Below, piece after piece: positions 1 to 64,000 of a stretch of 64,000 bases of DNA. Position 1 is the first letter of the stretch. The number at the start of each line of letters is the position of its first letter. Source of the stretch: Anaerolineae bacterium (lineage in GTDB: Bacteria > Chloroflexota > Anaerolineae > UBA4142 > SHND01); contig JAJTXZ010000001.1 of NCBI GenBank assembly GCA_021463195.1, positions 1 through 64,000 on the forward strand. Direction: 5' to 3'. The translations under genes and the position numbers were made by a program. The notes beneath the pieces were generated by a model. It did no database searches. It worked only from the letters and a program-made list of their open reading frames with translations, and was not told where the DNA came from.

Positions 1-3000
1 CATCATTGAATTCATGCGCGAGGTCAAGCGCGTGACGATACGTTTGCGCGCTGTCATCCCATGCTTCTTGCGCGCGCAAGGTTTGCGCGTGTTCGGTGGC
101 TAGCGCGATCAAATCTTGTTGGCGCGCGTGCGTCGCTGGCGCATCATTGAATTCATGCGCGACGGCGAGGGCTTGGCGATATGCCTGTTCGGTTTCAGGG
201 AACGAAGCGGTTGCGCGCAGGGCGTGCGCTTGGTCGGCGGCGAGTTTGACCAATGTCGCCGAAATATTCGCGCTGGCGGCGGGATTATCCAAGCCGCGCG
301 CCAGCGTGAGCGCTTGCCGATATGAATTTTCTGCCTGCGTCAGGTCATTAGCTTGAAGCGCGGCTTGCGCGGCGCTCAATGTTTCGTCCTGCAATGCCTG
401 GCGTCGCAGCGCGTCATAAACCGTAAGCAACTCTTGGTCTATATTGACCAAGGCGTCACTGCGTTCTGTCGAGACGAGCAGCGGACGCGCCCGTTCGAGA
501 TAAATTTTTGCGTCTGTCCAATGTTTTTGCTGCGCGGCAAGGACGCCCAGCGTGGCCAACATGTCCGCTTGCCGATCCGTGTCGCCGAATTCTTGCGCGA
601 GCTGCAGTGTCGTTTGCGCGGCTTGTTCTACCTCGACTAGCGCGCCGCTCTCACGATAATTGGAGACGCGCGCCAAACCCAAATTAAGCAGCGCGCGCTC
701 ACGTTCCCGTCTTGGCGCGTCCAGTTGAAATTCGCGCGCCAAATTCCAGCTTTCGCGATACGCGATTTGCGCCTCGTCCCACATTTCGATTGTTTGCAGA
801 GATTTGGCTTGCGCGTCATAGACGGCGACCAATGCGAGTTGCGCGCGTTCCTGTTCCGCCGCGTCATCCAAAGCGCGCGCCAGCTGCAATGCCGCGCGAT
901 ACGCGGTCGCCGCGTCTTGCCACTGCGCGTTTTGTTCCGCGTCTTGAGCGTGGAAGAATTGCGCGTCGAGCTGCGCGCGGGTTTGCGCGCGCAGAGCTAA
1001 TTGCTGGTCGCTGATAAACGCTTCGCGCAATAGCGGGTCATTCGCCGCGCCGCGCGCTTGCGCCTGTTCGTACAACTCGAGCGCTTGGTCCCAATGCCCC
1101 ATCGTGGCGCGTAAAAGTCCAGCGCGATACAAGACATTGGCGGCGCGTTCGTCATCGTTCAATTCGTCGGCGGCTTGCAGCGCGGAAGCGTAGGCGCTGG
1201 CGGCGGCATCGAATTGTCCCGCCGCGCGCTGCGCGTCGCCCCAATTTTGAAAAGCGAGCGCTTGGTACGTTTTTACATCGCCGTGATACGCTGGCTCAAC
1301 TTGGTCCAATGCGAGCGCGTAATTGCCGAGCGCTTTTTCCCATGCATTTTGGTCCGCCGCGAGCGCGCCCAGCACAAAATAGAGTTCGCCGGCGTTGGCG
1401 CGGTCATTGCGTTCCAGCGCGAGCCCTAACGCGCGATTGTAATTTTCTTCGGCGGAGTCAGTTTGATGGTTGAGGCGTTGTTTATTGGCGAGCGCGCGCA
1501 ACGCGTCTTGCTGGCTCGCGAGAATTTGTTCGCGCAGCGTGGTGAATGATTCGGTTTCCGCTAGCGCGAGCGCGTCGTCAAAATGCAAGAGCGCTTGCTG
1601 CCACCGCGTTTGTCTGGCTTGTAACTGACCGAGCCGATACAACGCATCCGCCTGTTGACTGCGCTCGCCCACTTCTTGCGCCAACTGCGCGGCGACGCTA
1701 TATTCGCGCAGCGCGCCATCAAAAGCTTGCGCGGTTTCCATTTGCGCGGCGGCTGCCAGCGCGGCTTCCATTTGCTTGCGTTTGCTGCCGCGCTGCGCGC
1801 GCCCAATGTTCCAAATGACTTGGGGTTTTTGCGGCGCGGCAGGCATCAAATTATAAATGCCTAACGCGCGGCGCAAGTTGAACAGCGCTTCGTCCCAATT
1901 TTCTTGTTCAATGGAAAGCAGTCCCAGCACGTTCAAACAATCGGCTTCGCGTTCAGTCTCGCGCAGCGCTTGCGTGTACGCCAACGCGGAACGGTACGCC
2001 ATTTCGGCTTGCGGGAATTGGCGCGCGGCGTGTTCGCGTTCGCCCAATTTTTCGTACGCGGACAACTGATGGCGTTGAATCAGCGCGCGCGTGTCGGCGG
2101 GCGCGGTCTCATCCAAATGCGCCAACGCGCTGTCGTAGAATTGAATCGCATCGTCCCAATTTTCGCGGTCGGCGGAAATCAAACCGAGATGATGCAACGC
2201 GTCGCTCTCGAGCGCGGCGGCTTGGAGCTCTTGCGCGAGATCGAGTTGTTGCCGATACGCGGCTTCGGCTTGCGCCCAATCGCCCGCGCCGCGTCGCATG
2301 TCCGCGATTTGGCGCAAGGTGCTGGCTTGGGCGCGCGTCGCTTGCGCGCGTTGCTCGATTTCGTCCGGCGCGCGCAAACGCGTGCGCGCTTGTTCAAAAA
2401 AGGCGATGGCTTCTTGCGGTCGTCCCTGCGCGGCGGTGACGACGCCAAGCTGCGCCAAGAGACCGCCCGTTGCGGCGCCCTTGCCCAACTGTTCTAAATT
2501 GCCGCGCGCTTGCAGATACGCGATTTCCGCTTGACCCCATGCTTGCGCTTGCGAATGCGCGTCGCCGATATGGGTCAAAGCGTTCGCTTGCGCGGTTTGC
2601 GCGGCGGCGCGCGTTTCGGCGGAATCAAGTTGTCCTAACGCTTGAGTGTAAAACGTGTTCGCTTCATCCCAGCGCGCTTGCGCTGATGCGACATTGCCCA
2701 GTTGTCTCAAGATTTCGCCTTGTTCCGCGCGCGCGTCAAGTTCTGTATACAAGGCGAATGCTTCGCGGTATGCGTCGTTCGCCGCGTCAAAGGATTGTTG
2801 AGCAAAGCGGGCGGCGCCGACGCTGTGATAGGCATCGGCTTGCGCGCGGAGCAGCGGCTCACGTAGGGGGGCGTCATTTGTGGCGGTGAGTTGTTCAAGC
2901 GCGAGATTGTTCGCGGCGATGGCGCGTTCCCAGTCGGCGCTCCCAGCCGCCAGCGCGCCCAATGACGCAAAGATTTCGACGCGGCGCGCGCGCGTGCGAC

Positions 3001-5041
3001 TGCCTTGTTCGTTCAAATCAAGCGCGGCGCGATACGCTTCTTCCGCTTGCGTGATTTCGCCGGCATCGCGCGCTTGTTTGGCGAGTTGCAGCTGCGCGGT
3101 GGCTTGGGCATCCACCAATGCGATGCGCGTTTCGGAGGGCGCGTTCGCGTCGAGATTGATGGCGGCTTGGCGATGCGCTTGGAGCGCGTCTGCCCATTCG
3201 CCGCGCGTTTCCGCCAACGCGCCTAATTTTTGCCACAATAGCGCCGCGCGCGGCGCGTCGTCAATTTCCTGCGCGCGCGCGAGCGCGGCGCGGTATTCGT
3301 CGCGCGCGACGAGCGTATCACTGGCTTGGTTCGCCGCGTCGCCTAATTGTGCGTGCGCCGCGATTTCATCGGAAACCACAGCGCGATAGATCGCGGCATC
3401 TGGTTCGAGCGTGCCGCGCGCTTGGCGCAAACAATCGAGCGCGCCGCGCCAATCTTGCGCGTCTGCCGCAAGCAAACCGCGTTGATGCCAGATGACCGCG
3501 CTGGCGCGGTCATCATCGGTCAAACGCGCGAGCCGCAGCGCGGCATCTAACGTCTGGGCGGCTTGAGCGGGTTGATTTGCTTGCCGATATAACGTCGCGG
3601 CATAGAGCCAAATATTGAGCTCTTGCTCAGGCCGGTCCAGCTCGCGATAGAGCGCGCCCGCTTGTTCTAAATCGGCGAGCGCGTCTGTTAGCTGTCCCGC
3701 GCGCGCAAAATTCTTGCCATATTCGGTGAGCGCGTTCGCGAGGTCAATGATGTAATTGTAAATCCATGCTTCGAGGCGCGCGTACGCGTCGGCGCGCAAT
3801 TCGTTTGTGTCGTTATAGACGCGCACGAAATCTTCGCCGGCAAACGCGCCCGCGCGTTCAAAGAATTGCTGCACGCGAGTATATTCGGCGACGTTCAGGT
3901 GCAAGAGGTCGAGCGGCGGACGAATGGAGCGATAAATGACAGTGCGAAGCCAGCCGCCTGCGCGTCCGCCGGCTTGTTCGAGCGCGAGCGCAAAATCGGA
4001 TTCGGCGCCTGCAAAATAGTTTTCGCCGTTCGTTTTATCGCTTTCGATGGCGGTTGCGCCAAATTGCAGCCATACCGCGCCGATGAAAATATCGGCGAGT
4101 TCGACGGCGGATTTTGCGTCGCCCAGTTCCGCTTGGGTCGGCAGAATGAGTTCGAGGTCCAACCCAAAGCGCGTCCGCGCGCGCGCGCTTAATTCGTGAA
4201 TCAACTGCGTCAATAGGGCGCGTTCGCTGGCTACGTCCGCGGGCGTAGCTAACAAGACGCGCAAACGATTTTGCGGCGTTCGCTCGTTTGTCGTTTCAAC
4301 CGCGGATAGTTGAATCGTTTCCGCGCGCGGCGCGTCGGGAAGCGGCGTGGTAGTTTGTGGCGGCGCTGGCGGCGTTTCAGACCGCTGCGTTTCGTTTGCG
4401 GCGGCAAGATTTGCGAATGGCGGCGTTTCATCAAATAGTTCGATGGATTCCAACGCGCCCGGCGTAAGCGGCGGCGGCGGCGGGAGTGTTGACGAATGTA
4501 TCGGAAGAATGACGCCGAATTGGCGCGCTAAAAAGGTCGCAATGCTTGTCGTCAAAATAGAATCGTTTTGTGTATGCTGATTCAACGCCGCGGCAAATTC
4601 GTCAGGTTGGTCGGCGATGACGTGTTTGAAACGCGCGTGCGCGAAATCAAAAAGGTTCAAGAGAATTTGACGATATTCATCGGTGAATAAATTATGTTGA
4701 TTGATGAGAATGAGGCGCTGCGCTTGCATCGCGCGTGCCAGTTCGGTGAGATAGGCGCCGCTGCTGAGGTCATACGCGCGCAGCGCGTTGCCGGCTTGGT
4801 CCAAATCAGTGGTCAAGGCGTGCGCTAAATCTTGATGCGATGGCGCAAGCGTGTTGTAACCGCTGTAGGCAGAGAGATGTGGCAGTTCTTCGGCAAGGGC
4901 ATCGGCGGTTGATTGGATGTATAGTTCTTGTCGCGTCATGCCGGCGGTTTGTTCCCACGCCTGAATGAGGGCGGTGCGCGTTTGCATTCCGGGAACGTCA
5001 GCGAAAAAATATTGGTCAAGCAGTTCGAGCAATGCGGGCAT
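1..5041 (-). CDS. Very large TPR protein with DUF4062-like domain, 3' end outside window
   Basis: The frame is open from ATG at 5041 to the left edge: 1680 codons without a stop, so the C-terminus is missing. An AAGG lies 9 nt before the ATG. Residues 1-180 are helical and match nothing I know. Residues 185-250 are a Pro/Thr/Glu-rich linker. From about residue 258 the sequence reads RLRVLLATPADVASERALL, and about 60 residues on ADIFIGAVWLQFG. Both fit the DUF4062 fold, often found at the N-terminus of STAND/NLR-like signalling proteins. From about 440 onward there are TPR-like helical repeats, roughly 45-50 residues each, with recurring W, Y-x-x-A-L and L-A positions. Neighbouring repeats are similar even as DNA: a 21-bp identity at 1-21 and 142-162, 47 codons apart. 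No P-loop was seen in the part present. It is probably a cytoplasmic scaffold or sensor. Any link to the polysaccharide genes is unproven, and two hairpins separate it from them. Confidence 0.8.
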   Translation of the reverse strand, partial: MPALLELLDQYFFADVPGMQTRTALIQAWEQTAGMTRQELYIQSTADALAEELPHLSAYSGYNTLAPSHQDLAHALTTDLDQAGNALRAYDLSSGAYLTELARAMQAQRLILINQHNLFTDEYRQILLNLFDFAHARFKHVIADQPDEFAAALNQHTQNDSILTTSIATFLARQFGVILPIHSSTLPPPPPLTPGALESIELFDETPPFANLAAANETQRSETPPAPPQTTTPLPDAPRAETIQLSAVETTNERTPQNRLRVLLATPADVASERALLTQLIHELSARARTRFGLDLELILPTQAELGDAKSAVELADIFIGAVWLQFGATAIESDKTNGENYFAGAESDFALALEQAGGRAGGWLRTVIYRSIRPPLDLLHLNVAEYTRVQQFFERAGAFAGEDFVRVYNDTNELRADAYARLEAWIYNYIIDLANALTEYGKNFARAGQLTDALADLEQAGALYRELDRPEQELNIWLYAATLYRQANQPAQAAQTLDAALRLARLTDDDRASAVIWHQRGLLAADAQDWRGALDCLRQARGTLEPDAAIYRAVVSDEIAAHAQLGDAANQASDTLVARDEYRAALARAQEIDDAPRAALLWQKLGALAETRGEWADALQAHRQAAINLDANAPSETRIALVDAQATAQLQLAKQARDAGEITQAEEAYRAALDLNEQGSRTRARRVEIFASLGALAAGSADWERAIAANNLALEQLTATNDAPLREPLLRAQADAYHSVGAARFAQQSFDAANDAYREAFALYTELDARAEQGEILRQLGNVASAQARWDEANTFYTQALGQLDSAETRAAAQTAQANALTHIGDAHSQAQAWGQAEIAYLQARGNLEQLGKGAATGGLLAQLGVVTAAQGRPQEAIAFFEQARTRLRAPDEIEQRAQATRAQASTLRQIADMRRGAGDWAQAEAAYRQQLDLAQELQAAALESDALHHLGLISADRENWDDAIQFYDSALAHLDETAPADTRALIQRHQLSAYEKLGEREHAARQFPQAEMAYRSALAYTQALRETEREADCLNVLGLLSIEQENWDEALFNLRRALGIYNLMPAAPQKPQVIWNIGRAQRGSKRKQMEAALAAAAQMETAQAFDGALREYSVAAQLAQEVGERSQQADALYRLGQLQARQTRWQQALLHFDDALALAETESFTTLREQILASQQDALRALANKQRLNHQTDSAEENYNRALGLALERNDRANAGELYFVLGALAADQNAWEKALGNYALALDQVEPAYHGDVKTYQALAFQNWGDAQRAAGQFDAAASAYASALQAADELNDDERAANVLYRAGLLRATMGHWDQALELYEQAQARGAANDPLLREAFISDQQLALRAQTRAQLDAQFFHAQDAEQNAQWQDAATAYRAALQLARALDDAAEQERAQLALVAVYDAQAKSLQTIEMWDEAQIAYRESWNLAREFQLDAPRRERERALLNLGLARVSNYRESGALVEVEQAAQTTLQLAQEFGDTDRQADMLATLGVLAAQQKHWTDAKIYLERARPLLVSTERSDALVNIDQELLTVYDALRRQALQDETLSAAQAALQANDLTQAENSYRQALTLARGLDNPAASANISATLVKLAADQAHALRATASFPETEQAYRQALAVAHEFNDAPATHARQQDLIALATEHAQTLRAQEAWDDSAQTYRHALDLAHEFND

Positions 5042-5097
5042 AGCTGCGCCTTTCAAATAACATAATCAGAACGAATTTCTATTTAGAGTTCGAGAGA

Positions 5098-5133
5098 GAG
5101 CCAAAGGGCTTTTGAAAATTTGGGGTTTGGCTC
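5098..5133. terminator. Imperfect hairpin in intergenic region
   Basis: GAGCCAAA at 5098-5105 pairs with TTTGGCTC at 5126-5133 around a 20-nt loop. It sits between the stop at 5223 and the start at 5041, next to a stronger hairpin. No clean T-run follows on either strand, so a role in termination is only possible. Confidence 0.3.
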
Positions 5134-5166
5134 TGGGCAAAGCGGAAGCGGTCCTAAGATTTGAAG

Positions 5167-5197
5167 AATACAGAGCTGCTTGGGGCAGCTCTGTATT
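5167..5197 (-). terminator. Perfect 13-bp stem-loop, probable terminator
   Basis: AATACAGAGCTGC (5167-5179) and GCAGCTCTGTATT (5185-5197) form a perfect 13-bp stem with a 5-nt loop. It begins 26 nt after the stop codon of the surface protein gene. On the minus strand it is followed by a pyrimidine-rich but not pure T stretch. It probably ends the upstream transcript before the TPR gene. Confidence 0.6.
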
Positions 5198-5222
5198 GGT
5201 TCTACTGGAGATTTCCGTCGGT

Positions 5223-7535
5223 TTATTTGACCCAAACGGGGTCAAATTCATTAAAGGTATTATTGCTGATGTTGATTGGATTGCTTCCGTCGCGATTCAT
5301 CACCCAAATTTGTTTTTTCCCCGAGACGCTAGACCAATAAGCGATTTGTTGGCTGTCCGGAGACCAGGACGGATGTTTGAACCAAGGTTGTCCGCCGGGC
5401 GTCTTGATGAGAATTGTAATTTGTTCCGTGCCAAAATCGTAAAGATAAATTTGGTCCGCGTTGTCCACTTCGGTAGAGACAAAGACGATGGCGCTATTGT
5501 CTGGCGCCCAAGCCGCGTCATAGGCGACGCCTTTGGTGAAACTGGTGATAAATTTTACGTCGCCAGTTTCGATGTCTTCGATGGCGATTTGTTGAATGCC
5601 GCGTGAATCGTTGGGATAAATGATACGGCGTTTGCGGTCGGGCGAATAAGGTTCGCGTGCCGCGGCGAGACGATAAAACAGGTCGCCGGACAGTTTGCCC
5701 ACTTCCGCGCCATCCGGTTCAATCATGATGGGGTACGGTCTTTCGCCGCCATAGCGCGTTGAAAATAGCAAGATGCGGCCCTGACAATCGCATTTTTCGT
5801 AATCAATCGGAATATCTAGCAGATTCGCGTCTTCGGGAATCGGCGTGGCGGTCGCGAGCTCATTCGGCGAGATAACGACTGGCGTAAAGGTCGGAAAAAT
5901 CAATATTACGCCTTTGGGTGTCGGGGTATAAGTGCCTGTCGTGCGCGCGATGGCGGTTGCCAACTGGGAGCGCGCGATGGCGGTCGCGTCATTGCCTGCG
6001 ATCGCGGTTTCGACCGGAATTTCCACCTGTTCGCCGCCGGGAGTCGCAGTCGCTACGCCGGGCGGAAAGGGCGTGGGGGTTCCATTGCGTTTGGCGGCAT
6101 CGGTGCCGCGCACAACGTGCGCGGCGGCGGTCAAGACATTACGCGGCGCCGGTGTGTTGGTGATGATTACGTAATGTCCCGGAATTGTGACCAGATGCAG
6201 CGTGGGCGCATTAGCCGCCGAGCCGCCTACGCCGGATTCCCATGTGAATAGATTATTGCTGCCGTCTTGGGGTCCGCGAATGCGTATGACTACGGTGCCG
6301 TTTTGGAATTGCTGCGCGAGCAGTTGCAGCTGTGATTCATCGAAAAAGATGCGGTTCAAGCGCGCACTGCCGAGGTCGCTCGCTTTGAGCGCGCCAAGAA
6401 CACCCAGCGATTTAGCGTTGTTGATTTGTTCGGATGTGGCGGCGCTCCAATCAGTCCCCAAAGGATTTTCGACGATATCGAATTGCCATTCGCCCGAGGA
6501 CCCCAATTCGCTGTTGTCGCGTCCGGTCAATTCCAATACGCCAAACAAAATGCGCGTGTCGGTCGGTAAATTGCGCAAATTAAAATTTAGGATACTGGAA
6601 TAGGTTTTGCCATCGCGGCTGCCCGCCACTAGACCTGCGTCTCCAAAATTTACATTCGTGGCGTCGCTCGCAGCCCAACCGGTCAAGGCGCCATCCGTGA
6701 GTAAACTGAGCTGCTGTCCGTCCGAAGGCGGCGTTGGAATAATCAGCGGCGCGTCGGTCGCGATCACGGGCGCAGCTTGTGTTGCCGCTTGCGTGGGCAG
6801 CAATGTTGTGGTTGGCGAAGGCGCGCGCGTCGCTGCCACAGCAAGCTGCGCGGTGGCCGTTGGCGGATTTGCGACCGCGCCTTGATTCGAAAATAGATTC
6901 GGAAAGAAACGCGGGACGATAAAGAACGCCGTCGCAAGCAACAAAAGCGCCGCAATGCCCCATAACGCAAATTCCAAAGTCCGATTGTTTTGTTTTGACG
7001 CGCCGCCGTCCGCAGCGAGCGTGGCTTCCGATGGCAGATAAGGCAACGCGGTTGGACTCAAGCCGCGCGAACCGGAAACGGGTTCTTGGCGCGGTTGCCC
7101 CAATACGTTCGGCGTGATGGGGCGCGTGTCCGCTGTTGCCGCTAGCGGAATGGCAGGAAAAATAGTCGGCGCATCGGTTGGCGGCAAAATGGCTGGATGA
7201 GGTTCGACGCGTTCCGTCGGCGCCGCGACTGACTCGGCTCTATTTTCCGATGTGTCAATGATGGGCGTTGCGGCGACATCAGGTTTAACCGTCGTCGGCG
7301 CGATGGTTTCCAGCGCGGTTTCGGCGGAAATAGCTGGCGCGCTTGAATCTGCCGATTGCGCGCGTTTGGCGGCGCGTTTAGCGTCGGCTGGAATGATTAC
7401 GCGTTTGGAAGTAATGGAACGAGTCGTTGGCTGCGACTTGGCGTGTCCATCGCCCTGATTTGCATGCGCATCCCGCCCGGGCTCGAATTGGTTTACCGTC
7501 AAGTCTTCGCCGGGCGTTTTGTTCATTTCATCCAT
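5223..7535 (-). CDS. Membrane-anchored surface protein with DNRLRE-like and TolB-type propeller regions
   Basis: This 770-residue protein starts at ATG 7535, with GGAA 12 nt upstream. Residues 1-185 are a disordered Ala/Thr/Pro-rich cytoplasmic part. A single membrane helix spans about 188-210 (FALWGIAALLLLATAFFIV). The remainder is presumably outside. It begins with a Thr/Pro linker, then a beta-rich region at about 270-460 resembling DNRLRE-type carbohydrate- or wall-associated domains (LNFNLRNLPTDTRILFGVLE). Low-complexity ATATP stretches follow. About 620-770 contains PD40/TolB-like blades: WAPDNSAIVFVS, WSPDSQQIAYWSS and IWVMNRDGSN. It follows the BY-kinase by 59 nt and probably shares its operon. 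It may bind or organise the exported polymer. No enzymatic motif was found. Confidence 0.7.
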   Translation of the reverse strand: MDEMNKTPGEDLTVNQFEPGRDAHANQGDGHAKSQPTTRSITSKRVIIPADAKRAAKRAQSADSSAPAISAETALETIAPTTVKPDVAATPIIDTSENRAESVAAPTERVEPHPAILPPTDAPTIFPAIPLAATADTRPITPNVLGQPRQEPVSGSRGLSPTALPYLPSEATLAADGGASKQNNRTLEFALWGIAALLLLATAFFIVPRFFPNLFSNQGAVANPPTATAQLAVAATRAPSPTTTLLPTQAATQAAPVIATDAPLIIPTPPSDGQQLSLLTDGALTGWAASDATNVNFGDAGLVAGSRDGKTYSSILNFNLRNLPTDTRILFGVLELTGRDNSELGSSGEWQFDIVENPLGTDWSAATSEQINNAKSLGVLGALKASDLGSARLNRIFFDESQLQLLAQQFQNGTVVIRIRGPQDGSNNLFTWESGVGGSAANAPTLHLVTIPGHYVIITNTPAPRNVLTAAAHVVRGTDAAKRNGTPTPFPPGVATATPGGEQVEIPVETAIAGNDATAIARSQLATAIARTTGTYTPTPKGVILIFPTFTPVVISPNELATATPIPEDANLLDIPIDYEKCDCQGRILLFSTRYGGERPYPIMIEPDGAEVGKLSGDLFYRLAAAREPYSPDRKRRIIYPNDSRGIQQIAIEDIETGDVKFITSFTKGVAYDAAWAPDNSAIVFVSTEVDNADQIYLYDFGTEQITILIKTPGGQPWFKHPSWSPDSQQIAYWSSVSGKKQIWVMNRDGSNPINISNNTFNEFDPVWVK

Positions 7536-7594
7536 TCAAAAAATCGGTTCCTTGCAGAGCATTGCGAAATTTCAGCTAGAGTCGCGTTTGGCGC

Positions 7595-9202
7595 CTAGTG
7601 GCTTGTTTCGGATGCCGGCGCGCCCGAATGGCCTTTGCCGGATTCGCCGCTGTTTTGAAAATATTTCGCGTTGTAGGAATAATAGGAATTGCCACGCGAG
7701 ACACGATTGAGCACAATGCCCAAAATGCGCGCGCCGGCTTGTTCCAGATTTTCTTTGGCGCGCGCGATCGAGTCGCGGCGAGTTTGGCCGCTGTCAATCA
7801 CCAAGAGCGTGCCATCCACTGCGCGCGCGAGGATAGAGGCATCCGCGACCGCCAACACCGGCGGGCTGTCCACAATCAAGATATCCGAATCCGCCTCGAG
7901 CGCCGCCAGCAAATCACTCATACTGCGCGAACCCAACAATTCCGCCGGATTAGGCGGTAGCGGGCCGGTGGTGAGCAACCTTAAATTTTCGACGCGCGTT
8001 GGGCGCGCGAAGCTATTTAGATTCGCGTGCGACAAGAGGCAGTTGGTCAACCCCGTATCATTAGAAACGCCGAATATTTTTTGCTGCGATGGTTTGCGTA
8101 AATCGCAATCCACCAGCATGGTGCGATAACCAGCTTGCGCCATCGTCACCGCGAGATTGGCGGCGGTAATACTTTTGCCTTCGCTTTGATTGGCGCTGGT
8201 CACCATAATCGCGCGCAAGGGTTTGTCAATCGCGGAGAAACTGATATTGGTGCGCAGAATTCGATACGCTTCGGCATTGACCGAACGCGGTTCGTTGGCG
8301 GTAACAAGTTTGTCGCCTTTGCCACCGCGTAGCGCGCCAATCTCGCCGATGGTTGAAAGCGCCAGCACGCGGGTGACATCATCTTTGCTTTTCACAGTGT
8401 CGTCCAGATATTCAATCACAAAGCTGACCGCGACCGCCAATAAGATACCCACGATGATGGCAAGGCCCACATTGAGCCCCATATTCGGCGCAAAGGGAAG
8501 GCGCGGCTCTTCGGCGCGTTCCAGAATCGAAAGACGATTGGGCGTTTGCGGGGTGATATAGTTTACGTATTGAGTATATTGCTGCTGCCAGCTGGTAACT
8601 TGCGCGCGCAGCTGTTCTAATTGGGCGCGCTTGTCGGCGGCTTCGCGAACGCCAGTGGCAGTCTTGAGTGAATTTTCCAGCTGTTCAATCTGGACGCCGC
8701 TTTCTTGAATTTTATTTTCCAGTTCGTCAATTTGAGTTTGAATAAATTCGCGCCGCTTGATTAATTCTGAATCGCTGGTGGCGGGCCCCAGTTTGACCAA
8801 TTGGTCGGCAATGCTATTCGCGATATCGGCGACGCGCGTCTGATTCGTATCGGTGGCGCGCACGGTGATAATTTGCGTGCCTTCGATTTGACTGGCGCTA
8901 ACCATATCCCGCAGAGTTCGCGGGGAGATGTTTAATTGTAATTCGTCAATCGCGCCTTGCAGCACTTCGGTGGTAGAGACGAGCTGAACGTAGGTTAAGG
9001 CCAGCGCGGACGAGGTTGCCATTTGGCCGGTGGTGGGATTCAACGATTGATAACTTTCGCCAACCATAATTTTGGCGGCGGCTTGATATTGATTGGGCAG
9101 CTGCGACGTCGCGTAAAAACTCGCGGCGCCGGCTAGCGCGCCAGCCAATACAATCAACCACAACCATTTTCGCAGAATCCGTAAATAATGTCGTAATTCC
9201 AT
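7595..9202 (-). CDS. Wzz-type polysaccharide co-polymerase fused to BY-kinase
   Basis: This is a chain-length regulator with an autophosphorylating tyrosine kinase (CpsC/CpsD or Wzc type). I chose ATG 9202 because GAGGAG lies 5 nt upstream; a TTG at 9220 lacks such a site. That gives 535 residues. A first membrane helix spans about 8-30, with the Wzz motif downstream (YQAAAKIMVGE). A coiled coil runs through the periplasmic part. A second helix follows near NVGLAIIVGILLAVAVSFV. The kinase has Walker A SANQSEGKS with K343, Walker A' MLVDCDLRKP and Walker B ILIVDSPP. The C-terminus holds a short tyrosine cluster (NSYYSYNAKYF), the expected phosphorylation site. The Walker A lacks the usual Pro. 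A promoter-like sequence lies at 9295-9322. Confidence 0.92.
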   Translation of the reverse strand: MELRHYLRILRKWLWLIVLAGALAGAASFYATSQLPNQYQAAAKIMVGESYQSLNPTTGQMATSSALALTYVQLVSTTEVLQGAIDELQLNISPRTLRDMVSASQIEGTQIITVRATDTNQTRVADIANSIADQLVKLGPATSDSELIKRREFIQTQIDELENKIQESGVQIEQLENSLKTATGVREAADKRAQLEQLRAQVTSWQQQYTQYVNYITPQTPNRLSILERAEEPRLPFAPNMGLNVGLAIIVGILLAVAVSFVIEYLDDTVKSKDDVTRVLALSTIGEIGALRGGKGDKLVTANEPRSVNAEAYRILRTNISFSAIDKPLRAIMVTSANQSEGKSITAANLAVTMAQAGYRTMLVDCDLRKPSQQKIFGVSNDTGLTNCLLSHANLNSFARPTRVENLRLLTTGPLPPNPAELLGSRSMSDLLAALEADSDILIVDSPPVLAVADASILARAVDGTLLVIDSGQTRRDSIARAKENLEQAGARILGIVLNRVSRGNSYYSYNAKYFQNSGESGKGHSGAPASETSH

Positions 9203-9294
9203 CGTGCTCCTCAAACCCAAGACTTGCGCCGCAAGCGTACATGTCGCTGCGTCATCTCAACTTTTGATTGGGATGCCGTCTGCGTAACGACAAG

Positions 9295-9322
9295 ATTATA
9301 TGTCAAAAACAAGTGGGCGCAA
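9295..9322 (-). promoter_or_regulatory. Putative sigma-70 type promoter for the Wzz/BY-kinase gene
   Basis: On the minus strand a TTGCGC (9322-9317) is followed after 16 nt by a perfect TATAAT (9300-9295). It lies about 93 nt upstream of the ATG at 9202 in a 133-nt intergenic gap. The -35 box matches consensus at only 4 of 6 positions. Confidence 0.45.
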
Positions 9323-9335
9323 AAGCAAACATGTT

Positions 9336-9584
9336 TCAGTATGCGCCACGACCCTGTAACACGGCTGGAATCGTGCGCCAAAGAATAAAGAGGTCGAGCC
9401 AAATCGAATAATTGCGAATATAGTACATGTCGAGCCGCACGCGCTGGTCATATGAAATATCGCTGCGTCCGCTGATTTGCCACAAGCCGGTGATGCCCGG
9501 TTTAACGGTGAGCAGATTCAAACGCCATTTGCCGTACTGGGCTGTTTCCTCGAGCGTAATCATGCGCGGACCGACCAGACTCAT
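9336..9584 (-). CDS. C-terminal fragment of polyprenyl glycosylphosphotransferase, after in-frame stop
   Basis: These 82 residues are the normal C-terminus of the WbaP/EpsE-type sugar-1-phosphate transferase encoded upstream. They begin at the conserved MSLVGPR segment and include [15 protein letters not shown] and the typical ending [13 protein letters not shown]. The frame is the same as that of the preceding ORF. Only a TAA at 9587-9585 separates them, and the ATG follows with no spacer (TAAATG). No ribosome-binding site of its own is visible, so any translation would depend on reinitiation or read-through. Alone it lacks the membrane anchor and the catalytic Asp-Glu. Confidence 0.8.
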
Positions 9585-10811
9585 TTAACCGAGCAAGACA
9601 TTCAAAAGTTGCGGCAGTTCGTCCAACGAAGCGCGGCGCAAAGTTTGACCGAACGGCGTAACGCGCGGGTCGTTCTTGAGTTTATATTGCGCGCGCAGCT
9701 CGGATTCCAATTTAGGATGATGGCGCAAAATTTCATCGCCGTCCACGCGCATGGTGCGAAATTTGAAAGCGTCAAAGACGTGTCCGCCGCGCCCCACTAC
9801 GCGCCGCCGATAAAGAATTGGCCCCGGCGAATCGCGTTTGATGCATATGGCGATAATGATCAAAAGCGGCGCCAAAATAATCAACCCCAACAGCGCGCCC
9901 ATATAATCGGTGGCGGTTTTGACGATGGATTCCCACGGCGCGAGACGCACCTTGTTCATGCTCACCAGCGGCACCGAACCGAGTTCGCGCACCTTAAAGC
10001 CGGTTGTAAAAATCTCAAACAAGCCGGAGGACAGCCGCACATCCACTGTGTCGGAGAACGCGTAGGCTTGAAAGATATTGATAATTTCGTGACGATGCAG
10101 CGAAGTCGTCGAAATAATAATATCTTGGACCTCCAGCTGTGTCACCAACGCGTGCATCCGTTCCAACGAGCCCAAGACGGGCAGATTCGCGGGCGGCGTC
10201 GCGTCGGAGGTTTGCTCATTAGCGATAAAACCAAGCAGTTCGGCGCCGCAAGTCGGCGTCGCGCGCAACTGTTCCGCGATGGCTAACGCTTCCGCGTCCG
10301 TGCCTACAATCAAGGTGCGCCGCGTGAGAATGCCCCGCCGACGCAGCCGATACAAGAGGCGCCGCCAAGACCAGCGCGCGGTCAATACCGCAGTGATTCC
10401 AAATAACCAGCACAGCGCAATCCACGCGCGCGAGATTCGCGTAACTGGAAAAAGAAATGAAATGACAATCACCAACGTCACAATCAGAGTCGTAGCGTTA
10501 AAAACGCGCGCGTATTCGGTTGTCCCACCCAAAGTAATTTGCCAATCATATAGCTGGAACAACGCGAAAATTCCCAGACAAAAAGGAATCAACAAGAGCG
10601 CGCTCTCGAGCGTCTCGATGCGGCCCAAGCCCGTGCTGTCAAAAATTGGCAGGTCGGTGTAAAAGCGAACCAAGTAGGCAATTGAGAACGCGATAGTCAG
10701 CGCGACGATATCGCCGCTCACCAACGCCAGACGAAAAAGACGTTGGTGCGTTTGACGATTTGCTTTGGAACGCGCGTGCGCGCGCGATTTTTCAATTTCG
10801 TAAATAGACAT
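9585..10811 (-). CDS. Polyprenyl-phosphate sugar-1-phosphate transferase, N-terminal part, truncated by in-frame TAA
   Basis: The family transfers a sugar-1-phosphate from a UDP-sugar to undecaprenyl phosphate, the first step of Wzy-type polymer synthesis. The 408 residues show four to five membrane helices (about 27-150), a Rossmann-like CoA-binding_3 region (TLIVGTDAEALAIAEQL), a further membrane segment (YMGALLGLIILAPLLIIIAI) and the catalytic domain with FKFRTM and the DE dyad D397-E398 in SLDELPQ. The ORF ends in NVLLG followed by TAA where the family reads G-E/D/K-MSLVGP. A GAA to TAA change would explain it. Rejoined with 9336-9584 the protein is 491 residues, a normal family length. 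It may be a recent pseudogene, a sequencing error or a split enzyme. Confidence 0.88.
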   Translation of the reverse strand: MSIYEIEKSRAHARSKANRQTHQRLFRLALVSGDIVALTIAFSIAYLVRFYTDLPIFDSTGLGRIETLESALLLIPFCLGIFALFQLYDWQITLGGTTEYARVFNATTLIVTLVIVISFLFPVTRISRAWIALCWLFGITAVLTARWSWRRLLYRLRRRGILTRRTLIVGTDAEALAIAEQLRATPTCGAELLGFIANEQTSDATPPANLPVLGSLERMHALVTQLEVQDIIISTTSLHRHEIINIFQAYAFSDTVDVRLSSGLFEIFTTGFKVRELGSVPLVSMNKVRLAPWESIVKTATDYMGALLGLIILAPLLIIIAICIKRDSPGPILYRRRVVGRGGHVFDAFKFRTMRVDGDEILRHHPKLESELRAQYKLKNDPRVTPFGQTLRRASLDELPQLLNVLLG

Positions 10812-10825
10812 TTTGTGTGTGTATT

Positions 10826-12046
10826 TTATGCCGCGCGCGCGTTTTTTCGCGCGCGCGCGTAAATGTCAAGCAATTTGTCAACACTCGCGCGCCATGACAG
10901 CTGGGTCTCGACCAACGCGCGTCCATTTGCGGCGAGCATCCGCTGGCGCGCGGGCGCGTCCAGTATTTCGACAATTCGATTTGCGAATTCTGCCGCGCCG
11001 TTGGCGATAATAATATCCTGTCCCGCGCGCGCGCCGATTGGCGCGATAGCGTCTGGCGTGGCAATCACCGGCGTTTCCATTGCCATCGCTTCCAATACTT
11101 TATTTTGCATTCCCGCGGCGTACACCATCGGCGCGATAGCGACCGTCGCGCGTTCCAGAAAAGGACGAATATCCGCGACGCTGCCGGTGACTATGATTTT
11201 AGCTTGAGCCGCTTCCGCGCGGGCGCGCAGTTTGGCCGGCGGATTGGCTCCGACAATCAAGACCTGCGCTTGCGGCGCGCGGCGCCACACTAACGGCATA
11301 ATTTCATCCAACAAAAATAGCGCGGCGGTGAGATTGGCGTGATAACTCATCTTGCCGCTAAAAACAATCGTTGCCGGTTCGTGCGCCGCGCCGCGTCGCG
11401 CGAAAAATTTCGTATCAATACCGTTTGGCACGACATGCGTGCGCTGCGCGATTGATTTTTCTGCCGCTGGATTTAGCGCGAGCAAAGCGTCCCGTTCCGC
11501 GTCCGCGACGACGATGGTATGTGGCATCTCGCGCGCCAACGCGGCTTCGTACGCGCGCGTGCGCGGATATTCCAAATCGGAAATAAAGCGACTCCAACGA
11601 TTTGCGCTCTTGGCGCGCGTCTGTTCAAAAAGTTTGCTGATGCAATCCACGCTGTCCCAAACGACCGCGCGTGTTTGCGCGTGCGCCGCACGCGCGTAAC
11701 GCGCGCCGCGTAAATGTTCGATGTGAGCGACATCAAACTTTTCGCGCGCCAGCGCGTCGCTCCACAAGCGCGCCAGTTTCGGTTCCCACGAATAACATGC
11801 TTGCAGCGGGATGGTAGTGGGTAAGGCGCGCAAACTGTTCCATAGCGCGCGTTGCCGCGTCAATGGCGCGGCAATGACCCGAATGCCGAATTGTTCGATT
11901 TGCGCGAGACACGCGCGTTCCGTCTGGTCGCTCCATACGGTAAAGAGCGCGATTTGATGTCCTTGTTCCGCCAGCGTTTTGAGAAAATGAAAAGCGCGCG
12001 TGCGAAGGCGCGTTGGCGCATAGGGCGCTAAAAATGCGATATTCAA
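10826..12046 (-). CDS. GT4-family glycosyltransferase
   Basis: This 406-residue GT-B fold transferase resembles the exopolysaccharide/exosortase-associated group (VVWDSVDCISKLF). The N-terminal acceptor domain begins MNIAFLAPYAP. The nucleotide-sugar domain has VVPNGIDTKFF, IVFSGKMSYHANL and KVLEAMAMETPVIATP, the last giving the donor-contacting Glu. The start is a TTG at 12046; the nearest purine stretch (TAGG) is adjacent, so the start is uncertain by a few codons. A good promoter sits at 12141-12168, so it probably opens a transcription unit. The gene for the initiating transferase starts 14 nt after its stop. The sugar specificity cannot be read from the sequence. Confidence 0.85.
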   Translation of the reverse strand: MNIAFLAPYAPTRLRTRAFHFLKTLAEQGHQIALFTVWSDQTERACLAQIEQFGIRVIAAPLTRQRALWNSLRALPTTIPLQACYSWEPKLARLWSDALAREKFDVAHIEHLRGARYARAAHAQTRAVVWDSVDCISKLFEQTRAKSANRWSRFISDLEYPRTRAYEAALAREMPHTIVVADAERDALLALNPAAEKSIAQRTHVVPNGIDTKFFARRGAAHEPATIVFSGKMSYHANLTAALFLLDEIMPLVWRRAPQAQVLIVGANPPAKLRARAEAAQAKIIVTGSVADIRPFLERATVAIAPMVYAAGMQNKVLEAMAMETPVIATPDAIAPIGARAGQDIIIANGAAEFANRIVEILDAPARQRMLAANGRALVETQLSWRASVDKLLDIYARARKNARAA

Positions 12047-12140
12047 CCTACAGCTCGATTCTCGCCTCCGGGTGAACTATTCCCGCGCCGCGCAATCCTG
12101 CCAATGGGCGCGCGTCAATGAGAAATTTCTCCTACCCACA

Positions 12141-12168
12141 AGTATAGTGAGTTGAAATATTCAGTCAA
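12141..12168 (-). promoter_or_regulatory. Putative strong promoter for the GT at 10826-12046
   Basis: TTGACT (12168-12163) and TATACT (12146-12141) are spaced by 16 nt, each matching 5 of 6 consensus bases. They lie in a 182-nt gap about 95 nt upstream of the TTG start. The rest of the gap, 12047-12140 and 12169-12228, shows nothing else I can name. Confidence 0.6.
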
Positions 12169-12228
12169 GTGGTTTTTAATTTTGGGGGTGACGATTGCAT
12201 GACAATTGTTTTGATAATTGGCGCGCGC

Positions 12229-13419
12229 TTAGCGCGGATACACTTGGTCAAACGCGCGATATGTCTCGCGCCAGTTGTAACGCGCGACCACCCACGCGCG
12301 CCCATTGCGGGCGAGCTGTTCAGCGCGCGCGCGGTCGCGCAGCAGCGCGCGCGTCGCGCGCGCAAAATCAGCGGGTTCGTCGGCGAGCAAAGCGTTTTCG
12401 CCATCTTGCAGCGCAATGCCTTCGCAGCCGATGCGAGTGGTCACCACCGGCAGCGCGCGCGCCCACGCGTCCAAAATTTTGACGCGCATTCCGCCACCCG
12501 CGCGCAGCGGCACGACAAACACGGCAACGTCTTGCAGCAGCGGCGTCGGGTCCGCCACATAACCGGTGACGACAATGCGCGCATCGTTTTCGCCGAGTCG
12601 CGTCAATTCGCGCGCGGGGCGCGCGCCAATGACATGGAACTTGGTTTGCGGAAATTCTTGCCACACTTGCGGCAGGACATGACGCGCGAACCACAAGATG
12701 CCATCCACATTTGGCGGATAAAACATTCCGCCGACGCAGCCGATATGTTGCGCGTCCGCGTTGCGCGCGATCGGTTGAAAGGTGTCGGGGTCAATGCAAA
12801 TAGGAATGGTCAATAAAGGCGCGCGCGGCGGCGCGTCCGCAAACTCGAGCGCGCGTCGGTCTTGGTCGGTCACCGTAAGCACTTGGTCAAACGCTTGATT
12901 CATCGCGGCTTCGTGCCGTTTGAGCAGAGCGGTTTCGCGTCGCAGCAGCCAGCGTTTGGGCGCGAACGTTTGATTTTGCGCCAACCGATTCACAATCGTC
13001 CACACCGCATTATGTTGGTCAAGGACGCGACGCGGCGCGGCTTGCGCGAGCGCATAGAGCGCGGTAGATAATTGGTCGGCATGAATCGCGTCAAACGCTT
13101 GGCGCGCGGTCAAGGCGGCAAGCGCGGCGCGCATGGACGCGAGATTGTCGCGCGCGACCAAGAATGATTGGCGGCGCAGCAAAGCGGACGTGAAATACAT
13201 GGCGTCGCGCAGCGGCGAACGCGCGATAGGCACACAATGGACCGCATGACAAAAAGAACGCAGATGCGCGACTGCCGCGGCGGTGTCGCTTGCGCGCGTA
13301 TGCGCGACCAATGTTACGCGATGATATTGCGCCAGATAGCGCAGCGCGTAATAGCTGCGCACTTTGGGCCCCGCATCCAGCGGATAGGGCAGCACATTGG
13401 AAAGAAATAAAATATTCAT
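12229..13419 (-). CDS. GT4-family glycosyltransferase
   Basis: This 396-residue transferase starts MNILFLSNVLPYPLDAGPKV, a form usual in the PEP-CTERM/exosortase-type GT4 group. The acceptor half contains RVLDQHNAVW. The donor half has IGCVGGMFYPPNVDGILWF, VVPLRAGGGMRVKILDAWA and GCEGIALQDGENALLAD. In the RVKILDAWA segment Asp takes the place where many relatives have Glu. The ATG at 13419 lies 6 nt after the T-run of an intrinsic terminator and has no Shine-Dalgarno sequence. Its expression signal is therefore unclear; see the terminator at 13426-13466. It resembles the GTs at 18633 and 23445 and is likely one of several paralogues acting in sequence. Confidence 0.85.
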   Translation of the reverse strand: MNILFLSNVLPYPLDAGPKVRSYYALRYLAQYHRVTLVAHTRASDTAAAVAHLRSFCHAVHCVPIARSPLRDAMYFTSALLRRQSFLVARDNLASMRAALAALTARQAFDAIHADQLSTALYALAQAAPRRVLDQHNAVWTIVNRLAQNQTFAPKRWLLRRETALLKRHEAAMNQAFDQVLTVTDQDRRALEFADAPPRAPLLTIPICIDPDTFQPIARNADAQHIGCVGGMFYPPNVDGILWFARHVLPQVWQEFPQTKFHVIGARPARELTRLGENDARIVVTGYVADPTPLLQDVAVFVVPLRAGGGMRVKILDAWARALPVVTTRIGCEGIALQDGENALLADEPADFARATRALLRDRARAEQLARNGRAWVVARYNWRETYRAFDQVYPR

Positions 13420-13425
13420 AGCGCA

Positions 13426-13466
13426 AAAAAAGCAAACGGCGCATCCCGCGCGCCGTTTGCTTTTTT
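13426..13466 (-). terminator. Intrinsic terminator after the sialidase-like gene
   Basis: On the minus strand AAAAAAGCAAACGGCGC is followed by a 7-nt loop and the exact complement ending in TTTTTT(T). The stem is 17 bp including the A/T flanks, with an 11-bp core. It begins 15 nt after the stop at 13481. Because of the flanking A and T runs it could act on both strands. Confidence 0.85.
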
Positions 13467-13480
13467 GAAACTGAAATCTT

Positions 13481-14956
13481 TTAGCGGCGCACGCGCAGCA
13501 CGCGGACCAGAATCACGACCGCAATCAATAACAAAATCACCGGCACGAGCGCAAACGCAATCGGCATGAATGGATTAACTGTTTCGCTCGGCGATTCAGT
13601 TGGCGCGTCGAGCGGGACGCGTGTGGAAGTGGGCCGTCGCGTCGCTTCAACGGTGGCGCGCGGCGTGGGTGTTGCGGTTGGATGTGGCGTGAATGTGGCG
13701 AGCGGCACGCGCGTTTCGGTTGGCGCATTTGTCGTCGCGCCGGTATACCAGATTTGAGAGGTTTCGTCCGGTTCGCCAGATAGTTGATTGCGTCCGCGCG
13801 TTGAAAAGACGATATGCAGTTGGTTCCCGTTTGAAACTTGGATATCAGGAAATTCGATAAAAGTTCCTTCGCGATACAATTCTTGCGGCGCGCTCCAGCG
13901 CGTCCCGTCCCAAACGAGATGATAGACGCCGGGCGCGGTTTGGTCTTTGCTCTGGCGTCCCACGGCGACGAGATGAATGTTGCCGGCCGAATCATTCGCG
14001 ACCGCAAAATAATCATTGCCCGTCGCGGGGTTCGCGGCATAGAGTCCGGGAATCGTTTTCTGTTCGTTCCAGGTCACGCCTTGGTCGGTGGACAGTTGAA
14101 AAAAAGTTTCATCCTTGACGCCAAAATTGTAAATTAACAGCAGCGCGTTATTGGCATCCACCGCAATGGCGGGTTGTAAAATATCCGCGTCCGTCAACGC
14201 CAGCGCGCGCGGCGTATCTAACCACGCATTGCCATTATCGCTCGACATGCTCACGACAATGCCATCGGTTTTGGTTTCTCGGTCAGCGGCGCGCCACAGG
14301 GCGTACAAGGTCCCGTCCGCGCCGCGCGCCAAGCGCACGCGCGTATTTTCAATCGCGTTTTCGCCAATGACGTGATACTCTTGCCATGAAGCGGCGGGAT
14401 CATTGGATTGACTGTAAATTACTTGGGCGAGTTTGTCAGCGGTCGCTTTTTCTGCCCACACGGCATGAAGATTCCCTTCCGCCGTGACGAGAAAATCTCC
14501 GGGCGTGGCGGGTTCGCGGTTCAGTTGAAAGGGTTGATTCCAATTCGCGGCGATTGTCGCGCCCTGAACCGGCGCGTCGCTGGCAAACAATTTGGCGGTA
14601 TCGGCGTACACCAGTTGCAGCATTCGGCGCCCATCCACGCGCAAATCCGCGTGTTTGCCGCCGATAAGCACATCAATCGGGCGGCTCCACGCGACTCCAT
14701 CTTTTTGCGTCAGATAAATGGTGTCTTGATTATTTTGGGATGAAGTCCAAATGACCGTGAGGACGCCATCATCCGTCGCGGCGACGGATGGATACCACGA
14801 GCCGGGAATCGCGCCGGAAACAGGCAATGGACGGCTCCATTCGCCCGTCGCTGCGCCATCCTGCGCGCGCGCCGTTTGCCGCAACAGCAGCGCCAGTAGA
14901 ACAATGCTCAAGAGCGCAAGCGCCCATCGAAAGGTACCTCGAGAACGGAAACGCAT
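13481..14956 (-). CDS. Secreted, membrane-anchored sialidase-like (BNR) propeller protein
   Basis: The frame is open further upstream, but I chose ATG 14956 because it begins a clear signal peptide (RWALALLSIVLLALLL, then ARAQ) and carries AAGGAG 13 nt upstream. This gives 491 residues. The body has repeated exo-sialidase/BNR-like blades: SWYPSVAATDDGVLTVIW, DNGNAWLDTPRAL, STDQGVTWNEQ and GTRWSAPQELY. A Thr/Pro stalk (TPHPTATPTPRATVEATRR) leads to a C-terminal helix at about 462-486 and a basic tail (RVLRVRR), so the protein is displayed outside and held by its C-terminus. The catalytic Arg triad of true sialidases is not evident. Binding or inspection of the polymer is more likely than hydrolysis. 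A strong terminator follows. Confidence 0.75.
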   Translation of the reverse strand: MRFRSRGTFRWALALLSIVLLALLLRQTARAQDGAATGEWSRPLPVSGAIPGSWYPSVAATDDGVLTVIWTSSQNNQDTIYLTQKDGVAWSRPIDVLIGGKHADLRVDGRRMLQLVYADTAKLFASDAPVQGATIAANWNQPFQLNREPATPGDFLVTAEGNLHAVWAEKATADKLAQVIYSQSNDPAASWQEYHVIGENAIENTRVRLARGADGTLYALWRAADRETKTDGIVVSMSSDNGNAWLDTPRALALTDADILQPAIAVDANNALLLIYNFGVKDETFFQLSTDQGVTWNEQKTIPGLYAANPATGNDYFAVANDSAGNIHLVAVGRQSKDQTAPGVYHLVWDGTRWSAPQELYREGTFIEFPDIQVSNGNQLHIVFSTRGRNQLSGEPDETSQIWYTGATTNAPTETRVPLATFTPHPTATPTPRATVEATRRPTSTRVPLDAPTESPSETVNPFMPIAFALVPVILLLIAVVILVRVLRVRR

Positions 14957-15011
14957 AACGAAAATCCAACTCCTTGCCGAAACTGTCTCGCGCAATGTTG
15001 TGTTCGGTTGA

Positions 15012-16175
15012 TCAGACTGGAACTTGCGCGCAGCGCTTGTAAACTTGAAGCGTTTCGCGCGCGCAGCGTTGCCACGAATAACGCGCCGCCCATTTCTGTC
15101 CACGCGCGCTGTATTCGCGCAAACGCGCGGGTTGTTCCAATAGCGCGGCAATGCTTGACGCTAAAACGCGCGCGGCGCCGACATCGGTCAATGCCGCCGC
15201 GTCGCCCAACACTTCGGGCAAGCTGGCGCGATTGGAGGCGAGGACCGGCGCGCCGCACGCCATCGCTTCCAACGGCGGCAAGCCAAAACCTTCGTCGAAC
15301 GATGGAAACACAAATAACGTCGTCAAATTCATCAAGCCGACCAAATCGGCATCGCTGACTGCATGCAATGAACGAACGTTATTCTCCAATCCATGCATTT
15401 GAATGTGACGCGTCAACGCTTCTTGATGCAACCCATGCGTCCACACGAGAACGAGTTCATAGCGCGCGCGCAATTCGGCGTCGAGCGCGGCGTACGCGTC
15501 CAACAAGCCCCGCATATTTTTACGCGGCGAAGCGGAACAAAGCGCCAAGAGAAATGGTCGGCGCAAGTCAAATTTTTCGCGCGTCGCGTTTTTCGCTTGT
15601 TCCGAAAGGGGACGAAAGGTTTCTGCCAAGCCGATAGGGATGGCGTGAATGCGCTCTGACGCGATGCCAAAACGGGCAATGATTTGTTGGCGGGAATATT
15701 CCGAATCGGTAACAAGTTGCCGCGCTTGGGTCAACGCCGCGCGCGCGGCCCACCGATTATGCCAATACATGCCATAGCGTTTTATTTTTTCCGCGCCGTT
15801 GATATTTTGCGATGTCGGGCGCTCATCCCAAAAAATAATGTCGTGCATGGTGACGACGAGAGGACAGGCCGTCCAGCGCGCGCTCGTGTTCGCCGTAAAA
15901 TGAATCAGGTTCGCCGCATCCCGTTTAGCTTGGCGTGGGACCGAAAATTGTTCGCGCCAAATGACTCCGAGATTGGGGATGCGCGCAGGCAAAATAACGG
16001 ATGAAAAATTCGGATGGTCGGCAAAAAAATCGCGCGTCGGCGCGCGGTCAAAATAGATTCGATATTGATTTGCGGTGTCTATTTGCGCCAGCGCGCGCAA
16101 TAATTGTTCTGTGTATCGTTTAAAGCCGCCGGGTTGCGGGTGCGACGCGGCGCGCGCGTCAATCGCGATTCGCAT
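15012..16175 (-). CDS. GT4-family glycosyltransferase
   Basis: This 387-residue transferase is of the mannosyl/rhamnosyl GT4 type. It starts [20 protein letters not shown] with the glycine-rich acceptor loop. The donor domain has [16 protein letters not shown] and the textbook retaining-GT motif [19 protein letters not shown] (E-x7-E), then [11 protein letters not shown]. The start is ATG 16175. An 81-nt gap separates it from the upstream GT2 gene, and 55 nt separate its stop from the surface propeller gene. It probably adds one residue of the repeat unit at the cytoplasmic membrane face. Donor and acceptor are unknown. Confidence 0.88.
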
Positions 16176-16256
16176 GACTTGTGGCTAACTCGATCAAGAC
16201 GCGCGCCGTTGGTGTCGAGACATCGCGTAATTGCGCCGGTTAATTTGATTCATCGG

Positions 16257-17195
16257 TTAGAGACATGCGCGATACACTTGACGAAAACTCGCGGCTTGGG
16301 TTTCATAGCGCGCTTTGCGCCCGCGCTGGATTTGCGCGGCGAGCGAATATCCCAACATTTTGCCAAGCGCGGACGCGATAAAAATCGCCTTGAGCGCCGT
16401 ATATTGCCACCGCGCGCGATGTTTGGCAAAAAAGCGCAGCTTGCTTTTATAGAGTTCGCTCTTCATCGCCGCCGACGCGTGCGCCGCGCTCGCGCCGCCC
16501 CAGTGCATGACGCGCAGCGCCGGATTGTAACGAATTTGCCATTGCGCCTGCCGCGCGCGAAAACACCAATCGGTCTCTTCGGTGTACATGAAATATTGTT
16601 CATCTAAACCGCCGATTTGTTCCAGCGCGCGCCGCCGCGCCATGAGACATGCCCCGCCAACCCAGTCCACATTGCCGCCCTGTTTGTCTGGCGGATAATT
16701 GGGATAATAACCGCGCCGAAAAAAACGCGCCGCGCCAAACGCGAGCAACGTCTCATTCCACAGATTCGGAAAATCCGCGCCGCCGGCTTGGTACGAGCCA
16801 TCGCGATTTAAAAGCATGGGTCCGACCGCCGCGGCGTTGGAATATTCTTCCAGTTCCTGCATCAAACCGTCGGCGGTCCCCGGCAGCAGCTGCGCGTCGC
16901 TGTTGAGCAGCAAAACGTATTTGGCGCGACATAGCGCGAACGCTTGATTATTGGCGCGCGCAAAACCGACATTCGTCGCGTTCGCGCGCAGCTGCGCGTG
17001 CGGAAAGCGCTGTCGAATCATTTCAGGCGAGCCGTCGCTAGACGCGTTATCAACGACAATGATTTGCAGCGGCGCGGCGCGCGTCGTGTCCAAAACTGAT
17101 TGCACGCAGGCGCGCAACAATTCGCGCGTGTTCCAACTGACAATCACAATCGCAAGCGCTGGCTCTAGTTCGGCGTTAGATGTTGCTGTGCGCAT
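16257..17195 (-). CDS. GT2-family glycosyltransferase, rhamnosyltransferase-like
   Basis: The frame extends upstream to 17420, but that part is antisense-like low-complexity sequence inside the Wzy gene. ATG 17195 begins MRTATSNAELEPALAIVIVS and overlaps the Wzy stop by 20 nt. This gives 312 residues. GT-A motifs are IVIVSWNTRELL, IIVVDNASSDGSPEMI, NVGFARANNQA and LLNSDAQLLPG; the SDA is the metal-binding DxD equivalent. WVGGACLMARRRALEQIGG and EETDWCFRAR follow, as in WcaA/RfbN-type rhamnosyltransferases. The basic C-terminus may associate with the membrane. Confidence 0.88.
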   Translation of the reverse strand: MRTATSNAELEPALAIVIVSWNTRELLRACVQSVLDTTRAAPLQIIVVDNASSDGSPEMIRQRFPHAQLRANATNVGFARANNQAFALCRAKYVLLLNSDAQLLPGTADGLMQELEEYSNAAAVGPMLLNRDGSYQAGGADFPNLWNETLLAFGAARFFRRGYYPNYPPDKQGGNVDWVGGACLMARRRALEQIGGLDEQYFMYTEETDWCFRARQAQWQIRYNPALRVMHWGGASAAHASAAMKSELYKSKLRFFAKHRARWQYTALKAIFIASALGKMLGYSLAAQIQRGRKARYETQAASFRQVYRACL

Positions 17196-18639
17196 GGACA
17201 GGTTCGCGCGGTTTGAGATGATAGAGCGCAAGCATCGCGCCCGCCAAAATCCAACCGTACACCGCGAAATCAAAACCGGGAATGCCGATATTGTAAACGA
17301 ACGGAATAAACCAATCTCCCAAACCCATCGCGAACAATGAACCGACAAAACCGCCCAGCACGCCATAATTAAAGCCGCGCAAAAAGCCGGTCGGCATCTG
17401 ATTGCGTTGCGCCAAGCCAACGTGAAAGATCGAGTACAGCAGCCACAAAAAGACGCTTACGCCGACGACACCCATTTCGGCGAGAATATCAATATAATTG
17501 TTGTGCGAGACCCACGCGGCGCCGGGATAATATTTTTGATAGAACGGCAAATAGCCGGCCGGTCCCGCGCCGAAAAAGATATTGGTCTTGGTCAATGTCA
17601 AATCAAACACAATAATTTGCCAAATCTCGAAACGGTTTGAATCCGACTTGATCGCGTCGTCCAATAAATAGTGGTAATAAAAATCGAAACGCGTGATGAC
17701 CAGAATGACTCCCGCGACCAGAAAAACGAGCAGCAATTTTTTGGAGCGAAAGAACGTAAGGAATAATACTGCCACGACGGACGGCATCCAGCCCGAAAAC
17801 CAGACGGCGGTCCCTTCCGCGCCGCGATAAATCCAAAGCGCCGCGAGCGCAAGCAACAATCCGCGCTGCCACAATCGCAAGTTTTGGTTAAAATAGACCT
17901 GAGCCATTGAAAGCGCCACGACCCAGAGCGCATACGCCTGACCGGTCTGCAAACGCAAATCGCCAATGCCGAGCCGCACATTAGTAATCCGTTGAATCAA
18001 ATCGGGCACCGCAAACGCGATCATGAGCGCGAACAAAAGTTTGAACCATTTCTCTTGGCGCAAAACGCTTGCGGTCATCAACATGACTGTTGGCAGCAAC
18101 ACCATTAGCGTCACGCCGCCAATCTGCGCAAAGGTAAAACCTGATTCGGTTTTTGCCCAAATTCCCTGTCCGAACAAATCAGGACGCAGCAATAACCAGC
18201 TATAGGGGACCGATAAAATCGCCAAAATAATAAACAAGATTGCGGGCAAAACATAGGGACCCGTTGTCAACTTGGCATCGCGCTTGACGAGCATTGACAA
18301 GAGCCAAAGGAGCGTCACGACAGCTGCGACAATCAGACTCGCGGGAATATTCGTCGCGGTGCCGGTGGGAATCGTAAAGCGCACAAAAAACGAAGTGATA
18401 ACAATCGCGAGAATCCCCAATTCAGCGCGATATAATACCAAGCCCATGAGTATGAGCATCGCCACGCCGAGAATACTCATTTCGAGGAGCGTGCGTCCGC
18501 GAAAAACTTGGCGCCCGCCCATCAAGCCAAGCGTGATAGCGACGGAAAGCGTCAGCGCAATTAGAATCCATTTGGACCAATTGATATGACGAAATCCGCC
18601 GGTATCCACTCCGATGCGTTCCAAACCTTGCGTCAGCAT
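17176..18639 (-). CDS. O-antigen polymerase/ligase-like membrane protein (Wzy_C family)
   Basis: The chosen start is ATG 18639 with AAGG four nt upstream, overlapping the preceding stop; this gives 487 residues. There are about eleven to twelve membrane helices. The large outer loop near the C-terminus has the family signature NIFFGAGPAGYLPFYQKYY followed by WVSHNNYIDILAEMGVVG, matching the G-x-GPG...HN-x-Y...E-x-G pattern of Wzy/WaaL proteins. It would polymerise lipid-linked repeat units, or ligate a glycan, at the outer membrane face. It is embedded in a run of glycosyltransferases, which favours polymerase. A second family member lies at 61596-63440. No Wzx flippase is seen nearby. Confidence 0.83.
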   Translation of the reverse strand: MLTQGLERIGVDTGGFRHINWSKWILIALTLSVAITLGLMGGRQVFRGRTLLEMSILGVAMLILMGLVLYRAELGILAIVITSFFVRFTIPTGTATNIPASLIVAAVVTLLWLLSMLVKRDAKLTTGPYVLPAILFIILAILSVPYSWLLLRPDLFGQGIWAKTESGFTFAQIGGVTLMVLLPTVMLMTASVLRQEKWFKLLFALMIAFAVPDLIQRITNVRLGIGDLRLQTGQAYALWVVALSMAQVYFNQNLRLWQRGLLLALAALWIYRGAEGTAVWFSGWMPSVVAVLFLTFFRSKKLLLVFLVAGVILVITRFDFYYHYLLDDAIKSDSNRFEIWQIIVFDLTLTKTNIFFGAGPAGYLPFYQKYYPGAAWVSHNNYIDILAEMGVVGVSVFLWLLYSIFHVGLAQRNQMPTGFLRGFNYGVLGGFVGSLFAMGLGDWFIPFVYNIGIPGFDFAVYGWILAGAMLALYHLKPREPVHAHSNI

Positions 18640-19823
18640 AAACCTTGAGGCGCGCACTTCAGCAACAGCTGGTTGAAATGTTCGCCAATGAGCGTCCAAT
18701 CGTATTTGGCGCGCGCGAGCGCGTACGCGTTGTCGGTCAAGCTCTGGCGCAGCGGTTCATTGCGAAACAATTCCAGAATCGCGTCCGCAAACGCGCGCGG
18801 CGTGTCCGCCAGCAATAAATGTTCTCCATGCCGCACGCTCAAGCCTTCCGCGCCTTTGGAAGTTGACACGATAGGCGTGCGCAAAGCCATCGCTTCCAAG
18901 ATTTTCAAACGCGTGCCGCCGCCTTGTCGTAACGGCACAACGCAAATGGCGCTGGCTTTGACCAGCGGCTTGACCTCCGCGACATAGCCCGTGAACGAAA
19001 CAATATTATCTGCGGATAATTCATTTTGGGCAACTTGATTTGCGCGGCCCGTGATGCGCAAATGCGCGGCGGGTTCTTGGGCGCGCACCAAGGGCAAAAT
19101 CTCGCGGACAAAATATTGCGCCGCGTCTCGGTTGGGCGCGAATGCAAGCGCGCCATTGTAAATCAAGGATAACGGTTCGACCGATGCCGTAATCAAATCC
19201 GCCGCGTCGCAATCCACGCCGTTTGGCACGATGGCAATTTGCGTGGACGCAAGACCTAAAGCCAGCGCGTGCGCGCGCTCGACCTCTGAAACCGCCGTCA
19301 CCAATCGAAAATATTTCGCGAGGTTTTGGACCAAGTGTTTGAATTTGACCCAAGTCAAATAATTACGCCGTCGCGCCCAACCGCGCGCGTTAACATACGC
19401 ATCTCGAAAAATTCCGATTTCTAAATCGTCAAACACTAAATTCGACGCGTTGATTTCCGCCGCATAGCGCGCCATGCTCAATTCGCTTGCCACAACCGCA
19501 TCATATTTGTTGGCGTCGAGCGTTTGGCGAATGGCTGCGCTGACTGCCGCGTCGTAGGTTGCCGTCAGATAGCGCGGCTGCGTTGAAAAAAACGCGCGCA
19601 GCGCGGACAAACGACGCGGCGCGAATGGTTTGCGCGGTAGAGCGATAATGTTTTCGCACAGTGCGTCCAATTCAGGAACGCGCGTCACAGTCTGATCGGG
19701 ATCGGTCAGCGCAATCAAAGTAATTTGATGCGCGCGCAGTCCGCGCAACAGCGCGCGCGTGCGCTGGCGCGATCCGTTGTCGGGCGGGTAGGGGAACCAA
19801 CTGGCAAGAAAAAGAATTCTCAA
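18633..19823 (-). CDS. GT4-family glycosyltransferase
   Basis: This 396-residue enzyme starts MRILFLASWFPYPPDNGSRQ at a TTG (19823), overlapping the stop of the preceding GT2 by 4 nt. That suggests coupled translation. Motifs include LVFDDLEIGIFRDAY in the acceptor half and IVPNGVDCD, LIYNGALAFAPNRDAAQYF and GGGTRLKILEAMALRTPIV in the donor half, with the donor Glu in LEAMA. It belongs to the same subgroup as 12229-13419 and 23445-24674. Confidence 0.87.
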   Translation of the reverse strand: MRILFLASWFPYPPDNGSRQRTRALLRGLRAHQITLIALTDPDQTVTRVPELDALCENIIALPRKPFAPRRLSALRAFFSTQPRYLTATYDAAVSAAIRQTLDANKYDAVVASELSMARYAAEINASNLVFDDLEIGIFRDAYVNARGWARRRNYLTWVKFKHLVQNLAKYFRLVTAVSEVERAHALALGLASTQIAIVPNGVDCDAADLITASVEPLSLIYNGALAFAPNRDAAQYFVREILPLVRAQEPAAHLRITGRANQVAQNELSADNIVSFTGYVAEVKPLVKASAICVVPLRQGGGTRLKILEAMALRTPIVSTSKGAEGLSVRHGEHLLLADTPRAFADAILELFRNEPLRQSLTDNAYALARAKYDWTLIGEHFNQLLLKCAPQGLC

Positions 19824-20731
19824 CGCGACTTTTCAAGTTTGTCCGAGCCGCTTTGGTCGCGCCATTCATCGCGCAGCGCGCGCGCCAACGCGTCGCGGTG
19901 CGCGCGCTGCGCGCGCCAACGCGGCAGCAGCGTCCACGCGGTCAAGGTGCGAAGATGGCGCGCCAGCGTCTTGAAATACGCGCTGCCTCTGCCGCGATGT
20001 TTGCGGAGCAGCCGCAATTCATTGCGCGCGGAATAATAAGTGACATGCGGCGCGGGTTTGTACATGCGCTTGACGCCCGCGTGCCAGACGCGCGCGCGTG
20101 GCGCAAACAACACTTCGTAGCCGCGTTGTCGCGCGCGGATGCCCCAATCCACATCTTCGCCGTACATGAATAAAGACGGGTCGAGCAAACCGATGTCGCG
20201 CAGCGCGGCGGCGCGCGCCAAAATCGCGCAGCCGGTCAACCATTCCACTTGCGCGTCATCGGAAAATTTGCCTACATTCGTTTCGTTCATGCCGCGATGG
20301 TACGCGCGCCCGTCCGATGTCAGCAATCCGCCCGCGGACTGGATTACATTTTTTTCGTCGGCGTGATACACCAGCGGTCCCAGCAGCGCAGCGCGCGGAT
20401 GTTCGCGCGCCGCTGCGAGCAGCGCATCCAGCCAATCCGACGCGACAATCACATCGTTATTCACCAACGCCACAAATTCCGCGTTGCGCCGCAGCGCGTA
20501 GGCGATGCCGCGATTATTGCCGCGCGTATAGCCGAGATTTGCGTTGTTCGCGAGGACCGTGACGCGCGGAAATTCGCGCGCGACGCGCATCAATGTTTCG
20601 TCGGTCGAAGCATTGTCCACGACCAGCACGTTAAACTGCGCGGGCGGCGCGGCATACAGCGCTTGGAGGCACGCGCGGGTAGCTTGCCATTGATTGAATG
20701 TCAAGACCACCACCCAAACAGCGCCCGTCAT
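19820..20731 (-). CDS. GT2-family glycosyltransferase
   Basis: This 303-residue GT-A enzyme starts at ATG 20731. Motifs are VVVLTFNQWQATRAC, VLVVDNASTDETLMR, NLGYTRGNNRGIAYAL, LVNNDVIVASDWLD (NND, the DxD equivalent), WLTGCAILARAAALRDIG and MYGEDVDWGIRARQRG. The tail after about 230 is strongly basic and Arg/Trp-rich, typical of peripheral membrane attachment. It lies 6 nt downstream of the flavoprotein gene. Closest relatives in the window are at 28464 and 16257. Confidence 0.88.
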   Translation of the reverse strand: MTGAVWVVVLTFNQWQATRACLQALYAAPPAQFNVLVVDNASTDETLMRVAREFPRVTVLANNANLGYTRGNNRGIAYALRRNAEFVALVNNDVIVASDWLDALLAAAREHPRAALLGPLVYHADEKNVIQSAGGLLTSDGRAYHRGMNETNVGKFSDDAQVEWLTGCAILARAAALRDIGLLDPSLFMYGEDVDWGIRARQRGYEVLFAPRARVWHAGVKRMYKPAPHVTYYSARNELRLLRKHRGRGSAYFKTLARHLRTLTAWTLLPRWRAQRAHRDALARALRDEWRDQSGSDKLEKSR

Positions 20732-20737
20732 GCGCGC

Positions 20738-22093
20738 TCAGCTCCACACCGTTTCGGGCGCGCCGTTCAAAATAAAATTCACCGCCTCCGCGCCTTGCAT
20801 CACCGAATGATCCATGTTGCCGATTTCGTATTTCCACGAACCGAAACGCCCGCGCGACAAGATATTGCGCTGCATCAAAAAGGGTTGCAATCTGGCTAAC
20901 GCCGCGTCGCGCTCGAGCGTTGGAATGGGATACGCATATTCCGATTCCTCGACATATCTGGAAACGATGCGCGCGCGGTCGGCGTCTTGGAGCAGCGCAC
21001 TGTTGACCAAACCGTCAATCGTTTCATCTACCACGCGCGCGCGGTCAACCGGTTTGTGCGGCGAAAACGAAATCTCGCACATCAACGAACTGTAAATATC
21101 CGCGCGTCCATCTGGCACATTGTGCGGTGAATAATTATGAAAATAGGTCACGCGGTAGAATGGGCTGTTGCTTTCGGGGAAATACATCCAACACCAATTG
21201 GTCTCGATGCGTTTTTCCAAACCGATGCCGACAGTAAAGATGCCGTTGTGTTGAAGCAAGCGCGCGGCATCTTCCAAAGCGCTCTGGCGCGGCTTGAGCA
21301 ATGGGATTAAAAGATCGAGCGGCATGGTTGTCACGATGGCGTCAAACGTGTCGCCGCTGCCGTCTTGAAAACTGACTGTGCGTTTTGCGAGATCGAGTTC
21401 GACGAGCGTTTTGTTGCAATGCACGCGGTCTTGGAAGCGTTTTGCCGCGCGCCGATAGATTTCGCCCGTGCCGCCATACAAAGGAAATTTGAATTTATTG
21501 TTCGGGCCCCAATTCACATCATCGCGCGCATAGACAACATTTCGCAGAACACGCGCGAGGTCCACTTTGCTCACGCGTTCGGCAATCCATTGCTTGTCCA
21601 TCCTTTCCAAGGGATATGCCCAAACTTTGAAATTGTAGGGGCGCATAAAATACTTGGCGATGCCTTCGCCAAACAATGCCGTTGTCCACGCGCCAAAGTT
21701 TTGAGTGTCCTCGTACGCATTCTCTTGATTGGCTTGGACGAGCCCGAGCAAACATTCCATCAACGCGTCTTGAGGCAAGTAACGCACATTGTTTTGAAAC
21801 GGATACGGCACCCAGGTATCCAACAAGCGAATCCAGCTTTGACGCTCGTGTTCCAAATAATCCGCGCCGAGCATCTGATTCAAAAATTCATCAAAGTACG
21901 GATAGTGCGAAAAGATAACATGCCCGCCTTCGTCCCACACAAAGCCGCGCGCGTCGGTGTGCGACGAAGCATGCCCGCCGATGTAGGCATTGCGTTCGTA
22001 CAAGTTCCAATTTTCGTAACCCAATTCATGCAAGCGATACGCGGCGCCAATTCCGGTGGGACCTGCGCCAATGACCACGATTCGACTAGACAC
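20738..22093 (-). CDS. FAD-dependent oxidoreductase/UDP-galactopyranose-mutase-like protein
   Basis: I chose the GTG at 22093 because AAGGAG ends 5 nt upstream; another GTG at 22099 overlaps that site. This gives 451 residues. The N-terminal dinucleotide fold is VVIGAGPTGIGAAYRL, then NLYERNAYIGGHASSHTD and FVWDEGGHVIFSHYPYFDEF. The pattern is that of the amine-oxidase/protoporphyrinogen-oxidase and UGM superfamily. WVPYPFQNNVRYLP and FMRPYNFKVWAYPLERMD resemble the substrate region of UGM-like proteins (mutases making furanose sugars). A role in making or rearranging an activated sugar fits the setting. A desaturase or oxidase role cannot be excluded. It overlaps the upstream GT stop by 8 nt. 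Confidence 0.75.
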   Translation of the reverse strand: MSSRIVVIGAGPTGIGAAYRLHELGYENWNLYERNAYIGGHASSHTDARGFVWDEGGHVIFSHYPYFDEFLNQMLGADYLEHERQSWIRLLDTWVPYPFQNNVRYLPQDALMECLLGLVQANQENAYEDTQNFGAWTTALFGEGIAKYFMRPYNFKVWAYPLERMDKQWIAERVSKVDLARVLRNVVYARDDVNWGPNNKFKFPLYGGTGEIYRRAAKRFQDRVHCNKTLVELDLAKRTVSFQDGSGDTFDAIVTTMPLDLLIPLLKPRQSALEDAARLLQHNGIFTVGIGLEKRIETNWCWMYFPESNSPFYRVTYFHNYSPHNVPDGRADIYSSLMCEISFSPHKPVDRARVVDETIDGLVNSALLQDADRARIVSRYVEESEYAYPIPTLERDAALARLQPFLMQRNILSRGRFGSWKYEIGNMDHSVMQGAEAVNFILNGAPETVWS

Positions 22094-23441
22094 GCACACT
22101 CCTTTTTGCCATGACTGTATTGTACAGCGCCAGCAATTCGTTCATTTCATCATCCATTGGTTTCACGCGCGGGATGCCGCGCCGCAATGTTTCGACGCGC
22201 GCGGGTTCATCCACCAAACTTTGGATTTGGCGCGCCAAGTCATTCACGTCGCCGCGCGCAAACAGCAAGCCATTTACATCATGCGTGACATATTCCGCCG
22301 CGCTGCCCAAATTGCCGGCAATGACGGGCGTGCCTGTCTCGAACGCTTCGCGCACCACGCGCGGCGCATTTTCGTACCAAATCGAGGGGAACGCCAAAAC
22401 ATCAAGCCCTTGCAGCACGGTATAAACTTGCTCGCGGTCATACGTTCCCGCAAAGATGATACTTGGGTTGCCGCGCGCTTTCGCTTGCAATATTCGACCG
22501 AATGTAGGAAACGCGTTCACGTTGCCGTACAGAATGAGCTGCGGCGGTTTCGCGCGCGGCGTGATTTTTTGAAACGCGTCAATCAGCACGTCAACGCCTT
22601 TCATCTTGGTCATTTGTCCCAGATAGCCGATGCGTAAATGGTCGGACGACGATTTGCGCCAACGCGCGGTAAGCGGCGGTTTCGGTTCGAGATGCGCGAT
22701 GAGATGTAATTTTTCTCTTGGCACCTGATTTGCCTCCACCATGTCCATGATGAATTGCGACGGCGAAATAATCGCGTCGGTTTGAATTAACGCGTCAAAT
22801 AATTTATCGCGCCGCGCGCCAAGTTGTCTCTTGCGCGCCGCGAGTCCCGTAGAGTTTGCGAGCAACGAATTGTTTGCGGCAAGATGCCAAAACGCGCGCG
22901 ATGCGCGCGGCGCGCGTTCGTCGAAAAAACGATAGCGGCGTTGTTGGTCCATGACGCAGCGCGCGCAATCTACCAAGTCGCTGGGACCCTCGCACAACGT
23001 GTTGTCGCCGCGCAAGAGAATGTTGACGGCGCATTGAAACCAGAATTCGAGCAAGGTGACAAAGGTGGGAATCCCTGCCGCGCGCGCCGCATCCAGCGCG
23101 CTGGCTGAAATGAGATAGCCGCCGATCACATGGAACACGTCAGGCGGGTCTTGCGCCAACCAGGTTCGCAGATGCTCGCCAATCCACGGATTGTCATACG
23201 CGTAGCGGAATGGGTCAGGCGCGCGCTCAAGATTAAAAAAAAGACGGCGCACGGGAATTCCATCAAAGGTGTCATCCACAAAACGCAGCGTATTTGTTTC
23301 GGTCGCGTTTGGCGATTCAACGCAAAGGACTCGCACACGGTGACCGCGCCGCTGCAGCCAGCGCGCGGTCTCGTAGGTGCGTAATTCACCCCCCCCCCAA
23401 TACTTTGGCGGAAAGTGATGAGTCGCCAAGAGAATGTTCAA
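22086..23441 (-). CDS. GT4-family glycosyltransferase with intragenic G10 tract
   Basis: This 451-residue transferase begins at TTG 23441 (NILLATHHFPP), three nt after the previous stop. The glycine-rich acceptor loop YWGGGELRT is encoded through a run of ten G (plus-strand C at 23389-23398). An insertion or deletion there would shift the frame near codon 16. Donor motifs are IGYLGQMTKMKGVDVLIDAF, ILYGNVNAF, AFPSIWYENAPRVVREAF (E-x-x-x-x-x-x-E) and TPVIAGNLGSAAEYV. A cysteine pair near VDCARCVMDQQ follows LCEGPSD, a feature shared by GT4 proteins with a small Cys-rich insertion. Its 3' end overlaps the flavoprotein start. Confidence 0.88.
   Translation of the reverse strand: MNILLATHHFPPKYWGGGELRTYETARWLQRRGHRVRVLCVESPNATETNTLRFVDDTFDGIPVRRLFFNLERAPDPFRYAYDNPWIGEHLRTWLAQDPPDVFHVIGGYLISASALDAARAAGIPTFVTLLEFWFQCAVNILLRGDNTLCEGPSDLVDCARCVMDQQRRYRFFDERAPRASRAFWHLAANNSLLANSTGLAARKRQLGARRDKLFDALIQTDAIISPSQFIMDMVEANQVPREKLHLIAHLEPKPPLTARWRKSSSDHLRIGYLGQMTKMKGVDVLIDAFQKITPRAKPPQLILYGNVNAFPTFGRILQAKARGNPSIIFAGTYDREQVYTVLQGLDVLAFPSIWYENAPRVVREAFETGTPVIAGNLGSAAEYVTHDVNGLLFARGDVNDLARQIQSLVDEPARVETLRRGIPRVKPMDDEMNELLALYNTVMAKRSVRV
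23389..23398 (-). repeat. Homopolymeric G10 tract in glycosyltransferase gene
   Basis: Ten consecutive C on the plus strand (G on the coding strand) encode the end of Trp and three Gly codons. Tracts of this length in glycan genes are known slipped-strand mutation sites in other bacteria. Gly in the neighbouring genes is mostly GGC, so the GGG codons stand out. Confidence 0.95.
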
Positions 23442-23444
23442 GGT

Positions 23445-24674
23445 TTAATTGTCCGCATCGCGCGCGCCGAGAGTTTGATAGATCTGATTCAACAGCTGCG
23501 CCGCGTGCGTCATGGAATATTTTTGGACGGCGAGTTGGTAACCTGCTTCGCCCAACGCGCGACGCTGCGCCGAATCGCCAAGCAGCGCGATGACTGCCGC
23601 CGCGAAATTTTTGGCGTCGTCAGCCCGAAGCAAATGTTTTCCGGCTTGCGCTTCTAAACCTTCGGCGCCGATTGTGGTAGCGACGACCGCTTTCCGCATC
23701 GCCCACGCTTCGATAATTTTAATGCGCGTCCCGCTGCCGCTCAAAATGGGCGCGATGCACACCGTCGCCTGTTCGAGAAAAGGACGCACATCCGCGACAT
23801 CCGCGTGAACGTGAATTTGCGTGTTTTGCATTGCCAGAATAGAGGGCGCGGGTTTGTATCCGACAATGTTCAATTCCGCCGCAGGCACGGCAGATTGGAT
23901 TTGCGGAAAAATTTCGCGGACGAAAAACTCGAGGGCTTGGACGTTGGGCATGTACGAAAGCGTTCCGGTAAAGAGAATCGAATTTTCCACCGCAGGCGGA
24001 TGGTCACTTGAAAAGTATTCCAAATCTACCGCGTTGGGCGTCATAAAGGTTCGCGCCGTTGGCGCGATTTGGAGCGCGGTGGCACGGTCGGTTTCGGAAA
24101 CAAAGAGCGCGGCGGCGGCGTTCGTCAGAATCGTTTGCTCGACGTGTTCAAGTTTTTGAATTTCGCGCGCGTGCTGCCATTGATGGGTGCGCCGCCGCAA
24201 ATTCGCGCGGTCAATCCGCGCGAATAAAATCGAAAAGAGGTCCGGGAAATCTGCCAACACGCGGCGCGCGGCGCGCGGCGCATTTATGAGCATCGGTTCG
24301 CCGATGATATGCACAAGCTCAGGCGCGCGCGTCTGAATGACTTGGTTAATCGCTTCACGCAGAACCGGGTCGTATTTTTCATGATAGATATGCGGTTTGG
24401 TTGCGAACAGCGCATGCCGCCACGCGCGAAATTGGCGTTTGAGACGCGCGCTCGGTTGCGCTGCCGGTTGCGGGCGCGCAGGATTGGGCAGGCGCACGAG
24501 TTGAAAGGGGACGGCAGGCGAGGTTTGCGGTTCAGGCAAACTTTCCGGATTGGTGAACGCAATCGTGAATTCATGTTCGCCCGCGAGTTTCCGCAAACGA
24601 TGAAACGTTTGTTGAACGCCCATCGTGTTATTGTCCGCGCGCGGCGGCGCGTTCGAAACAACAAGGATACGCAT
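23445..24674 (-). CDS. GT4-family glycosyltransferase
   Basis: This 409-residue enzyme starts at ATG 24674, which shares a base with the upstream TGA (TGATG), so translation is probably coupled. The N-terminus is MRILVVSNAPPRADNNTMG. The donor half has FMTPNAVDLEYF, ILFTGTLSYMPNVQALEFF, LNIVGYKPAPS, GSGTRIKIIEAWAMRKAVV and GAEGLEAQAGKHLLRAD. Glu in IEAWA is the donor-site residue. It belongs to the same subgroup as 12229 and 18633. Confidence 0.87.
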   Translation of the reverse strand: MRILVVSNAPPRADNNTMGVQQTFHRLRKLAGEHEFTIAFTNPESLPEPQTSPAVPFQLVRLPNPARPQPAAQPSARLKRQFRAWRHALFATKPHIYHEKYDPVLREAINQVIQTRAPELVHIIGEPMLINAPRAARRVLADFPDLFSILFARIDRANLRRRTHQWQHAREIQKLEHVEQTILTNAAAALFVSETDRATALQIAPTARTFMTPNAVDLEYFSSDHPPAVENSILFTGTLSYMPNVQALEFFVREIFPQIQSAVPAAELNIVGYKPAPSILAMQNTQIHVHADVADVRPFLEQATVCIAPILSGSGTRIKIIEAWAMRKAVVATTIGAEGLEAQAGKHLLRADDAKNFAAAVIALLGDSAQRRALGEAGYQLAVQKYSMTHAAQLLNQIYQTLGARDADN

Positions 24675-26044
24675 CAATCTATATAACCCAGCGCTTTTAA
24701 CCGTTCCACCACCTGCGCGTCAAGCTCATTCTCTTCGGCGCTTGACGTTTCCGGCGCCTTGCCTTCCATCCACGCGCGCAGCGCTTGAAGCAGCGTCTGC
24801 GCGGTTTCGGGCTGCGTTGCAAAACAATCATGCCGCTCGCGCGGGTCGTCTGTCAGATTATACAATTCAAATTTATGTTCGAGGTGACGCGGCGTGTAAA
24901 TCAATTTCCATTCGCGCGTGCGTGCCATGCGAAGATACCCTTCCGTGCCCGACATGTAGCGCCAAGGGACGTTGTGATAATCGCGTTCACTCTCCGCAAA
25001 CGTATATGCGCGTCCGCCTGTGCCGTGCTGCATCAAGCCGGATAAACTTGTGCCATCTAGCTTGTCCGGGACCGACAGACCGACGTGTTCCAACACGGTT
25101 GGCAGAATGTCAATGGATTGCACTTGCGTATCAATGGCTTTGCCGCGCGGAATATCTGGTCCAAACAAGAGCAGCGGCACGCGCACGGCTTCGTCATACA
25201 ATTCATCGCCGTGGTCAAACCAAATCCCGTGGTCGCCCAATCCTTCGCCATGGTCGCCCATGACGACGAGCAGCGTTTGGTCGAGTGCGCGCTGATTGGT
25301 CAAACCTGCCACCAGCCGTTCCAATTCGCCATCCACAAAACGAATCGCCGCGTCGTAATGCGTGACCGCGTGCGCATAGTCCAACGGCGAACTCGCTTGA
25401 CCCATCAAGAAATAACGGCGGTCATTGAAATCGTTAAAGACGTGCGCGCGCCCTTGACACGCTTCGTACAATTCAACAAAAGCTTGCGGCGGTTGATAGG
25501 GCCAGTGCGTTGTAAAGTAACGCAGCAATGTAAAGGTTGGCGTATCGGGATGTTTTTGAATCCATGCCAACGTATCAGCAGTGCGTTTTTGGTCGTGTTC
25601 AAAAAAAGAGCGTGCAGGCGCGCGTTGACTGCCGCGCGCGAGACGTTGCCGCCAGCGCGCGGTTTTTCCGACAGGTTGATTGTCAAAATAATCAAAGCCG
25701 CGCGCCAAGCCCGCGTTATGCAAATCATCCGTATCCGCCCAGCCATGCCAGCCGGCAGTATGCAGAATGCTGCCGAGAGTGGGAATTTCCGACGCGAGGG
25801 GTTTGTCACCGATGAAACGCACGCCGTGCCGCTGAGGGTACAAGCCGGTTAGGATGGAGGTGAATGCCTGCCAGGTGCGAACCGCAGGCGAGATACATTG
25901 TGAAAATATTGTCGCGCGTTCGGAAAACTTTTCCAAAAAGGGCGTAGTCGGACGCGCATAGCCGAACAAACTGAGATGGTCGGGGCGCAGCGCTTCGATG
26001 ACAAATAAAATAAGATGGCGTACGGGACCGGAGGATTCGTTCAT
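24674..26044 (-). CDS. Sulfatase-superfamily enzyme with Thr at the nucleophile position
   Basis: The start is ATG 26044, one nt after the upstream stop; this gives 456 residues. The alkaline-phosphatase/sulfatase fold is clear: HLILFVIEALRPDHLSLFGY, TPFLEKFSERATIF, TGLYPQRHGV, VVMGDHGEGLGDHGIWFDHG (D264-H265) and SIDILPTVLEHVG. In sulfatases the nucleophile lies in C/S-x-P-S-R-x4-T-G and becomes formylglycine. Here the aligned segment is TWQAFTSILTG with Thr57 in that place, and no Cys or Ser. This is the arrangement of phosphoethanolamine/phosphoglycerol transferases and phosphodiesterases, so phosphate chemistry on the glycan is more likely than desulfation. No signal peptide is visible, so it may act in the cytoplasm. 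Confidence 0.82.
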   Translation of the reverse strand: MNESSGPVRHLILFVIEALRPDHLSLFGYARPTTPFLEKFSERATIFSQCISPAVRTWQAFTSILTGLYPQRHGVRFIGDKPLASEIPTLGSILHTAGWHGWADTDDLHNAGLARGFDYFDNQPVGKTARWRQRLARGSQRAPARSFFEHDQKRTADTLAWIQKHPDTPTFTLLRYFTTHWPYQPPQAFVELYEACQGRAHVFNDFNDRRYFLMGQASSPLDYAHAVTHYDAAIRFVDGELERLVAGLTNQRALDQTLLVVMGDHGEGLGDHGIWFDHGDELYDEAVRVPLLLFGPDIPRGKAIDTQVQSIDILPTVLEHVGLSVPDKLDGTSLSGLMQHGTGGRAYTFAESERDYHNVPWRYMSGTEGYLRMARTREWKLIYTPRHLEHKFELYNLTDDPRERHDCFATQPETAQTLLQALRAWMEGKAPETSSAEENELDAQVVERLKALGYID

Positions 26045-26045
26045 A

Positions 26046-27293
26046 TCAATTTTGTTTAGATGAAACTTGGACTCGGCCATGTTTCCCGTTCCAATTTCGC
26101 AGGGTATTGTCGTATTCCGCGAGATTGCGCCGCGCGATAATATTGGGCGCATAGCTTTGTTCCACGCGCGCGCGCGCTTGAAGACCCAGCGCGCGCGCGC
26201 GCGTTGGATTTTTTAAAAGTTCAACCAGCGCGGTCGCGAGCGCGGCGGGGTCGTCGGGCGGAATGAGCAAACCACTGTGTTGGTCTTGAATCATGTCTTG
26301 CAGTCCGCCGACGCGGCTTGCAATCACGGCGCGCGCGCTCGCCATCGCTTCCAGACATGCGATGCCGACGGCTTCCCATTGCGAGGGAAAGACGCACACG
26401 TGCGCGCGCCGCAGCTGCGCGCCGAGTTCTGTGTTGGGCAGCGCGCCGGTAAAGGACGCATAGCGCGCGACTCCAAGCGCGTTCAACTGCGCTTCGAGCG
26501 CCGCGCGGGTTGAGCGGCCGTCAAAAATTCGGTCATTGCCGACAAAGACAAAACGCGCGTTTGGAATTTCAGCTATGACGCGCGGGATGGCTTTGACGAG
26601 CGTAAAGACGCCTTTGCGCGGTTCGAGCTGTCCCGTGTACAGCGCTAGCGGCGCAGCGTCATCTAACGCGGGTGGAAGCGCTGGAAAGCGTTCGAGGTTG
26701 ACGGGGACCGGAATGATGGGAATATTTTGCGCGTCGAGATGATAGCGTTCTGCCACAATATCGGCAAGACTGCGGCTCCCGGCGATAATGCGGTCGGCGC
26801 GCCGCGTCCACTCTTTATCCAACGCGTCCACAATGCGCCAATCGCGCGTCGCGCGCATTTGATTTAACGCGCGCAAAACAAATAATGGCGTGTGCAGGCG
26901 AATCAGAATCGGGACTTGGCGCGTGAACGAATAAAAAAAACCTTCCGCCCACAATTCGGTCGCTTCGATAATTTCGATTTTGTTGGCGCGGACAATGCGC
27001 GTCAACGCGCCGTAAAGGCCGAACGCGTATTCCAGTTGATGTTTGGTCCACGGAAAATAGGCGTGCCAAATGCGCCGCAAGATAGGCAGCTCGAATTTCC
27101 AACGACGAATGCGATGCACCTGCACGCGGTCCTGCATGTACGTATACGACGCTTGGCCGGGCGCGGCGGTGGAGACGACATGCACGGTGTGGCCCATTTG
27201 AGTATACGCGTGCGCGATGCTGTGCATGTACGAACCGACGCCGCCCATGGCGGATTCCGGCGGATATTCTTGCGCGAGCAATAGAATATTCAT
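26046..27293 (-). CDS. GT4-family glycosyltransferase
   Basis: The open frame runs to 27608, but ATG 27293 (MNILLLAQEYPPESAMGGVG) is right: it makes a 4-bp ATGA overlap with the upstream stop. This gives 415 residues. Motifs are the Gly-rich acceptor loop MGGVGSYMH, PVPVNLERF, LYTGQLEPRKGVFTLVKA, VCVFPSQWEAVGIACLEAMA (E-x7-E) and ARAVIASRVGGLQDMI. All are as in classical retaining GT4 enzymes. A T8 run lies in the coding strand at 26933-26940, shorter than the G10 tract of its neighbour. Confidence 0.9.
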   Translation of the reverse strand: MNILLLAQEYPPESAMGGVGSYMHSIAHAYTQMGHTVHVVSTAAPGQASYTYMQDRVQVHRIRRWKFELPILRRIWHAYFPWTKHQLEYAFGLYGALTRIVRANKIEIIEATELWAEGFFYSFTRQVPILIRLHTPLFVLRALNQMRATRDWRIVDALDKEWTRRADRIIAGSRSLADIVAERYHLDAQNIPIIPVPVNLERFPALPPALDDAAPLALYTGQLEPRKGVFTLVKAIPRVIAEIPNARFVFVGNDRIFDGRSTRAALEAQLNALGVARYASFTGALPNTELGAQLRRAHVCVFPSQWEAVGIACLEAMASARAVIASRVGGLQDMIQDQHSGLLIPPDDPAALATALVELLKNPTRARALGLQARARVEQSYAPNIIARRNLAEYDNTLRNWNGKHGRVQVSSKQN

Positions 27294-28462
27294 GCGGCGG
27301 ATTGGCGCAGCCACGCGGCGGGCAGCATGGCTTTGAACCATGTCAAGATTACTTGGCGGCGCAGCGCGCGCGTGGGTTGATATTGCAGCGCGCGGCGCAA
27401 ATGCTGGCGCGCCAATTTCAATTCGCGTTGGGCATAATACAAACGCGCGAGCGTTTCGTGCGCGAGCGCGAACGCGGCATTGCGCGACGCGGCGACGGAA
27501 TCGGCGCGCGCAAAGGTTTGCTCCAACGCGCCGCACAGAAATTCCGCGCCATATGCCAGATCCAAATATTCGAGCGTGCCTTTGTAACCGTTCGGCTGCG
27601 TGACGCACGCCGCTTGATAAAAAACGTCGAGGTCCGCCGCGAGCGTGGGGTCGGCGCTAAACGCGACGCTCAATTTTTGTTGCGCGCCCGCGAGGTCGCG
27701 ATAAAACGCGCGACGCAACGCTTCGCGCAACGCTTGACGCGCTAACGCGATGTGGCGATACGGCGCGGTCGCTTGCGGCCAAGTCGCGAGCGCGCGTTCT
27801 AGAACGAAACGCGACGAAGCTTCCATCCGTTTCCAATCGCGAATGGTATTGTCGGCGTGCATCCGATAATAAAATAGCGCCTCTGGCACAAACGCGAACG
27901 CGCAGCCCGCCGCCGCCAAGCGAATCCATAAATCCCAATCTTCAGCCGCCGACAGGGAGACATCAAAACCGCCAACCCGTTCCACCGCCGCGCGTTTGAG
28001 CAGGGCAAAACTCAAGCCGAAATTTTCGACGAGTAGCGCGCGCAGCATATCGTCGCGTCGCGTCGGAATAAACGGCGCTTGCGGCAAGAGCGCGCCGGTG
28101 TGATCCATCACGCGCGAACCATAATAGACCACATCCGCGCCGGTCGTGGCGTAAACCTGACGCGCGCGTTCCAACATGGCGGGATGCAAGAAATCATCGT
28201 CATCCATGAATATCACAAATTCGCCGCGCGCCTGTTTCAATCCAAAGTTGCGCGCGGCAGAGCGTTCGCCGTGTTCGTGATAAATATAGCGGACGCGTGT
28301 GTCCTGGACACTTGGGACAAGCTGCGCGGTATTGTCGGTTGACCCGTCGTCAACGACCAACAACTCCCAATCCGCATCGCGCTGGCGCAAAATATTTTCA
28401 AGCGTCAGCGCGAGCCAATGCGCGCGATTATAGGTTGCGATAATAAAAGTTGTTAGCGCCAT
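27290..28462 (-). CDS. GT2-family glycosyltransferase with helical C-terminal extension
   Basis: ATG 28462 follows the upstream TGA after one nt; this gives 390 residues. The GT-A domain (about 1-230) has TTFIIATYNRAHWLALTLEN, LLVVDDGSTDNTAQL, ERSAARNFGLKQARGEF, IFMDDDDFLHP (metal-binding DDD) and SAAEDWDLWIRL. Residues 240-390 are helical and Ala/Arg-rich with a TPR-like end (ARLYYAQRELKLARQHLRRAL), possibly for protein contacts. It is coupled to the GT4 downstream. Confidence 0.88.
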   Translation of the reverse strand: MALTTFIIATYNRAHWLALTLENILRQRDADWELLVVDDGSTDNTAQLVPSVQDTRVRYIYHEHGERSAARNFGLKQARGEFVIFMDDDDFLHPAMLERARQVYATTGADVVYYGSRVMDHTGALLPQAPFIPTRRDDMLRALLVENFGLSFALLKRAAVERVGGFDVSLSAAEDWDLWIRLAAAGCAFAFVPEALFYYRMHADNTIRDWKRMEASSRFVLERALATWPQATAPYRHIALARQALREALRRAFYRDLAGAQQKLSVAFSADPTLAADLDVFYQAACVTQPNGYKGTLEYLDLAYGAEFLCGALEQTFARADSVAASRNAAFALAHETLARLYYAQRELKLARQHLRRALQYQPTRALRRQVILTWFKAMLPAAWLRQSAA

Positions 28463-28463
28463 G

Positions 28464-29375
28464 TCAATGTAAAGATTGCTGCCCAAAGCGGCGCAAAAAA
28501 TAATCGCGGATGCCTTGCGTGATGGCGCGATGCAGCGCCGCCGATCGTTCGGGCGAGCGCGGCTGCGCCACGCTCAAAAGAGGTTGGGTGTGCGCGTGAC
28601 AAAGCGCGGTGTGGTACATCCACCGCTTTTGCCGCCATGAAAAATTGCGTTCGATGAAAAGTAACGTATTACGCATGTAATAATACGCGTAGGTTGGCGT
28701 GAACTGTTCGCCAAAGCTGCGCGACGCCTTGTGCCACAATTTTGAGGCGGCGACATAACGCAGAGTGACCCCCAGCCGCCGCGCGCGCAAACTCCAATCG
28801 GTGTCTTCAAATAACAAAAAAAATCGTGGCTCAAACAGCCCAACGTTTGCCCACACCGCCCGCGATGCGATGATGGCGCAGCCCGTCAACCATTCCGTTT
28901 CGCCTGACGCGTTATATTCGGCGCTGTCGCGTTGATTGTAACCGCGATGCTTGGTTTGCCACGCGGTCAGTTCGCCGCCCGCGTAATACACGGTGTCGGG
29001 CGCGTCGGCGAAAAAACATTTCGGCGCGGCGGCTGTGTTTGGATGAGCTTGCAAATCGCGGACGAGCATTTCGATGCAGTCTGGCGCGAGCGTTGTGTCA
29101 TTATTCAACACCAAAATATAATCCGCGTTTTGTGCAAGCGCATACCGCAAGCCAACGTTGTTGCCCTCCGCGTAGCCGAGATTCTGTCCATTTTCGATGA
29201 GATGGATTTCTGGAAATTTTGCGCGGATGGTCGCAACGGTTGCATCGGTTGAACCATTATCAGCAAGGACGATGTGCAATGAGGGATGCGTCTGTCGCGC
29301 AAGCGTATCCAAACATTCGAGCGTGTCTGGCAGATGATTCCAAGTGAGCAAAATGACATAGACGGATGGGGTCAT
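28464..29375 (-). CDS. GT2-family glycosyltransferase downstream of a 50-bp repeat array
   Basis: The start is ATG 29375 (MTPSVYVILLTWNHLPD), giving 303 residues. The same frame stays open through the repeat array to 29789, but those residues are repeat-encoded Arg/Phe-rich sequence and not part of a GT2 fold. Motifs are IVLADNGSTDATVATI, NLGYAEGNNVGLRYAL, LVLNNDTTLAPDC, WLTGCAIIASRAVWANVG and LFEDTDWSLRARR. There is no Shine-Dalgarno before the ATG. The repeats lie immediately upstream, so their copy number could change the leader. Confidence 0.87.
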   Translation of the reverse strand: MTPSVYVILLTWNHLPDTLECLDTLARQTHPSLHIVLADNGSTDATVATIRAKFPEIHLIENGQNLGYAEGNNVGLRYALAQNADYILVLNNDTTLAPDCIEMLVRDLQAHPNTAAAPKCFFADAPDTVYYAGGELTAWQTKHRGYNQRDSAEYNASGETEWLTGCAIIASRAVWANVGLFEPRFFLLFEDTDWSLRARRLGVTLRYVAASKLWHKASRSFGEQFTPTYAYYYMRNTLLFIERNFSWRQKRWMYHTALCHAHTQPLLSVAQPRSPERSAALHRAITQGIRDYFLRRFGQQSLH

Positions 29376-29380
29376 GGTGA

Positions 29381-29600
29381 TGCGTGAAACGCGAAACGCG
29401 AAACCCGCGAAATGTTGGAAAACCGCGAAACGCGAAATCCGTGAAACGCGAAACTCGCGAAATGTTGGAAAACCGCGAAACGCGAAATCCGCGAAACGCG
29501 AAATCCGCGAAATGTTGGAAAACCGCGAAACGCGAAATCCGCGAAACGCGAAAACCGCGAAATGTTGGAAAACCGCGAAACGCGAAATTCGCGAAATGTG
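29381..29600. repeat. 50-bp tandem repeat array (about four copies)
   Basis: The segment AATGTTGGAAAACCGCGAAA begins at 29411, 29461, 29511 and 29561, an exact 50-bp period. Units two and three are nearly identical and the fourth decays. A partial unit precedes the first. Each unit is itself built from a shorter CGCGAAA(T/C)CC-like element. The array fills most of the 244-nt gap between the GT2 start (29375) and the stop of the WbsX gene (29620). It has no unique spacers, so it is not CRISPR. Confidence 0.95.
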
Positions 29601-29619
29601 AAACGGCGAGCGTGAAAGG

Positions 29620-30714
29620 TCAGGCGCGCAAGGCGCGGCGCGTTGCCTCCAAGTACGCGCGTCCGTGTCGCGCATCAGGTTCGAGATGATTGCCTTCCGC
29701 CCATTCGTTCCACGCGTTGATGAAAATGATTTGCTCATGCGGCGGACGCGCGCGCGTTTTGGCGATGACGGCGGAGAGCCATTGTTCATACAACGCGGGT
29801 GTGGAATCTTTTAGAATCACGCTGTCCGTTTTTCGTCGCGCGGAATTGTCCCACATGGGCGTCACGCACGGAAAGCGCAAGTAGGGCGGTTCGGACTTGG
29901 CGAGTGATTGTTTCACCAAAGCCGCATAAGCATACACGCGTTCTGTTTGATACGCGCGCGAGACAAGACGCGCGCGCGCAGCCCAACGCCAGAAACGGCC
30001 GCGCCGCAGCGGTTCATTCAACAAGAGCCAATCGGGCGCGAATTCTACCGCCGCGTCAAAACCGAGCGCGCGCGGGTCAGTGTGTTCATCGTCGAATGAT
30101 TCGACGCGCGCGAGAAAAAGGTCGCCGATGCCCAGCCGCTGACATTCCGCGCGCCAGCTGTCGGTTGTGCGTCGCGCGTCGGGTAATTTGTTGGCGCGAT
30201 AGACAAGAAATAACGGCTTGTTTTGAATTCGCGTATAGCGCGGGTCGCTGAACGCGCGCGCCAGCTGACGGATGTGCGTGAGGTCGTCCTGCTCCGAATA
30301 GGTTTGCTCGAGCAAGGTTCTGTCTGTGCGCCCATCCCACGCGCGCGTCCAACTCTCATTCGCCCAACAGAGACAGAATGGAAAATCGGGCGCGCCAGAG
30401 GTCAACACGTCCGCGAATGGTCGCTCGAGCGCTTGCTTGCCATGAAACCAATAGTGATAGTAACAGAACGCGCTGATGTCGTACGCGCGCGCGAGTTCGG
30501 CCTGCTGCGCGCGCGTTTCGGGCACGCGCAAATCGTAATAGCCCAATTCGCCGGCGAGATGCGGCTGATAATGTCCACGAAAACGCGGCGCGCACGGAAT
30601 GACGTTGCGCCATTCGGTGAAACCTTTGCCCCACGCGGCATCGTTTTCGGGAATGGGATGATATTGCGGGAGATAAAAGGCGATGAGGCGCGGTAACGCG
30701 TCCGATGACGCCAT
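29620..30714 (-). CDS. WbsX-family protein (GH99-like domain)
   Basis: ATG 30714 has AAGGA six nt upstream and lies one nt after the stop of a short gene; this gives 364 residues. The family (Glyco_tran_WbsX) occurs in O-antigen and capsule loci and has a TIM-barrel related to GH99 endo-mannosidases. Signatures are LIAFYLPQYHPIPENDAAWG, GFTEWRNV, GHYQPHLAGELGYYDLR, FCYYHYWFHGKQ, CWANESWTRAWDG and, near the end, IFINAWNEWAEGNHLEPD. All conserved Trp/Glu-rich motifs are intact. The true reaction is not established: glycosyl transfer and hydrolysis are both proposed. A paralogue lies at 32703-33803. Confidence 0.88.
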   Translation of the reverse strand: MASSDALPRLIAFYLPQYHPIPENDAAWGKGFTEWRNVIPCAPRFRGHYQPHLAGELGYYDLRVPETRAQQAELARAYDISAFCYYHYWFHGKQALERPFADVLTSGAPDFPFCLCWANESWTRAWDGRTDRTLLEQTYSEQDDLTHIRQLARAFSDPRYTRIQNKPLFLVYRANKLPDARRTTDSWRAECQRLGIGDLFLARVESFDDEHTDPRALGFDAAVEFAPDWLLLNEPLRRGRFWRWAARARLVSRAYQTERVYAYAALVKQSLAKSEPPYLRFPCVTPMWDNSARRKTDSVILKDSTPALYEQWLSAVIAKTRARPPHEQIIFINAWNEWAEGNHLEPDARHGRAYLEATRRALRA

Positions 30715-30715
30715 T

Positions 30716-30913
30716 TCAATCCTTGTTGTGTGGCGCGCGCGCGACTGTCCAACGCGCAATCAACGCTGCGCGTTCCGCGTCCGTCCAAAAATATTGGACC
30801 ATTTGATAAACGATGATCGGCGAGCGAATGCCATAGCGCGGGCGAATGCGACGATTAAACCGTTTGAGATTTGGAATGACTTGGGCGGTGGAGAGAAACT
30901 TGGTGTGCGACAT
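30716..30913 (-). CDS. Short ORF, probable remnant of an NKWYS sulfotransferase paralogue
   Basis: These 65 codons fit exactly between two genes: three nt after the upstream TAA (30917) and one nt before the next ATG (30714). Residues 19-38 (FNRRIRPRYGIRSPIIVYQM) align with residues 58-76 of the neighbouring sulfotransferase (YNKRVKRYGIQDPIALFQM), about 10 identities in 19 positions. In the neighbour this leads into the P-loop GKVGSST. Here the homology stops at QM and unrelated residues follow. So it looks like the N-terminal stub of a duplicated gene whose catalytic part was lost. Tight packing suggests it is still translated, if only for coupling. Confidence 0.6.
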   Translation of the reverse strand: MSHTKFLSTAQVIPNLKRFNRRIRPRYGIRSPIIVYQMVQYFWTDAERAALIARWTVARAPHNKD

Positions 30914-30916
30914 CTG

Positions 30917-31882
30917 TTACTCGCGCAGCCAAAAACGCGCGTCGGCGTCCAATTCTTGTTCGCTGTAAAAATAGCGCGCATAGCGCGTGTTGCGCATCTG
31001 TTCGATGTACGCGCGAGGAAGGCGCGCGCGTTCGACAAATTGTTTGTAGATTTCGCCGTACCCTTTGGTTTCGCTAATGTTGGCGGCGGTCAAGGTGAAA
31101 TCGGGAATAGCCAGAAATTCTTGCATCGCCGGCGTGACGACGCGACGCAAATCTTCGAGTCGCAGGACCAATAGTCTGACTGTATTATTCTGGTATATCT
31201 GATAGCCGCGCGCGTGATCGAATGGCTCTTGAAATACGTCAATATCAAAAACGGGACGCATTTGCGCGTCGAACCACGCGTCTGCCGTATTGTGAAAGTA
31301 ATGATTCAAAAATTCGTCTACCAAGAATTCTACGCTCTCGGCGCCTGCCGCGTTGCGCGTTTGAAATTCGGGATTGGTTGTGCTCCAATGTTCAAAAAAA
31401 GCGGATACGGTGCGGCGAATCGGCAAGCGCACCATGCTGATAACATTGAATTTTTTCCACCTGCCGCTAAACAAGAGATTGTGAATCTGACGATTGCGAT
31501 CAAGGACCTGGAGGGGCCAGTTGGGGTCGGCTGAATGTGTTTTGATAAATTCGGCTTGCGCGTCAAAGTCAGTGAGGGTGTGACAAGTTACTACAGGCAC
31601 ATCAAAATCGAGTTGGGCGAGTGAGGCGCTCAATGTGGACGAGCCAACTTTGCCCATCTGAAAAAGCGCTATCGGGTCTTGGATTCCATAGCGTTTGACG
31701 CGCTTGTTGTATTTGTATTCCCGACGAAGGTTGGTGGCGAGCTCCGTGCCGCGATAGAGACCGACATTCCAATAGAGCCAGCGCGCGCCCCAGCTGGTCA
31801 CTCCGCCAAAGCCGCGCTGCTGAAATTCTTGTTTGACGCGAGCGAGTCGAGATGTTGTAGAGGTTGACATCATTTTTACCAT
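30917..31882 (-). CDS. NKWYS-type putative capsular polysaccharide sulfotransferase
   Basis: This 321-residue protein belongs to the putative capsular polysaccharide synthesis (NKWYS) group with a sulfotransferase-like fold. The 5'-phosphosulfate loop is FQMGKVGSSTLSASL with K78. A second element, NVISMVRLPIRRTVSAFFEH, resembles the 3'-phosphate-binding R...S segment (R-x-P-x-x-R-x-x-S). The reaction would be transfer of sulfate from PAPS to a sugar hydroxyl. Possible ATG starts are 31882, 31873 and 31870; none has a clear ribosome-binding site. I kept the longest. Confidence 0.72.
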   Translation of the reverse strand: MVKMMSTSTTSRLARVKQEFQQRGFGGVTSWGARWLYWNVGLYRGTELATNLRREYKYNKRVKRYGIQDPIALFQMGKVGSSTLSASLAQLDFDVPVVTCHTLTDFDAQAEFIKTHSADPNWPLQVLDRNRQIHNLLFSGRWKKFNVISMVRLPIRRTVSAFFEHWSTTNPEFQTRNAAGAESVEFLVDEFLNHYFHNTADAWFDAQMRPVFDIDVFQEPFDHARGYQIYQNNTVRLLVLRLEDLRRVVTPAMQEFLAIPDFTLTAANISETKGYGEIYKQFVERARLPRAYIEQMRNTRYARYFYSEQELDADARFWLRE

Positions 31883-32029
31883 ATAACGATTTCGTTCACC
31901 ACGCTCATGAATTCTTGCGCGCGTTAAAACGCGCGCGGGATTTGTGCCGAATAATTGCAGAGTTTGGCTCGCTTGGGACAGATTCCCATTTAGTTCGAGA
32001 TAGAGCCCTTGATCAAATGGAAATTTGCC

Positions 32030-32638
32030 TTATTGTCCACGCAGAGCTTGCGCCGCGCGCTTGAGGCGCGAGCGCCATCGTTTGGACGGCGGCAGCGGCG
32101 GACGCCGCGAAATGAATTGCTCCACATCGAATTTGCCGAACGCGTCAGCCGGCAAGTCGCCCCGTTCAATGGCAACGAAATGCGGGAAAATCGTGATGTT
32201 GCGGATGGGGATTCGCCACACCGATTCGGACCCTTCCGCGTTTTCGCGCGGCGCGAACGTTTGCGTACTGCCGATTATCTCGGTCAGTTGCCAAATTAAT
32301 TGCGATAAGGGTGTTTGGTTCCGCAACGGATAGTTTGGCGTATGATAATCGCGCCAAAAAGACCACGCCCAATCTTCGATAATGTACAAACCTCCCTGCC
32401 GCAGCAACGGAAACAGCGTTTGGAAACTCGCTTTGGTCAAAGCATATAGATGCGAGGCGTCATCAATGACGAGGTCGAGCGACGCGCGGAATTCGTGGGC
32501 GACAATTTCTAAAAGCCGCGCTGCATCACCCTGGTCGGTTTGCCAATAGGTTTTTAGCCGCTCCGCCAAATGGCGTTGTTCGACATACAGCTTGAAATAC
32601 GCGCTATCGCCACGCGACTCGATATCAAGCGCGACCAT
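32030..32638 (-). CDS. N-terminally truncated class I SAM-dependent methyltransferase
   Basis: These 202 residues carry the middle and C-terminal parts of a Methyltransf_24/CmcI-like sugar methyltransferase: MVALDIE (strand 2), LDLVIDDASHLYALTKASF (motif II region) and GGLYIIEDWAWSFW. The N-terminal strand and the E-x-G-x-x-x-G-G loop that hold SAM are missing. In the same frame the homology can be followed upstream through AAFWFESLQPQK, but no usable start codon exists there. The frame soon enters the end of the WbsX gene and meets a TGA. A deletion joining the two genes is the simplest explanation. It is probably inactive; a start at a non-standard codon would add about 30 residues but still not the SAM loop. 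Confidence 0.6.
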   Translation of the reverse strand: MVALDIESRGDSAYFKLYVEQRHLAERLKTYWQTDQGDAARLLEIVAHEFRASLDLVIDDASHLYALTKASFQTLFPLLRQGGLYIIEDWAWSFWRDYHTPNYPLRNQTPLSQLIWQLTEIIGSTQTFAPRENAEGSESVWRIPIRNITIFPHFVAIERGDLPADAFGKFDVEQFISRRPPLPPSKRWRSRLKRAAQALRGQ

Positions 32639-32702
32639 TTTTTGCGGTTGGAGCGATTCAAACCAGAACGCGGCTGCTGTAATTTTTGTTGATAACGCGT
32701 GT

Positions 32703-33803
32703 TCATTCCGCGATATCAGATTCTGCGCGATTCAACGCGCGCGGGATTTGTTCCAGATAACCGTGTTGATTTTTCAAGTCTGGTTCGAGATGATTGCCTT
32801 CCGCCCACTCATTCCACGCGTTGATGAACACGATTTTATCTTGGATAGAACTGTCGTGCGCGCGTCGCACGACCTCGCGCAGGATTGCGCCAAAAGTCTG
32901 TGGGGTTTGATTAACGATAATGATTCCGTTGGCGCCGCGACGCGGTGAATTGTCCCAACCGACAAATACGCACGGATAATCTTGGCCGAGGCGTGACTGC
33001 GCCATCATGACACGCTGCGCGTACTCGTAATCATAAATTTTAAGACGTGCGCTGAGAATGCCGCGTTTAAGGTTGCGTTTGAATTTACCGCGCTTGGGCG
33101 CGTCGTCTAAAAAATTTGGCAAGTAGCCAAGTTCGGGCTTGAATGCCAGCGTGCCATCTAAACCTTCGCGCTGAAAATCCGCGTTGAATGCATGCGCGTT
33201 TATGCCTAGCAAAAACGGTTCGGGCAAACCGCGTCTGACGCATTCTCCGCGAAAAATTTCGGCGGTGCGTTGCAAGTTTGGCAAATCACGCGGACGATAT
33301 ATCAAAAATAAAGGGCGTCCCTGCACACGGACGTAACGCGGATCAGCGAACGCGTTCATCAGCCAATGAATATGGTTATAATCGTCTTGCTCCGAGTACG
33401 TTTGGCGCATCAAAAGTTCTTTGTCTTCGCCGAGCCAGCGGCGCGACCACGATTCATTTGCCCACGCGAGACAAAATGGAAAATCGGGCTCGCCCGATTG
33501 CAATACCTCGTTAAAGGGGCGTTCGATGAGACGCTTGCCTTCGAACCAATAATGCCAATAGCAAAACGCTTCGATGCCGTATTGTCGCGCGAGCGTCGCT
33601 TGCGCCGCGCGCGTTTCCGGCACGCGCAAATCGTAAAAACCCAAATCGGCGGGAATGTGCGGTTGATAGTGTCCCTTGAACAAAGGACGCGCGCGCGTGA
33701 CATTTGTCCATTCCGTAAAACCTTTGCCCCACCATAGATCATTTTCGGGAATGGGATGAAATTGCGGGAGATAAAAGACGATGAGACGGATTGGTTGCGT
33801 CAT
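32703..33803 (-). CDS. WbsX-family protein (GH99-like domain), second copy
   Basis: This 366-residue protein starts at ATG 33803. The family motifs are intact: LIVFYLPQFHPIPENDLWWG, GFTEWTNV, GHYQPHIPADLGFYDLRVPE, FCYWHYWFEGKRLIERPF, FCLAWANESWSRRWLGED and IVFINAWNEWAEGNHLEPD. It is clearly paralogous to 29620-30714 but not a recent copy. The two copies bracket the sulfotransferase, its remnant and the truncated methyltransferase, a segment that has been rearranged. A large inverted repeat lies upstream (33832-33899), so this gene probably begins a new transcript. Confidence 0.88.
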   Translation of the reverse strand: MTQPIRLIVFYLPQFHPIPENDLWWGKGFTEWTNVTRARPLFKGHYQPHIPADLGFYDLRVPETRAAQATLARQYGIEAFCYWHYWFEGKRLIERPFNEVLQSGEPDFPFCLAWANESWSRRWLGEDKELLMRQTYSEQDDYNHIHWLMNAFADPRYVRVQGRPLFLIYRPRDLPNLQRTAEIFRGECVRRGLPEPFLLGINAHAFNADFQREGLDGTLAFKPELGYLPNFLDDAPKRGKFKRNLKRGILSARLKIYDYEYAQRVMMAQSRLGQDYPCVFVGWDNSPRRGANGIIIVNQTPQTFGAILREVVRRAHDSSIQDKIVFINAWNEWAEGNHLEPDLKNQHGYLEQIPRALNRAESDIAE

Positions 33804-33831
33804 GCCAAGAATTATATAGAGGTTCAGAAAA

Positions 33832-33899
33832 GGTTTTGGTCTGTCAGACTCTTCGGGTTTCCGGAAACCCGAAGAGTCTTGGCATAGCTTTCCAAAACC
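33832..33899 (-). terminator. Large stem-loop with 32-bp perfect palindrome
   Basis: Positions 33847-33878 are a perfect palindrome with 16-nt arms (GACTCTTCGGGTTTCC and its complement) and no spacer. An outer pair GGTTTTGG (33832-33839) and CCAAAACC (33892-33899) encloses it. On the minus strand the outer stem is followed by TTTTC, as in an intrinsic terminator for the heptose operon. The core TTCGGGTTTCC recurs at 45880-45908. Confidence 0.65.
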
Positions 33900-33911
33900 A
33901 AACCTGAAGGT

Positions 33912-34880
33912 CTATAGCTGCGCGATTCCTTGTCGCAGTTCGGCGCGTGAAATCGTTGCCGTGCCGAATTTTCCGATGACAAGTCCCGCGCCGAAATTCG
34001 CTAGTTGCGCGGCTTGCGTCACATCCGCGCCCGCCGCGAGCGCGAGCGCCAGAATCGCGACAACCGTATCGCCTGCGCCGCTGACATCGTATACCGCGCG
34101 CTCGTGCGCGGGAATGTGGACGGCGGACGCGTTAGGCGCGTAAAGGGTCATGCCTTCCGCGCCGCGCGTAAGCAATAAATTAGCGCCGCCAATAATCTCA
34201 AGCAACTGCCGCGCGCTGTCGTCAAGGTCTGAAGGACTGCTCGCAGAATTTCTCGTCGCAAGCGTCGCTTCGGCAAGATTAGGCGTCACGACTGTTGCGC
34301 CAGTATATTTAGCAAAGTCGCGACCCTTGGGGTCAGCCACGATAGGCAGCTGTTGTTCACGCGCGCGTTGAATTACCGCTTGCGCGAGGCGCGGTGAAAT
34401 TACGCCTTTGGCATAATCGGACAAAATGCACACGCGTGCCGTGCGCATTTGCGTCGCGCACCAATCGAGAAGCGCTTCTTCCTGCGCGCGCGTTAGCGGC
34501 GCGCTAGTTTCTTTGTCGAGACGCAGCACTTGTTGCTGTTGCGCGACAATGCGCGTCTTGACAGTGGTCGCGCGGTCTGGTGTTTGCAATATTCCGGCGG
34601 TCCATTGCACTTGCGCTTGCGCAAATGCCTCTCGCAATGGATCGGCAAATTCGTCCGCGCCAATGATGCCAGCCAAAAACGGGATGCCTCCTAACGCCGC
34701 CACATTCGCCGCTACATTTGCCGCGCCGCCAGGGCGATACGTGCGTTGGCGTGTGCGCACAACGGGCACGGGCGCTTCGGGTGAAATCCGTGTCATGTCA
34801 CCCCAAATATATTCGTCGAGCATAATGTCGCCGACGATGAGCGCGGTTTGTTCTGCTAACGCGTCCACAAGCTCAAGCAT
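33912..34880 (-). CDS. hldA: D-glycero-beta-D-manno-heptose-7-phosphate kinase
   Basis: This 322-residue PfkB/ribokinase-family enzyme matches the kinase half of HldE (RfaE domain I). It phosphorylates heptose-7-phosphate at C1 with ATP. Motifs are LIVGDIMLDEYIWGDMTRIS, the substrate loop RPGGAANVAANVAALGG, ILSDYAKGVISP, PIVADPKGRDFAKY and the catalytic anion-hole motif DVSGAGDTV with base D271. The ATG at 34880 overlaps the upstream fusion gene by 8 bp. A stand-alone kinase is expected here because the adenylyltransferase domain is fused elsewhere (next gene). Confidence 0.93.
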   Translation of the reverse strand: MLELVDALAEQTALIVGDIMLDEYIWGDMTRISPEAPVPVVRTRQRTYRPGGAANVAANVAALGGIPFLAGIIGADEFADPLREAFAQAQVQWTAGILQTPDRATTVKTRIVAQQQQVLRLDKETSAPLTRAQEEALLDWCATQMRTARVCILSDYAKGVISPRLAQAVIQRAREQQLPIVADPKGRDFAKYTGATVVTPNLAEATLATRNSASSPSDLDDSARQLLEIIGGANLLLTRGAEGMTLYAPNASAVHIPAHERAVYDVSGAGDTVVAILALALAAGADVTQAAQLANFGAGLVIGKFGTATISRAELRQGIAQL

Positions 34881-36009
34881 AATTGAATTGTTCTCGCTCG
34901 AATGCCGTATCGGTCAATTCGCAAATCACATGCAGCAACGCAATATGCGTTTGCTGCACGCGTGGCGTATCCGCAGATGACACGCGCAAACAAAGGTCGC
35001 ACTCGCGCTGCAAAAGCGATGGTTGCATGCCCGTCAAGCCGACCACAAATAGCCCAAGTTCGCGCGCGACGCGCGCTGCCGCGATTATATTCGGCGAATT
35101 GCCGCTTGTGGAAAGGGCGAACAAAATATCTCCCGCTTGGCCGAGCGCGGCGATCTGTCGCGCGAATATCTGCTCAATGCCATAATCATTACCGATAGCG
35201 GTCAAGATCGAGGTATCGGTGGTCAATGCCAACGCCGGCAACGCGCGGCGTTCACGTTTATAGCGCCCGACGTACTCGGCGGCAATGTGTTGCGCGTCTG
35301 CCGCGCTACCGCCGTTGCCGCACAACAAAATTTTTCCGCCTGCGGCCAAAACTGCGCTCACGCGCTGCGCGACTTGGACCACCAACGCGCTAGTTTGATA
35401 CGCAGTTTGGCGCAGCACATTCGCCCCTGCCAACATTTTTTCAATAACCTGCGTTGAAGTAGCAGTGTCGTTATGCGCTGTCTCGATCGTCGAGTCTGTG
35501 TCTTGCGCGCTTGCGATAACGCGTTCGATAAATTGTGAAGTGGAAAAACCCGCTGTAATAGGCAAGATGCGTATTTCGCCGCCGTTCGCGCGCACACATG
35601 CAGTTTCGGGCAGTGTGTCGCCATCGTAATCACCGGCTTTGCAGTGGATGCGCGGTTTGACGCGCGTTAAAAACTCGATCGGCAAAAAGTCGTCAAAGCA
35701 GATCACATGCGAAACGCTGGTTAGACCCGCGAGTATTTCCGCGCGCATTGTCGCAGGCATCAACGGACGGCCCGCGCCTTTGAGTTGACGCGCGCTTGCA
35801 TCGCTATTCAAGCCCACAATCAACAGATCGCCCAGCGCGCGCGCTTGCGCCATAAAACGCACATGACCGGGATGCAGCCAATCAAAACAACCGTTGGTGG
35901 TGATGATGCGCTGCCCCGCGCGCCGCCGCTCAGCTAATTCGCGCAACAAATTTTCTGGGGAAACAAATCCGTCAGGCGTCCACGCTAAAAGGCGTTGTTG
36001 TTCGGTCAT
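34873..36009 (-). CDS. Fusion of HldC-like adenylyltransferase and GmhA-like sedoheptulose-7-P isomerase
   Basis: I prefer ATG 36009 (GGGA eight nt upstream) to one at 36039; this gives 378 residues. Residues about 15-170 are a cytidylyltransferase-like domain: TNGCFDWLHPGHVRFM with the HPGH nucleotide site at 46-49, LIVGLNSDASARQLKG and the HldC/RfaE-C hallmark KAGDYDGDTLPET. Residues about 185-378 are a SIS-domain isomerase of GmhA type: LLCGNGGSAADAQHIAAEYVG, ALTTDTSILTAIGNDYG, ALSTSGNSPNII and the C-terminal HIALLHVICELTD helix. It would catalyse the first and last steps of nucleotide-heptose synthesis. The usual fusion is kinase plus adenylyltransferase; this partner swap is unusual. No GmhB phosphatase is in the window. 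Confidence 0.92.
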   Translation of the reverse strand: MTEQQRLLAWTPDGFVSPENLLRELAERRRAGQRIITTNGCFDWLHPGHVRFMAQARALGDLLIVGLNSDASARQLKGAGRPLMPATMRAEILAGLTSVSHVICFDDFLPIEFLTRVKPRIHCKAGDYDGDTLPETACVRANGGEIRILPITAGFSTSQFIERVIASAQDTDSTIETAHNDTATSTQVIEKMLAGANVLRQTAYQTSALVVQVAQRVSAVLAAGGKILLCGNGGSAADAQHIAAEYVGRYKRERRALPALALTTDTSILTAIGNDYGIEQIFARQIAALGQAGDILFALSTSGNSPNIIAAARVARELGLFVVGLTGMQPSLLQRECDLCLRVSSADTPRVQQTHIALLHVICELTDTAFEREQFNYA

Positions 36010-36061
36010 TAAAAGTTTCCCGCTGTTGTATTCAGGCATTTACAAAATATTGCGCGTTAAA

Positions 36062-37201
36062 TTACGCGCGTAGACGCGCCATGACTGCCGCGTAAACTTG
36101 TTCGACAGGAATGGATGCCGGAGGACCGTCCGCGCGAATTAAATCCGCGCGCGTTGGATCTGCGTACGCGCCATCGTATGGCGTATATTGGTCAAACGCG
36201 CGATAGCTTCCCAAGAGAATAACACCAGGCACATTCAACGCATTGGCTAAATGCGCTGGCCCGCTGTCCACGCCAATAAATAATCGCGCGCGCCGAATTA
36301 CTTCAGCGGTTTCCAAAATCGAGAGTTTGCCGCGCAGATTTCGCGCGCGCGTTGAGGCCGTTAATTCCGAATCCCACGGCATCCCTGACGAGATACCGAC
36401 TTCGACGATTGTGCCTTGCCACTCTGCCAATAACCGCGCGACCAACGCGCGCCATCGTTCTGGTAACCAATCACGACTCGTCTCATTGGAACGCGTATGT
36501 ATTACAATAAAATTTTCGGGCAAGTTCAAACGTTTTATGCGTGACGCGATGTTAGGTGGAAAATAAATTTGGGGTTGTTCGTGGAGCGGCGGCCATCCTG
36601 CGCCTAAATAAAAACTTGTCTGCAAACTGCCATGCGCGTAATAATTCTCGGTGGTGATATCCAGATTGCCGCACTGTTTTTTGAGCGGAATGCGACAGAC
36701 TTGGCAATAACGTCCTTCTAAATGCAAATCAATCACCTGGTCAATAAAAGGCAATCGCGCGAGCAGCATCCATTGTGTCAGGCATGTCACTGTAAGAATT
36801 TGATTGATGTGCGGATTATGCTCCACCAGCGCGCGATAACGTTCGCCGACCACCCACACGATGTATGCTTCGGGATTTTGCGCGCGCACAGAGCGAGCTA
36901 CCGGCGCGCAAGCGATCAAATCGCCCATATGCTCAGTCAAACTAATGATAATTAATTTGGGACGCGGTGAAACTTGAAAACTTGATTTATAGATGCGATA
37001 CAGCGCAAGATAGTTTTGGATATAACGCGGGAACAATACGGCAACGTGCGAACTGTATCGCCATAGTTCGCGTGCGTCATAAATATAATAACGGCACCGT
37101 CTTGCCGCGTGGCGTGCGCTGAATATAAAATTCCAGTATGCGCGACGCAAGCGCGAAAAGCGTTTAAGCTTAATGTTAGAAGGAAGCGTTGATTGTGTCA
37201 T
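36062..37201 (-). CDS. GT9-family glycosyltransferase, heptosyltransferase-like
   Basis: ATG 37201 (a TTG exists four codons upstream) gives 379 residues, overlapping the methyltransferase by 26 nt. The GT9/RfaF fold is shown by LIIISLTEHMGDLIACAPVA at the N-terminus, FIVIHTRSNETSRDWLPERW and LFIGVDSGPAHLANALNVPG, the ADP-heptose binding motif, then VILLGS. About 90 residues precede the catalytic fold, longer than in typical RfaF. Its place beside the heptose genes supports ADP-heptose as donor. Confidence 0.88.
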   Translation of the reverse strand: MTQSTLPSNIKLKRFSRLRRAYWNFIFSARHAARRCRYYIYDARELWRYSSHVAVLFPRYIQNYLALYRIYKSSFQVSPRPKLIIISLTEHMGDLIACAPVARSVRAQNPEAYIVWVVGERYRALVEHNPHINQILTVTCLTQWMLLARLPFIDQVIDLHLEGRYCQVCRIPLKKQCGNLDITTENYYAHGSLQTSFYLGAGWPPLHEQPQIYFPPNIASRIKRLNLPENFIVIHTRSNETSRDWLPERWRALVARLLAEWQGTIVEVGISSGMPWDSELTASTRARNLRGKLSILETAEVIRRARLFIGVDSGPAHLANALNVPGVILLGSYRAFDQYTPYDGAYADPTRADLIRADGPPASIPVEQVYAAVMARLRA

Positions 37202-38186
37202 CTGGTCGGGCAATGATTACGAGCTCGCTGCCAGCATTCGGCGCTTGGCGGCGCGCGAACCAGCCAAAAGCAAAATATAACGCGTAGGTTGTCAAACGTG
37301 ATGATTCCGCGAGCGTAAAAAAAATTTTCTCGTGTTGTGACGCGGATATAGGCAACCCAAGCTCTTGCGCAAGGTTTGACATGTGGCGCAGACTAGACGC
37401 GAGAAATTGTTTTTCCCAGCGGGGATTCAGAACGGCATCATACAAATATTGCGCATCCCACGTATCACGTGTTTCCGCGTGAATAATTTGAAAGCCGCTT
37501 TGTCGCAACGTTAGACCCAACGCGCGCATAGACCAATGCCACAAATGCACAAAGGGTTGTTGCAACCAAACCCAACTCGCGCGTCTTCGGTTCAATCCCG
37601 CCGCTTGCAAATTCGGCACCGCAATTAGCAGCGCGCCGCGCGGATTCAGCCAATCGCGCGCGCGTTTCAAAACTTGAATCGGATTAGAAGAATGTTCCAG
37701 CGTGTGCCATAACGTAATCGCGTCAAATTTTCGTGTCAAGTTGATTTTTTCCGCCGCGCCTTGCATTACATCCAAACCTTGCGTTTGCGCGTATTCAATG
37801 GCAGACCCGGGCAAATCTAAACCGCTGACACGCCAACCCGCGCGTTGTGCCGCTTGCATAAACCAGCCGTGCCCGCAGCCAATGTCAAGCAGCGCGCCGC
37901 GCCGTCCCACCAGTTTTTCAAGTCGTTTACCCGCGCGCTGCCAGCGATGCCATGCTTGCCATCGTTTGAGTCGCATGCGTCGCGCGTACCAGTTGTAATC
38001 AAATGTGGACGTATAGTACTCTGTGAGTTCGCTATCCGTCGGCAGTGGTTCGCAAAATGCAAACTCGCACGCAGAACAATATGCATAGCAGAACGCGCGC
38101 CCATCGGGCGTGATACGCCATTTGACATTGGCATAAAGCGCGTTAGCGGCCTGCGCGCAGAGAGGACAAACAGCGACGATGTTCAC
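37176..38186 (-). CDS. SAM-dependent methyltransferase with N-terminal zinc ribbon
   Basis: This 336-residue protein starts at GTG 38186. Two CxxC pairs (C7-P-L-C10 and C37-S-A-C40) form a small zinc ribbon, common in sugar C-methyltransferase-like proteins. The Methyltransf_23/13-type domain follows: LLDIGCGHGWFMQAAQRAGW (motif I), VSGLDLPGSAIEYAQ, FDAITLWHTLEHSSNPIQVL and GALLIAVPNLQAAG. The C-terminus has a hydrophobic stretch (YALYFAFGWFARR) that may touch the membrane. It probably methylates a sugar of the polymer, possibly as a chain-end cap. O- versus C-methylation cannot be decided. Confidence 0.82.
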   Translation of the reverse strand: MNIVAVCPLCAQAANALYANVKWRITPDGRAFCYAYCSACEFAFCEPLPTDSELTEYYTSTFDYNWYARRMRLKRWQAWHRWQRAGKRLEKLVGRRGALLDIGCGHGWFMQAAQRAGWRVSGLDLPGSAIEYAQTQGLDVMQGAAEKINLTRKFDAITLWHTLEHSSNPIQVLKRARDWLNPRGALLIAVPNLQAAGLNRRRASWVWLQQPFVHLWHWSMRALGLTLRQSGFQIIHAETRDTWDAQYLYDAVLNPRWEKQFLASSLRHMSNLAQELGLPISASQHEKIFFTLAESSRLTTYALYFAFGWFARRQAPNAGSELVIIARPDDTINASF

Positions 38187-38200
38187 GCTTTGATTCGAGC

Positions 38201-39823
38201 TTACCCTGATATACTTGGCGCAGGATTTTTGATTTCGTCAAAGCGACGGCGATGTCGTAATAACGCCAGCGGGATATTTTCATCGCACGCGGTTAATACA
38301 TCCTGAAAAACATCGTCGCCAAATACTTGGGCTGGTGATTTGCCGACCCATTTCCAAAAATCAGACGGCTGCGCGGTAAAATCGGTCCAGGCAAAGTTGC
38401 AGCATTGCGTGACATAATAGCAGAGCCATGCTCGCTCTTCTTGGTTGGGCAGGCGCGGCAAAGCATCGCGTACGCCGCGTTCCAAATATTGAAAATATTC
38501 CGCGCGCGTTTGGGGCGCGTAGACGAAACCCAAATCGCGATAATACGCCAAACCCGAAATCAGCACTATTTTGCCGAGCGCCGCGGCTTCAATCGCTACG
38601 GTCGAAACAAATGGCAGAACAATTGCCGCGCGCGCAAGCAAATCGTATGTGTTGACGAGATCATGTTTGCCTACAAACACAATGCGCGGCTCAGCGCCAA
38701 AACGCTGCGTCAACTGCGCGCGTATATCGAGTTTGCTATTGCCAAAGCTAACGCGTTCGCCCGGATGTTGCCGCACGACAATCGGGCGCGCGGAATTCTT
38801 TAAACAAAAGTCTACCGTTGAACAGACCCAGTCTACCGTATTTTCAAAAAGATAATGACTGCCGAGCGCTGCGCCATCCCATTCAAGACTGAGCGGAAGC
38901 ACAATCGTGTCTTGGAGCGCAAGCGCCGAATTTTGCGTCGAATTCTGCGTCGCCGTTACTTGAAAGCTCTGTTTGTCGCGTCCAACGCGGCGTAGTTCAA
39001 ATTCATAGCGCGCTTTGGCGCGCATTGTGTCGAGTTGAGTCGTGTCCGCGCGCGCTAGCTCGCGAATGGCGCGTGGAATATCATGCTGTTGTGTCGCGAT
39101 GCCGTCCGTCGAAATAAAAATCACGCCGAAACCCGCGTCATAGGTTGCTACGCGCACATGCGCTTGGTGCGCGGCGATTTTATACGCGCCGCTGTTAAGC
39201 ACGACGCCGGACGTAATCACGAGATAATCAAATTGCTGCCGCGCCAATAATCCGCGCGCCAGGCCGAGGGTTTGCCGTAAACTCGCGTGCGCGATTTGAC
39301 CATCGGTAGAATCTGCCATGCCAATCTTGGCGCCGCGCGTCCACCAAATCAAATTTTGGTCAACCAATTTATGCAAGGCGGCGTCATCGTCAGCGCGCGG
39401 CGGCTGCGCTTGTTCTTGACTTAGCCGCGCGATTTCAAACGAATCGCGCAGTTGATCGAGGATGCGCGCGATGGCGCGATTTTGTCGTGTGACATCATGC
39501 CCTGGCGTTGGATACGCTACATCGTCCCAAATCAAGACGACGCGGCGACCTCGCTCTGCCAAGCCAAGGGCAAGCGTGATGAAAAGCCATGGTCCTGGTG
39601 TGCTGACCCAGGGCGTTACCACAATTCCGACCGGTGGACGCGAATCAATGACGCGTCCACGCGGACACCGACGCAAAAATTTTTCAAAGGCGCGCGCGGC
39701 ATCATCAAATTCTTCCGTATAGTGTTCAAGCGAGCCGCGCGGCCGCGGTTTTAGTTTACGCAGGCAGCGGCGCGCAAGGCGCCTTGGCGGTTGCATGAAT
39801 TTGCTTATTGACCGAGCGCTCAT
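38201..39823 (-). CDS. Capsule polysaccharide biosynthesis glycosyltransferase-like protein (KpsC/KpsS-like)
   Basis: ATG 39823 forms an ATGA overlap with the aminotransferase stop, so the longer frame to 39988 is not used; this gives 540 residues. The N-terminus is basic (SISKFMQPPRRLARRCLRKL). PVGIVVTPWVSTPGPWLFIT opens a GT-B-like domain. The second half has IVVRQHPGERV, RIVFVGKHDLVNTYDLLARA and VLPFVSTVAIEAAALGKIVL, the pattern of capsule_synth (KpsC/KpsS) and related surface-carbohydrate proteins. In other bacteria these add Kdo linkers to lipid acceptors for ABC-exported capsules. The presence of Wzm/Wzt in this locus fits, but specificity is inference. Confidence 0.65.
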   Translation of the reverse strand: MSARSISKFMQPPRRLARRCLRKLKPRPRGSLEHYTEEFDDAARAFEKFLRRCPRGRVIDSRPPVGIVVTPWVSTPGPWLFITLALGLAERGRRVVLIWDDVAYPTPGHDVTRQNRAIARILDQLRDSFEIARLSQEQAQPPRADDDAALHKLVDQNLIWWTRGAKIGMADSTDGQIAHASLRQTLGLARGLLARQQFDYLVITSGVVLNSGAYKIAAHQAHVRVATYDAGFGVIFISTDGIATQQHDIPRAIRELARADTTQLDTMRAKARYEFELRRVGRDKQSFQVTATQNSTQNSALALQDTIVLPLSLEWDGAALGSHYLFENTVDWVCSTVDFCLKNSARPIVVRQHPGERVSFGNSKLDIRAQLTQRFGAEPRIVFVGKHDLVNTYDLLARAAIVLPFVSTVAIEAAALGKIVLISGLAYYRDLGFVYAPQTRAEYFQYLERGVRDALPRLPNQEERAWLCYYVTQCCNFAWTDFTAQPSDFWKWVGKSPAQVFGDDVFQDVLTACDENIPLALLRHRRRFDEIKNPAPSISG

Positions 39824-41013
39824 AGGCGCGCCAATCCAATGATAGTATCCGCGACGTGGAGGCGCTGCTGCGCCGTGATGCCGACGGAGCAGGGGAGACT
39901 CAACGCGGTCTGATTCAATCTTTCGCTCACGGGGCAAGCCGCGTGTGGAATATCCGCAAAGACCGCGCTTTGATGGAGTGGCTGCCAAAGCGGACGCGTC
40001 TGAATATTTGCTTGCGCTAATGCGTTGAGCAGGGCGCGGCTTGACATGCCAAATTCTTTTTCATCCACCAGAATAGTGTACATCCAAAATGTGCTGAATG
40101 CCCATGGCGCTTGACGCATTGGCGTAATGCCCGGGACGCGCGCGAGCGTTTCAGTGTAAAAATCCGCTGTGCGCCGTTTCGCCGCAATATATTCGTCCAA
40201 CTGTTCCAACTGCGCGCAACCCATCGCCGCGAGCGGGTTCGGCAGACGATAATTATAACCAATGCTTTTGTGAATGTATTCGATGGGGTCGTCTTTACTC
40301 TGCGTTGTGAGATATTTCGCGCGGCGCGCCCATTCGGCATTGTTTGTCACAATCATGCCGCCGCCGCCCGTCGTGATCAATTTATTGCCGTTAAAACTAA
40401 AGCACGCGATATCGCCAAGCTGACCCGCGTTGTGCGCGCGATATTTTGTGCCGAGCGCTTCGGTGGCGTCTTCGATGACGGTCAGATTGAATTGACGCGC
40501 GAGCGCCATGAGCGGATCCATTTCAACGGGATGGCCCAAAATGTGCACCGGCAAAATCGCGGAAACGCGCCGCCCGGTTTTTTTATTTCGTGTTTCGCCG
40601 TTCGCGCGAACGCAATCGTCATTGAGAAATGCCGCGACGCGCGCGAGATCCATTTGCCAATACGCGGGTTCGGCGTCAATAAAAACGGGATACGCGCCGA
40701 CATAGCGAATCGCATTCGCCGGCGCGATAAATGTCAGACTTGATGTAATAACTTCGTCGTCCGGTTTAACGTTCGCGATGAGCAACGCAATATGCAGCGC
40801 GGAAGTGCCATTGACGGTAGCCACCGCGTATTTTACGCCTACGCGCCGCGCCAATTCATTTTCAAAGCGGTCAACGTACGCGCCGACGGAGGACACCCAA
40901 CCCGTGTCTAGACATTCTTGAATATATTTCCATTCGTTGCCACGTAATTCAGGCACGCACAACGGAATCATTCCGCCATGCGCCGGCGCGCCGGGTTCAA
41001 AACTGGGAGGCAT
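39820..41013 (-). CDS. legC: LegC-like PLP-dependent aminotransferase (DegT/DnrJ/EryC1)
   Basis: This 397-residue enzyme transfers an amino group to a 4-keto nucleotide sugar. The N-terminus IPLCVPELRGNEWKYIQECL and DTGWVSSVGAYVDRFE is diagnostic of the LegC group (legionaminic acid pathways). Other motifs are NGTSALHIALL, EDATEALGTKY (cofactor Asp) and SFNGNKLITTGGGG with the Schiff-base lysine K211. ATG 41013 is three nt after the upstream stop. A PtmE-like nucleotidyltransferase two genes upstream strengthens the legionaminate-type reading. The matching dehydratase (LegB) and 2-epimerase (LegG) are not obvious. Confidence 0.88.
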   Translation of the reverse strand: MPPSFEPGAPAHGGMIPLCVPELRGNEWKYIQECLDTGWVSSVGAYVDRFENELARRVGVKYAVATVNGTSALHIALLIANVKPDDEVITSSLTFIAPANAIRYVGAYPVFIDAEPAYWQMDLARVAAFLNDDCVRANGETRNKKTGRRVSAILPVHILGHPVEMDPLMALARQFNLTVIEDATEALGTKYRAHNAGQLGDIACFSFNGNKLITTGGGGMIVTNNAEWARRAKYLTTQSKDDPIEYIHKSIGYNYRLPNPLAAMGCAQLEQLDEYIAAKRRTADFYTETLARVPGITPMRQAPWAFSTFWMYTILVDEKEFGMSSRALLNALAQANIQTRPLWQPLHQSAVFADIPHAACPVSERLNQTALSLPCSVGITAQQRLHVADTIIGLARL

Positions 41014-41016
41014 AAA

Positions 41017-41985
41017 TCAATTCCTATAATGCGGATTATCAAAATCGGTTATGATGCCCGCTTGCACGAGCCGCGCGACTTCGGCGATCCCATCTGACAC
41101 CGTGCGTGTTGGCGCAAAACCTAATGTCTGTTTGATGCGCTCGAACGAAACGCGATAATCGCGCGGGTCCTCCGCGCGATGCACATACTCGATTACCGCA
41201 TCGGGCGCATACGGGTGAATCAACTCTACAATCTGTCGCTTACGATAATTTTCTGCGGTCGAACCGACATTGAAAACCTGCCGGTTGACTTTTTCGAGTG
41301 GCGCATTCAACACTAACGTAATCGCGTTGACAACATCGCGCACATGCGCATATGGACGCCAAAATTGTTCGCCAAACACTACGAGTCGCTTTTTGGTCAA
41401 CAGTTCCAGCGTGAATTCATTGACGGTTAAATCAAAACGCAAGCGCGGTGAAATTCCAAATACGGTGGCAAAGCGCAGCGGAGTAACACACAGGTCATTA
41501 CCTGCGTCGCCTTTCAATAAAGCGCGCTCGACGGCGACTTTGGTTTCGGCATATAGCGACAAAGGATTTAAAGGCGAAGTTTCATCCACATACGCGTCCG
41601 GGTCTGCCATCTTGCCATAATTGCTGCACGTTGACGCGAATACAAAGCGCGCTGCGCCTGCTTTGGCGCTCTGTTCAAGCAAGACAAATGAACCTTCCAG
41701 ATTCACGGCGCGCGCGAGTTCGGGGTGGCGCGCGCACGCGGGGTCGCCCACAATCGCCGCGAGATGCACGACCGCTTCGATGTCTTGTGTCGCGCGCGCG
41801 CTAGTTGCGCGGTCGCGCACATCGCCGCGCGCAAATTCAAACTGCGGGTGCGACCAAAAGGACAACATCGCTTCGCCGCCATTGGAAAGATTGTCCAAGC
41901 CGCGCACAGAGTGCCCCTGTTCCAATAATTGTTGTGTTAGCGCGGCGCCCACATAACCCGCGCTGCCTGTTACGAGTACACGCAC
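41017..41985 (-). CDS. NAD-dependent sugar epimerase/dehydratase (extended SDR)
   Basis: This 322-residue protein starts at GTG 41985, with a perfect AGGAGG five nt upstream, the best ribosome-binding site in the window. The Rossmann motif is VLVTGSAGYVGAALTQQL. VVHLAAIVGDPACARHPELA, FASTCSNYG and the catalytic YAETK follow. RPYAHVRDVVNAI and VFNVGSTAENYRKRQIV are typical of nucleotide-sugar epimerases/reductases. Epimerase, dehydratase and reductase activities cannot be separated by sequence alone. It is in tight order with the LegC-like enzyme. Confidence 0.85.
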   Translation of the reverse strand: MRVLVTGSAGYVGAALTQQLLEQGHSVRGLDNLSNGGEAMLSFWSHPQFEFARGDVRDRATSARATQDIEAVVHLAAIVGDPACARHPELARAVNLEGSFVLLEQSAKAGAARFVFASTCSNYGKMADPDAYVDETSPLNPLSLYAETKVAVERALLKGDAGNDLCVTPLRFATVFGISPRLRFDLTVNEFTLELLTKKRLVVFGEQFWRPYAHVRDVVNAITLVLNAPLEKVNRQVFNVGSTAENYRKRQIVELIHPYAPDAVIEYVHRAEDPRDYRVSFERIKQTLGFAPTRTVSDGIAEVARLVQAGIITDFDNPHYRN

Positions 41986-42036
41986 CGATGCCTCCTGAAT
42001 ACCAAGTCAAAGCGCAAACACTCAAACCGCGCAAGC

Positions 42037-43155
42037 TTACGCCGTGTTCCGCGTATACGCGCTGTCCGCAAAGACGCCTTGTTTTACATCTTCTTGCGCT
42101 CGCATGTAATCAGCGTACTGCCCGATATCGAGCCAGTACTCGATAATGGGAAAGCTGACCACCGTTTTGTTTTGCTCAAGCAAACGCTGGATGAGATCAG
42201 TCATATCAAAGCGGATTTCGTTTGGAATCAGCTGCAGCGCTTGCGGCTCGAGCAAATAAATTCCCGCATTGGTCAAAAAACTCAACAGCGGTTTTTCCGT
42301 AATGCCGCGCACAAATGGACCGTCCACTTGCATTATTCCGTACGGCACTTGGACTTTGAATTGGCGCACAGCCGCCGTGAGCTGCGCGTGATGCGCGCGA
42401 TGAAAATCGAGCATGGCGCGAAAATCAATGCGGGTCAAAATGTCGCCATTAATCACTAGCAGCGGTTCCGGGTTGTTCTCTAATAAACGCAGACCCCCCG
42501 CGGTGCCGAGCGGACGATCTTCGGTCACGTACGTAATATGGATGCCGAAATTTTCGCCGTTCCCAAAATGGGCAATAATTTTTTCGGGTTTGTAATGCGT
42601 GGTGATATTGACATTATGAATGCCTGCGCGGCGCAGCTGTTCGATCGTTAATTCTAACAAGGGACGGTCGCCGACGGGCAGCATCGGTTTGGGCAAATTT
42701 TCGGTCAAGGGACGCAGACGCGTTCCAAAACCGCCCGCCATAATGACCGCGGAAAGTGGTATAGGCAATTCTGCCATGAGGTCACTGCGTAGCAAGAGTT
42801 CAATGGGTCTCCCTTGTTCATCCACAACCGGCAAATGATTAACCACATACTTTTTGCCGTGGTCCATCCAATGCAGCGCTTGAGTCAAGGTCAATGGCAA
42901 GCGCGCCATAATCGGTTCTTGGTTGGCCACTGACAGCGCATCCGTATCAAGTTGAATGCCGCGCAACAGCGCGCGGCGAATATCTCCATCCGTCAGGGTT
43001 GCCAATAATTTGCCATCGCCGTCACAGACCAATAACACGCCAACGCCCGCGCGGTCCAACAATGAGATTGCGGCATTCACTGTCAAGTCCGGCGGAATCA
43101 CTACGCGCCGCAAACGCGCGGCGGGTTCTTCGCGACTTAGGCCGGTGCTTGGCAT
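42037..43155 (-). CDS. CBS-domain sugar-phosphate nucleotidyltransferase, PtmE-like
   Basis: This 372-residue protein starts at ATG 43155. A CBS pair spans about 15-125 (AAISLLDRAGVGVLLVCDGD, ATLTDGDIRRALLRG, HLPVVDEQGRPIELL). It is followed by a nucleotidyltransferase domain: SAVIMAGGFGTRLRPLTENL, PKPMLPVGDRPLLE, PLGTAGGLRLLE, LVINGDILTRID and IEYWLDIGQYADY. This architecture is that of PtmE, which makes GDP-glucosamine for legionaminate in Campylobacter. The CBS pair may sense adenine nucleotides. It overlaps the upstream epimerase by 19 nt. Confidence 0.85.
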   Translation of the reverse strand: MPSTGLSREEPAARLRRVVIPPDLTVNAAISLLDRAGVGVLLVCDGDGKLLATLTDGDIRRALLRGIQLDTDALSVANQEPIMARLPLTLTQALHWMDHGKKYVVNHLPVVDEQGRPIELLLRSDLMAELPIPLSAVIMAGGFGTRLRPLTENLPKPMLPVGDRPLLELTIEQLRRAGIHNVNITTHYKPEKIIAHFGNGENFGIHITYVTEDRPLGTAGGLRLLENNPEPLLVINGDILTRIDFRAMLDFHRAHHAQLTAAVRQFKVQVPYGIMQVDGPFVRGITEKPLLSFLTNAGIYLLEPQALQLIPNEIRFDMTDLIQRLLEQNKTVVSFPIIEYWLDIGQYADYMRAQEDVKQGVFADSAYTRNTA

Positions 43156-44027
43156 AATTGTGTCACGATTTCGGCGATTCCCGTTTTCAAGGCGACGCGA
43201 TTTGCATGCGCTAATTCGCGTCGCGCCAAATTGTCATCCACCCAGTTCAAAATACGCGCGGGCCGTGATGTCTGAACATCCTGCCATATCACACGCGCAT
43301 TCGTCGCGCGCGCGCACGCGGCGGCGAGCGTGTCCAACTGCGTCAATGTCCCACTGCCGATATTCCAGATGCCGCTCGTTTTTTTTGTCATGGCGTTGCA
43401 AATTGTGCGCGCGGCATCTTGTGTATGCAGTAGATCAAACGCATCGTCACGCGGTGGCGTTAAAATAATTTCACCGGTTGCGCGCGCGCTGCGCAGCATG
43501 CGCGGAATCAACCCGCGTGTGTATAAAGCGCCGTACAACGATGAGAGCCGCAAGATGGTCAGCGCGCAATCGCTCTGCGCCAATCCCGCCAACGCGTTCT
43601 CGCCGCACCATTTGGATGCCGCATAGGGTCCGGCCGCCCAAGCGTTAACCGCGGCTTGTTCTGTTTTTGGAGAATCACTCTGCGCGCCGTACACGATTGC
43701 GCCAGAAATATAAATCAACTGAGCCACCTGTTTTTCGACGCACCATTGCGCGACGCGCAGCGAGCCCATAACATTTGTCTCAAACAACGCGCTTGTATCC
43801 GAGAACGGTTGTTGTAAACTTCCAATGCGCGCGGCGGCATGAATCACCACCCGCGGCGCGCAATCCGCGCTTGGCGCGCGATCGCGCGTCAGGTCCCACA
43901 CGGCGTCAAGATTATTTTTTTGAAAATGTCCGACCGCGCAAACTGTTTTATTTTGCGCGCGCAACTCGGATACGATGGCGCTGCCGAGCGCCCCATTTGC
44001 GCCTGTGACCAAAACATCTAGGGCCAC
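43137..44027 (-). CDS. NAD-dependent epimerase/dehydratase (extended SDR)
   Basis: This 296-residue SDR starts at GTG 44027, overlapping the ATP-grasp gene by 10 nt. The cofactor motif is DVLVTGANGALGSAIVSEL. VVIHAAARIGSLQQP, YISGAIVYG, the catalytic PYAASKWCGE and RLSSLYG follow, with the late FDLLHTQDAARTI and IWNIGSGT elements. All catalytic positions are present. The substrate is presumably a nucleotide sugar. Confidence 0.83.
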   Translation of the reverse strand: MALDVLVTGANGALGSAIVSELRAQNKTVCAVGHFQKNNLDAVWDLTRDRAPSADCAPRVVIHAAARIGSLQQPFSDTSALFETNVMGSLRVAQWCVEKQVAQLIYISGAIVYGAQSDSPKTEQAAVNAWAAGPYAASKWCGENALAGLAQSDCALTILRLSSLYGALYTRGLIPRMLRSARATGEIILTPPRDDAFDLLHTQDAARTICNAMTKKTSGIWNIGSGTLTQLDTLAAACARATNARVIWQDVQTSRPARILNWVDDNLARRELAHANRVALKTGIAEIVTQLCQAPA

Positions 44028-45049
44028 GCGCGCACCGTACCTTCAAATTGCGCTGGATTTTGGAGCAATGCGTCGCGGTCTGCGGCTTCAATAAACACTT
44101 CGTTCCAATAACGCAGCGCAAAACCTGCGCGCACACGCGGCGCAGTCACCGCTTCGCCCAATACATAATGGCGTAACAGCATGTCTGGCTCGTTATAGCC
44201 AAAATGCGCGCGGATCGAAGTTGTGCCGGAACAACGAAGATTCAATTCAAACGGCACCGGTCCGCGTTCGGTCAAACGTAATTGCACATTGATTGGTCCG
44301 CGCGGTTTGAGCGCGCGTCCGATCTTTAATAATAATTCTTCGAGTTCCGGAAAAAATTTCACTTCGGCGCGATAGGTTGACCCGGCCGATAAATCGCGCC
44401 GCGCCATAAAGACGCCGCGCGGCTCGCCCGCTTTATCCACAAACACCGCGCACGTAAATTCTTGAACGTCGCCGTTCAAATGCAAATATTCTTGCACAAT
44501 CGGTTCAGGTGTGCGCGGAAAATAAAATTCGAGTTCCGCCGCGTTTTGCGCGATGGCGAGATAACGCGAAGCGGAACCGTGACGCGGTTTAATGACCACG
44601 GGATAACCTTGCGCGTCCGCCCACGCGCGCGCGTCGTCGAGAGTAACGTCCCAAATCGAACGCGGCGCCGGCAGTCCCAAGCGCGTCAAGGTTTCAGTGG
44701 TGCGCGCTTTATCGCGGCAAATGCGGGTAAGCTCCGCGTCCGACACAAGCGTTTGACAAATACCGCGGGCAGCCCAGTCGTCGCGGAAATTCGCAAGCGG
44801 AATCAAATCGTGGTCTGAACCGGGAATTAATGCCGTGATTTGATTTGCGCGCAGCCATTCTTGCCAAATATTTTTCGATTCCGCAAGTTCGGATTTTGGC
44901 AAAATTGTCGCGACTGCGCCGCGATACAAACCCGCTGAAAAGGGCGAAACGTCAATGGGAAAGATTTTTATGGGCAGCGTCGAAAGGGTCAACGCTTTCA
45001 TAATGCTTTGCCCCACACCTCCGCCAACGCCTGTGATCGCGACGTTCAT
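44018..45049 (-). CDS. ATP-grasp ligase
   Basis: ATG 45049 makes an ATGA overlap with the PHP gene; this gives 343 residues. The pre-ATP-grasp domain is MNVAITGVGGGVGQSIMKAL. The ATP-grasp core has LTRLGLPAPRSIWDV, YPVVIKPRHGSASRYLAIA (ATP Lys), PIVQEYLHLNGDVQEFTCAV and the Mg/ATP site PFELNLRCSGTTSIRAHFGY. The pattern is that of CarB/PylC-like carboxylate-amine ligases. In a glycan locus the natural guess is amide bond formation between a sugar acid and an amine or amino acid, coupled to ATP hydrolysis. Translation coupling with the PHP enzyme suggests a two-enzyme module. Confidence 0.82.
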   Translation of the reverse strand: MNVAITGVGGGVGQSIMKALTLSTLPIKIFPIDVSPFSAGLYRGAVATILPKSELAESKNIWQEWLRANQITALIPGSDHDLIPLANFRDDWAARGICQTLVSDAELTRICRDKARTTETLTRLGLPAPRSIWDVTLDDARAWADAQGYPVVIKPRHGSASRYLAIAQNAAELEFYFPRTPEPIVQEYLHLNGDVQEFTCAVFVDKAGEPRGVFMARRDLSAGSTYRAEVKFFPELEELLLKIGRALKPRGPINVQLRLTERGPVPFELNLRCSGTTSIRAHFGYNEPDMLLRHYVLGEAVTAPRVRAGFALRYWNEVFIEAADRDALLQNPAQFEGTVRAWP

Positions 45050-45798
45050 GCGCGCCTCTGTGTTTGCGCGAAAACCTCCCACGCTTTTCCAACATCATCG
45101 ACGCGATGCGCGTCCGAGCCGAAACTAATTTTGCAATGCGCCATAGTGACAATCTCGAGCCATGCGGGCACATCCGCGCAATAGCGCGGATTCAATTCAA
45201 ATACTTTATCATACTCGGCGCACGCGCGCGCGAGCGCGCGCAATTCATGGATCGGACGCGCGCCGAAACGCGCAATGGACATCCCCATTGGATGCGCGAG
45301 TATATGCGCGCGACTGCGCGTTACAATGCCCATCGCCAATTCGAATTCGAGTTGCACCGCTTCCGCCGCGTTATAATTCGACCAACTCGATGCGCCCTTG
45401 ACATACGCGGGTGGACTGTGCACACTCGCGACCAGCGCGTCGCACGATTTCGCGACATCTAGGGCAAGGTCAAGAGTTCCGTCATGATCAAGCGCTTTAC
45501 TTTCTGTGCCGATAAAGATCGTTACCCCTTTAATTTCTAACGCGCGCGCTTGAGCTTGAAACGCAGGAAAAAAATCGCTTGTGTGCCGAATGTGTTCCGA
45601 AAATAAAATCGCGCGGATGTCGCGCGCTTGCGCCGTCAGCGCCATCGCATGCGCGCTTGCGGTGCCATCGGTCCAATGCGTGTGCAAATGATAATCCACC
45701 GGCGCGTCGCGCGCGATTTCATCTAACGCGCGAAACGTGACGCGCGCCGGAAATGGCGTCCCGGCAGCGAGGGGTTCGCTCTCTACAGATAAAAGCAT
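45046..45798 (-). CDS. PHP-domain metallohydrolase
   Basis: The chosen start is ATG 45798 (250 residues); the longer frame to 45876 overlaps the terminator-like hairpin. The PHP signature is VDYHLHTHWTDGTASAHAMA, with metal His at 37, 39 and perhaps 41. ILFSEHIRH, IFIGTESKALDHDGTLD, VASVHSPPAYV, AHILAHPMG and the final ISFGSDAHRVDDVG complete the metal site. This is a histidinol-phosphatase-like fold. It probably cleaves a phosphate or an amide. It is coupled to the ATP-grasp ligase by a 4-bp overlap and begins the unit downstream of the 45880 hairpin. Confidence 0.83.
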   Translation of the reverse strand: MLLSVESEPLAAGTPFPARVTFRALDEIARDAPVDYHLHTHWTDGTASAHAMALTAQARDIRAILFSEHIRHTSDFFPAFQAQARALEIKGVTIFIGTESKALDHDGTLDLALDVAKSCDALVASVHSPPAYVKGASSWSNYNAAEAVQLEFELAMGIVTRSRAHILAHPMGMSIARFGARPIHELRALARACAEYDKVFELNPRYCADVPAWLEIVTMAHCKISFGSDAHRVDDVGKAWEVFAQTQRRA

Positions 45799-45879
45799 TG
45801 CTCTGTGATTTGACAATTTACTCCAACGTTTGCATGAAAATTTTCTAGAACGAATTCCTGATTCGGATGTGAGCAAAAG

Positions 45880-45908
45880 ATCTTTGGGTTTTTGGAAACC
45901 CGAAAGAT
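45880..45908 (-). terminator. Intrinsic terminator-like hairpin, related to the 33.85 kb palindrome
   Basis: On the minus strand ATCTTTCGGGTTT pairs with AAACCCAAAGAT (one bulged C) around a 4-nt loop and is followed by CTTTTGC. It lies in the 221-nt gap between the deacetylase stop (46020) and the PHP start. It shares the 11-nt core TTCGGGTTTCC with 33847-33878. The rest of the gap shows nothing definite. Confidence 0.65.
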
Positions 45909-46019
45909 TCAGCTGTCAATCAAAGTGGAATCCGTGCTAGGATATGTCGCCGAGATAGCTCAAAACCCAATGCGCCGCAGATTGTCCTTTCGCGCCGAAA
46001 CGACTTGAGAACAATCAAG

Positions 46020-46709
46020 TCAATTCAATTCTCTAAGCAGCATGAACGCCTCGGCATATTCAACGCCAATCGTGGCCCCGCGAAATCGCGCGAGCGCGCG
46101 GATTGCCGAGTCGCCGCGTGGATGCAGCGCGGGCTGCGCTTCGGTTTCGTACACGCGCATGATTTCGATTTTACGTTCCATATATGGCGAAATATCCGTG
46201 AATACGTTTGGCGTAAATGCGCGCGTAATTTGCGGCGGCGCGGCTTCCGTTGAGGAAAGTGTTTCGTACGAAAGAATGCGTCGCACGCCCCATTTCGCCA
46301 TGTGAAATGGTTTTAGCGCTCCAAGCGTCGCGGTGAAAATGGCATGATGGTCGGTATGCACATCGCCCGCGTGCACAAGATACACAATTTCAGGGCGCGC
46401 TTGCTCAATCACCGCGCGCACTTGGCGCATTAATTCAAGTTGCGGGATTGTGTCCAAATGCGCGCTGGGTAGATTCAAACGCCAATACTGTTGTATGTCA
46501 AATGCGCGCGCGACCTGTTCAACTTGCGTGGCCGCCGTCGCAATAAATTCGGACGCATACTCTGCCGGCGATGGCGCGGTGACGACGAGCCATCGCAATT
46601 CCGCGCTTGCCGCGCGATGCTTGAGCAGCGTGCCGCCGCATCCCAGTGTTTCATCGTCGGGGTGAACTGAAATAACGAGCACGCGATTTTTTTCAGAGAG
46701 TGGCGGCAT
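46020..46709 (-). CDS. PIG-L/LmbE-family N-deacetylase
   Basis: This 229-residue enzyme has the zinc motif VISVHPDDETLGCGGTLLKH (H-P-D-D-E) near its N-terminus and the third ligand in GDVHTDHHAIFTA. The fold, LNLPSAHLDTIPQLEL included, is that of GlcNAc-PI and mycothiol-type deacetylases. It probably removes an N-acyl group from an aminosugar or nucleotide sugar, which could prepare a free amine for the N-formyltransferase of the same operon (inference). ATG 46709 overlaps the WbqC-like gene by 17 nt. It is the last gene before the terminator at 45880. Confidence 0.87.
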   Translation of the reverse strand: MPPLSEKNRVLVISVHPDDETLGCGGTLLKHRAASAELRWLVVTAPSPAEYASEFIATAATQVEQVARAFDIQQYWRLNLPSAHLDTIPQLELMRQVRAVIEQARPEIVYLVHAGDVHTDHHAIFTATLGALKPFHMAKWGVRRILSYETLSSTEAAPPQITRAFTPNVFTDISPYMERKIEIMRVYETEAQPALHPRGDSAIRALARFRGATIGVEYAEAFMLLRELN

Positions 46710-47424
46710 CTTGAAATAATTTTCCGTTTTGGATAATGAGTTGGCGTGTTTCGGGTCCGCAGTTTAAAAGCATATCGAGGATAGATAATTCTGGCACAAA
46801 CTCGCCCCATAGCTGGGGATATGTCGGCGGCGTAAAATCATAGAACCATAAATCAATTTGCCGCGTTGAAAATTGTTCCGGCATAATATAGCGTCGTGAT
46901 CCCGCGCCCTGACCTGAAATATACGTGTCTGCGCCAACACATTTCAAAATTTCAAAAATATACGTAGGCGTATCCAAATTTTGTTTTTCGATGGGCAGCG
47001 CGGACGCGTTGACGATTTGCGCGGGACATTGCAGCGCTTTCAGAAAAAATTTTAATAGACTGGCGCTGAACGCGCTCAAATTTTGCGCGGATGTATCAAG
47101 AAAAATCGCGCGCAGCGCTGCCGCATACATATCAAAATAGGGGGCGCGACGATAGGCTAATTCGATAGCGCGCCAATGTTTTTCTGTCCAACGCTGTTTT
47201 GTGTCGGACGGAATGTCTTGATAGGTCAACAGTTCACTGCGTTCGCGCACTGGCACAGTTAACCATTGCGCGCCCTGCGCGGTTTTGATGCGATTGCGAT
47301 TGCCGAAATGTTTGCCGCGTGGATATTGAACGGTATCGAAAATCACAAATATATCGCTGCGCAGGATTTTGAAAAAATATCCTGACCATGGCAAGTATTG
47401 TGGTTGATGAATCGCCGCGCGCAT
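46693..47424 (-). CDS. WbqC-family protein
   Basis: ATG 47424 shares a base with the upstream stop (TGATG); this gives 243 residues. The family signature is AAIHQPQYLPWSGYFFKIL, then DIFVIFDTVQYPRGKHFGNRN, WLTVPVR and the end ILDMLLNCGPETRQLI. WbqC-like proteins occur in O-antigen loci next to aminosugar genes. Their biochemical role is not settled to my knowledge; an acyl or aminoacyl transfer to a sugar is often suggested. YISGQGAGSRRYI is also conserved in relatives. Confidence 0.85.
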   Translation of the reverse strand: MRAAIHQPQYLPWSGYFFKILRSDIFVIFDTVQYPRGKHFGNRNRIKTAQGAQWLTVPVRERSELLTYQDIPSDTKQRWTEKHWRAIELAYRRAPYFDMYAAALRAIFLDTSAQNLSAFSASLLKFFLKALQCPAQIVNASALPIEKQNLDTPTYIFEILKCVGADTYISGQGAGSRRYIMPEQFSTRQIDLWFYDFTPPTYPQLWGEFVPELSILDMLLNCGPETRQLIIQNGKLFQDAATL

Positions 47425-48494
47425 CAAACTCCGTTTTGGCGCGCGCAATACGCGCCCAAAGCTTCCGCAACGCGCATTGCCGCGCGTCCGTCTATTTGCC
47501 TTTTCAAGGCGCGGCTCAATTCCGCGCGCGCGGCGCGATTCTCACTCAACCTCCGAATAGCGCTGATGGTCTCATTCGCCCCGAATGTGTTATATAAACC
47601 GAGACACGGCAACTGACATGTCTTGGCAAAATAATTCGCGTTTTCCATCTGAATTTCATTTTGCGCGAATGCAATGGCGGGCGCGCCTGCGGCGGCGGCT
47701 TCGACGAGTGTATTGCCGGCGGCGACGAGCGCGAGGTCGGTTTCAGAAAATATTTGTCCTATGCTCGGTATTCCAAATACAGGCGTTATAGGCAGTTTGC
47801 GTTCTCGAATCTCTTGCAACGCCCATTGTGTATGCGGATATAGCGCGCCGATGAGCAGAGTCCATTCAATGTCATGCAGTTGTTGCGCGACATCAAAAAA
47901 AATCGGCGTAAAGTTGTTGCCATCGGCGCCGCCGAAAAAGGCGAACGCGCGCGTCACGCGTTCGGAAAAATCGCGCGGATGGACATGCCATTCCGCAAAT
48001 TCGGGCGCGAGGATAAAAAAGTCCTTACCCAACAAGTACTTGGGCGCGGTCATTTTTTTTGCGCGCGCGGCGGAGAGCGGTGGCGGCGCGTTTGTCAAAG
48101 TCGGCAGCGGGTTCACGACAAAGTCCGCGTTAACCGCTCGATTTAGCGGATCATCTATCACCGCTAGCGAAACAATATTTTTCTGTTCAAGCAATGCGGC
48201 AACCGCAGGGACCCGGTCATAAGCCACCGAATCCAATACAAATAGATCGGGCGGGCGCGCGCGCCAACGGCGCTGCATTGCTTGCGCGGCTTGCTCAAGC
48301 TGCGTGGGGCGCACAAAAAATTTCATGCCGGCATTGGCAACTGTTTGTTGAACCGCAACATCCGCGTCAACGAAAAACGCAATATGCGTGGTGTCAGTCA
48401 AGCGCATTTGTATGAGCGCGCGCATTAGCGCGATTTGACGCGTGACATGTCCCAAACCCGCGGTTTGCGCCCAAACATCAATTCGTAATGGCAT
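47424..48494 (-). CDS. SpsG/PseG-like GT-B fold protein
   Basis: This 356-residue protein begins MPLRIDVWAQTAGLGHVTRQ. The GLGHVTR loop corresponds to the G-x-GH-x-x-R of PseG and MurG. FAFFGGADGNNFTPIFFDVA and LVAAGNTLVEAAAAGAPAIA, with NEIQMENANYF after it, match the nucleotide-sugar half. PseG removes UDP from a diacetamido sugar before nonulosonate condensation. SpsG is the relative in the Bacillus spore-coat polysaccharide operon, which also has spsC, spsE and spsF, all with counterparts here. Hydrolase or glycosyltransferase function is open. It overlaps the DegT gene by 17 nt. Confidence 0.75.
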   Translation of the reverse strand: MPLRIDVWAQTAGLGHVTRQIALMRALIQMRLTDTTHIAFFVDADVAVQQTVANAGMKFFVRPTQLEQAAQAMQRRWRARPPDLFVLDSVAYDRVPAVAALLEQKNIVSLAVIDDPLNRAVNADFVVNPLPTLTNAPPPLSAARAKKMTAPKYLLGKDFFILAPEFAEWHVHPRDFSERVTRAFAFFGGADGNNFTPIFFDVAQQLHDIEWTLLIGALYPHTQWALQEIRERKLPITPVFGIPSIGQIFSETDLALVAAGNTLVEAAAAGAPAIAFAQNEIQMENANYFAKTCQLPCLGLYNTFGANETISAIRRLSENRAARAELSRALKRQIDGRAAMRVAEALGAYCARQNGV

Positions 48495-49611
48495 AAATAT
48501 TTTGTGTTGGCGTCATCCGCTGCAACAGCGCGCGGCGGGTGGTGGTGGCGATATATTCGATTTGCGTGTCGGTGAGGGTAGGGTAGATGGGCAGCGAAAC
48601 GAGATGATTGCGAATCTGTTCACAATGCGGAAACGCGTTGGGTGAATCACCTAAATAGTCGTACAAAAAATGCGCCGCGGTTGCGCGCGCGTCAATTCCA
48701 GCGCGTCGGAGTTTTTCCACAATGCGCGCGCTGTCTTGGGGAATTTGCAGCACAAAGCGATAGTAGCTATGTATGGCATTCTCACGCGCGCGGGGAATTT
48801 TTACGCCTGGCACATCTGTCAATGCGCGCGCGTATGCGCTGGCAATCGCATGCCGCGCGGCGAGAAATTCCGGCAAGCGCGCCAGTTGAACAGAACCTAT
48901 CGCGGCTTGTATGTCCGAAAATTGAACATTATATGCGACGCGCGCATTGCGCGCGACACTGTCGTAATCGCCAAGTTGCGCGAGCCGTTCCGCGATCAGC
49001 GCGTCGTTCGTGAGGATTGCGCCGCCTTGGCCGGTTGTAATAATTTTTGTTGAAGCGAACGAAAGCGTCGAGACGCGTGTAAAACTGCCGAGCGGTTTGT
49101 TTTGAAAACTTGCGCCGAGCGAGGACGCGGCATCTTCCAACAGTGGTATTCCGAGCGCCGCAAATTTGTCTAATGCCGCGCTCGCGCCAAACATGTGCGG
49201 CGCAATTACCAGCCGCGTGCGGTTAGAGATTTTGGATTGCGCCGAGTCAACCGATAGCGTGAGGTCGGATGTTTCAATATCCGCTAGCACAGGCTTGGCT
49301 TGCACCGCGAGCGTCGCGTTCAAGACGGCGCGGCAAACGAACGCGGGCAATATTATTTCGTCGTGCGGTTGAATGTCGAGCGCGCGCAGCGCGAGCGTCA
49401 AGGCGGATGTGCCAGAATTGATGACGCGCGCAAAGCGCCGTTCGGTGAATCCACCCAATGCGTTTTCAAATATATGAGTGCGTTCGCCTTGACCGACAAA
49501 GCCGGAAAGAACGACATCCCGCGCGGCATTGGCTTCGGCTTGACCGAGCGTAGGGCGCGAATGCGGGATTATTGAATTTTGTCCAGCATAGTCAAGACGA
49601 TTATTTTGCAT
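48478..49611 (-). CDS. DegT/DnrJ/EryC1 PLP-dependent sugar aminotransferase (SpsC-like)
   Basis: This 377-residue enzyme shows FVGQGERTHIFENALGGF, INSGTSALTLALRAL, EIILPAFVCRAVLNATL, LLEDAASSLGASFQ and SFASTKIITTGQGG with Schiff-base lysine K189. It would make a 4-amino sugar from a 4-keto nucleotide sugar. It is distinct from the LegC-like enzyme at 39820, so the locus can make two different amino sugars. ATG 49611 overlaps the membrane protein gene by 11 nt. Confidence 0.87.
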   Translation of the reverse strand: MQNNRLDYAGQNSIIPHSRPTLGQAEANAARDVVLSGFVGQGERTHIFENALGGFTERRFARVINSGTSALTLALRALDIQPHDEIILPAFVCRAVLNATLAVQAKPVLADIETSDLTLSVDSAQSKISNRTRLVIAPHMFGASAALDKFAALGIPLLEDAASSLGASFQNKPLGSFTRVSTLSFASTKIITTGQGGAILTNDALIAERLAQLGDYDSVARNARVAYNVQFSDIQAAIGSVQLARLPEFLAARHAIASAYARALTDVPGVKIPRARENAIHSYYRFVLQIPQDSARIVEKLRRAGIDARATAAHFLYDYLGDSPNAFPHCEQIRNHLVSLPIYPTLTDTQIEYIATTTRRALLQRMTPTQNIYAITN

Positions 49612-51745
49612 AGACTTGGGGAATCCCCTTTTTCACCAGCTTTAAGCAACAACTCAAATCAATTTTGGGCGGTATTTCTGGATAGACCAGCAAATAATCA
49701 AAAGACATTTGAGTTAAGAGCTGTCGCGCCGTTTCAGGCGAGTTTGTGTTAAACAACTCACGCAAACGCTCGCCGCGTAAAGAATTCTCTTGGATATTAT
49801 ACGGTCCCACGCGTTGAAGATAGGCGGGACGTTCGGTCATGCCGGATAAAAAATTGGTCTGCGCGATTGTTTCGCCTGCAGCGTTGACTTGGTAATCGGG
49901 ATGCGCCGCGACAATTGCGCGCGGCGAGGCAGTTTGCCTGAGCCAGGTATAAGTATCAAGTTCGGCGGCGCGCACGGGATATGCGCGCCTCGTTTGGTCA
50001 TGTAGCGCCGCGTCCGCGCCCCGATACGAGATGAGTGTCAATATGACCAAGCTGCCTATGACGATCGAGTAAAAATTTTGCTGTATTATGGCAAAGCGTC
50101 GAAGCAGCCCGCGCGCGATGTGAAATAAAGGCGCGATTGCCAAGAGAACCGCCAGCCATGCGGCAAGGGTTGCGGCTTGTGGACTCCAATCGCCACCGCC
50201 CGCGTCAAAATTTGGGTCCGCGCGTACCACAAAGAGAATTTCAATAAACAAGAGACCCAACGCCGCTAGCAAGAACAAACGAAAGGTTGTCAACGGAATA
50301 CGTCGCCGGACAAGGCGCGCAATTTCATATAGAAATAGCGCGCCATAAACAACTCCAAACATGCGCAGCGCAATTACGCCCAACGAATTGCTGATTGGTT
50401 GGAGCAACGTGGGTGCCAAGTTGAAAAGCGGACGCGCCGATTGCGGCAAAAAGATTGGCGCAAAATTTCCATAGACTCCATATCGCAGCGCTAATGCCGC
50501 AGTAGCCGCGTCATAACGCGCGCTGGCGCTTTCTAAATAAATCGCGCCAAGCATGAGCGCAAATATACCGAGCGCCCAAAAAAGCCGCCAATCACGTAAT
50601 TTGACAATCCAATAGAGAATCAATAACACGAAAAGAGGCGCAAGAATCAGGAAATAATTTGAGCGAATGCGCAAGATGCCCGCGATCAACAACGCCGCTA
50701 TCGTTACAAATCCTGTGCCTGTTCGGGTCAAAGCATGTTTGCGGTACATTGCAAGACAAAGCGTTGTTCCGCTAAGCATAGTCCATGCAAGGCCGTAGGT
50801 TAATGTCCCGCGCCAGGGCAAAAAGCGCATTCTGCCCATCACAAAATCAGGGTACGTATCTATATTGCGCAACAACAAATTTGAATCGTACGGATTTGGA
50901 AAAAATGCAATATTACAAAGGACGATGGCTAAAAATCCACCCCACGGCGAACCCGTTATGGTTTTACCCAGAGCATAGCTGACTAGGACATTCAGCAAAA
51001 TTTGCAAAATCGGGATGTACAACAAGTAGATTGGACGTATTGCCAACTGACTCCAATGAATTAGCATCCCGATCCAAAAATCATAATAATCGGGATATAC
51101 AATCGGTCTTACTCCGCCTGTCTCTGCGCTAGTCCATTCTGGCGCTCCGTTGCTCAGAATCTGCGCCCGCGCCATGTGAAAGAATTTATCAATATAGCTA
51201 TAGTCAAGCGACAAAGTTGTAGTCAAGCGGACAAAAGGCGCCAAAAGAGGGATAATCGCGATGATGCTGAGCATTCCAAGTCCTGCAATAACCCAAACCG
51301 TCGGCTTGGTCAGAAAAATCCGCGCGTCTATCCAAAAATTGGATCGCCAAGTTGGATACGCTTTGCGTTGTCGCAAAATAAATAACGTTATGCTCAAACC
51401 CGCGCTCACAATGCACACCCATATATACGCGTTCTGAAAGCCGAGCGCACCCAAGAAAAAACCCAAATGGATTGAAACAATTAGCCCGACAAGTAAAACA
51501 AGCGCCAAGCGAATTGCGATAGAGCGAATATCGGGAAGGGCAATTTGAATAATCAGCCAACCAAACGGAGACACTGTGAGCAAAGCCAATCCCAAAATTA
51601 GGGTAAACTCGCCAATTCGAAATAGAGTCGCCGAGTAAAGAAAAAATACTGCGATGCCCCAAGTCGTCAGAAAAAAGGCAAACGCCGAGACGAAATGAGG
51701 CAATTCAAAGCGTTGATTGACAGATGGATTTGCTGAAGGAATCAT
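49601..51745 (-). CDS. Large polytopic membrane protein, GT-C-like
   Basis: The start ATG 51745 (MIPSANPSVNQRFELPHFVS) avoids an unlikely soluble prefix present in the longer frame; this gives 714 residues. There are about 14 to 16 membrane helices in the first 600 residues. Early loops include DYSYIDKFFHMARAQILSNG and a later one RNIDTYPDFVMGRMRFLPWR. A soluble C-terminal tail contains ELDTYTWLRQTASPRAIVAA, a pattern common at the end of GT-C-type glycosyltransferases. I do not recognise a named family. A lipid-linked glycosyl transfer on the outer face is the likeliest role. Composition is richer in A/T than the genes around it. No ribosome-binding site is evident. Confidence 0.6.
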   Translation of the reverse strand: MIPSANPSVNQRFELPHFVSAFAFFLTTWGIAVFFLYSATLFRIGEFTLILGLALLTVSPFGWLIIQIALPDIRSIAIRLALVLLVGLIVSIHLGFFLGALGFQNAYIWVCIVSAGLSITLFILRQRKAYPTWRSNFWIDARIFLTKPTVWVIAGLGMLSIIAIIPLLAPFVRLTTTLSLDYSYIDKFFHMARAQILSNGAPEWTSAETGGVRPIVYPDYYDFWIGMLIHWSQLAIRPIYLLYIPILQILLNVLVSYALGKTITGSPWGGFLAIVLCNIAFFPNPYDSNLLLRNIDTYPDFVMGRMRFLPWRGTLTYGLAWTMLSGTTLCLAMYRKHALTRTGTGFVTIAALLIAGILRIRSNYFLILAPLFVLLILYWIVKLRDWRLFWALGIFALMLGAIYLESASARYDAATAALALRYGVYGNFAPIFLPQSARPLFNLAPTLLQPISNSLGVIALRMFGVVYGALFLYEIARLVRRRIPLTTFRLFLLAALGLLFIEILFVVRADPNFDAGGGDWSPQAATLAAWLAVLLAIAPLFHIARGLLRRFAIIQQNFYSIVIGSLVILTLISYRGADAALHDQTRRAYPVRAAELDTYTWLRQTASPRAIVAAHPDYQVNAAGETIAQTNFLSGMTERPAYLQRVGPYNIQENSLRGERLRELFNTNSPETARQLLTQMSFDYLLVYPEIPPKIDLSCCLKLVKKGIPQVYAK

Positions 51746-51758
51746 TTTTAGAGTAACG

Positions 51759-52673
51759 CTATCCAAAGCGTTGTCCAAAGTTAAACTCGTCGAGCAGCGC
51801 GCCGTTTTCCATCCTGATGGACGCGCGCGGCACGGCGAGGATGCCTGTGCCGCAAGCAACGCGCAGCCAACCTTGCGATTGAAGGATGACACCCGGGCTT
51901 GAAAATACGCCGTCTAGTTTTTCTATTTTTGCGCGCTCCAAGACGCATCTTTTGCCATTGCACCGGGTCCATGCGCCCAAGCCGGGTTGAGCCAAGCCCC
52001 GCACGAAACTCCACACCTGGCGCGCCGATTGAGTCCAATCAATTTCGCGTAATTCAACTGTGAGGCGCGGAGCTAGAGTCATCAGCGCATGATTTTGCGG
52101 TATGCGCGGCAGGGGCTGGTTTTGGGCGAGGCGCGTCAGCGCCTCGCGTATCATTGGTGGCGCAAGGTCTTTGATCCGGTCGGCGAGCATTCCGGGAAGA
52201 TCATCATCGGTCACATCAATCGCTTTTTGAAACACAATATCGCCGGTATCCATGCCCGCGTCAATGAAATGCATAGTCAAGCCAACTTGGGGTTCGTCGC
52301 GCAGCAAGGCCCAATTTACCGGCGAAGTTCCGCGATTCTTGGGGAGCAGCGAACCATGCAAATTGAGCGCGCCGAAACGCGGGATGCTCAAAACCGGCGC
52401 GCGTAATAATTTTGGAAACGCGGCGGATAAATAAAGATCCACATCAAGCGAACGCAGCCATTGGACAGTTTCTGGCGCATTGATGTCTTGCATTGCATTT
52501 ACAGGCACGCCATTGTGTTCTGCCAATGTCCACACGCGATTGCGCCAAGGATCCTTGGTCGCGGCATCGAACGGACGCGTCAAGACTGCAACCACGGTCC
52601 AGCCTGGCACATCGAGCGCAGTCGCGAGCGCGGTTTCGCCAATACCCCATGCTCCCATTAACACCAGATTCAT
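51759..52673 (-). CDS. Sugar N-formyltransferase (Fmt-like)
   Basis: ATG 52673 is three nt after the NeuB stop; this gives 304 residues. The N10-formyl-THF transferase fold has the catalytic triad in place: N104 and H106 in NLHGSLLPKNRGTSPVNW and D142 in MDTGDIVF. The N-terminus (NLVLMGAWGIGETAL) and the C-terminal OB-like subdomain (LREIDWTQSARQVWSFVRGL) are complete. Methionyl-tRNA formylation is unlikely in this context. Formylation of a 4-amino sugar in the pathway is favoured. Confidence 0.85.
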   Translation of the reverse strand: MNLVLMGAWGIGETALATALDVPGWTVVAVLTRPFDAATKDPWRNRVWTLAEHNGVPVNAMQDINAPETVQWLRSLDVDLYLSAAFPKLLRAPVLSIPRFGALNLHGSLLPKNRGTSPVNWALLRDEPQVGLTMHFIDAGMDTGDIVFQKAIDVTDDDLPGMLADRIKDLAPPMIREALTRLAQNQPLPRIPQNHALMTLAPRLTVELREIDWTQSARQVWSFVRGLAQPGLGAWTRCNGKRCVLERAKIEKLDGVFSSPGVILQSQGWLRVACGTGILAVPRASIRMENGALLDEFNFGQRFG

Positions 52674-52675
52674 GG

Positions 52676-53755
52676 CTAGACCAAATCTGCCCAATCAATA
52701 TTCTCGTCCGCGGCAAGATCATGCTTGGCGACGCGTCCTAAAACGTATTTGAGTTCGTACGGTTTGATGCCGGTGCCCGGTCGCTTGAAAAAGAGCTTGT
52801 CTTGCGTAAGCGCTTCGCCTTGCTTGACGGCTTGCGTCGTAATAATACTGCGCCGAAAATGGTCTTTTTTCTTGATTTCATCCGCCGTCAAATCCGGCGA
52901 GGGAACACCTAACGCCGCATGAATTCGTTTTGCTTCCTGGCAAATAACGCGCATCTCGGATGGGTCGGCGGATACTTTATGATCCCAGCCAGGCAGATTT
53001 TTGTCTAGTGTAAAATGTTTTTCAATCATTACCGCGCCGAGCGCTATCGCCGCCAATGGAATCGAAAAGCCGATGCTATGGTCGGAATATCCCACCGGCG
53101 CGCCGGTAACCCTCCGCAATGTTTCCATCTTGGCGAGATTGATAATTCGATCTTCTGGTGGATACAACGAAACGCAATGCAGCACAATGAGATTTTTCAA
53201 AAAGTCGGGTTTGAAACAATTAACCGCCGCTTCAATTTCGCCCCATGTGGAGAGTCCTGTAGACAGAATGGTGGGCAGATTCTTTTGCGCGATATATTGA
53301 ATAAAATGCGGATGATCCGTGTCTTGCGACGCGATTTTCAAAAAGGCGACATTGAGTCGCGTCAAAAAATCAATGTCTTTTTCTGTGAGAGTGGTTGAAG
53401 CGAAATCAATGCCCACCTGGTCCGCGAAAGCTTTCAGCATGATATGTTGCGCTTGATTGCATTGAAATTGCTCCAGCTGTTCTGCCACATTCATCAAGCC
53501 CAATTCGGGTGTCGCTAAATCTACGTCGCCCAATTTTGCTTGCTGCGATAGTTTTTGAACATAGGACTCGGTATGCGCGGTAAAGCGCCCCCACAGCTGA
53601 AATTTTACCGCGTCGCAGCCACATTCTTTGGCGGTCACAATCATTTTCTTGGCGAGCTCCATATCTCCGTTATGGTTTGCCCCAATTTCGGCAATGATGT
53701 ACGGCGGTTCGCCTTGTCCGACCCAACGTGACCCAATTCGCACTCGCTCAACCAT
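52676..53755 (-). CDS. NeuB/SpsE-family nonulosonic acid synthase
   Basis: This 359-residue enzyme condenses PEP with an N-acyl hexosamine to give a nine-carbon sugar acid. ATG 53755 has AAGGAG six nt upstream. The TIM barrel has PPYIIAEIGANHNGDMELAK, DAVKFQLWGR, FASTTLTEKDIDFL, FLKIASQDTDHPHFI, ILSTGLSTWGEIEAA, VLHCVSLYPPEDRI and GYSDHSIGFSIPLAA. IEKHFTLDKNLPGWDHKVSA follows, then a C-terminal SAF domain (RSIITTQAVKQGEALTQDKL and RPGTGIKP). All hallmark segments are present. Which nonulosonate it makes cannot be told from sequence. Confidence 0.92.
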   Translation of the reverse strand: MVERVRIGSRWVGQGEPPYIIAEIGANHNGDMELAKKMIVTAKECGCDAVKFQLWGRFTAHTESYVQKLSQQAKLGDVDLATPELGLMNVAEQLEQFQCNQAQHIMLKAFADQVGIDFASTTLTEKDIDFLTRLNVAFLKIASQDTDHPHFIQYIAQKNLPTILSTGLSTWGEIEAAVNCFKPDFLKNLIVLHCVSLYPPEDRIINLAKMETLRRVTGAPVGYSDHSIGFSIPLAAIALGAVMIEKHFTLDKNLPGWDHKVSADPSEMRVICQEAKRIHAALGVPSPDLTADEIKKKDHFRRSIITTQAVKQGEALTQDKLFFKRPGTGIKPYELKYVLGRVAKHDLAADENIDWADLV

Positions 53756-53784
53756 TTACAGCTCCTTGATAATTCCCCTATCTA

Positions 53785-54612
53785 TCATTTCTTGGTGTGC
53801 GCAAACTCTGTCCAGCGCTGTCGCGTTGTGTCGTCTAGCGGCAGCTGCCAATTTTCCAAAGTCTGGCGTGTCATCAACGTATCGGCATACTGCGCGTTTA
53901 ACGCGACCATTTCGGGATGCGCGTCGAGCAGCGTAACAATTTCGCGCAGGGTAGCGTCATCGCGGAAATTTAATGCGGCATACACATGACGCAACAACTC
54001 TAAATCTTCTGGATGATCAACTGAAAGCCGATAGCGCGGACGATGCAATTCTGGCGGGACCTCAAAAAACGCGTGACGAAAAAGCGACAGGTGTCGCCGC
54101 AACGCCCACGTCACATGCTCTAAATTTTCCGGCATCTGCCACTGCGCGCGCGAAAATTCGAGGACGCGGCGCGAAATGATTTCATAGCCCATGCCGTGCG
54201 GATGACCCTTGTAACAAATATTATCGAAATAATCCAATGCTTGCGCGCGAAAAATGCGAATGCCTTCATCAATGCTATACGGGTCAGTCAAGGGATTGTC
54301 TGCGGTCACGCGCACAATCGCATCGAGTTCGTAACATCGCGCGGCTTGAATCATTCTATCAAGCGTATCTTGTTCTGAACCGACAAAACACGCGACGTCA
54401 ATAGTCTGACATAACTCAATGATGGGCGTATTCGCGGGTTCGTCGCCGGTTGCAATAACGACGGTTGTCGCTTTGCGCGCAAGTTTCAACCGCTGCGTGA
54501 GATGTTGGAGCAGTGGCGCCGCGCCAATCGGCGCGAGGACTTTGCGCGGCAAGCGCGTTGAGCGCAGCCGCGCCTGCGCGATGATTCCGATTCGTTCTAC
54601 CACGCGGTCCAT
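53785..54612 (-). CDS. SpsF/NeuA-like cytidylyltransferase
   Basis: This 275-residue enzyme starts at ATG 54612 and overlaps the SDR by 16 nt. The nucleotide loop is IGIIAQARLRSTRLPRKVLA. VVIATGDEPANTPIIELC, GSEQDTLDRMIQAA and VRVTADNPLTDPYSIDEGI (metal Asp) follow, then HPHGMGYEIISRRVLEF and YRLSVDHPEDLELL. This is the cytidylyltransferase family typified by SpsF. It would activate the acid made by the NeuB-like enzyme as a CMP-sugar. Confidence 0.85.
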   Translation of the reverse strand: MDRVVERIGIIAQARLRSTRLPRKVLAPIGAAPLLQHLTQRLKLARKATTVVIATGDEPANTPIIELCQTIDVACFVGSEQDTLDRMIQAARCYELDAIVRVTADNPLTDPYSIDEGIRIFRAQALDYFDNICYKGHPHGMGYEIISRRVLEFSRAQWQMPENLEHVTWALRRHLSLFRHAFFEVPPELHRPRYRLSVDHPEDLELLRHVYAALNFRDDATLREIVTLLDAHPEMVALNAQYADTLMTRQTLENWQLPLDDTTRQRWTEFAHTKK

Positions 54613-55403
54613 CCGCCATCCACAATTAAATTTGCGCCAGTCATGTAACTGCTTGCGTCAGAACAGAGGAACACAATCGCGCCTTGCATTTCGGTCGGCT
54701 GCGCCATTCGTCCCAACGGCACGCGCGCGTTGTATTTGTCGAGAAAAGTTTGTGATTGACGCGATTCGGCGCGAATACCGCCGGGCGTCAAGAGATTCGC
54801 GCGCACGCCTGATGATCCCCAATAGCTGGCGAGATAGTTGGTCAAACCGATGAGCGCGCTCTTGGCAATCGAATACGAAATGGGTGAGGCAAATTTGACG
54901 GGTTCATCCGCGTAAATTTGAAAATTGGGCGCGACGACGCCGTACGTGCTGCAAATATTGACAATGGAACCGCGTCCCTGTTTTGCCATCTGCGCGCCAA
55001 ATTGCTGCGCGCAGTTAAAGGCGCCTTCGACTTGGACGATGAAATCGCGGCGCACGATTTGAACGTCAAACTCTTCAAGCCCAACCAACTCTTTTTTGCT
55101 ATAACCACTGCGCGCATTATTAATTAACGCATCTACGCGCCCAAACTCGCGCATCACTTGCGCGCACGCGGTTTTAACTTGCGCGGGCTGCGTAATATCG
55201 CATGCGATGCCCAGACAGCGCGTCGAGAAACGCGCGGTCAAATCGGCTGCCAGCATCGCCGCCTCTGTTGCTTGCACGTCAAGGCAAACAACGTGCGCGC
55301 CGACAGACGCTAACGCTTCGCAATGTTTCACCCCAAGCAAACCGACCGCGCCAGTGACAATGGCGACGCGTTCGTTCATCTCGAAAAGGGCGGGGATACT
55401 CAA
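54597..55403 (-). CDS. Classical SDR oxidoreductase, PtmA-like
   Basis: This 268-residue enzyme starts at TTG 55403, with GGAG eight nt upstream. The cofactor motif is VAIVTGAVGLLGVKHCEALA. VVCLDVQ, DALINNARSGYSKKEL (NN-A) and the catalytic SYSIAKSALIGLTNYLASYW (Y-x-x-x-K) follow, with a glycine-rich end (YMTGANLIVDGGWTAW). Context and sequence resemble PtmA-type dehydrogenases of flagellin-glycan loci. It lies directly after the Gfo/Idh/MocA gene with an overlapping stop. Confidence 0.83.
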   Translation of the reverse strand: MSIPALFEMNERVAIVTGAVGLLGVKHCEALASVGAHVVCLDVQATEAAMLAADLTARFSTRCLGIACDITQPAQVKTACAQVMREFGRVDALINNARSGYSKKELVGLEEFDVQIVRRDFIVQVEGAFNCAQQFGAQMAKQGRGSIVNICSTYGVVAPNFQIYADEPVKFASPISYSIAKSALIGLTNYLASYWGSSGVRANLLTPGGIRAESRQSQTFLDKYNARVPLGRMAQPTEMQGAIVFLCSDASSYMTGANLIVDGGWTAW

Positions 55404-56413
55404 AGTGTTTCTCCAAGTTCTATCGTCACGCCGCGCGCGCTCGATTCAAATGCCGCCAACGCGACGCGCACGGCGCGCGCTCCGGCTTGGCCATTCGCTT
55501 CGACTTGGGCGCGACCTTTCACGGCGTCCATAAAATTTTCGAGCAGGTCCAGATGTATTTGATTTGGGTCAAAGTTTTCAAGCGCGTGAATTTCGTACTG
55601 CTCCTCCGCGCCATACAGTTCAAGCGTATGTTTGGCAAAATCCAACCACAATGCCGCGTCCTCGCCGACAATTTGCAGATAGCGACTCCGCAGCGGACTC
55701 TTTTGCACATAATCAATATGGACAGACCCCAAGAGTTCTGGATAGCCGAAAATAATTTCAGAGATATCATCCGCATCCGTTTGGATAGAAGAAAGGTGCG
55801 CGGCGCGCGCGGTAATTGTTTGCGGCATTCCCATCAAATACAACACGAGATCAATTTCATGAATAAAGGTCAGCGTCGCGCCGCCGCCAAGTTCGCGCCG
55901 CACGGCATAACTCGCTCGATAATCCTGCGCGGGAAACCATGCGGGCGGATGTTGTCCTACCGCCGCGCGAATATAGCGCACTGCGCCGAGGCGTCCTTCG
56001 CGCAGCCAAGCGCGCGCGGTTTGCACATGCGGATAAAAGCGCAAAGTCTGCGCGACCGCCAATATACGCGCGCGTTCCTCTGCTGCGTGTATCAATTCCT
56101 TTACTCCAAGCATTGAATTGGATAATGGTTTTTCAATCAAGACGTGCAAGCCCGCTTCGACAAGCGCACGCGCGGTTTCCACATGCCAACGTGTTGGATT
56201 GCAGACCACAGCAATATCCGGAGATTGCGCGAGCGCGTCGTCTAATATGTCGAATGATTCAACCTCGAGATTGTCTGGCGCCGCGCGCATGCCCAAGTGT
56301 GTGCGTAACGCCAAGACGCGCGGCGCGCCCAATTGTTTTAGATTGCGCGCGTGGCGTTGTCCGATGGAACCGAGGCCGATGACGAGAAAAAGATGAGAGG
56401 CGAAATGATTCAA
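55400..56413 (-). CDS. Gfo/Idh/MocA-family oxidoreductase
   Basis: This 337-residue NAD(P)-dependent enzyme starts at TTG 56413, six nt after the Wzt stop. The N-terminal fold is VIGLGSIGQRHARNLKQLGA, then VVCNPTRWHVETARALVEAG and VLIEKPLSNS, the catalytic EKP motif. The C-terminal domain has LGGGATLTFIHEIDLVLYL (His-x-x-Asp). It would oxidise or reduce a ring carbon of an (activated) sugar. Confidence 0.86.
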   Translation of the reverse strand: MNHFASHLFLVIGLGSIGQRHARNLKQLGAPRVLALRTHLGMRAAPDNLEVESFDILDDALAQSPDIAVVCNPTRWHVETARALVEAGLHVLIEKPLSNSMLGVKELIHAAEERARILAVAQTLRFYPHVQTARAWLREGRLGAVRYIRAAVGQHPPAWFPAQDYRASYAVRRELGGGATLTFIHEIDLVLYLMGMPQTITARAAHLSSIQTDADDISEIIFGYPELLGSVHIDYVQKSPLRSRYLQIVGEDAALWLDFAKHTLELYGAEEQYEIHALENFDPNQIHLDLLENFMDAVKGRAQVEANGQAGARAVRVALAAFESSARGVTIELGETL

Positions 56414-56419
56414 ACGATT

Positions 56420-57703
56420 TTAACTCGCTGTGTTGGAAACCAAGAGGGAAGAAATGTTGTAATAACCGACTGGATAACTAGGATTAAACCCGACTTGTTC
56501 AAACGCTTGATCGGTTGACACAATCAGCGGGAGAGTCAATTCTTCAACAACATCGTAGGCTTGCGCTAGATGATTGCCCAGCCAAAATTGAAGTGGATAA
56601 TCGCCGGGACGGATGTTGAGATTGGCGAATTCTACGATGCACTGACCTTTGTACCCCGGCTTGAGTGGTTTCTTGGTCAGGAGATTCAAGGCCGAGGTCA
56701 CGACTTCGGCTGTTTTGCCTGAACGAAAAACAATGCTGCAATACAGCTCGTCCACCGGTTCAAAAACTTGATAATCTAAAACAAAGCGCACGGTGTCGCC
56801 CATCATAAAGTCGTACGATATATCGTTCTGCGTATTTTGCATTTGAATGCTGGTGTAACGCACCGCGCCCGAGCCGCGCCGATGGCGTGGGTCATTTACT
56901 GCCGTTTCAGCGGTGATCTCCTGTCTTCGTATTTCGGCATAATATGCTGCCTGTACCTCGCTGGTTGGGCCATCCATTTGCAATCGCCCTTCGCGCAAAA
57001 AAAGACTGCGCGGACAAAGCGCGCGGATAGATTGCATGTTGTGACTGACGAAAATAACCGTGCGCCCATCCTCTCCCGCTAGCGATTCCATCTTGCCGAG
57101 ACATTTTCGCTGAAACGCGAGATCGCCTACCGCCAACACTTCATCCACCAATAAAATTTCCGGCTCAAGATGCGCTGCCACAGCGAACGCCAAGCGCACA
57201 TACATTCCACTTGAATAGCGCTTGACCGGAGTATCCAGAAATCTGGAAACATCAGAAAAGGCGACAATCTCGTCAAACTTGCGGTCAATTTCGGTTTTAC
57301 GCATTCCGAGAATCGTGCCGTTGAGATAGATATTTTCGCGTCCCGTTAAATCGGGATGAAATCCGGTGCCTACTTCGAGCAAAGACCCCATTCTGCCATG
57401 CAAGACCGCGCGTCCCTGGGCGGGCTGGGTAATACGCGATAAAATTTTGAGCAGCGTGCTTTTTCCTGCGCCATTGCGCCCAATCAAGCCGATGACTTCG
57501 CCCGGCACGACGTTGAATGAAATATCGCGCAACGCCCACAATGTTTCTTCTTCAGTGGGCGGACGCAGCATTTCCGCAAGATAGCGAAAGGGGGAACGCA
57601 AACTGTTGGCAACGGTGTCACGAATCGAGTCTACTTGTTTGGCGCGGGCGCCGATACGATAACGTTTGCTCAGATGCTCAACTTGAATGATGGGCTTGGT
57701 CAT
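56420..57703 (-). CDS. wzt: ABC transporter ATPase for polysaccharide export with Wzt C-terminal domain
   Basis: This 427-residue protein is Wzt-like. The ATPase (about 1-245) has Walker A GRNGAGKST with K81, signature YSSGMYVRLAFAVA, Walker B EILLVDEVLAVGD and the H-loop IFVSHNMQSI. Residues about 275-420 are a beta-sandwich of Wzt_C type (VRFVLDYQVFEPVDELYCSI, RPGDYPLQFWLGNHL), which in known systems binds the modified non-reducing end of the polymer and makes export depend on capping. ATGA overlap with wzm shows tight coupling. Confidence 0.93.
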   Translation of the reverse strand: MTKPIIQVEHLSKRYRIGARAKQVDSIRDTVANSLRSPFRYLAEMLRPPTEEETLWALRDISFNVVPGEVIGLIGRNGAGKSTLLKILSRITQPAQGRAVLHGRMGSLLEVGTGFHPDLTGRENIYLNGTILGMRKTEIDRKFDEIVAFSDVSRFLDTPVKRYSSGMYVRLAFAVAAHLEPEILLVDEVLAVGDLAFQRKCLGKMESLAGEDGRTVIFVSHNMQSIRALCPRSLFLREGRLQMDGPTSEVQAAYYAEIRRQEITAETAVNDPRHRRGSGAVRYTSIQMQNTQNDISYDFMMGDTVRFVLDYQVFEPVDELYCSIVFRSGKTAEVVTSALNLLTKKPLKPGYKGQCIVEFANLNIRPGDYPLQFWLGNHLAQAYDVVEELTLPLIVSTDQAFEQVGFNPSYPVGYYNISSLLVSNTAS

Positions 57704-58587
57704 AACAAGTCAACAATATCGCGTTCAACGCGTTTGAATACAAACATGCCGCAAATAAAAAGCAGCAGGCCGGCTACAGTATTGAGGGCAATGATCAAAG
57801 GGGATGGCGGCTCGGTTCCGGTCAATGCCCAACGAAAACCTACAATGACGCTGAACATCGGATTAAGCGAATATATAAAACGCCATTGTTCGGGAATGAG
57901 CGTAACCGAATAGACGATGGGCAGAGTGTACATCCACGTACGCGAAATATAGCCGACCAAATTACCGAAATCGCGATACTTGACCACAAGTCCTGAAAAC
58001 AACATGCCAAAACCGAGTCCCGTTGTTGCCGCAATAAACAGGAAAAGAGGGATCAGCGCAAGCCCCCATGTTGGTTGCAGGCGATAATAAATCAGTAACA
58101 AGACCAAAATAATAAATTCGATGCTCAGGTCAATTAAACTGCCGATAGTCTTGGCGAGTGGATTCAAAAAGCGCGGAAAATATATTTTGCTGATAAGGTC
58201 TTTACTTCCCAACAAACTGCTTGAACCGTTCGTGAGCGAACTGGCAAAGAAACCCCATGGCATCAGGCCGACATATGAAAAAACCGAATAGGGAATTCCA
58301 TCAGACGGCAATTTCGCAATATACCCAAAGAGAATGGTATAAAGCGCCATACTGATAATGGGTTGAAGCACAATCCAAAATGGACCGAGCGCTGTCTGAC
58401 GATAACGCGCTTTTAAATCGCGCCAGATCAAGAAATAAAGCAGATCGCGGTATTCCCACAACTCGCTCAAATCGAGAGGCGCCCAGCTGCTGCGCGGTTC
58501 AATCACAATGGGGCGCGCGCTTGGCGTGTTTTCTTTGGGCAGTTCTGCGGCAGAAGATATGCCTTGTATAGATATTTGCGGCTTCAT
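57700..58587 (-). CDS. wzm: ABC-2 type polysaccharide exporter permease
   Basis: This 295-residue permease has a cytoplasmic N-terminus with an amphipathic stretch (SELWEYRDLLYFLIWRDLKA) and YRQTALGPFWIVLQPIISM, the standard start of the ABC2_membrane TagG/Wzm family. About six helices follow (LIDLSIEFIILVLLLIYY; LIPLFLFIAATTGLGFGMLF). It ends FVFKRVERDIVDLL. It forms the channel with the Wzt ATPase. A TATAAT on the minus strand at 58625-58620 sits 33 nt upstream without a convincing -35 box. Confidence 0.92.
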   Translation of the reverse strand: MKPQISIQGISSAAELPKENTPSARPIVIEPRSSWAPLDLSELWEYRDLLYFLIWRDLKARYRQTALGPFWIVLQPIISMALYTILFGYIAKLPSDGIPYSVFSYVGLMPWGFFASSLTNGSSSLLGSKDLISKIYFPRFLNPLAKTIGSLIDLSIEFIILVLLLIYYRLQPTWGLALIPLFLFIAATTGLGFGMLFSGLVVKYRDFGNLVGYISRTWMYTLPIVYSVTLIPEQWRFIYSLNPMFSVIVGFRWALTGTEPPSPLIIALNTVAGLLLFICGMFVFKRVERDIVDLL

Positions 58588-58635
58588 AAAAAGGTAATCG
58601 GTAAAGGCACAGTCAAAAAATTATATGACTTGCAA

Positions 58636-61599
58636 TCATTCGCGCGCGCATTGAATGCGCGCTGCAATATCAGTTTTCAATGGCGCGGGCAATTTCAATG
58701 TGAGTGTGTCGGTCACCGGAATAGTTTCACTTGACACGATTGATTCGCGCGTCGTATACGTATCCCACCATTCCACGTGGCAAGTTCCTTTGGGCATATC
58801 GCGCAAGGTGATTACGCCATTCACCGGCGCTATTGTCTTTCCCGCCACAACCGCATCCCATTGATGCGCGGTGTTTTGAATCCACAAATGCGCGCGTCCA
58901 TTCACATCATCGCGCTGTCCCCACACGCGTAGGCGCGGGTCGGAAGCGACGGCCTTGGCATCGCGATAATGCCCGTTGTTGAGTGGAAGATCTTGCATGA
59001 ATTTCGCGAACGGCGCAAAGACAAAATATAAATCGCCGCTGCGTCCCAGCTGCGGGTTGTTTTCGATCATCCCTTTGGACCACCAATACAAATCATACAT
59101 GCCGCCCGGATTGATTTGTCCCCACACGTAATTGTGCAGCCAAATCCCTTGCTGGTCCCGATTGGCTTGATAAATCCCGTCCGGAAATTCGACGCTGCTC
59201 AACCCGGCTTCGCCACGCACCAACGGTTTGCGCACGCTGGTCGGACTCGTCGGCCCCCACAACAAACTGTACGCCGCAGTGAACCACGCGGTATCGCTTA
59301 CGAAATTTCGTTCCTCAAAGGTCCCCAACACAGGAACCGGTTTACCCGATGGGCTGATGATTTGAATATCGTCGAGCCATGCCTGACCCGCGAGCCCATC
59401 CGAATTTTGAACATAGAGCAAGAGCTCGTGCGGCAGCGTATCCGTAATGACGAGACGCTGCTCCATTGGAATCGGTTTGCCGCTGCGGTCGGTTTGCGAA
59501 GAAAACTCGCGCCAATCAAAAGTTCCGTCAGGCGACGCGCATAAAAAATCCTTGCCGTCCGGTCGCGGCGGCACAATGCCTTCCTTGCCGCCATAGAACG
59601 TGCCGCCATCCACTGTCCAGCGCACGTGTACCATACTGCCGGTTGACCCCAAAATACATTGCGAGCGAAACTGCTCCGCTTTGAGCCAATAACGGATTAT
59701 CCATTCGCCCGGTTCATCCAAAGTCAAACCGCGCGGCGTCACCGCAAAATTCGCTTTTTGCGCCGCGGGCAGCCGCAGCGAACGCGTGCCCGAATGCACA
59801 AACGCCGGACGCGTTTCAAAATTCGATTCAGGAATCGTTCCGGTATCGCTATCTATATTATTTAGCGTATATGCGTGAATATCAGCGTAATCGAGCGCCG
59901 CGTATTTTGGATTCGCCCAAAAGAGCGCCGCCGGAAACGAATGCCACATCGAAGTCGTCACCATGTGCTGCGACGGATCGTGCGCGTCAAAATATTCCGC
60001 CATCGCGGCGGCGGCTCGATAGTGATTGCCATTATACGGGTCGCCTTCGTTGACATATTCAAAAGAATGAATCGCCGTGCTGTAGCCCCAACGCGCAATC
60101 ACATAACGCCACCACGCTTCTTGCAGCCAGCGCACGGCGGTATTCGGCGCCGCATAAAAATTATTATTATCGGCTTGGCCAAAAGTTCCGTTCGCTGTAA
60201 GGCGATTGCGAACCCATTCGTTCTTTTCATCAACCACAATTTTTAGATACACGCCATGCCGCGCCGCCGATTCGATAATTTCATCCCACTTGGCGGCATT
60301 CACATAATCGAAATACAAATGACTGTCCGCGCGCCCGCGTCGCAACAGATTCACTTGCGCCGGGTCATCCTGCTCCGTCAGACGAATTTCATCAATATTC
60401 GCCGCGCCGCGCGCCACATCCTTTAACGCGATGTGCAAAAAATCAACAAAATACTGGTCCGCGCGTGTAGTCAATGTCCCTGTCGCCGTAAACCAATCCG
60501 TCGTGCCAACGCGCGGCGCGACCAGCGGTTTCGCCTTGATGTCCGCGCAAGGGTCCGCGCCCCAGCCAAATTCCATCACGGTCAGCCCCGCTTCGGACGC
60601 GTTGGCTTTGGGTTCAACTCCCGTCAATTTGGCGCGCAAGCTTATCGAATAGGTCGTATTCGGTTTCACCGCCAACGGTGTCGAGCCGAAATAACCAAAC
60701 ATGCAGGATCGCGCCGCGTCAATCCGAAAAGATAACGGCGCGTCGCCGAATGTGACGCGCGAATCCAACAACGCATCGAGGTCGCTGTTTGCCTCATTGC
60801 CCTTGGGAAAAATCCACGGACGTTCATTCCAGCCGTTAATGCCATCGTTACTCATCCACATCCGCGCGAACTGAATGCCGTTGAATTCCCACGCGCGCAA
60901 GCGCGCTTCCGATTCCGCGAGAATATCGGGACGGACGTTATAGCCCAATCCGAGAAACGGCGTGCCATCTTGAAACTCAAAATAGCGCGAATCGTTTTCG
61001 CTCACGCGCAAAAAACCGTGACGACTCGTCGCATGAATCCGCAGCGCGTCGCGTCGCCCCGTATCCGTAATTGCGTAAAACTTGAAAGCGCCTTGCGGCG
61101 GATAAACGGTAATGCCATTGCGGTCTTGGACGCGAATGCGAAACTGCCAATCGCCGATAGCTTGCGGCGCAAAGCGCACGCGCCATTCCGGCGCGCCTTC
61201 GGGCAGCAAATGATTGCGCGCGCCCATCGCCGTATAACTCACCGGTTGATACCAAAAGGCGGGCTGGACGATGGTAGTTTGCCAAGCGTCGTTTGAAAAT
61301 AATCCGTCCACCGTGATACCCACGCCGCGCGGCGCGCCGGGCGGCGGCGCGGCGTCAAAAGGCAAACTAAAATTTGTCGCATCCGTTTCGATTTGAAACG
61401 ACGCCTCGAATTTTTCATAACGCGGAACCAGCGGCGTAAGAATTTCTACCGCGCGGACAACGGACGCCGCTTCGTTTTGCGCGCGCGGCGATGCCATCGC
61501 GCGCGCGGCGGAAACGTTCGATATACCCAACAGCGCCAAAAGCAGAATGCCGCCCAACCATGAGAAATGCGCGCGCGGCGAAATCGCAGTCGCGCTCAT
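58636..61599 (-). CDS. Secreted glycoside hydrolase with DUF5060-like N-terminal domain
   Basis: ATG 61599 makes an ATGA overlap with the upstream gene and starts a signal peptide (WLGGILLLALLGISNVSA); this gives 987 residues. Residues about 60-190 resemble DUF5060 (YEKFEASFQIET ... WRVRFAPQAIGDWQFRIRVQ). A clan-A TIM barrel follows (FLRVSENDSRYFEFQDGTPF, GIQFARMWMSND). The likely acid/base is E518 in FEYVNEGDPYNG and the likely nucleophile E797 in LVRGEAGLSS. Two carbohydrate-binding-like inserts occur near 310-440 and 600-760 (VHSGTRSLRLPAAQ). It is probably a polymer-trimming hydrolase in the periplasm or outside. No C-terminal anchor is seen. Confidence 0.8.
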   Translation of the reverse strand: MSATAISPRAHFSWLGGILLLALLGISNVSAARAMASPRAQNEAASVVRAVEILTPLVPRYEKFEASFQIETDATNFSLPFDAAPPPGAPRGVGITVDGLFSNDAWQTTIVQPAFWYQPVSYTAMGARNHLLPEGAPEWRVRFAPQAIGDWQFRIRVQDRNGITVYPPQGAFKFYAITDTGRRDALRIHATSRHGFLRVSENDSRYFEFQDGTPFLGLGYNVRPDILAESEARLRAWEFNGIQFARMWMSNDGINGWNERPWIFPKGNEANSDLDALLDSRVTFGDAPLSFRIDAARSCMFGYFGSTPLAVKPNTTYSISLRAKLTGVEPKANASEAGLTVMEFGWGADPCADIKAKPLVAPRVGTTDWFTATGTLTTRADQYFVDFLHIALKDVARGAANIDEIRLTEQDDPAQVNLLRRGRADSHLYFDYVNAAKWDEIIESAARHGVYLKIVVDEKNEWVRNRLTANGTFGQADNNNFYAAPNTAVRWLQEAWWRYVIARWGYSTAIHSFEYVNEGDPYNGNHYRAAAAMAEYFDAHDPSQHMVTTSMWHSFPAALFWANPKYAALDYADIHAYTLNNIDSDTGTIPESNFETRPAFVHSGTRSLRLPAAQKANFAVTPRGLTLDEPGEWIIRYWLKAEQFRSQCILGSTGSMVHVRWTVDGGTFYGGKEGIVPPRPDGKDFLCASPDGTFDWREFSSQTDRSGKPIPMEQRLVITDTLPHELLLYVQNSDGLAGQAWLDDIQIISPSGKPVPVLGTFEERNFVSDTAWFTAAYSLLWGPTSPTSVRKPLVRGEAGLSSVEFPDGIYQANRDQQGIWLHNYVWGQINPGGMYDLYWWSKGMIENNPQLGRSGDLYFVFAPFAKFMQDLPLNNGHYRDAKAVASDPRLRVWGQRDDVNGRAHLWIQNTAHQWDAVVAGKTIAPVNGVITLRDMPKGTCHVEWWDTYTTRESIVSSETIPVTDTLTLKLPAPLKTDIAARIQCARE

Positions 61600-63440
61600 T
61601 CTAGTCTTTCGAGGATTGCCGCCGCGCGCGCCGCCATATCCATCCGTTTGCGCTGTTCCCATTTCCATTGCGCGAGTCGCAGCTCGCGCGCGGCTTCTGG
61701 AATTTGCTTGAGGAGCGGTTCGGCTCGGTCAATTTCGCCCATCCATACGTACGCCATTCCTAACGCTTTGATCGTCGCGCGCTGATGCGGATCCGCTTGC
61801 CACGCCGCTTCGAGCTCGCGCGTTGCCGTTTCAAAATCTTCACGGTCCAACGCGATGATGCCCAAGCGCGCGTGCGCTTCGCGATTGCGCGCGTCCAACT
61901 CTAGCGCGGCGTTGTACCGCGCGATCGCGTTTCTCAAGTCAGCTGCGCGGCGCACTTGGGCGGGCGGCGCATCCGAAAATTTTATTGGCGGCAATTCAAC
62001 TTGCGCTTGCGCCAACGCGCCGCGATTCGCTTCCCAACTCGCGCGGAGATCGTTCATTTTCACAATTCCAAAAATAAACGCCGCGCTTGCCAAAATCGTC
62101 GCGATGGCGATCGCGATTCGATTCATGCGGCGCGCCGCCAATGCCGCGCGCGCGTCCAGCGGCTTGAAAGGCGCGAGCGCCGCGATGGTCAAACCAAATG
62201 GCACAAACATTAACGGAAGCACGCGGCTAAAGTACAATGGCACATCCACGAGACCATGCAAAAGCGTCATCGTCACCGCCGCCAAGCCCGCTAGCGCCAT
62301 CCAATTCATCCGTTTGCGACGCTGCAAAATCCAAAGGTAATAGGCGACCAATAGCCACACAAACGCGCCGAGCGCGAAAATTCCCTGCTCGAACCAAATC
62401 TGAAGAAATAAATTATGCGTGTGCGCCAAAAAAGGAACGTCAATCAAAAGCAAATAAGTCGAGAAAGTGGGCGAAAAAGTTTCCAGCCCCGCGCCGGTCC
62501 AAAAATAATCTTGAATCAACTGATAAACTTGCGTATACAAAGTGAGCCGCGGCACGCTTGACACCGCGCCGAAAGCGCTATTCAACAAAGCGCTCAACCA
62601 TTCGCCGCCGAACGCGCCGAGCGCCAATAGCGCCAACAGCGCCGCATTCAACAACACCGCGATGCCGACATTCGCGGAATAACCAAAATGACGCGCCAAG
62701 CGCATCGCGCCGTACACCGCCGCGCTCAAAAACGCAAATAGCAGCGCCGCGAGCCACGCGCCGCGCGAAGTCGTCATGCCCAACGCGAACGCGATGCACG
62801 CTGTCACAAGCAATGATGGGATGAAACCCCACCATTCCTTGCGTCGCGCCGTGTTATAACATTCGCCGATGGCAAAGGGCAGCCCCAGCAGCAATATGCC
62901 CGCAATCAAATTCGCATGCGGCGTATGCCAGCCAAATTGCGGCGCCAATGCGTGCACGCGCGCGCCTAGCTCATTTACTAGCGCAAACTTGCCAGGCGCG
63001 GCGGAAAAATCGGTCTGCGTCACAAAATACAAACCCGCGCCCGCGCAAATCAAAAGCAGCCCCCAAATGACGATTCGTATTGCGAACGTCGTTTGGAGCG
63101 TCGCCAGCGCAAAATAGAGCGCGATGCCCGAGACAATCAACAAAAATTTTTGCTGCGCCGCCAATGGGTCGAACGCGATGTTTGTGCTCACCGCGGCCGT
63201 CAACAAAAATGCCAGCCAGGGCAGCGCAAGCGGAATGGCTAGCAAGCGGCTGCGATATTGCGCTACACGCAAACTCAAGCCCGCGACGATGAGCGCTAAC
63301 GCCAACGGCGCCACCGCAAGCCGCGCGGCTAACATTGCGCCTGCCGCCGCGACGAGTCCAACGCCCGCGAGGTCCAGCGCAAGCGCAGAGAACGAAATGC
63401 GCCGCACGCGCGCGGACGCGGCGTATTCGGCGCGACTCAT
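61596..63440 (-). CDS. O-antigen ligase/polymerase-like protein with C-terminal TPR
   Basis: This 614-residue protein starts at ATG 63440, overlapping the upstream stop by 4 bp. About eleven to twelve membrane helices fill residues 20-470. The Wzy_C loop is GMTTSRGAWLAALL, then DYFWTGAGLETFSPTFSTYL and FLAHTHNLFLQIWFEQGIFA, with the family H-x-H-N and E-x-G. After a last helix (AIAIATILASAAFIFGIV) residues about 490-614 form TPR-like repeats (YNAALELDARNREAHARLGI, GMAYVWMGEIDRAEPLLKQI), an architecture common in such ligases. It may polymerise or attach the chain. A second homologue lies at 17176-18639. Confidence 0.85.
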   Translation of the reverse strand: MSRAEYAASARVRRISFSALALDLAGVGLVAAAGAMLAARLAVAPLALALIVAGLSLRVAQYRSRLLAIPLALPWLAFLLTAAVSTNIAFDPLAAQQKFLLIVSGIALYFALATLQTTFAIRIVIWGLLLICAGAGLYFVTQTDFSAAPGKFALVNELGARVHALAPQFGWHTPHANLIAGILLLGLPFAIGECYNTARRKEWWGFIPSLLVTACIAFALGMTTSRGAWLAALLFAFLSAAVYGAMRLARHFGYSANVGIAVLLNAALLALLALGAFGGEWLSALLNSAFGAVSSVPRLTLYTQVYQLIQDYFWTGAGLETFSPTFSTYLLLIDVPFLAHTHNLFLQIWFEQGIFALGAFVWLLVAYYLWILQRRKRMNWMALAGLAAVTMTLLHGLVDVPLYFSRVLPLMFVPFGLTIAALAPFKPLDARAALAARRMNRIAIAIATILASAAFIFGIVKMNDLRASWEANRGALAQAQVELPPIKFSDAPPAQVRRAADLRNAIARYNAALELDARNREAHARLGIIALDREDFETATRELEAAWQADPHQRATIKALGMAYVWMGEIDRAEPLLKQIPEAARELRLAQWKWEQRKRMDMAARAAAILERLE

Positions 63441-64000
63441 TGCGAATTCACCTGCGCGCCGACCGGGCTCAAGATAATTTCCGATTCCGAATCTACGAGG
63501 TCGCGCTGCGTTGAAGCATGACGGCGCGTCAATTCATCCAAAACGCGAATGACCACGTACGATATGCCGAGTTGAACGCCCACCATGAGCAGCAGCGCGC
63601 CGAGCAAAAACCACAACCATAATTGTTCAAACTTGGCGCCGGATAACGACATCCCAAATGCGGCAATGCTGACCACAACGCCCGCGCCCGCGGTCAATAT
63701 GCCGAGCCAACCGAATGAGTAATCCAACGGCGGATCAAAAATTACGCGTCCGAACATGCCGCGCCGCACCGGCTTGTCAGTAAAAATCGCGATCAGATAA
63801 CTAAACATCACGCCCAGCGAAAAAACGCTTGCTCCCAACACGCCCAACGCGAGCATGCCGAACGCGGCAATCGGAGCATAGCCGCGCAAAATTTGATTGC
63901 CCGCAATCCAATCGAGCGCCAAAAAAATCGCCAGCGCCGTCGCGCCCGCGCCCATCGCTAAACCAAGTCCGCCCCATACACGCGCCGGATTGTAGGTCAT
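63437..64000 (-). CDS. C-terminal membrane part of a GT2 (DPM1-like) protein, probably continues beyond the window
   Basis: The last 187 residues up to the right edge have four hydrophobic segments: GGLGLAMGAGATALAIFLAL, YAPIAAFGMLALGVLGASVF, SFGWLGILTAGAGVVVSIAA and LWLWFLLGALLLMVGVQLGI. They end in a short soluble tail. The segment RVWGGLGLAMG at the start and the RGMFG loop are typical of the membrane tail of polyprenyl-phosphate glycosyltransferases. The ATG at 64000 is the last codon of the window, so it may be an internal Met. It is coupled to the Wzy-like gene by an ATGA overlap. Confidence 0.65.
   Translation of the reverse strand: MTYNPARVWGGLGLAMGAGATALAIFLALDWIAGNQILRGYAPIAAFGMLALGVLGASVFSLGVMFSYLIAIFTDKPVRRGMFGRVIFDPPLDYSFGWLGILTAGAGVVVSIAAFGMSLSGAKFEQLWLWFLLGALLLMVGVQLGISYVVIRVLDELTRRHASTQRDLVDSESEIILSPVGAQVNSQ

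Follow-up and report, generated by a model that had tools for sequence, protein, structure and literature searches.

A G10 tract in a Chloroflexota glycosyltransferase gene belongs to a genus-level class of long G-runs in ordinary coding DNA

Bacterial genes are usually kept free of long mononucleotide runs, and poly-G tracts are taken as contingency loci of host-adapted pathogens. Why, then, does a glycosyltransferase gene of an Anaerolineae bacterium contain ten consecutive Gs? We analysed a window of 64 kb (the whole stretch of 64,000 nucleotides), in which the G10 homopolymer at 23389..23398 on the minus strand (C10 on the plus strand) is the only G/C run of at least 7 nt and was reproduced in 0 of 100 dinucleotide shuffles. 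A sequence-only reading had proposed this tract as a candidate switch for glycan variation. The tract is confirmed at this position, inside the glycosyltransferase gene at 22086..23441, and the real finding is the genome-wide class to which it belongs.

The tract gene (22086..23441, minus strand) has a TTG start and encodes a GT4-type glycosyltransferase of 451 aa. Its product carries Pfam domains of the GT4/GT1 type (PF00534, PF13692, PF13579 and PF13439, all above cut-off), comprising both the GT-B donor domain and the GT4-like N-terminal domain by which GT4 membership is recognised. The assembled allele is ON, as homologous sequence continues in a single frame on both sides of the tract. 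The minus-strand frame across the tract, TAT TGG GGG GGG GGT GAA, places the run on W15, G16, G17 and G18, flanked by Y and E codons. The sequence-only reading had assigned it to the conserved acceptor-loop glycines at codons 14-17. The actual codons are 15-18, and the comparison of loop codons that it had suggested limits the conserved Gly to the central two: homologues with 40-46% identity keep these two in a loop of the form x-G-G-A-E (TGGAE, VGGAE) and encode it by a mixture of codons, for example GGC GGC GCT. W15 and G18 are not conserved and are peculiar to the tract protein among the homologues compared. The best matches share 40-46% identity with the tract protein, and no congener has an orthologue close enough to compare. 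Two other claims hold. Gain or loss of one G is predicted to truncate the 451-aa enzyme, to 18 aa after +1 (G11) or 104 aa after -1 (G9), and neighbouring genes prefer GGC for Gly, the run not being forced by codon use.

The adjacent genes on the minus strand are free of tracts. Upstream, a GT4-like glycosyltransferase gene (23445..24677) has its stop codon 3 nt ahead of the tract gene's TTG, and downstream an FAD-dependent, amine-oxidase-like gene (20738..22099) overlaps the tract gene at its end. The other glycosyltransferases of the cluster around 22086..23441 within the 64-kb window likewise lack a tract. The same-strand run of genes around the tract gene spans 18633-28486 of the window and includes several glycosyltransferases, the amine-oxidase-like FAD enzyme and one gene judged by eye to be sulfatase-like.

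The genome carrying the window (G000; 4.72 Mb in 143 contigs, 55% GC) contains 47 runs of exactly G8, 32 of G9 and 60 of G10. Runs of at least 10 number about 84 (81 preceded by a non-G base and three at contig starts), and runs of at least 9 about 116. We took all runs of at least 10 with their flanks and predicted the surrounding genes with a simple hexamer caller. Seventy-eight of the about 84 runs fall within predicted genes, 45 with G on the coding strand (sense) and 33 with C (antisense). They show no position preference within genes and no 5' bias (KS p = 0.30), and nearly all fall on Gly-Gly-Gly or Pro-Pro-Pro sites. Among the 40 host genes examined with Pfam are polA (DNA polymerase I), dnaX, mfd, a ClpC-like ATPase, ksgA, selB and a SelD-type AIRS protein, together with genes for acetyl-CoA synthetase-like, amidase, hydantoinase and ABC ATPase proteins, glycosyltransferases and others; RsmH, HisF and a phosphofructokinase-like protein are further hosts named from sequence motifs only. 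The host genes are thus housekeeping genes as much as surface genes. As one of about 84 runs in ordinary genes of this bacterium, with similar runs in several close relatives, the GT4 tract looks like a by-product of a genome-wide tendency rather than a purpose-built switch.

Codon statistics were obtained from three genomes of the genus only, namely G000, G001 (sampled partly around known tracts) and G002. GGG accounts for 10.5% of Gly codons, and two consecutive Gly are written GGGGGG in 0.4% of cases. Gly3 sites with 0, 1, 2 and 3 GGG codons were observed 165, 21, 4 and 41 times against 165, 58, 7 and 0.3 expected, and Pro3 sites with 0, 1, 2 and 3 CCC codons 49, 32, 12 and 18 times against 39, 49, 21 and 3 expected. 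Relative to synonymous shuffles, G6-G8 runs are depleted (G6-G7 about seven-fold) and G10-G11 runs are in excess; G002 shows the same G6-G8 depletion without the G10-G11 excess. With runs of at least 10 counted over the whole genome and a shuffled sample of 1.23 Mb of coding DNA, the scaled excess of long runs is, as an arithmetic estimate, roughly 7-fold, or about 20-fold with the expectation taken from tract-free regions. Dinucleotide and synonymous shuffles rule out chance or codon usage as the cause of the tracts. The fraction of pure runs, extrapolated to the genome, is about 6% for both Gly3 and Pro3 and hence strand-symmetric, and these similar rates point to a process acting on DNA rather than on RNA or protein.

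The excess is shared by three of the five congeners, with exact G10 counts of 120 in G001, 83 in G003 and 72 in G005; G004 has 13 (and 129 G8 runs) and G002 has 1. Sister-family genomes contain 0-3 G10 runs each, and the highest count outside the genus, in a set of 300 genomes from this phylum, is 37. Runs of at least 7 G occur in G001 at 9 of 11 G000 tract sites against 4 of 34 other Gly3/Pro3 sites (p = 4e-5). G000 and G001 both have G10-G11 in an rsmH-like gene, a GT28-like gene, selB and a 906-aa gene (L149), and a penicillin-binding-protein-like site (L132) has G11 in G000, G003 and G005 where G002 and G004 have GGC GGC GGC. At the 25 tract sites with an orthologue in G002, this genome has no run of at least 8, and at most of them it keeps Gly3 or Pro3 at equal protein length with GGC, GGA, CCG or CCT codons. 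The codons replaced by tracts include GGA, CCT and CGG besides GGC. Such replacement at constant length speaks against growth by slippage, and we rejected expansion from shorter runs, the orthologues being equal in protein length. The six-congener tree, weakly resolved and with one gene represented by a G001 paralogue, does not set tract-free G002 clearly outside the others; members of the genus have therefore probably come to differ in their tracts by change after its origin. We found no near-identical duplicate copies with and without a tract within one genome in the 1.4 Mb examined, and a search for a second genome of the same species returned none.

Loss of mismatch-repair genes was rejected as the cause, since genes with MutS_I (PF01624) and MutL (PF01119) domains are present in all six genomes, G000-G005. 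The genome resembles mismatch-repair-deficient hypermutators in its homopolymer frameshifts and differs from them both in the presence of these genes, judged by their domains, and in its A/T runs, which show an ordinary decay with length. Most members of the genus have two MutS_I-domain genes (in G000 on contigs C104 and C17); one is found in tract-free G002, whose genome is 79% complete.

We suggest that a strand-symmetric DNA process or drive at the level of the genus maintains pure G9-11 runs and that the glycosyltransferase is a bystander, a reading to which we give about an even chance. The 23389-23398 run is in this view a member of a class of pure G9-G11 (C9-C11) tracts found at the level of the genus, mostly coding, in which GGC, GGA or GGT (CCG, CCT or CCA) codons at Gly3 or Pro3 have given way to GGG (CCC) while protein length stayed the same. 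A strand-symmetric bias of mutation or repair that acts on DNA, or a molecular drive, would favour and maintain pure runs beyond about 8 nt, and purifying selection would hold most tracts in frame. The length of 9-11 may come from the nine Gs of Gly3 together with Gs of the flanking codons. Slippage may incidentally switch the glycosyltransferase off, as it may in any tract gene, with the tract not placed there for glycan variation. We infer both the mutational or drive nature of the process and real slippage in cells. Several observations stand against this explanation. It calls for a mechanism able to convert GGC GGC GGC into G9 without a change of length, and the codon insertion expected from simple slippage is not seen. 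The depletion of G6-G8 does not fit a plain mutational bias towards G-runs, and the U-shaped run-length pattern could equally reflect selection for, or recognition of, at least 9-10 Gs. Furthermore, the near absence of tracts in the closely related G002 requires a process that can start and stop among members of one genus.

Alternatively, the G9-11 tracts might be selected or tolerated for the stochastic frameshift heterogeneity that they create, a distributed form of bet-hedging perhaps softened by transcriptional slippage. Signs of unstable length speak for such a role: of the tracts that could be scored, 6 of 44 in G000 and 2 of 16 in G001 show a change of frame, giving 8/60 compared to 4/190 at GGCGGCGGC controls (p = 0.0016). 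A PLP-dependent enzyme gene of G000 (L106:7763) is out of frame in the assembly, with G10 at a site that needs G11, and a phosphofructokinase-like gene of G001 (L234:17304) is out of frame with G10 where G000 has an in-frame G11. Contigs end within 20 nt of a run of at least 10 in 7 cases against 0.11 expected, and hisF (identified by motif) is split inside its tract, with contig C84 (L138) ending in ACGGT-G11 and C124 (L158) starting with G14-TGCGG. These frame changes and contig breaks hint at instability of tract length. However, they may be population variants or may stem from slippage at G-runs during PCR or sequencing. Tracts in essential genes would carry a cost, and the lack of 5' bias also counts against bet-hedging, which we consider unlikely.

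A sequencing or assembly artefact, in which GC-rich stretches such as GGCGGCGGC are miscalled as G-runs in some metagenome-assembled genomes, appears to us about as improbable as bet-hedging. Tract presence does vary among assemblies of one genus, with almost none in G002, the replacement is of fixed length and nearly all-or-none, and two-colour chemistry over-calls G (PMC13218037). Moreover, distant genomes with raised G10 counts show junk poly-G. In G299 and G232, which belong to an unrelated genus (sites at L274-L303), the G10 runs are mostly low-complexity GC junk, often at contig ends, and show what technical poly-G looks like. The G000 tracts are unlike these, being single and located in clean coding DNA. 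Most GGCGGCGGC sites in G000 read normally rather than as G-runs, the replaced codons are of several kinds and not GGC alone, and G000 shares tracts at identical codons with G001, and at other sites with G003 and G005, within diverged flanks. Contig C15 of G000 (L166:1-26) starts with 26 Gs; as this run reads outward as poly-C, it is not the dark-cycle poly-G tail of a two-colour read.

For the glycosyltransferase itself, a further possibility is a dedicated contingency locus, where G10 was selected as a means of turning a surface glycan on and off by slippage. The glycan-switch reading is only partly supported: the GT4 tract is a pure repeat of at least 8 G/C in frame, a change of one unit abolishes the predicted product, the gene sits among other glycosyltransferases, and the tract length lies within the switching range of Campylobacter, the tracts of C. 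jejuni being also mostly G8-G11 (PMC4965091, PMC6321876). As in the C. jejuni phasome, the tracts are pure G/C runs of 8-11, mostly within reading frames, whose frame is switched by a change of one base. C. jejuni, however, has about 12-29 poly-G/C tracts, mostly in surface-modification genes, and Campylobacter isolates show a near-neutral mix of ON and OFF tracts (PMC6321876, PMC4965091 for the counts; PMC6321876 for the mix). Here about 84 runs of at least 10 lie in all kinds of genes and on both strands, recur in congeners, and occupy Gly3/Pro3 codons that are conserved in a tract-free relative. The Pfam names of the 40 host genes, read as a list, show no concentration in surface or environment-facing functions, with polA, dnaX, mfd, selB, selD, ksgA and the ClpC-like gene all carrying tracts while other glycosyltransferases of the cluster carry none. 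Instead of a substantial OFF fraction near the neutral expectation, 38 of the 44 confidently scored tracts are in frame. A dedicated glycan switch at 23389-23398 is therefore unlikely, and selection of this G10 for that purpose falls below both preceding alternatives in our estimation.

Equally far down we place the possibility that G10 is a motif subject to molecular drive or recognised by a protein, such as a DNA-uptake or chromosome-organising sequence with a core of at least 10 Gs. DNA uptake sequences of Neisseria and Haemophilus are short repeats of a specific 10-mer that occur genome-wide, on both strands and in coding DNA, at permissive codons. The tracts resemble them in all of these respects of distribution, and their threshold-like length preference, conservation at orthologous sites and purine-rich flanks would fit a recognised motif. 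Unlike uptake sequences, they are homopolymers present in far fewer copies (only about 84), and copies of G10 with one mismatch are not in excess, at 9.3/Mb in G000 compared to 8.2/Mb in tract-free G002. We also rejected an extended motif beyond the run, the purine flanks being the only common feature, as well as a strong strand or replication polarity, with an oriented GC skew of only +0.013 and a strand bias that is weak relative to GC skew.

Coding DNA generally avoids mononucleotide repeats (Ackermann and Chao, PMC1378130), and a survey of homopolymeric tracts found poly-G/C generally under-represented, with an excess of 7-8-nt tracts at more than 50% GC only in Thermus thermophilus (PMC2831843). 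The seven-fold depletion of G6-G7 agrees with both studies; above about 9 nt, in contrast, the sign reverses. Long G-runs here pile up in core genes of a genus with mismatch-repair genes, depleted just under a threshold and in excess just over it. The open-access literature searched yielded no earlier description of tracts like these in the group, which is not proof of absence. It is possible, although we hold it as distinctly less probable than the maintenance process proposed above, that the genus keeps more than 100 pure G9-G11 tracts at core-genome Gly3/Pro3 sites through an undescribed drive or repair process, leaving much of the core proteome prone to reversible frameshifting. If confirmed, the class would break the simple rule that a poly-G tract marks a phase-variable surface gene, would caution phasome pipelines about false positives and, with tract-rich and tract-free congeners at hand, would offer a tractable system for the origin and maintenance of such runs.

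Individual sites gave further observations. The G10 in dnaX (L135:7727-7736) lies just past domain III, close to the position at which frameshifting terminates the short gamma product in other bacteria; it is absent in G002, and its proximity to the gamma frameshift position is probably a coincidence. A methyltransferase-like site (L110:2641-2650) has G10 (RGGG) in G000 compared to an A8 run (KKNG) in G002, G003 and G005, the two homopolymers occupying the same place. At another site (L111:8422-8431 compared to L256), the local DNA of G000 and G002 is 97% identical, yet three C/G differences fall among the ten tract bases. Finally, an imperfect inverted repeat of about 50-65 nt, a dispersed palindromic element, occurs at many places in the genome, for example at L140:8318-8392.
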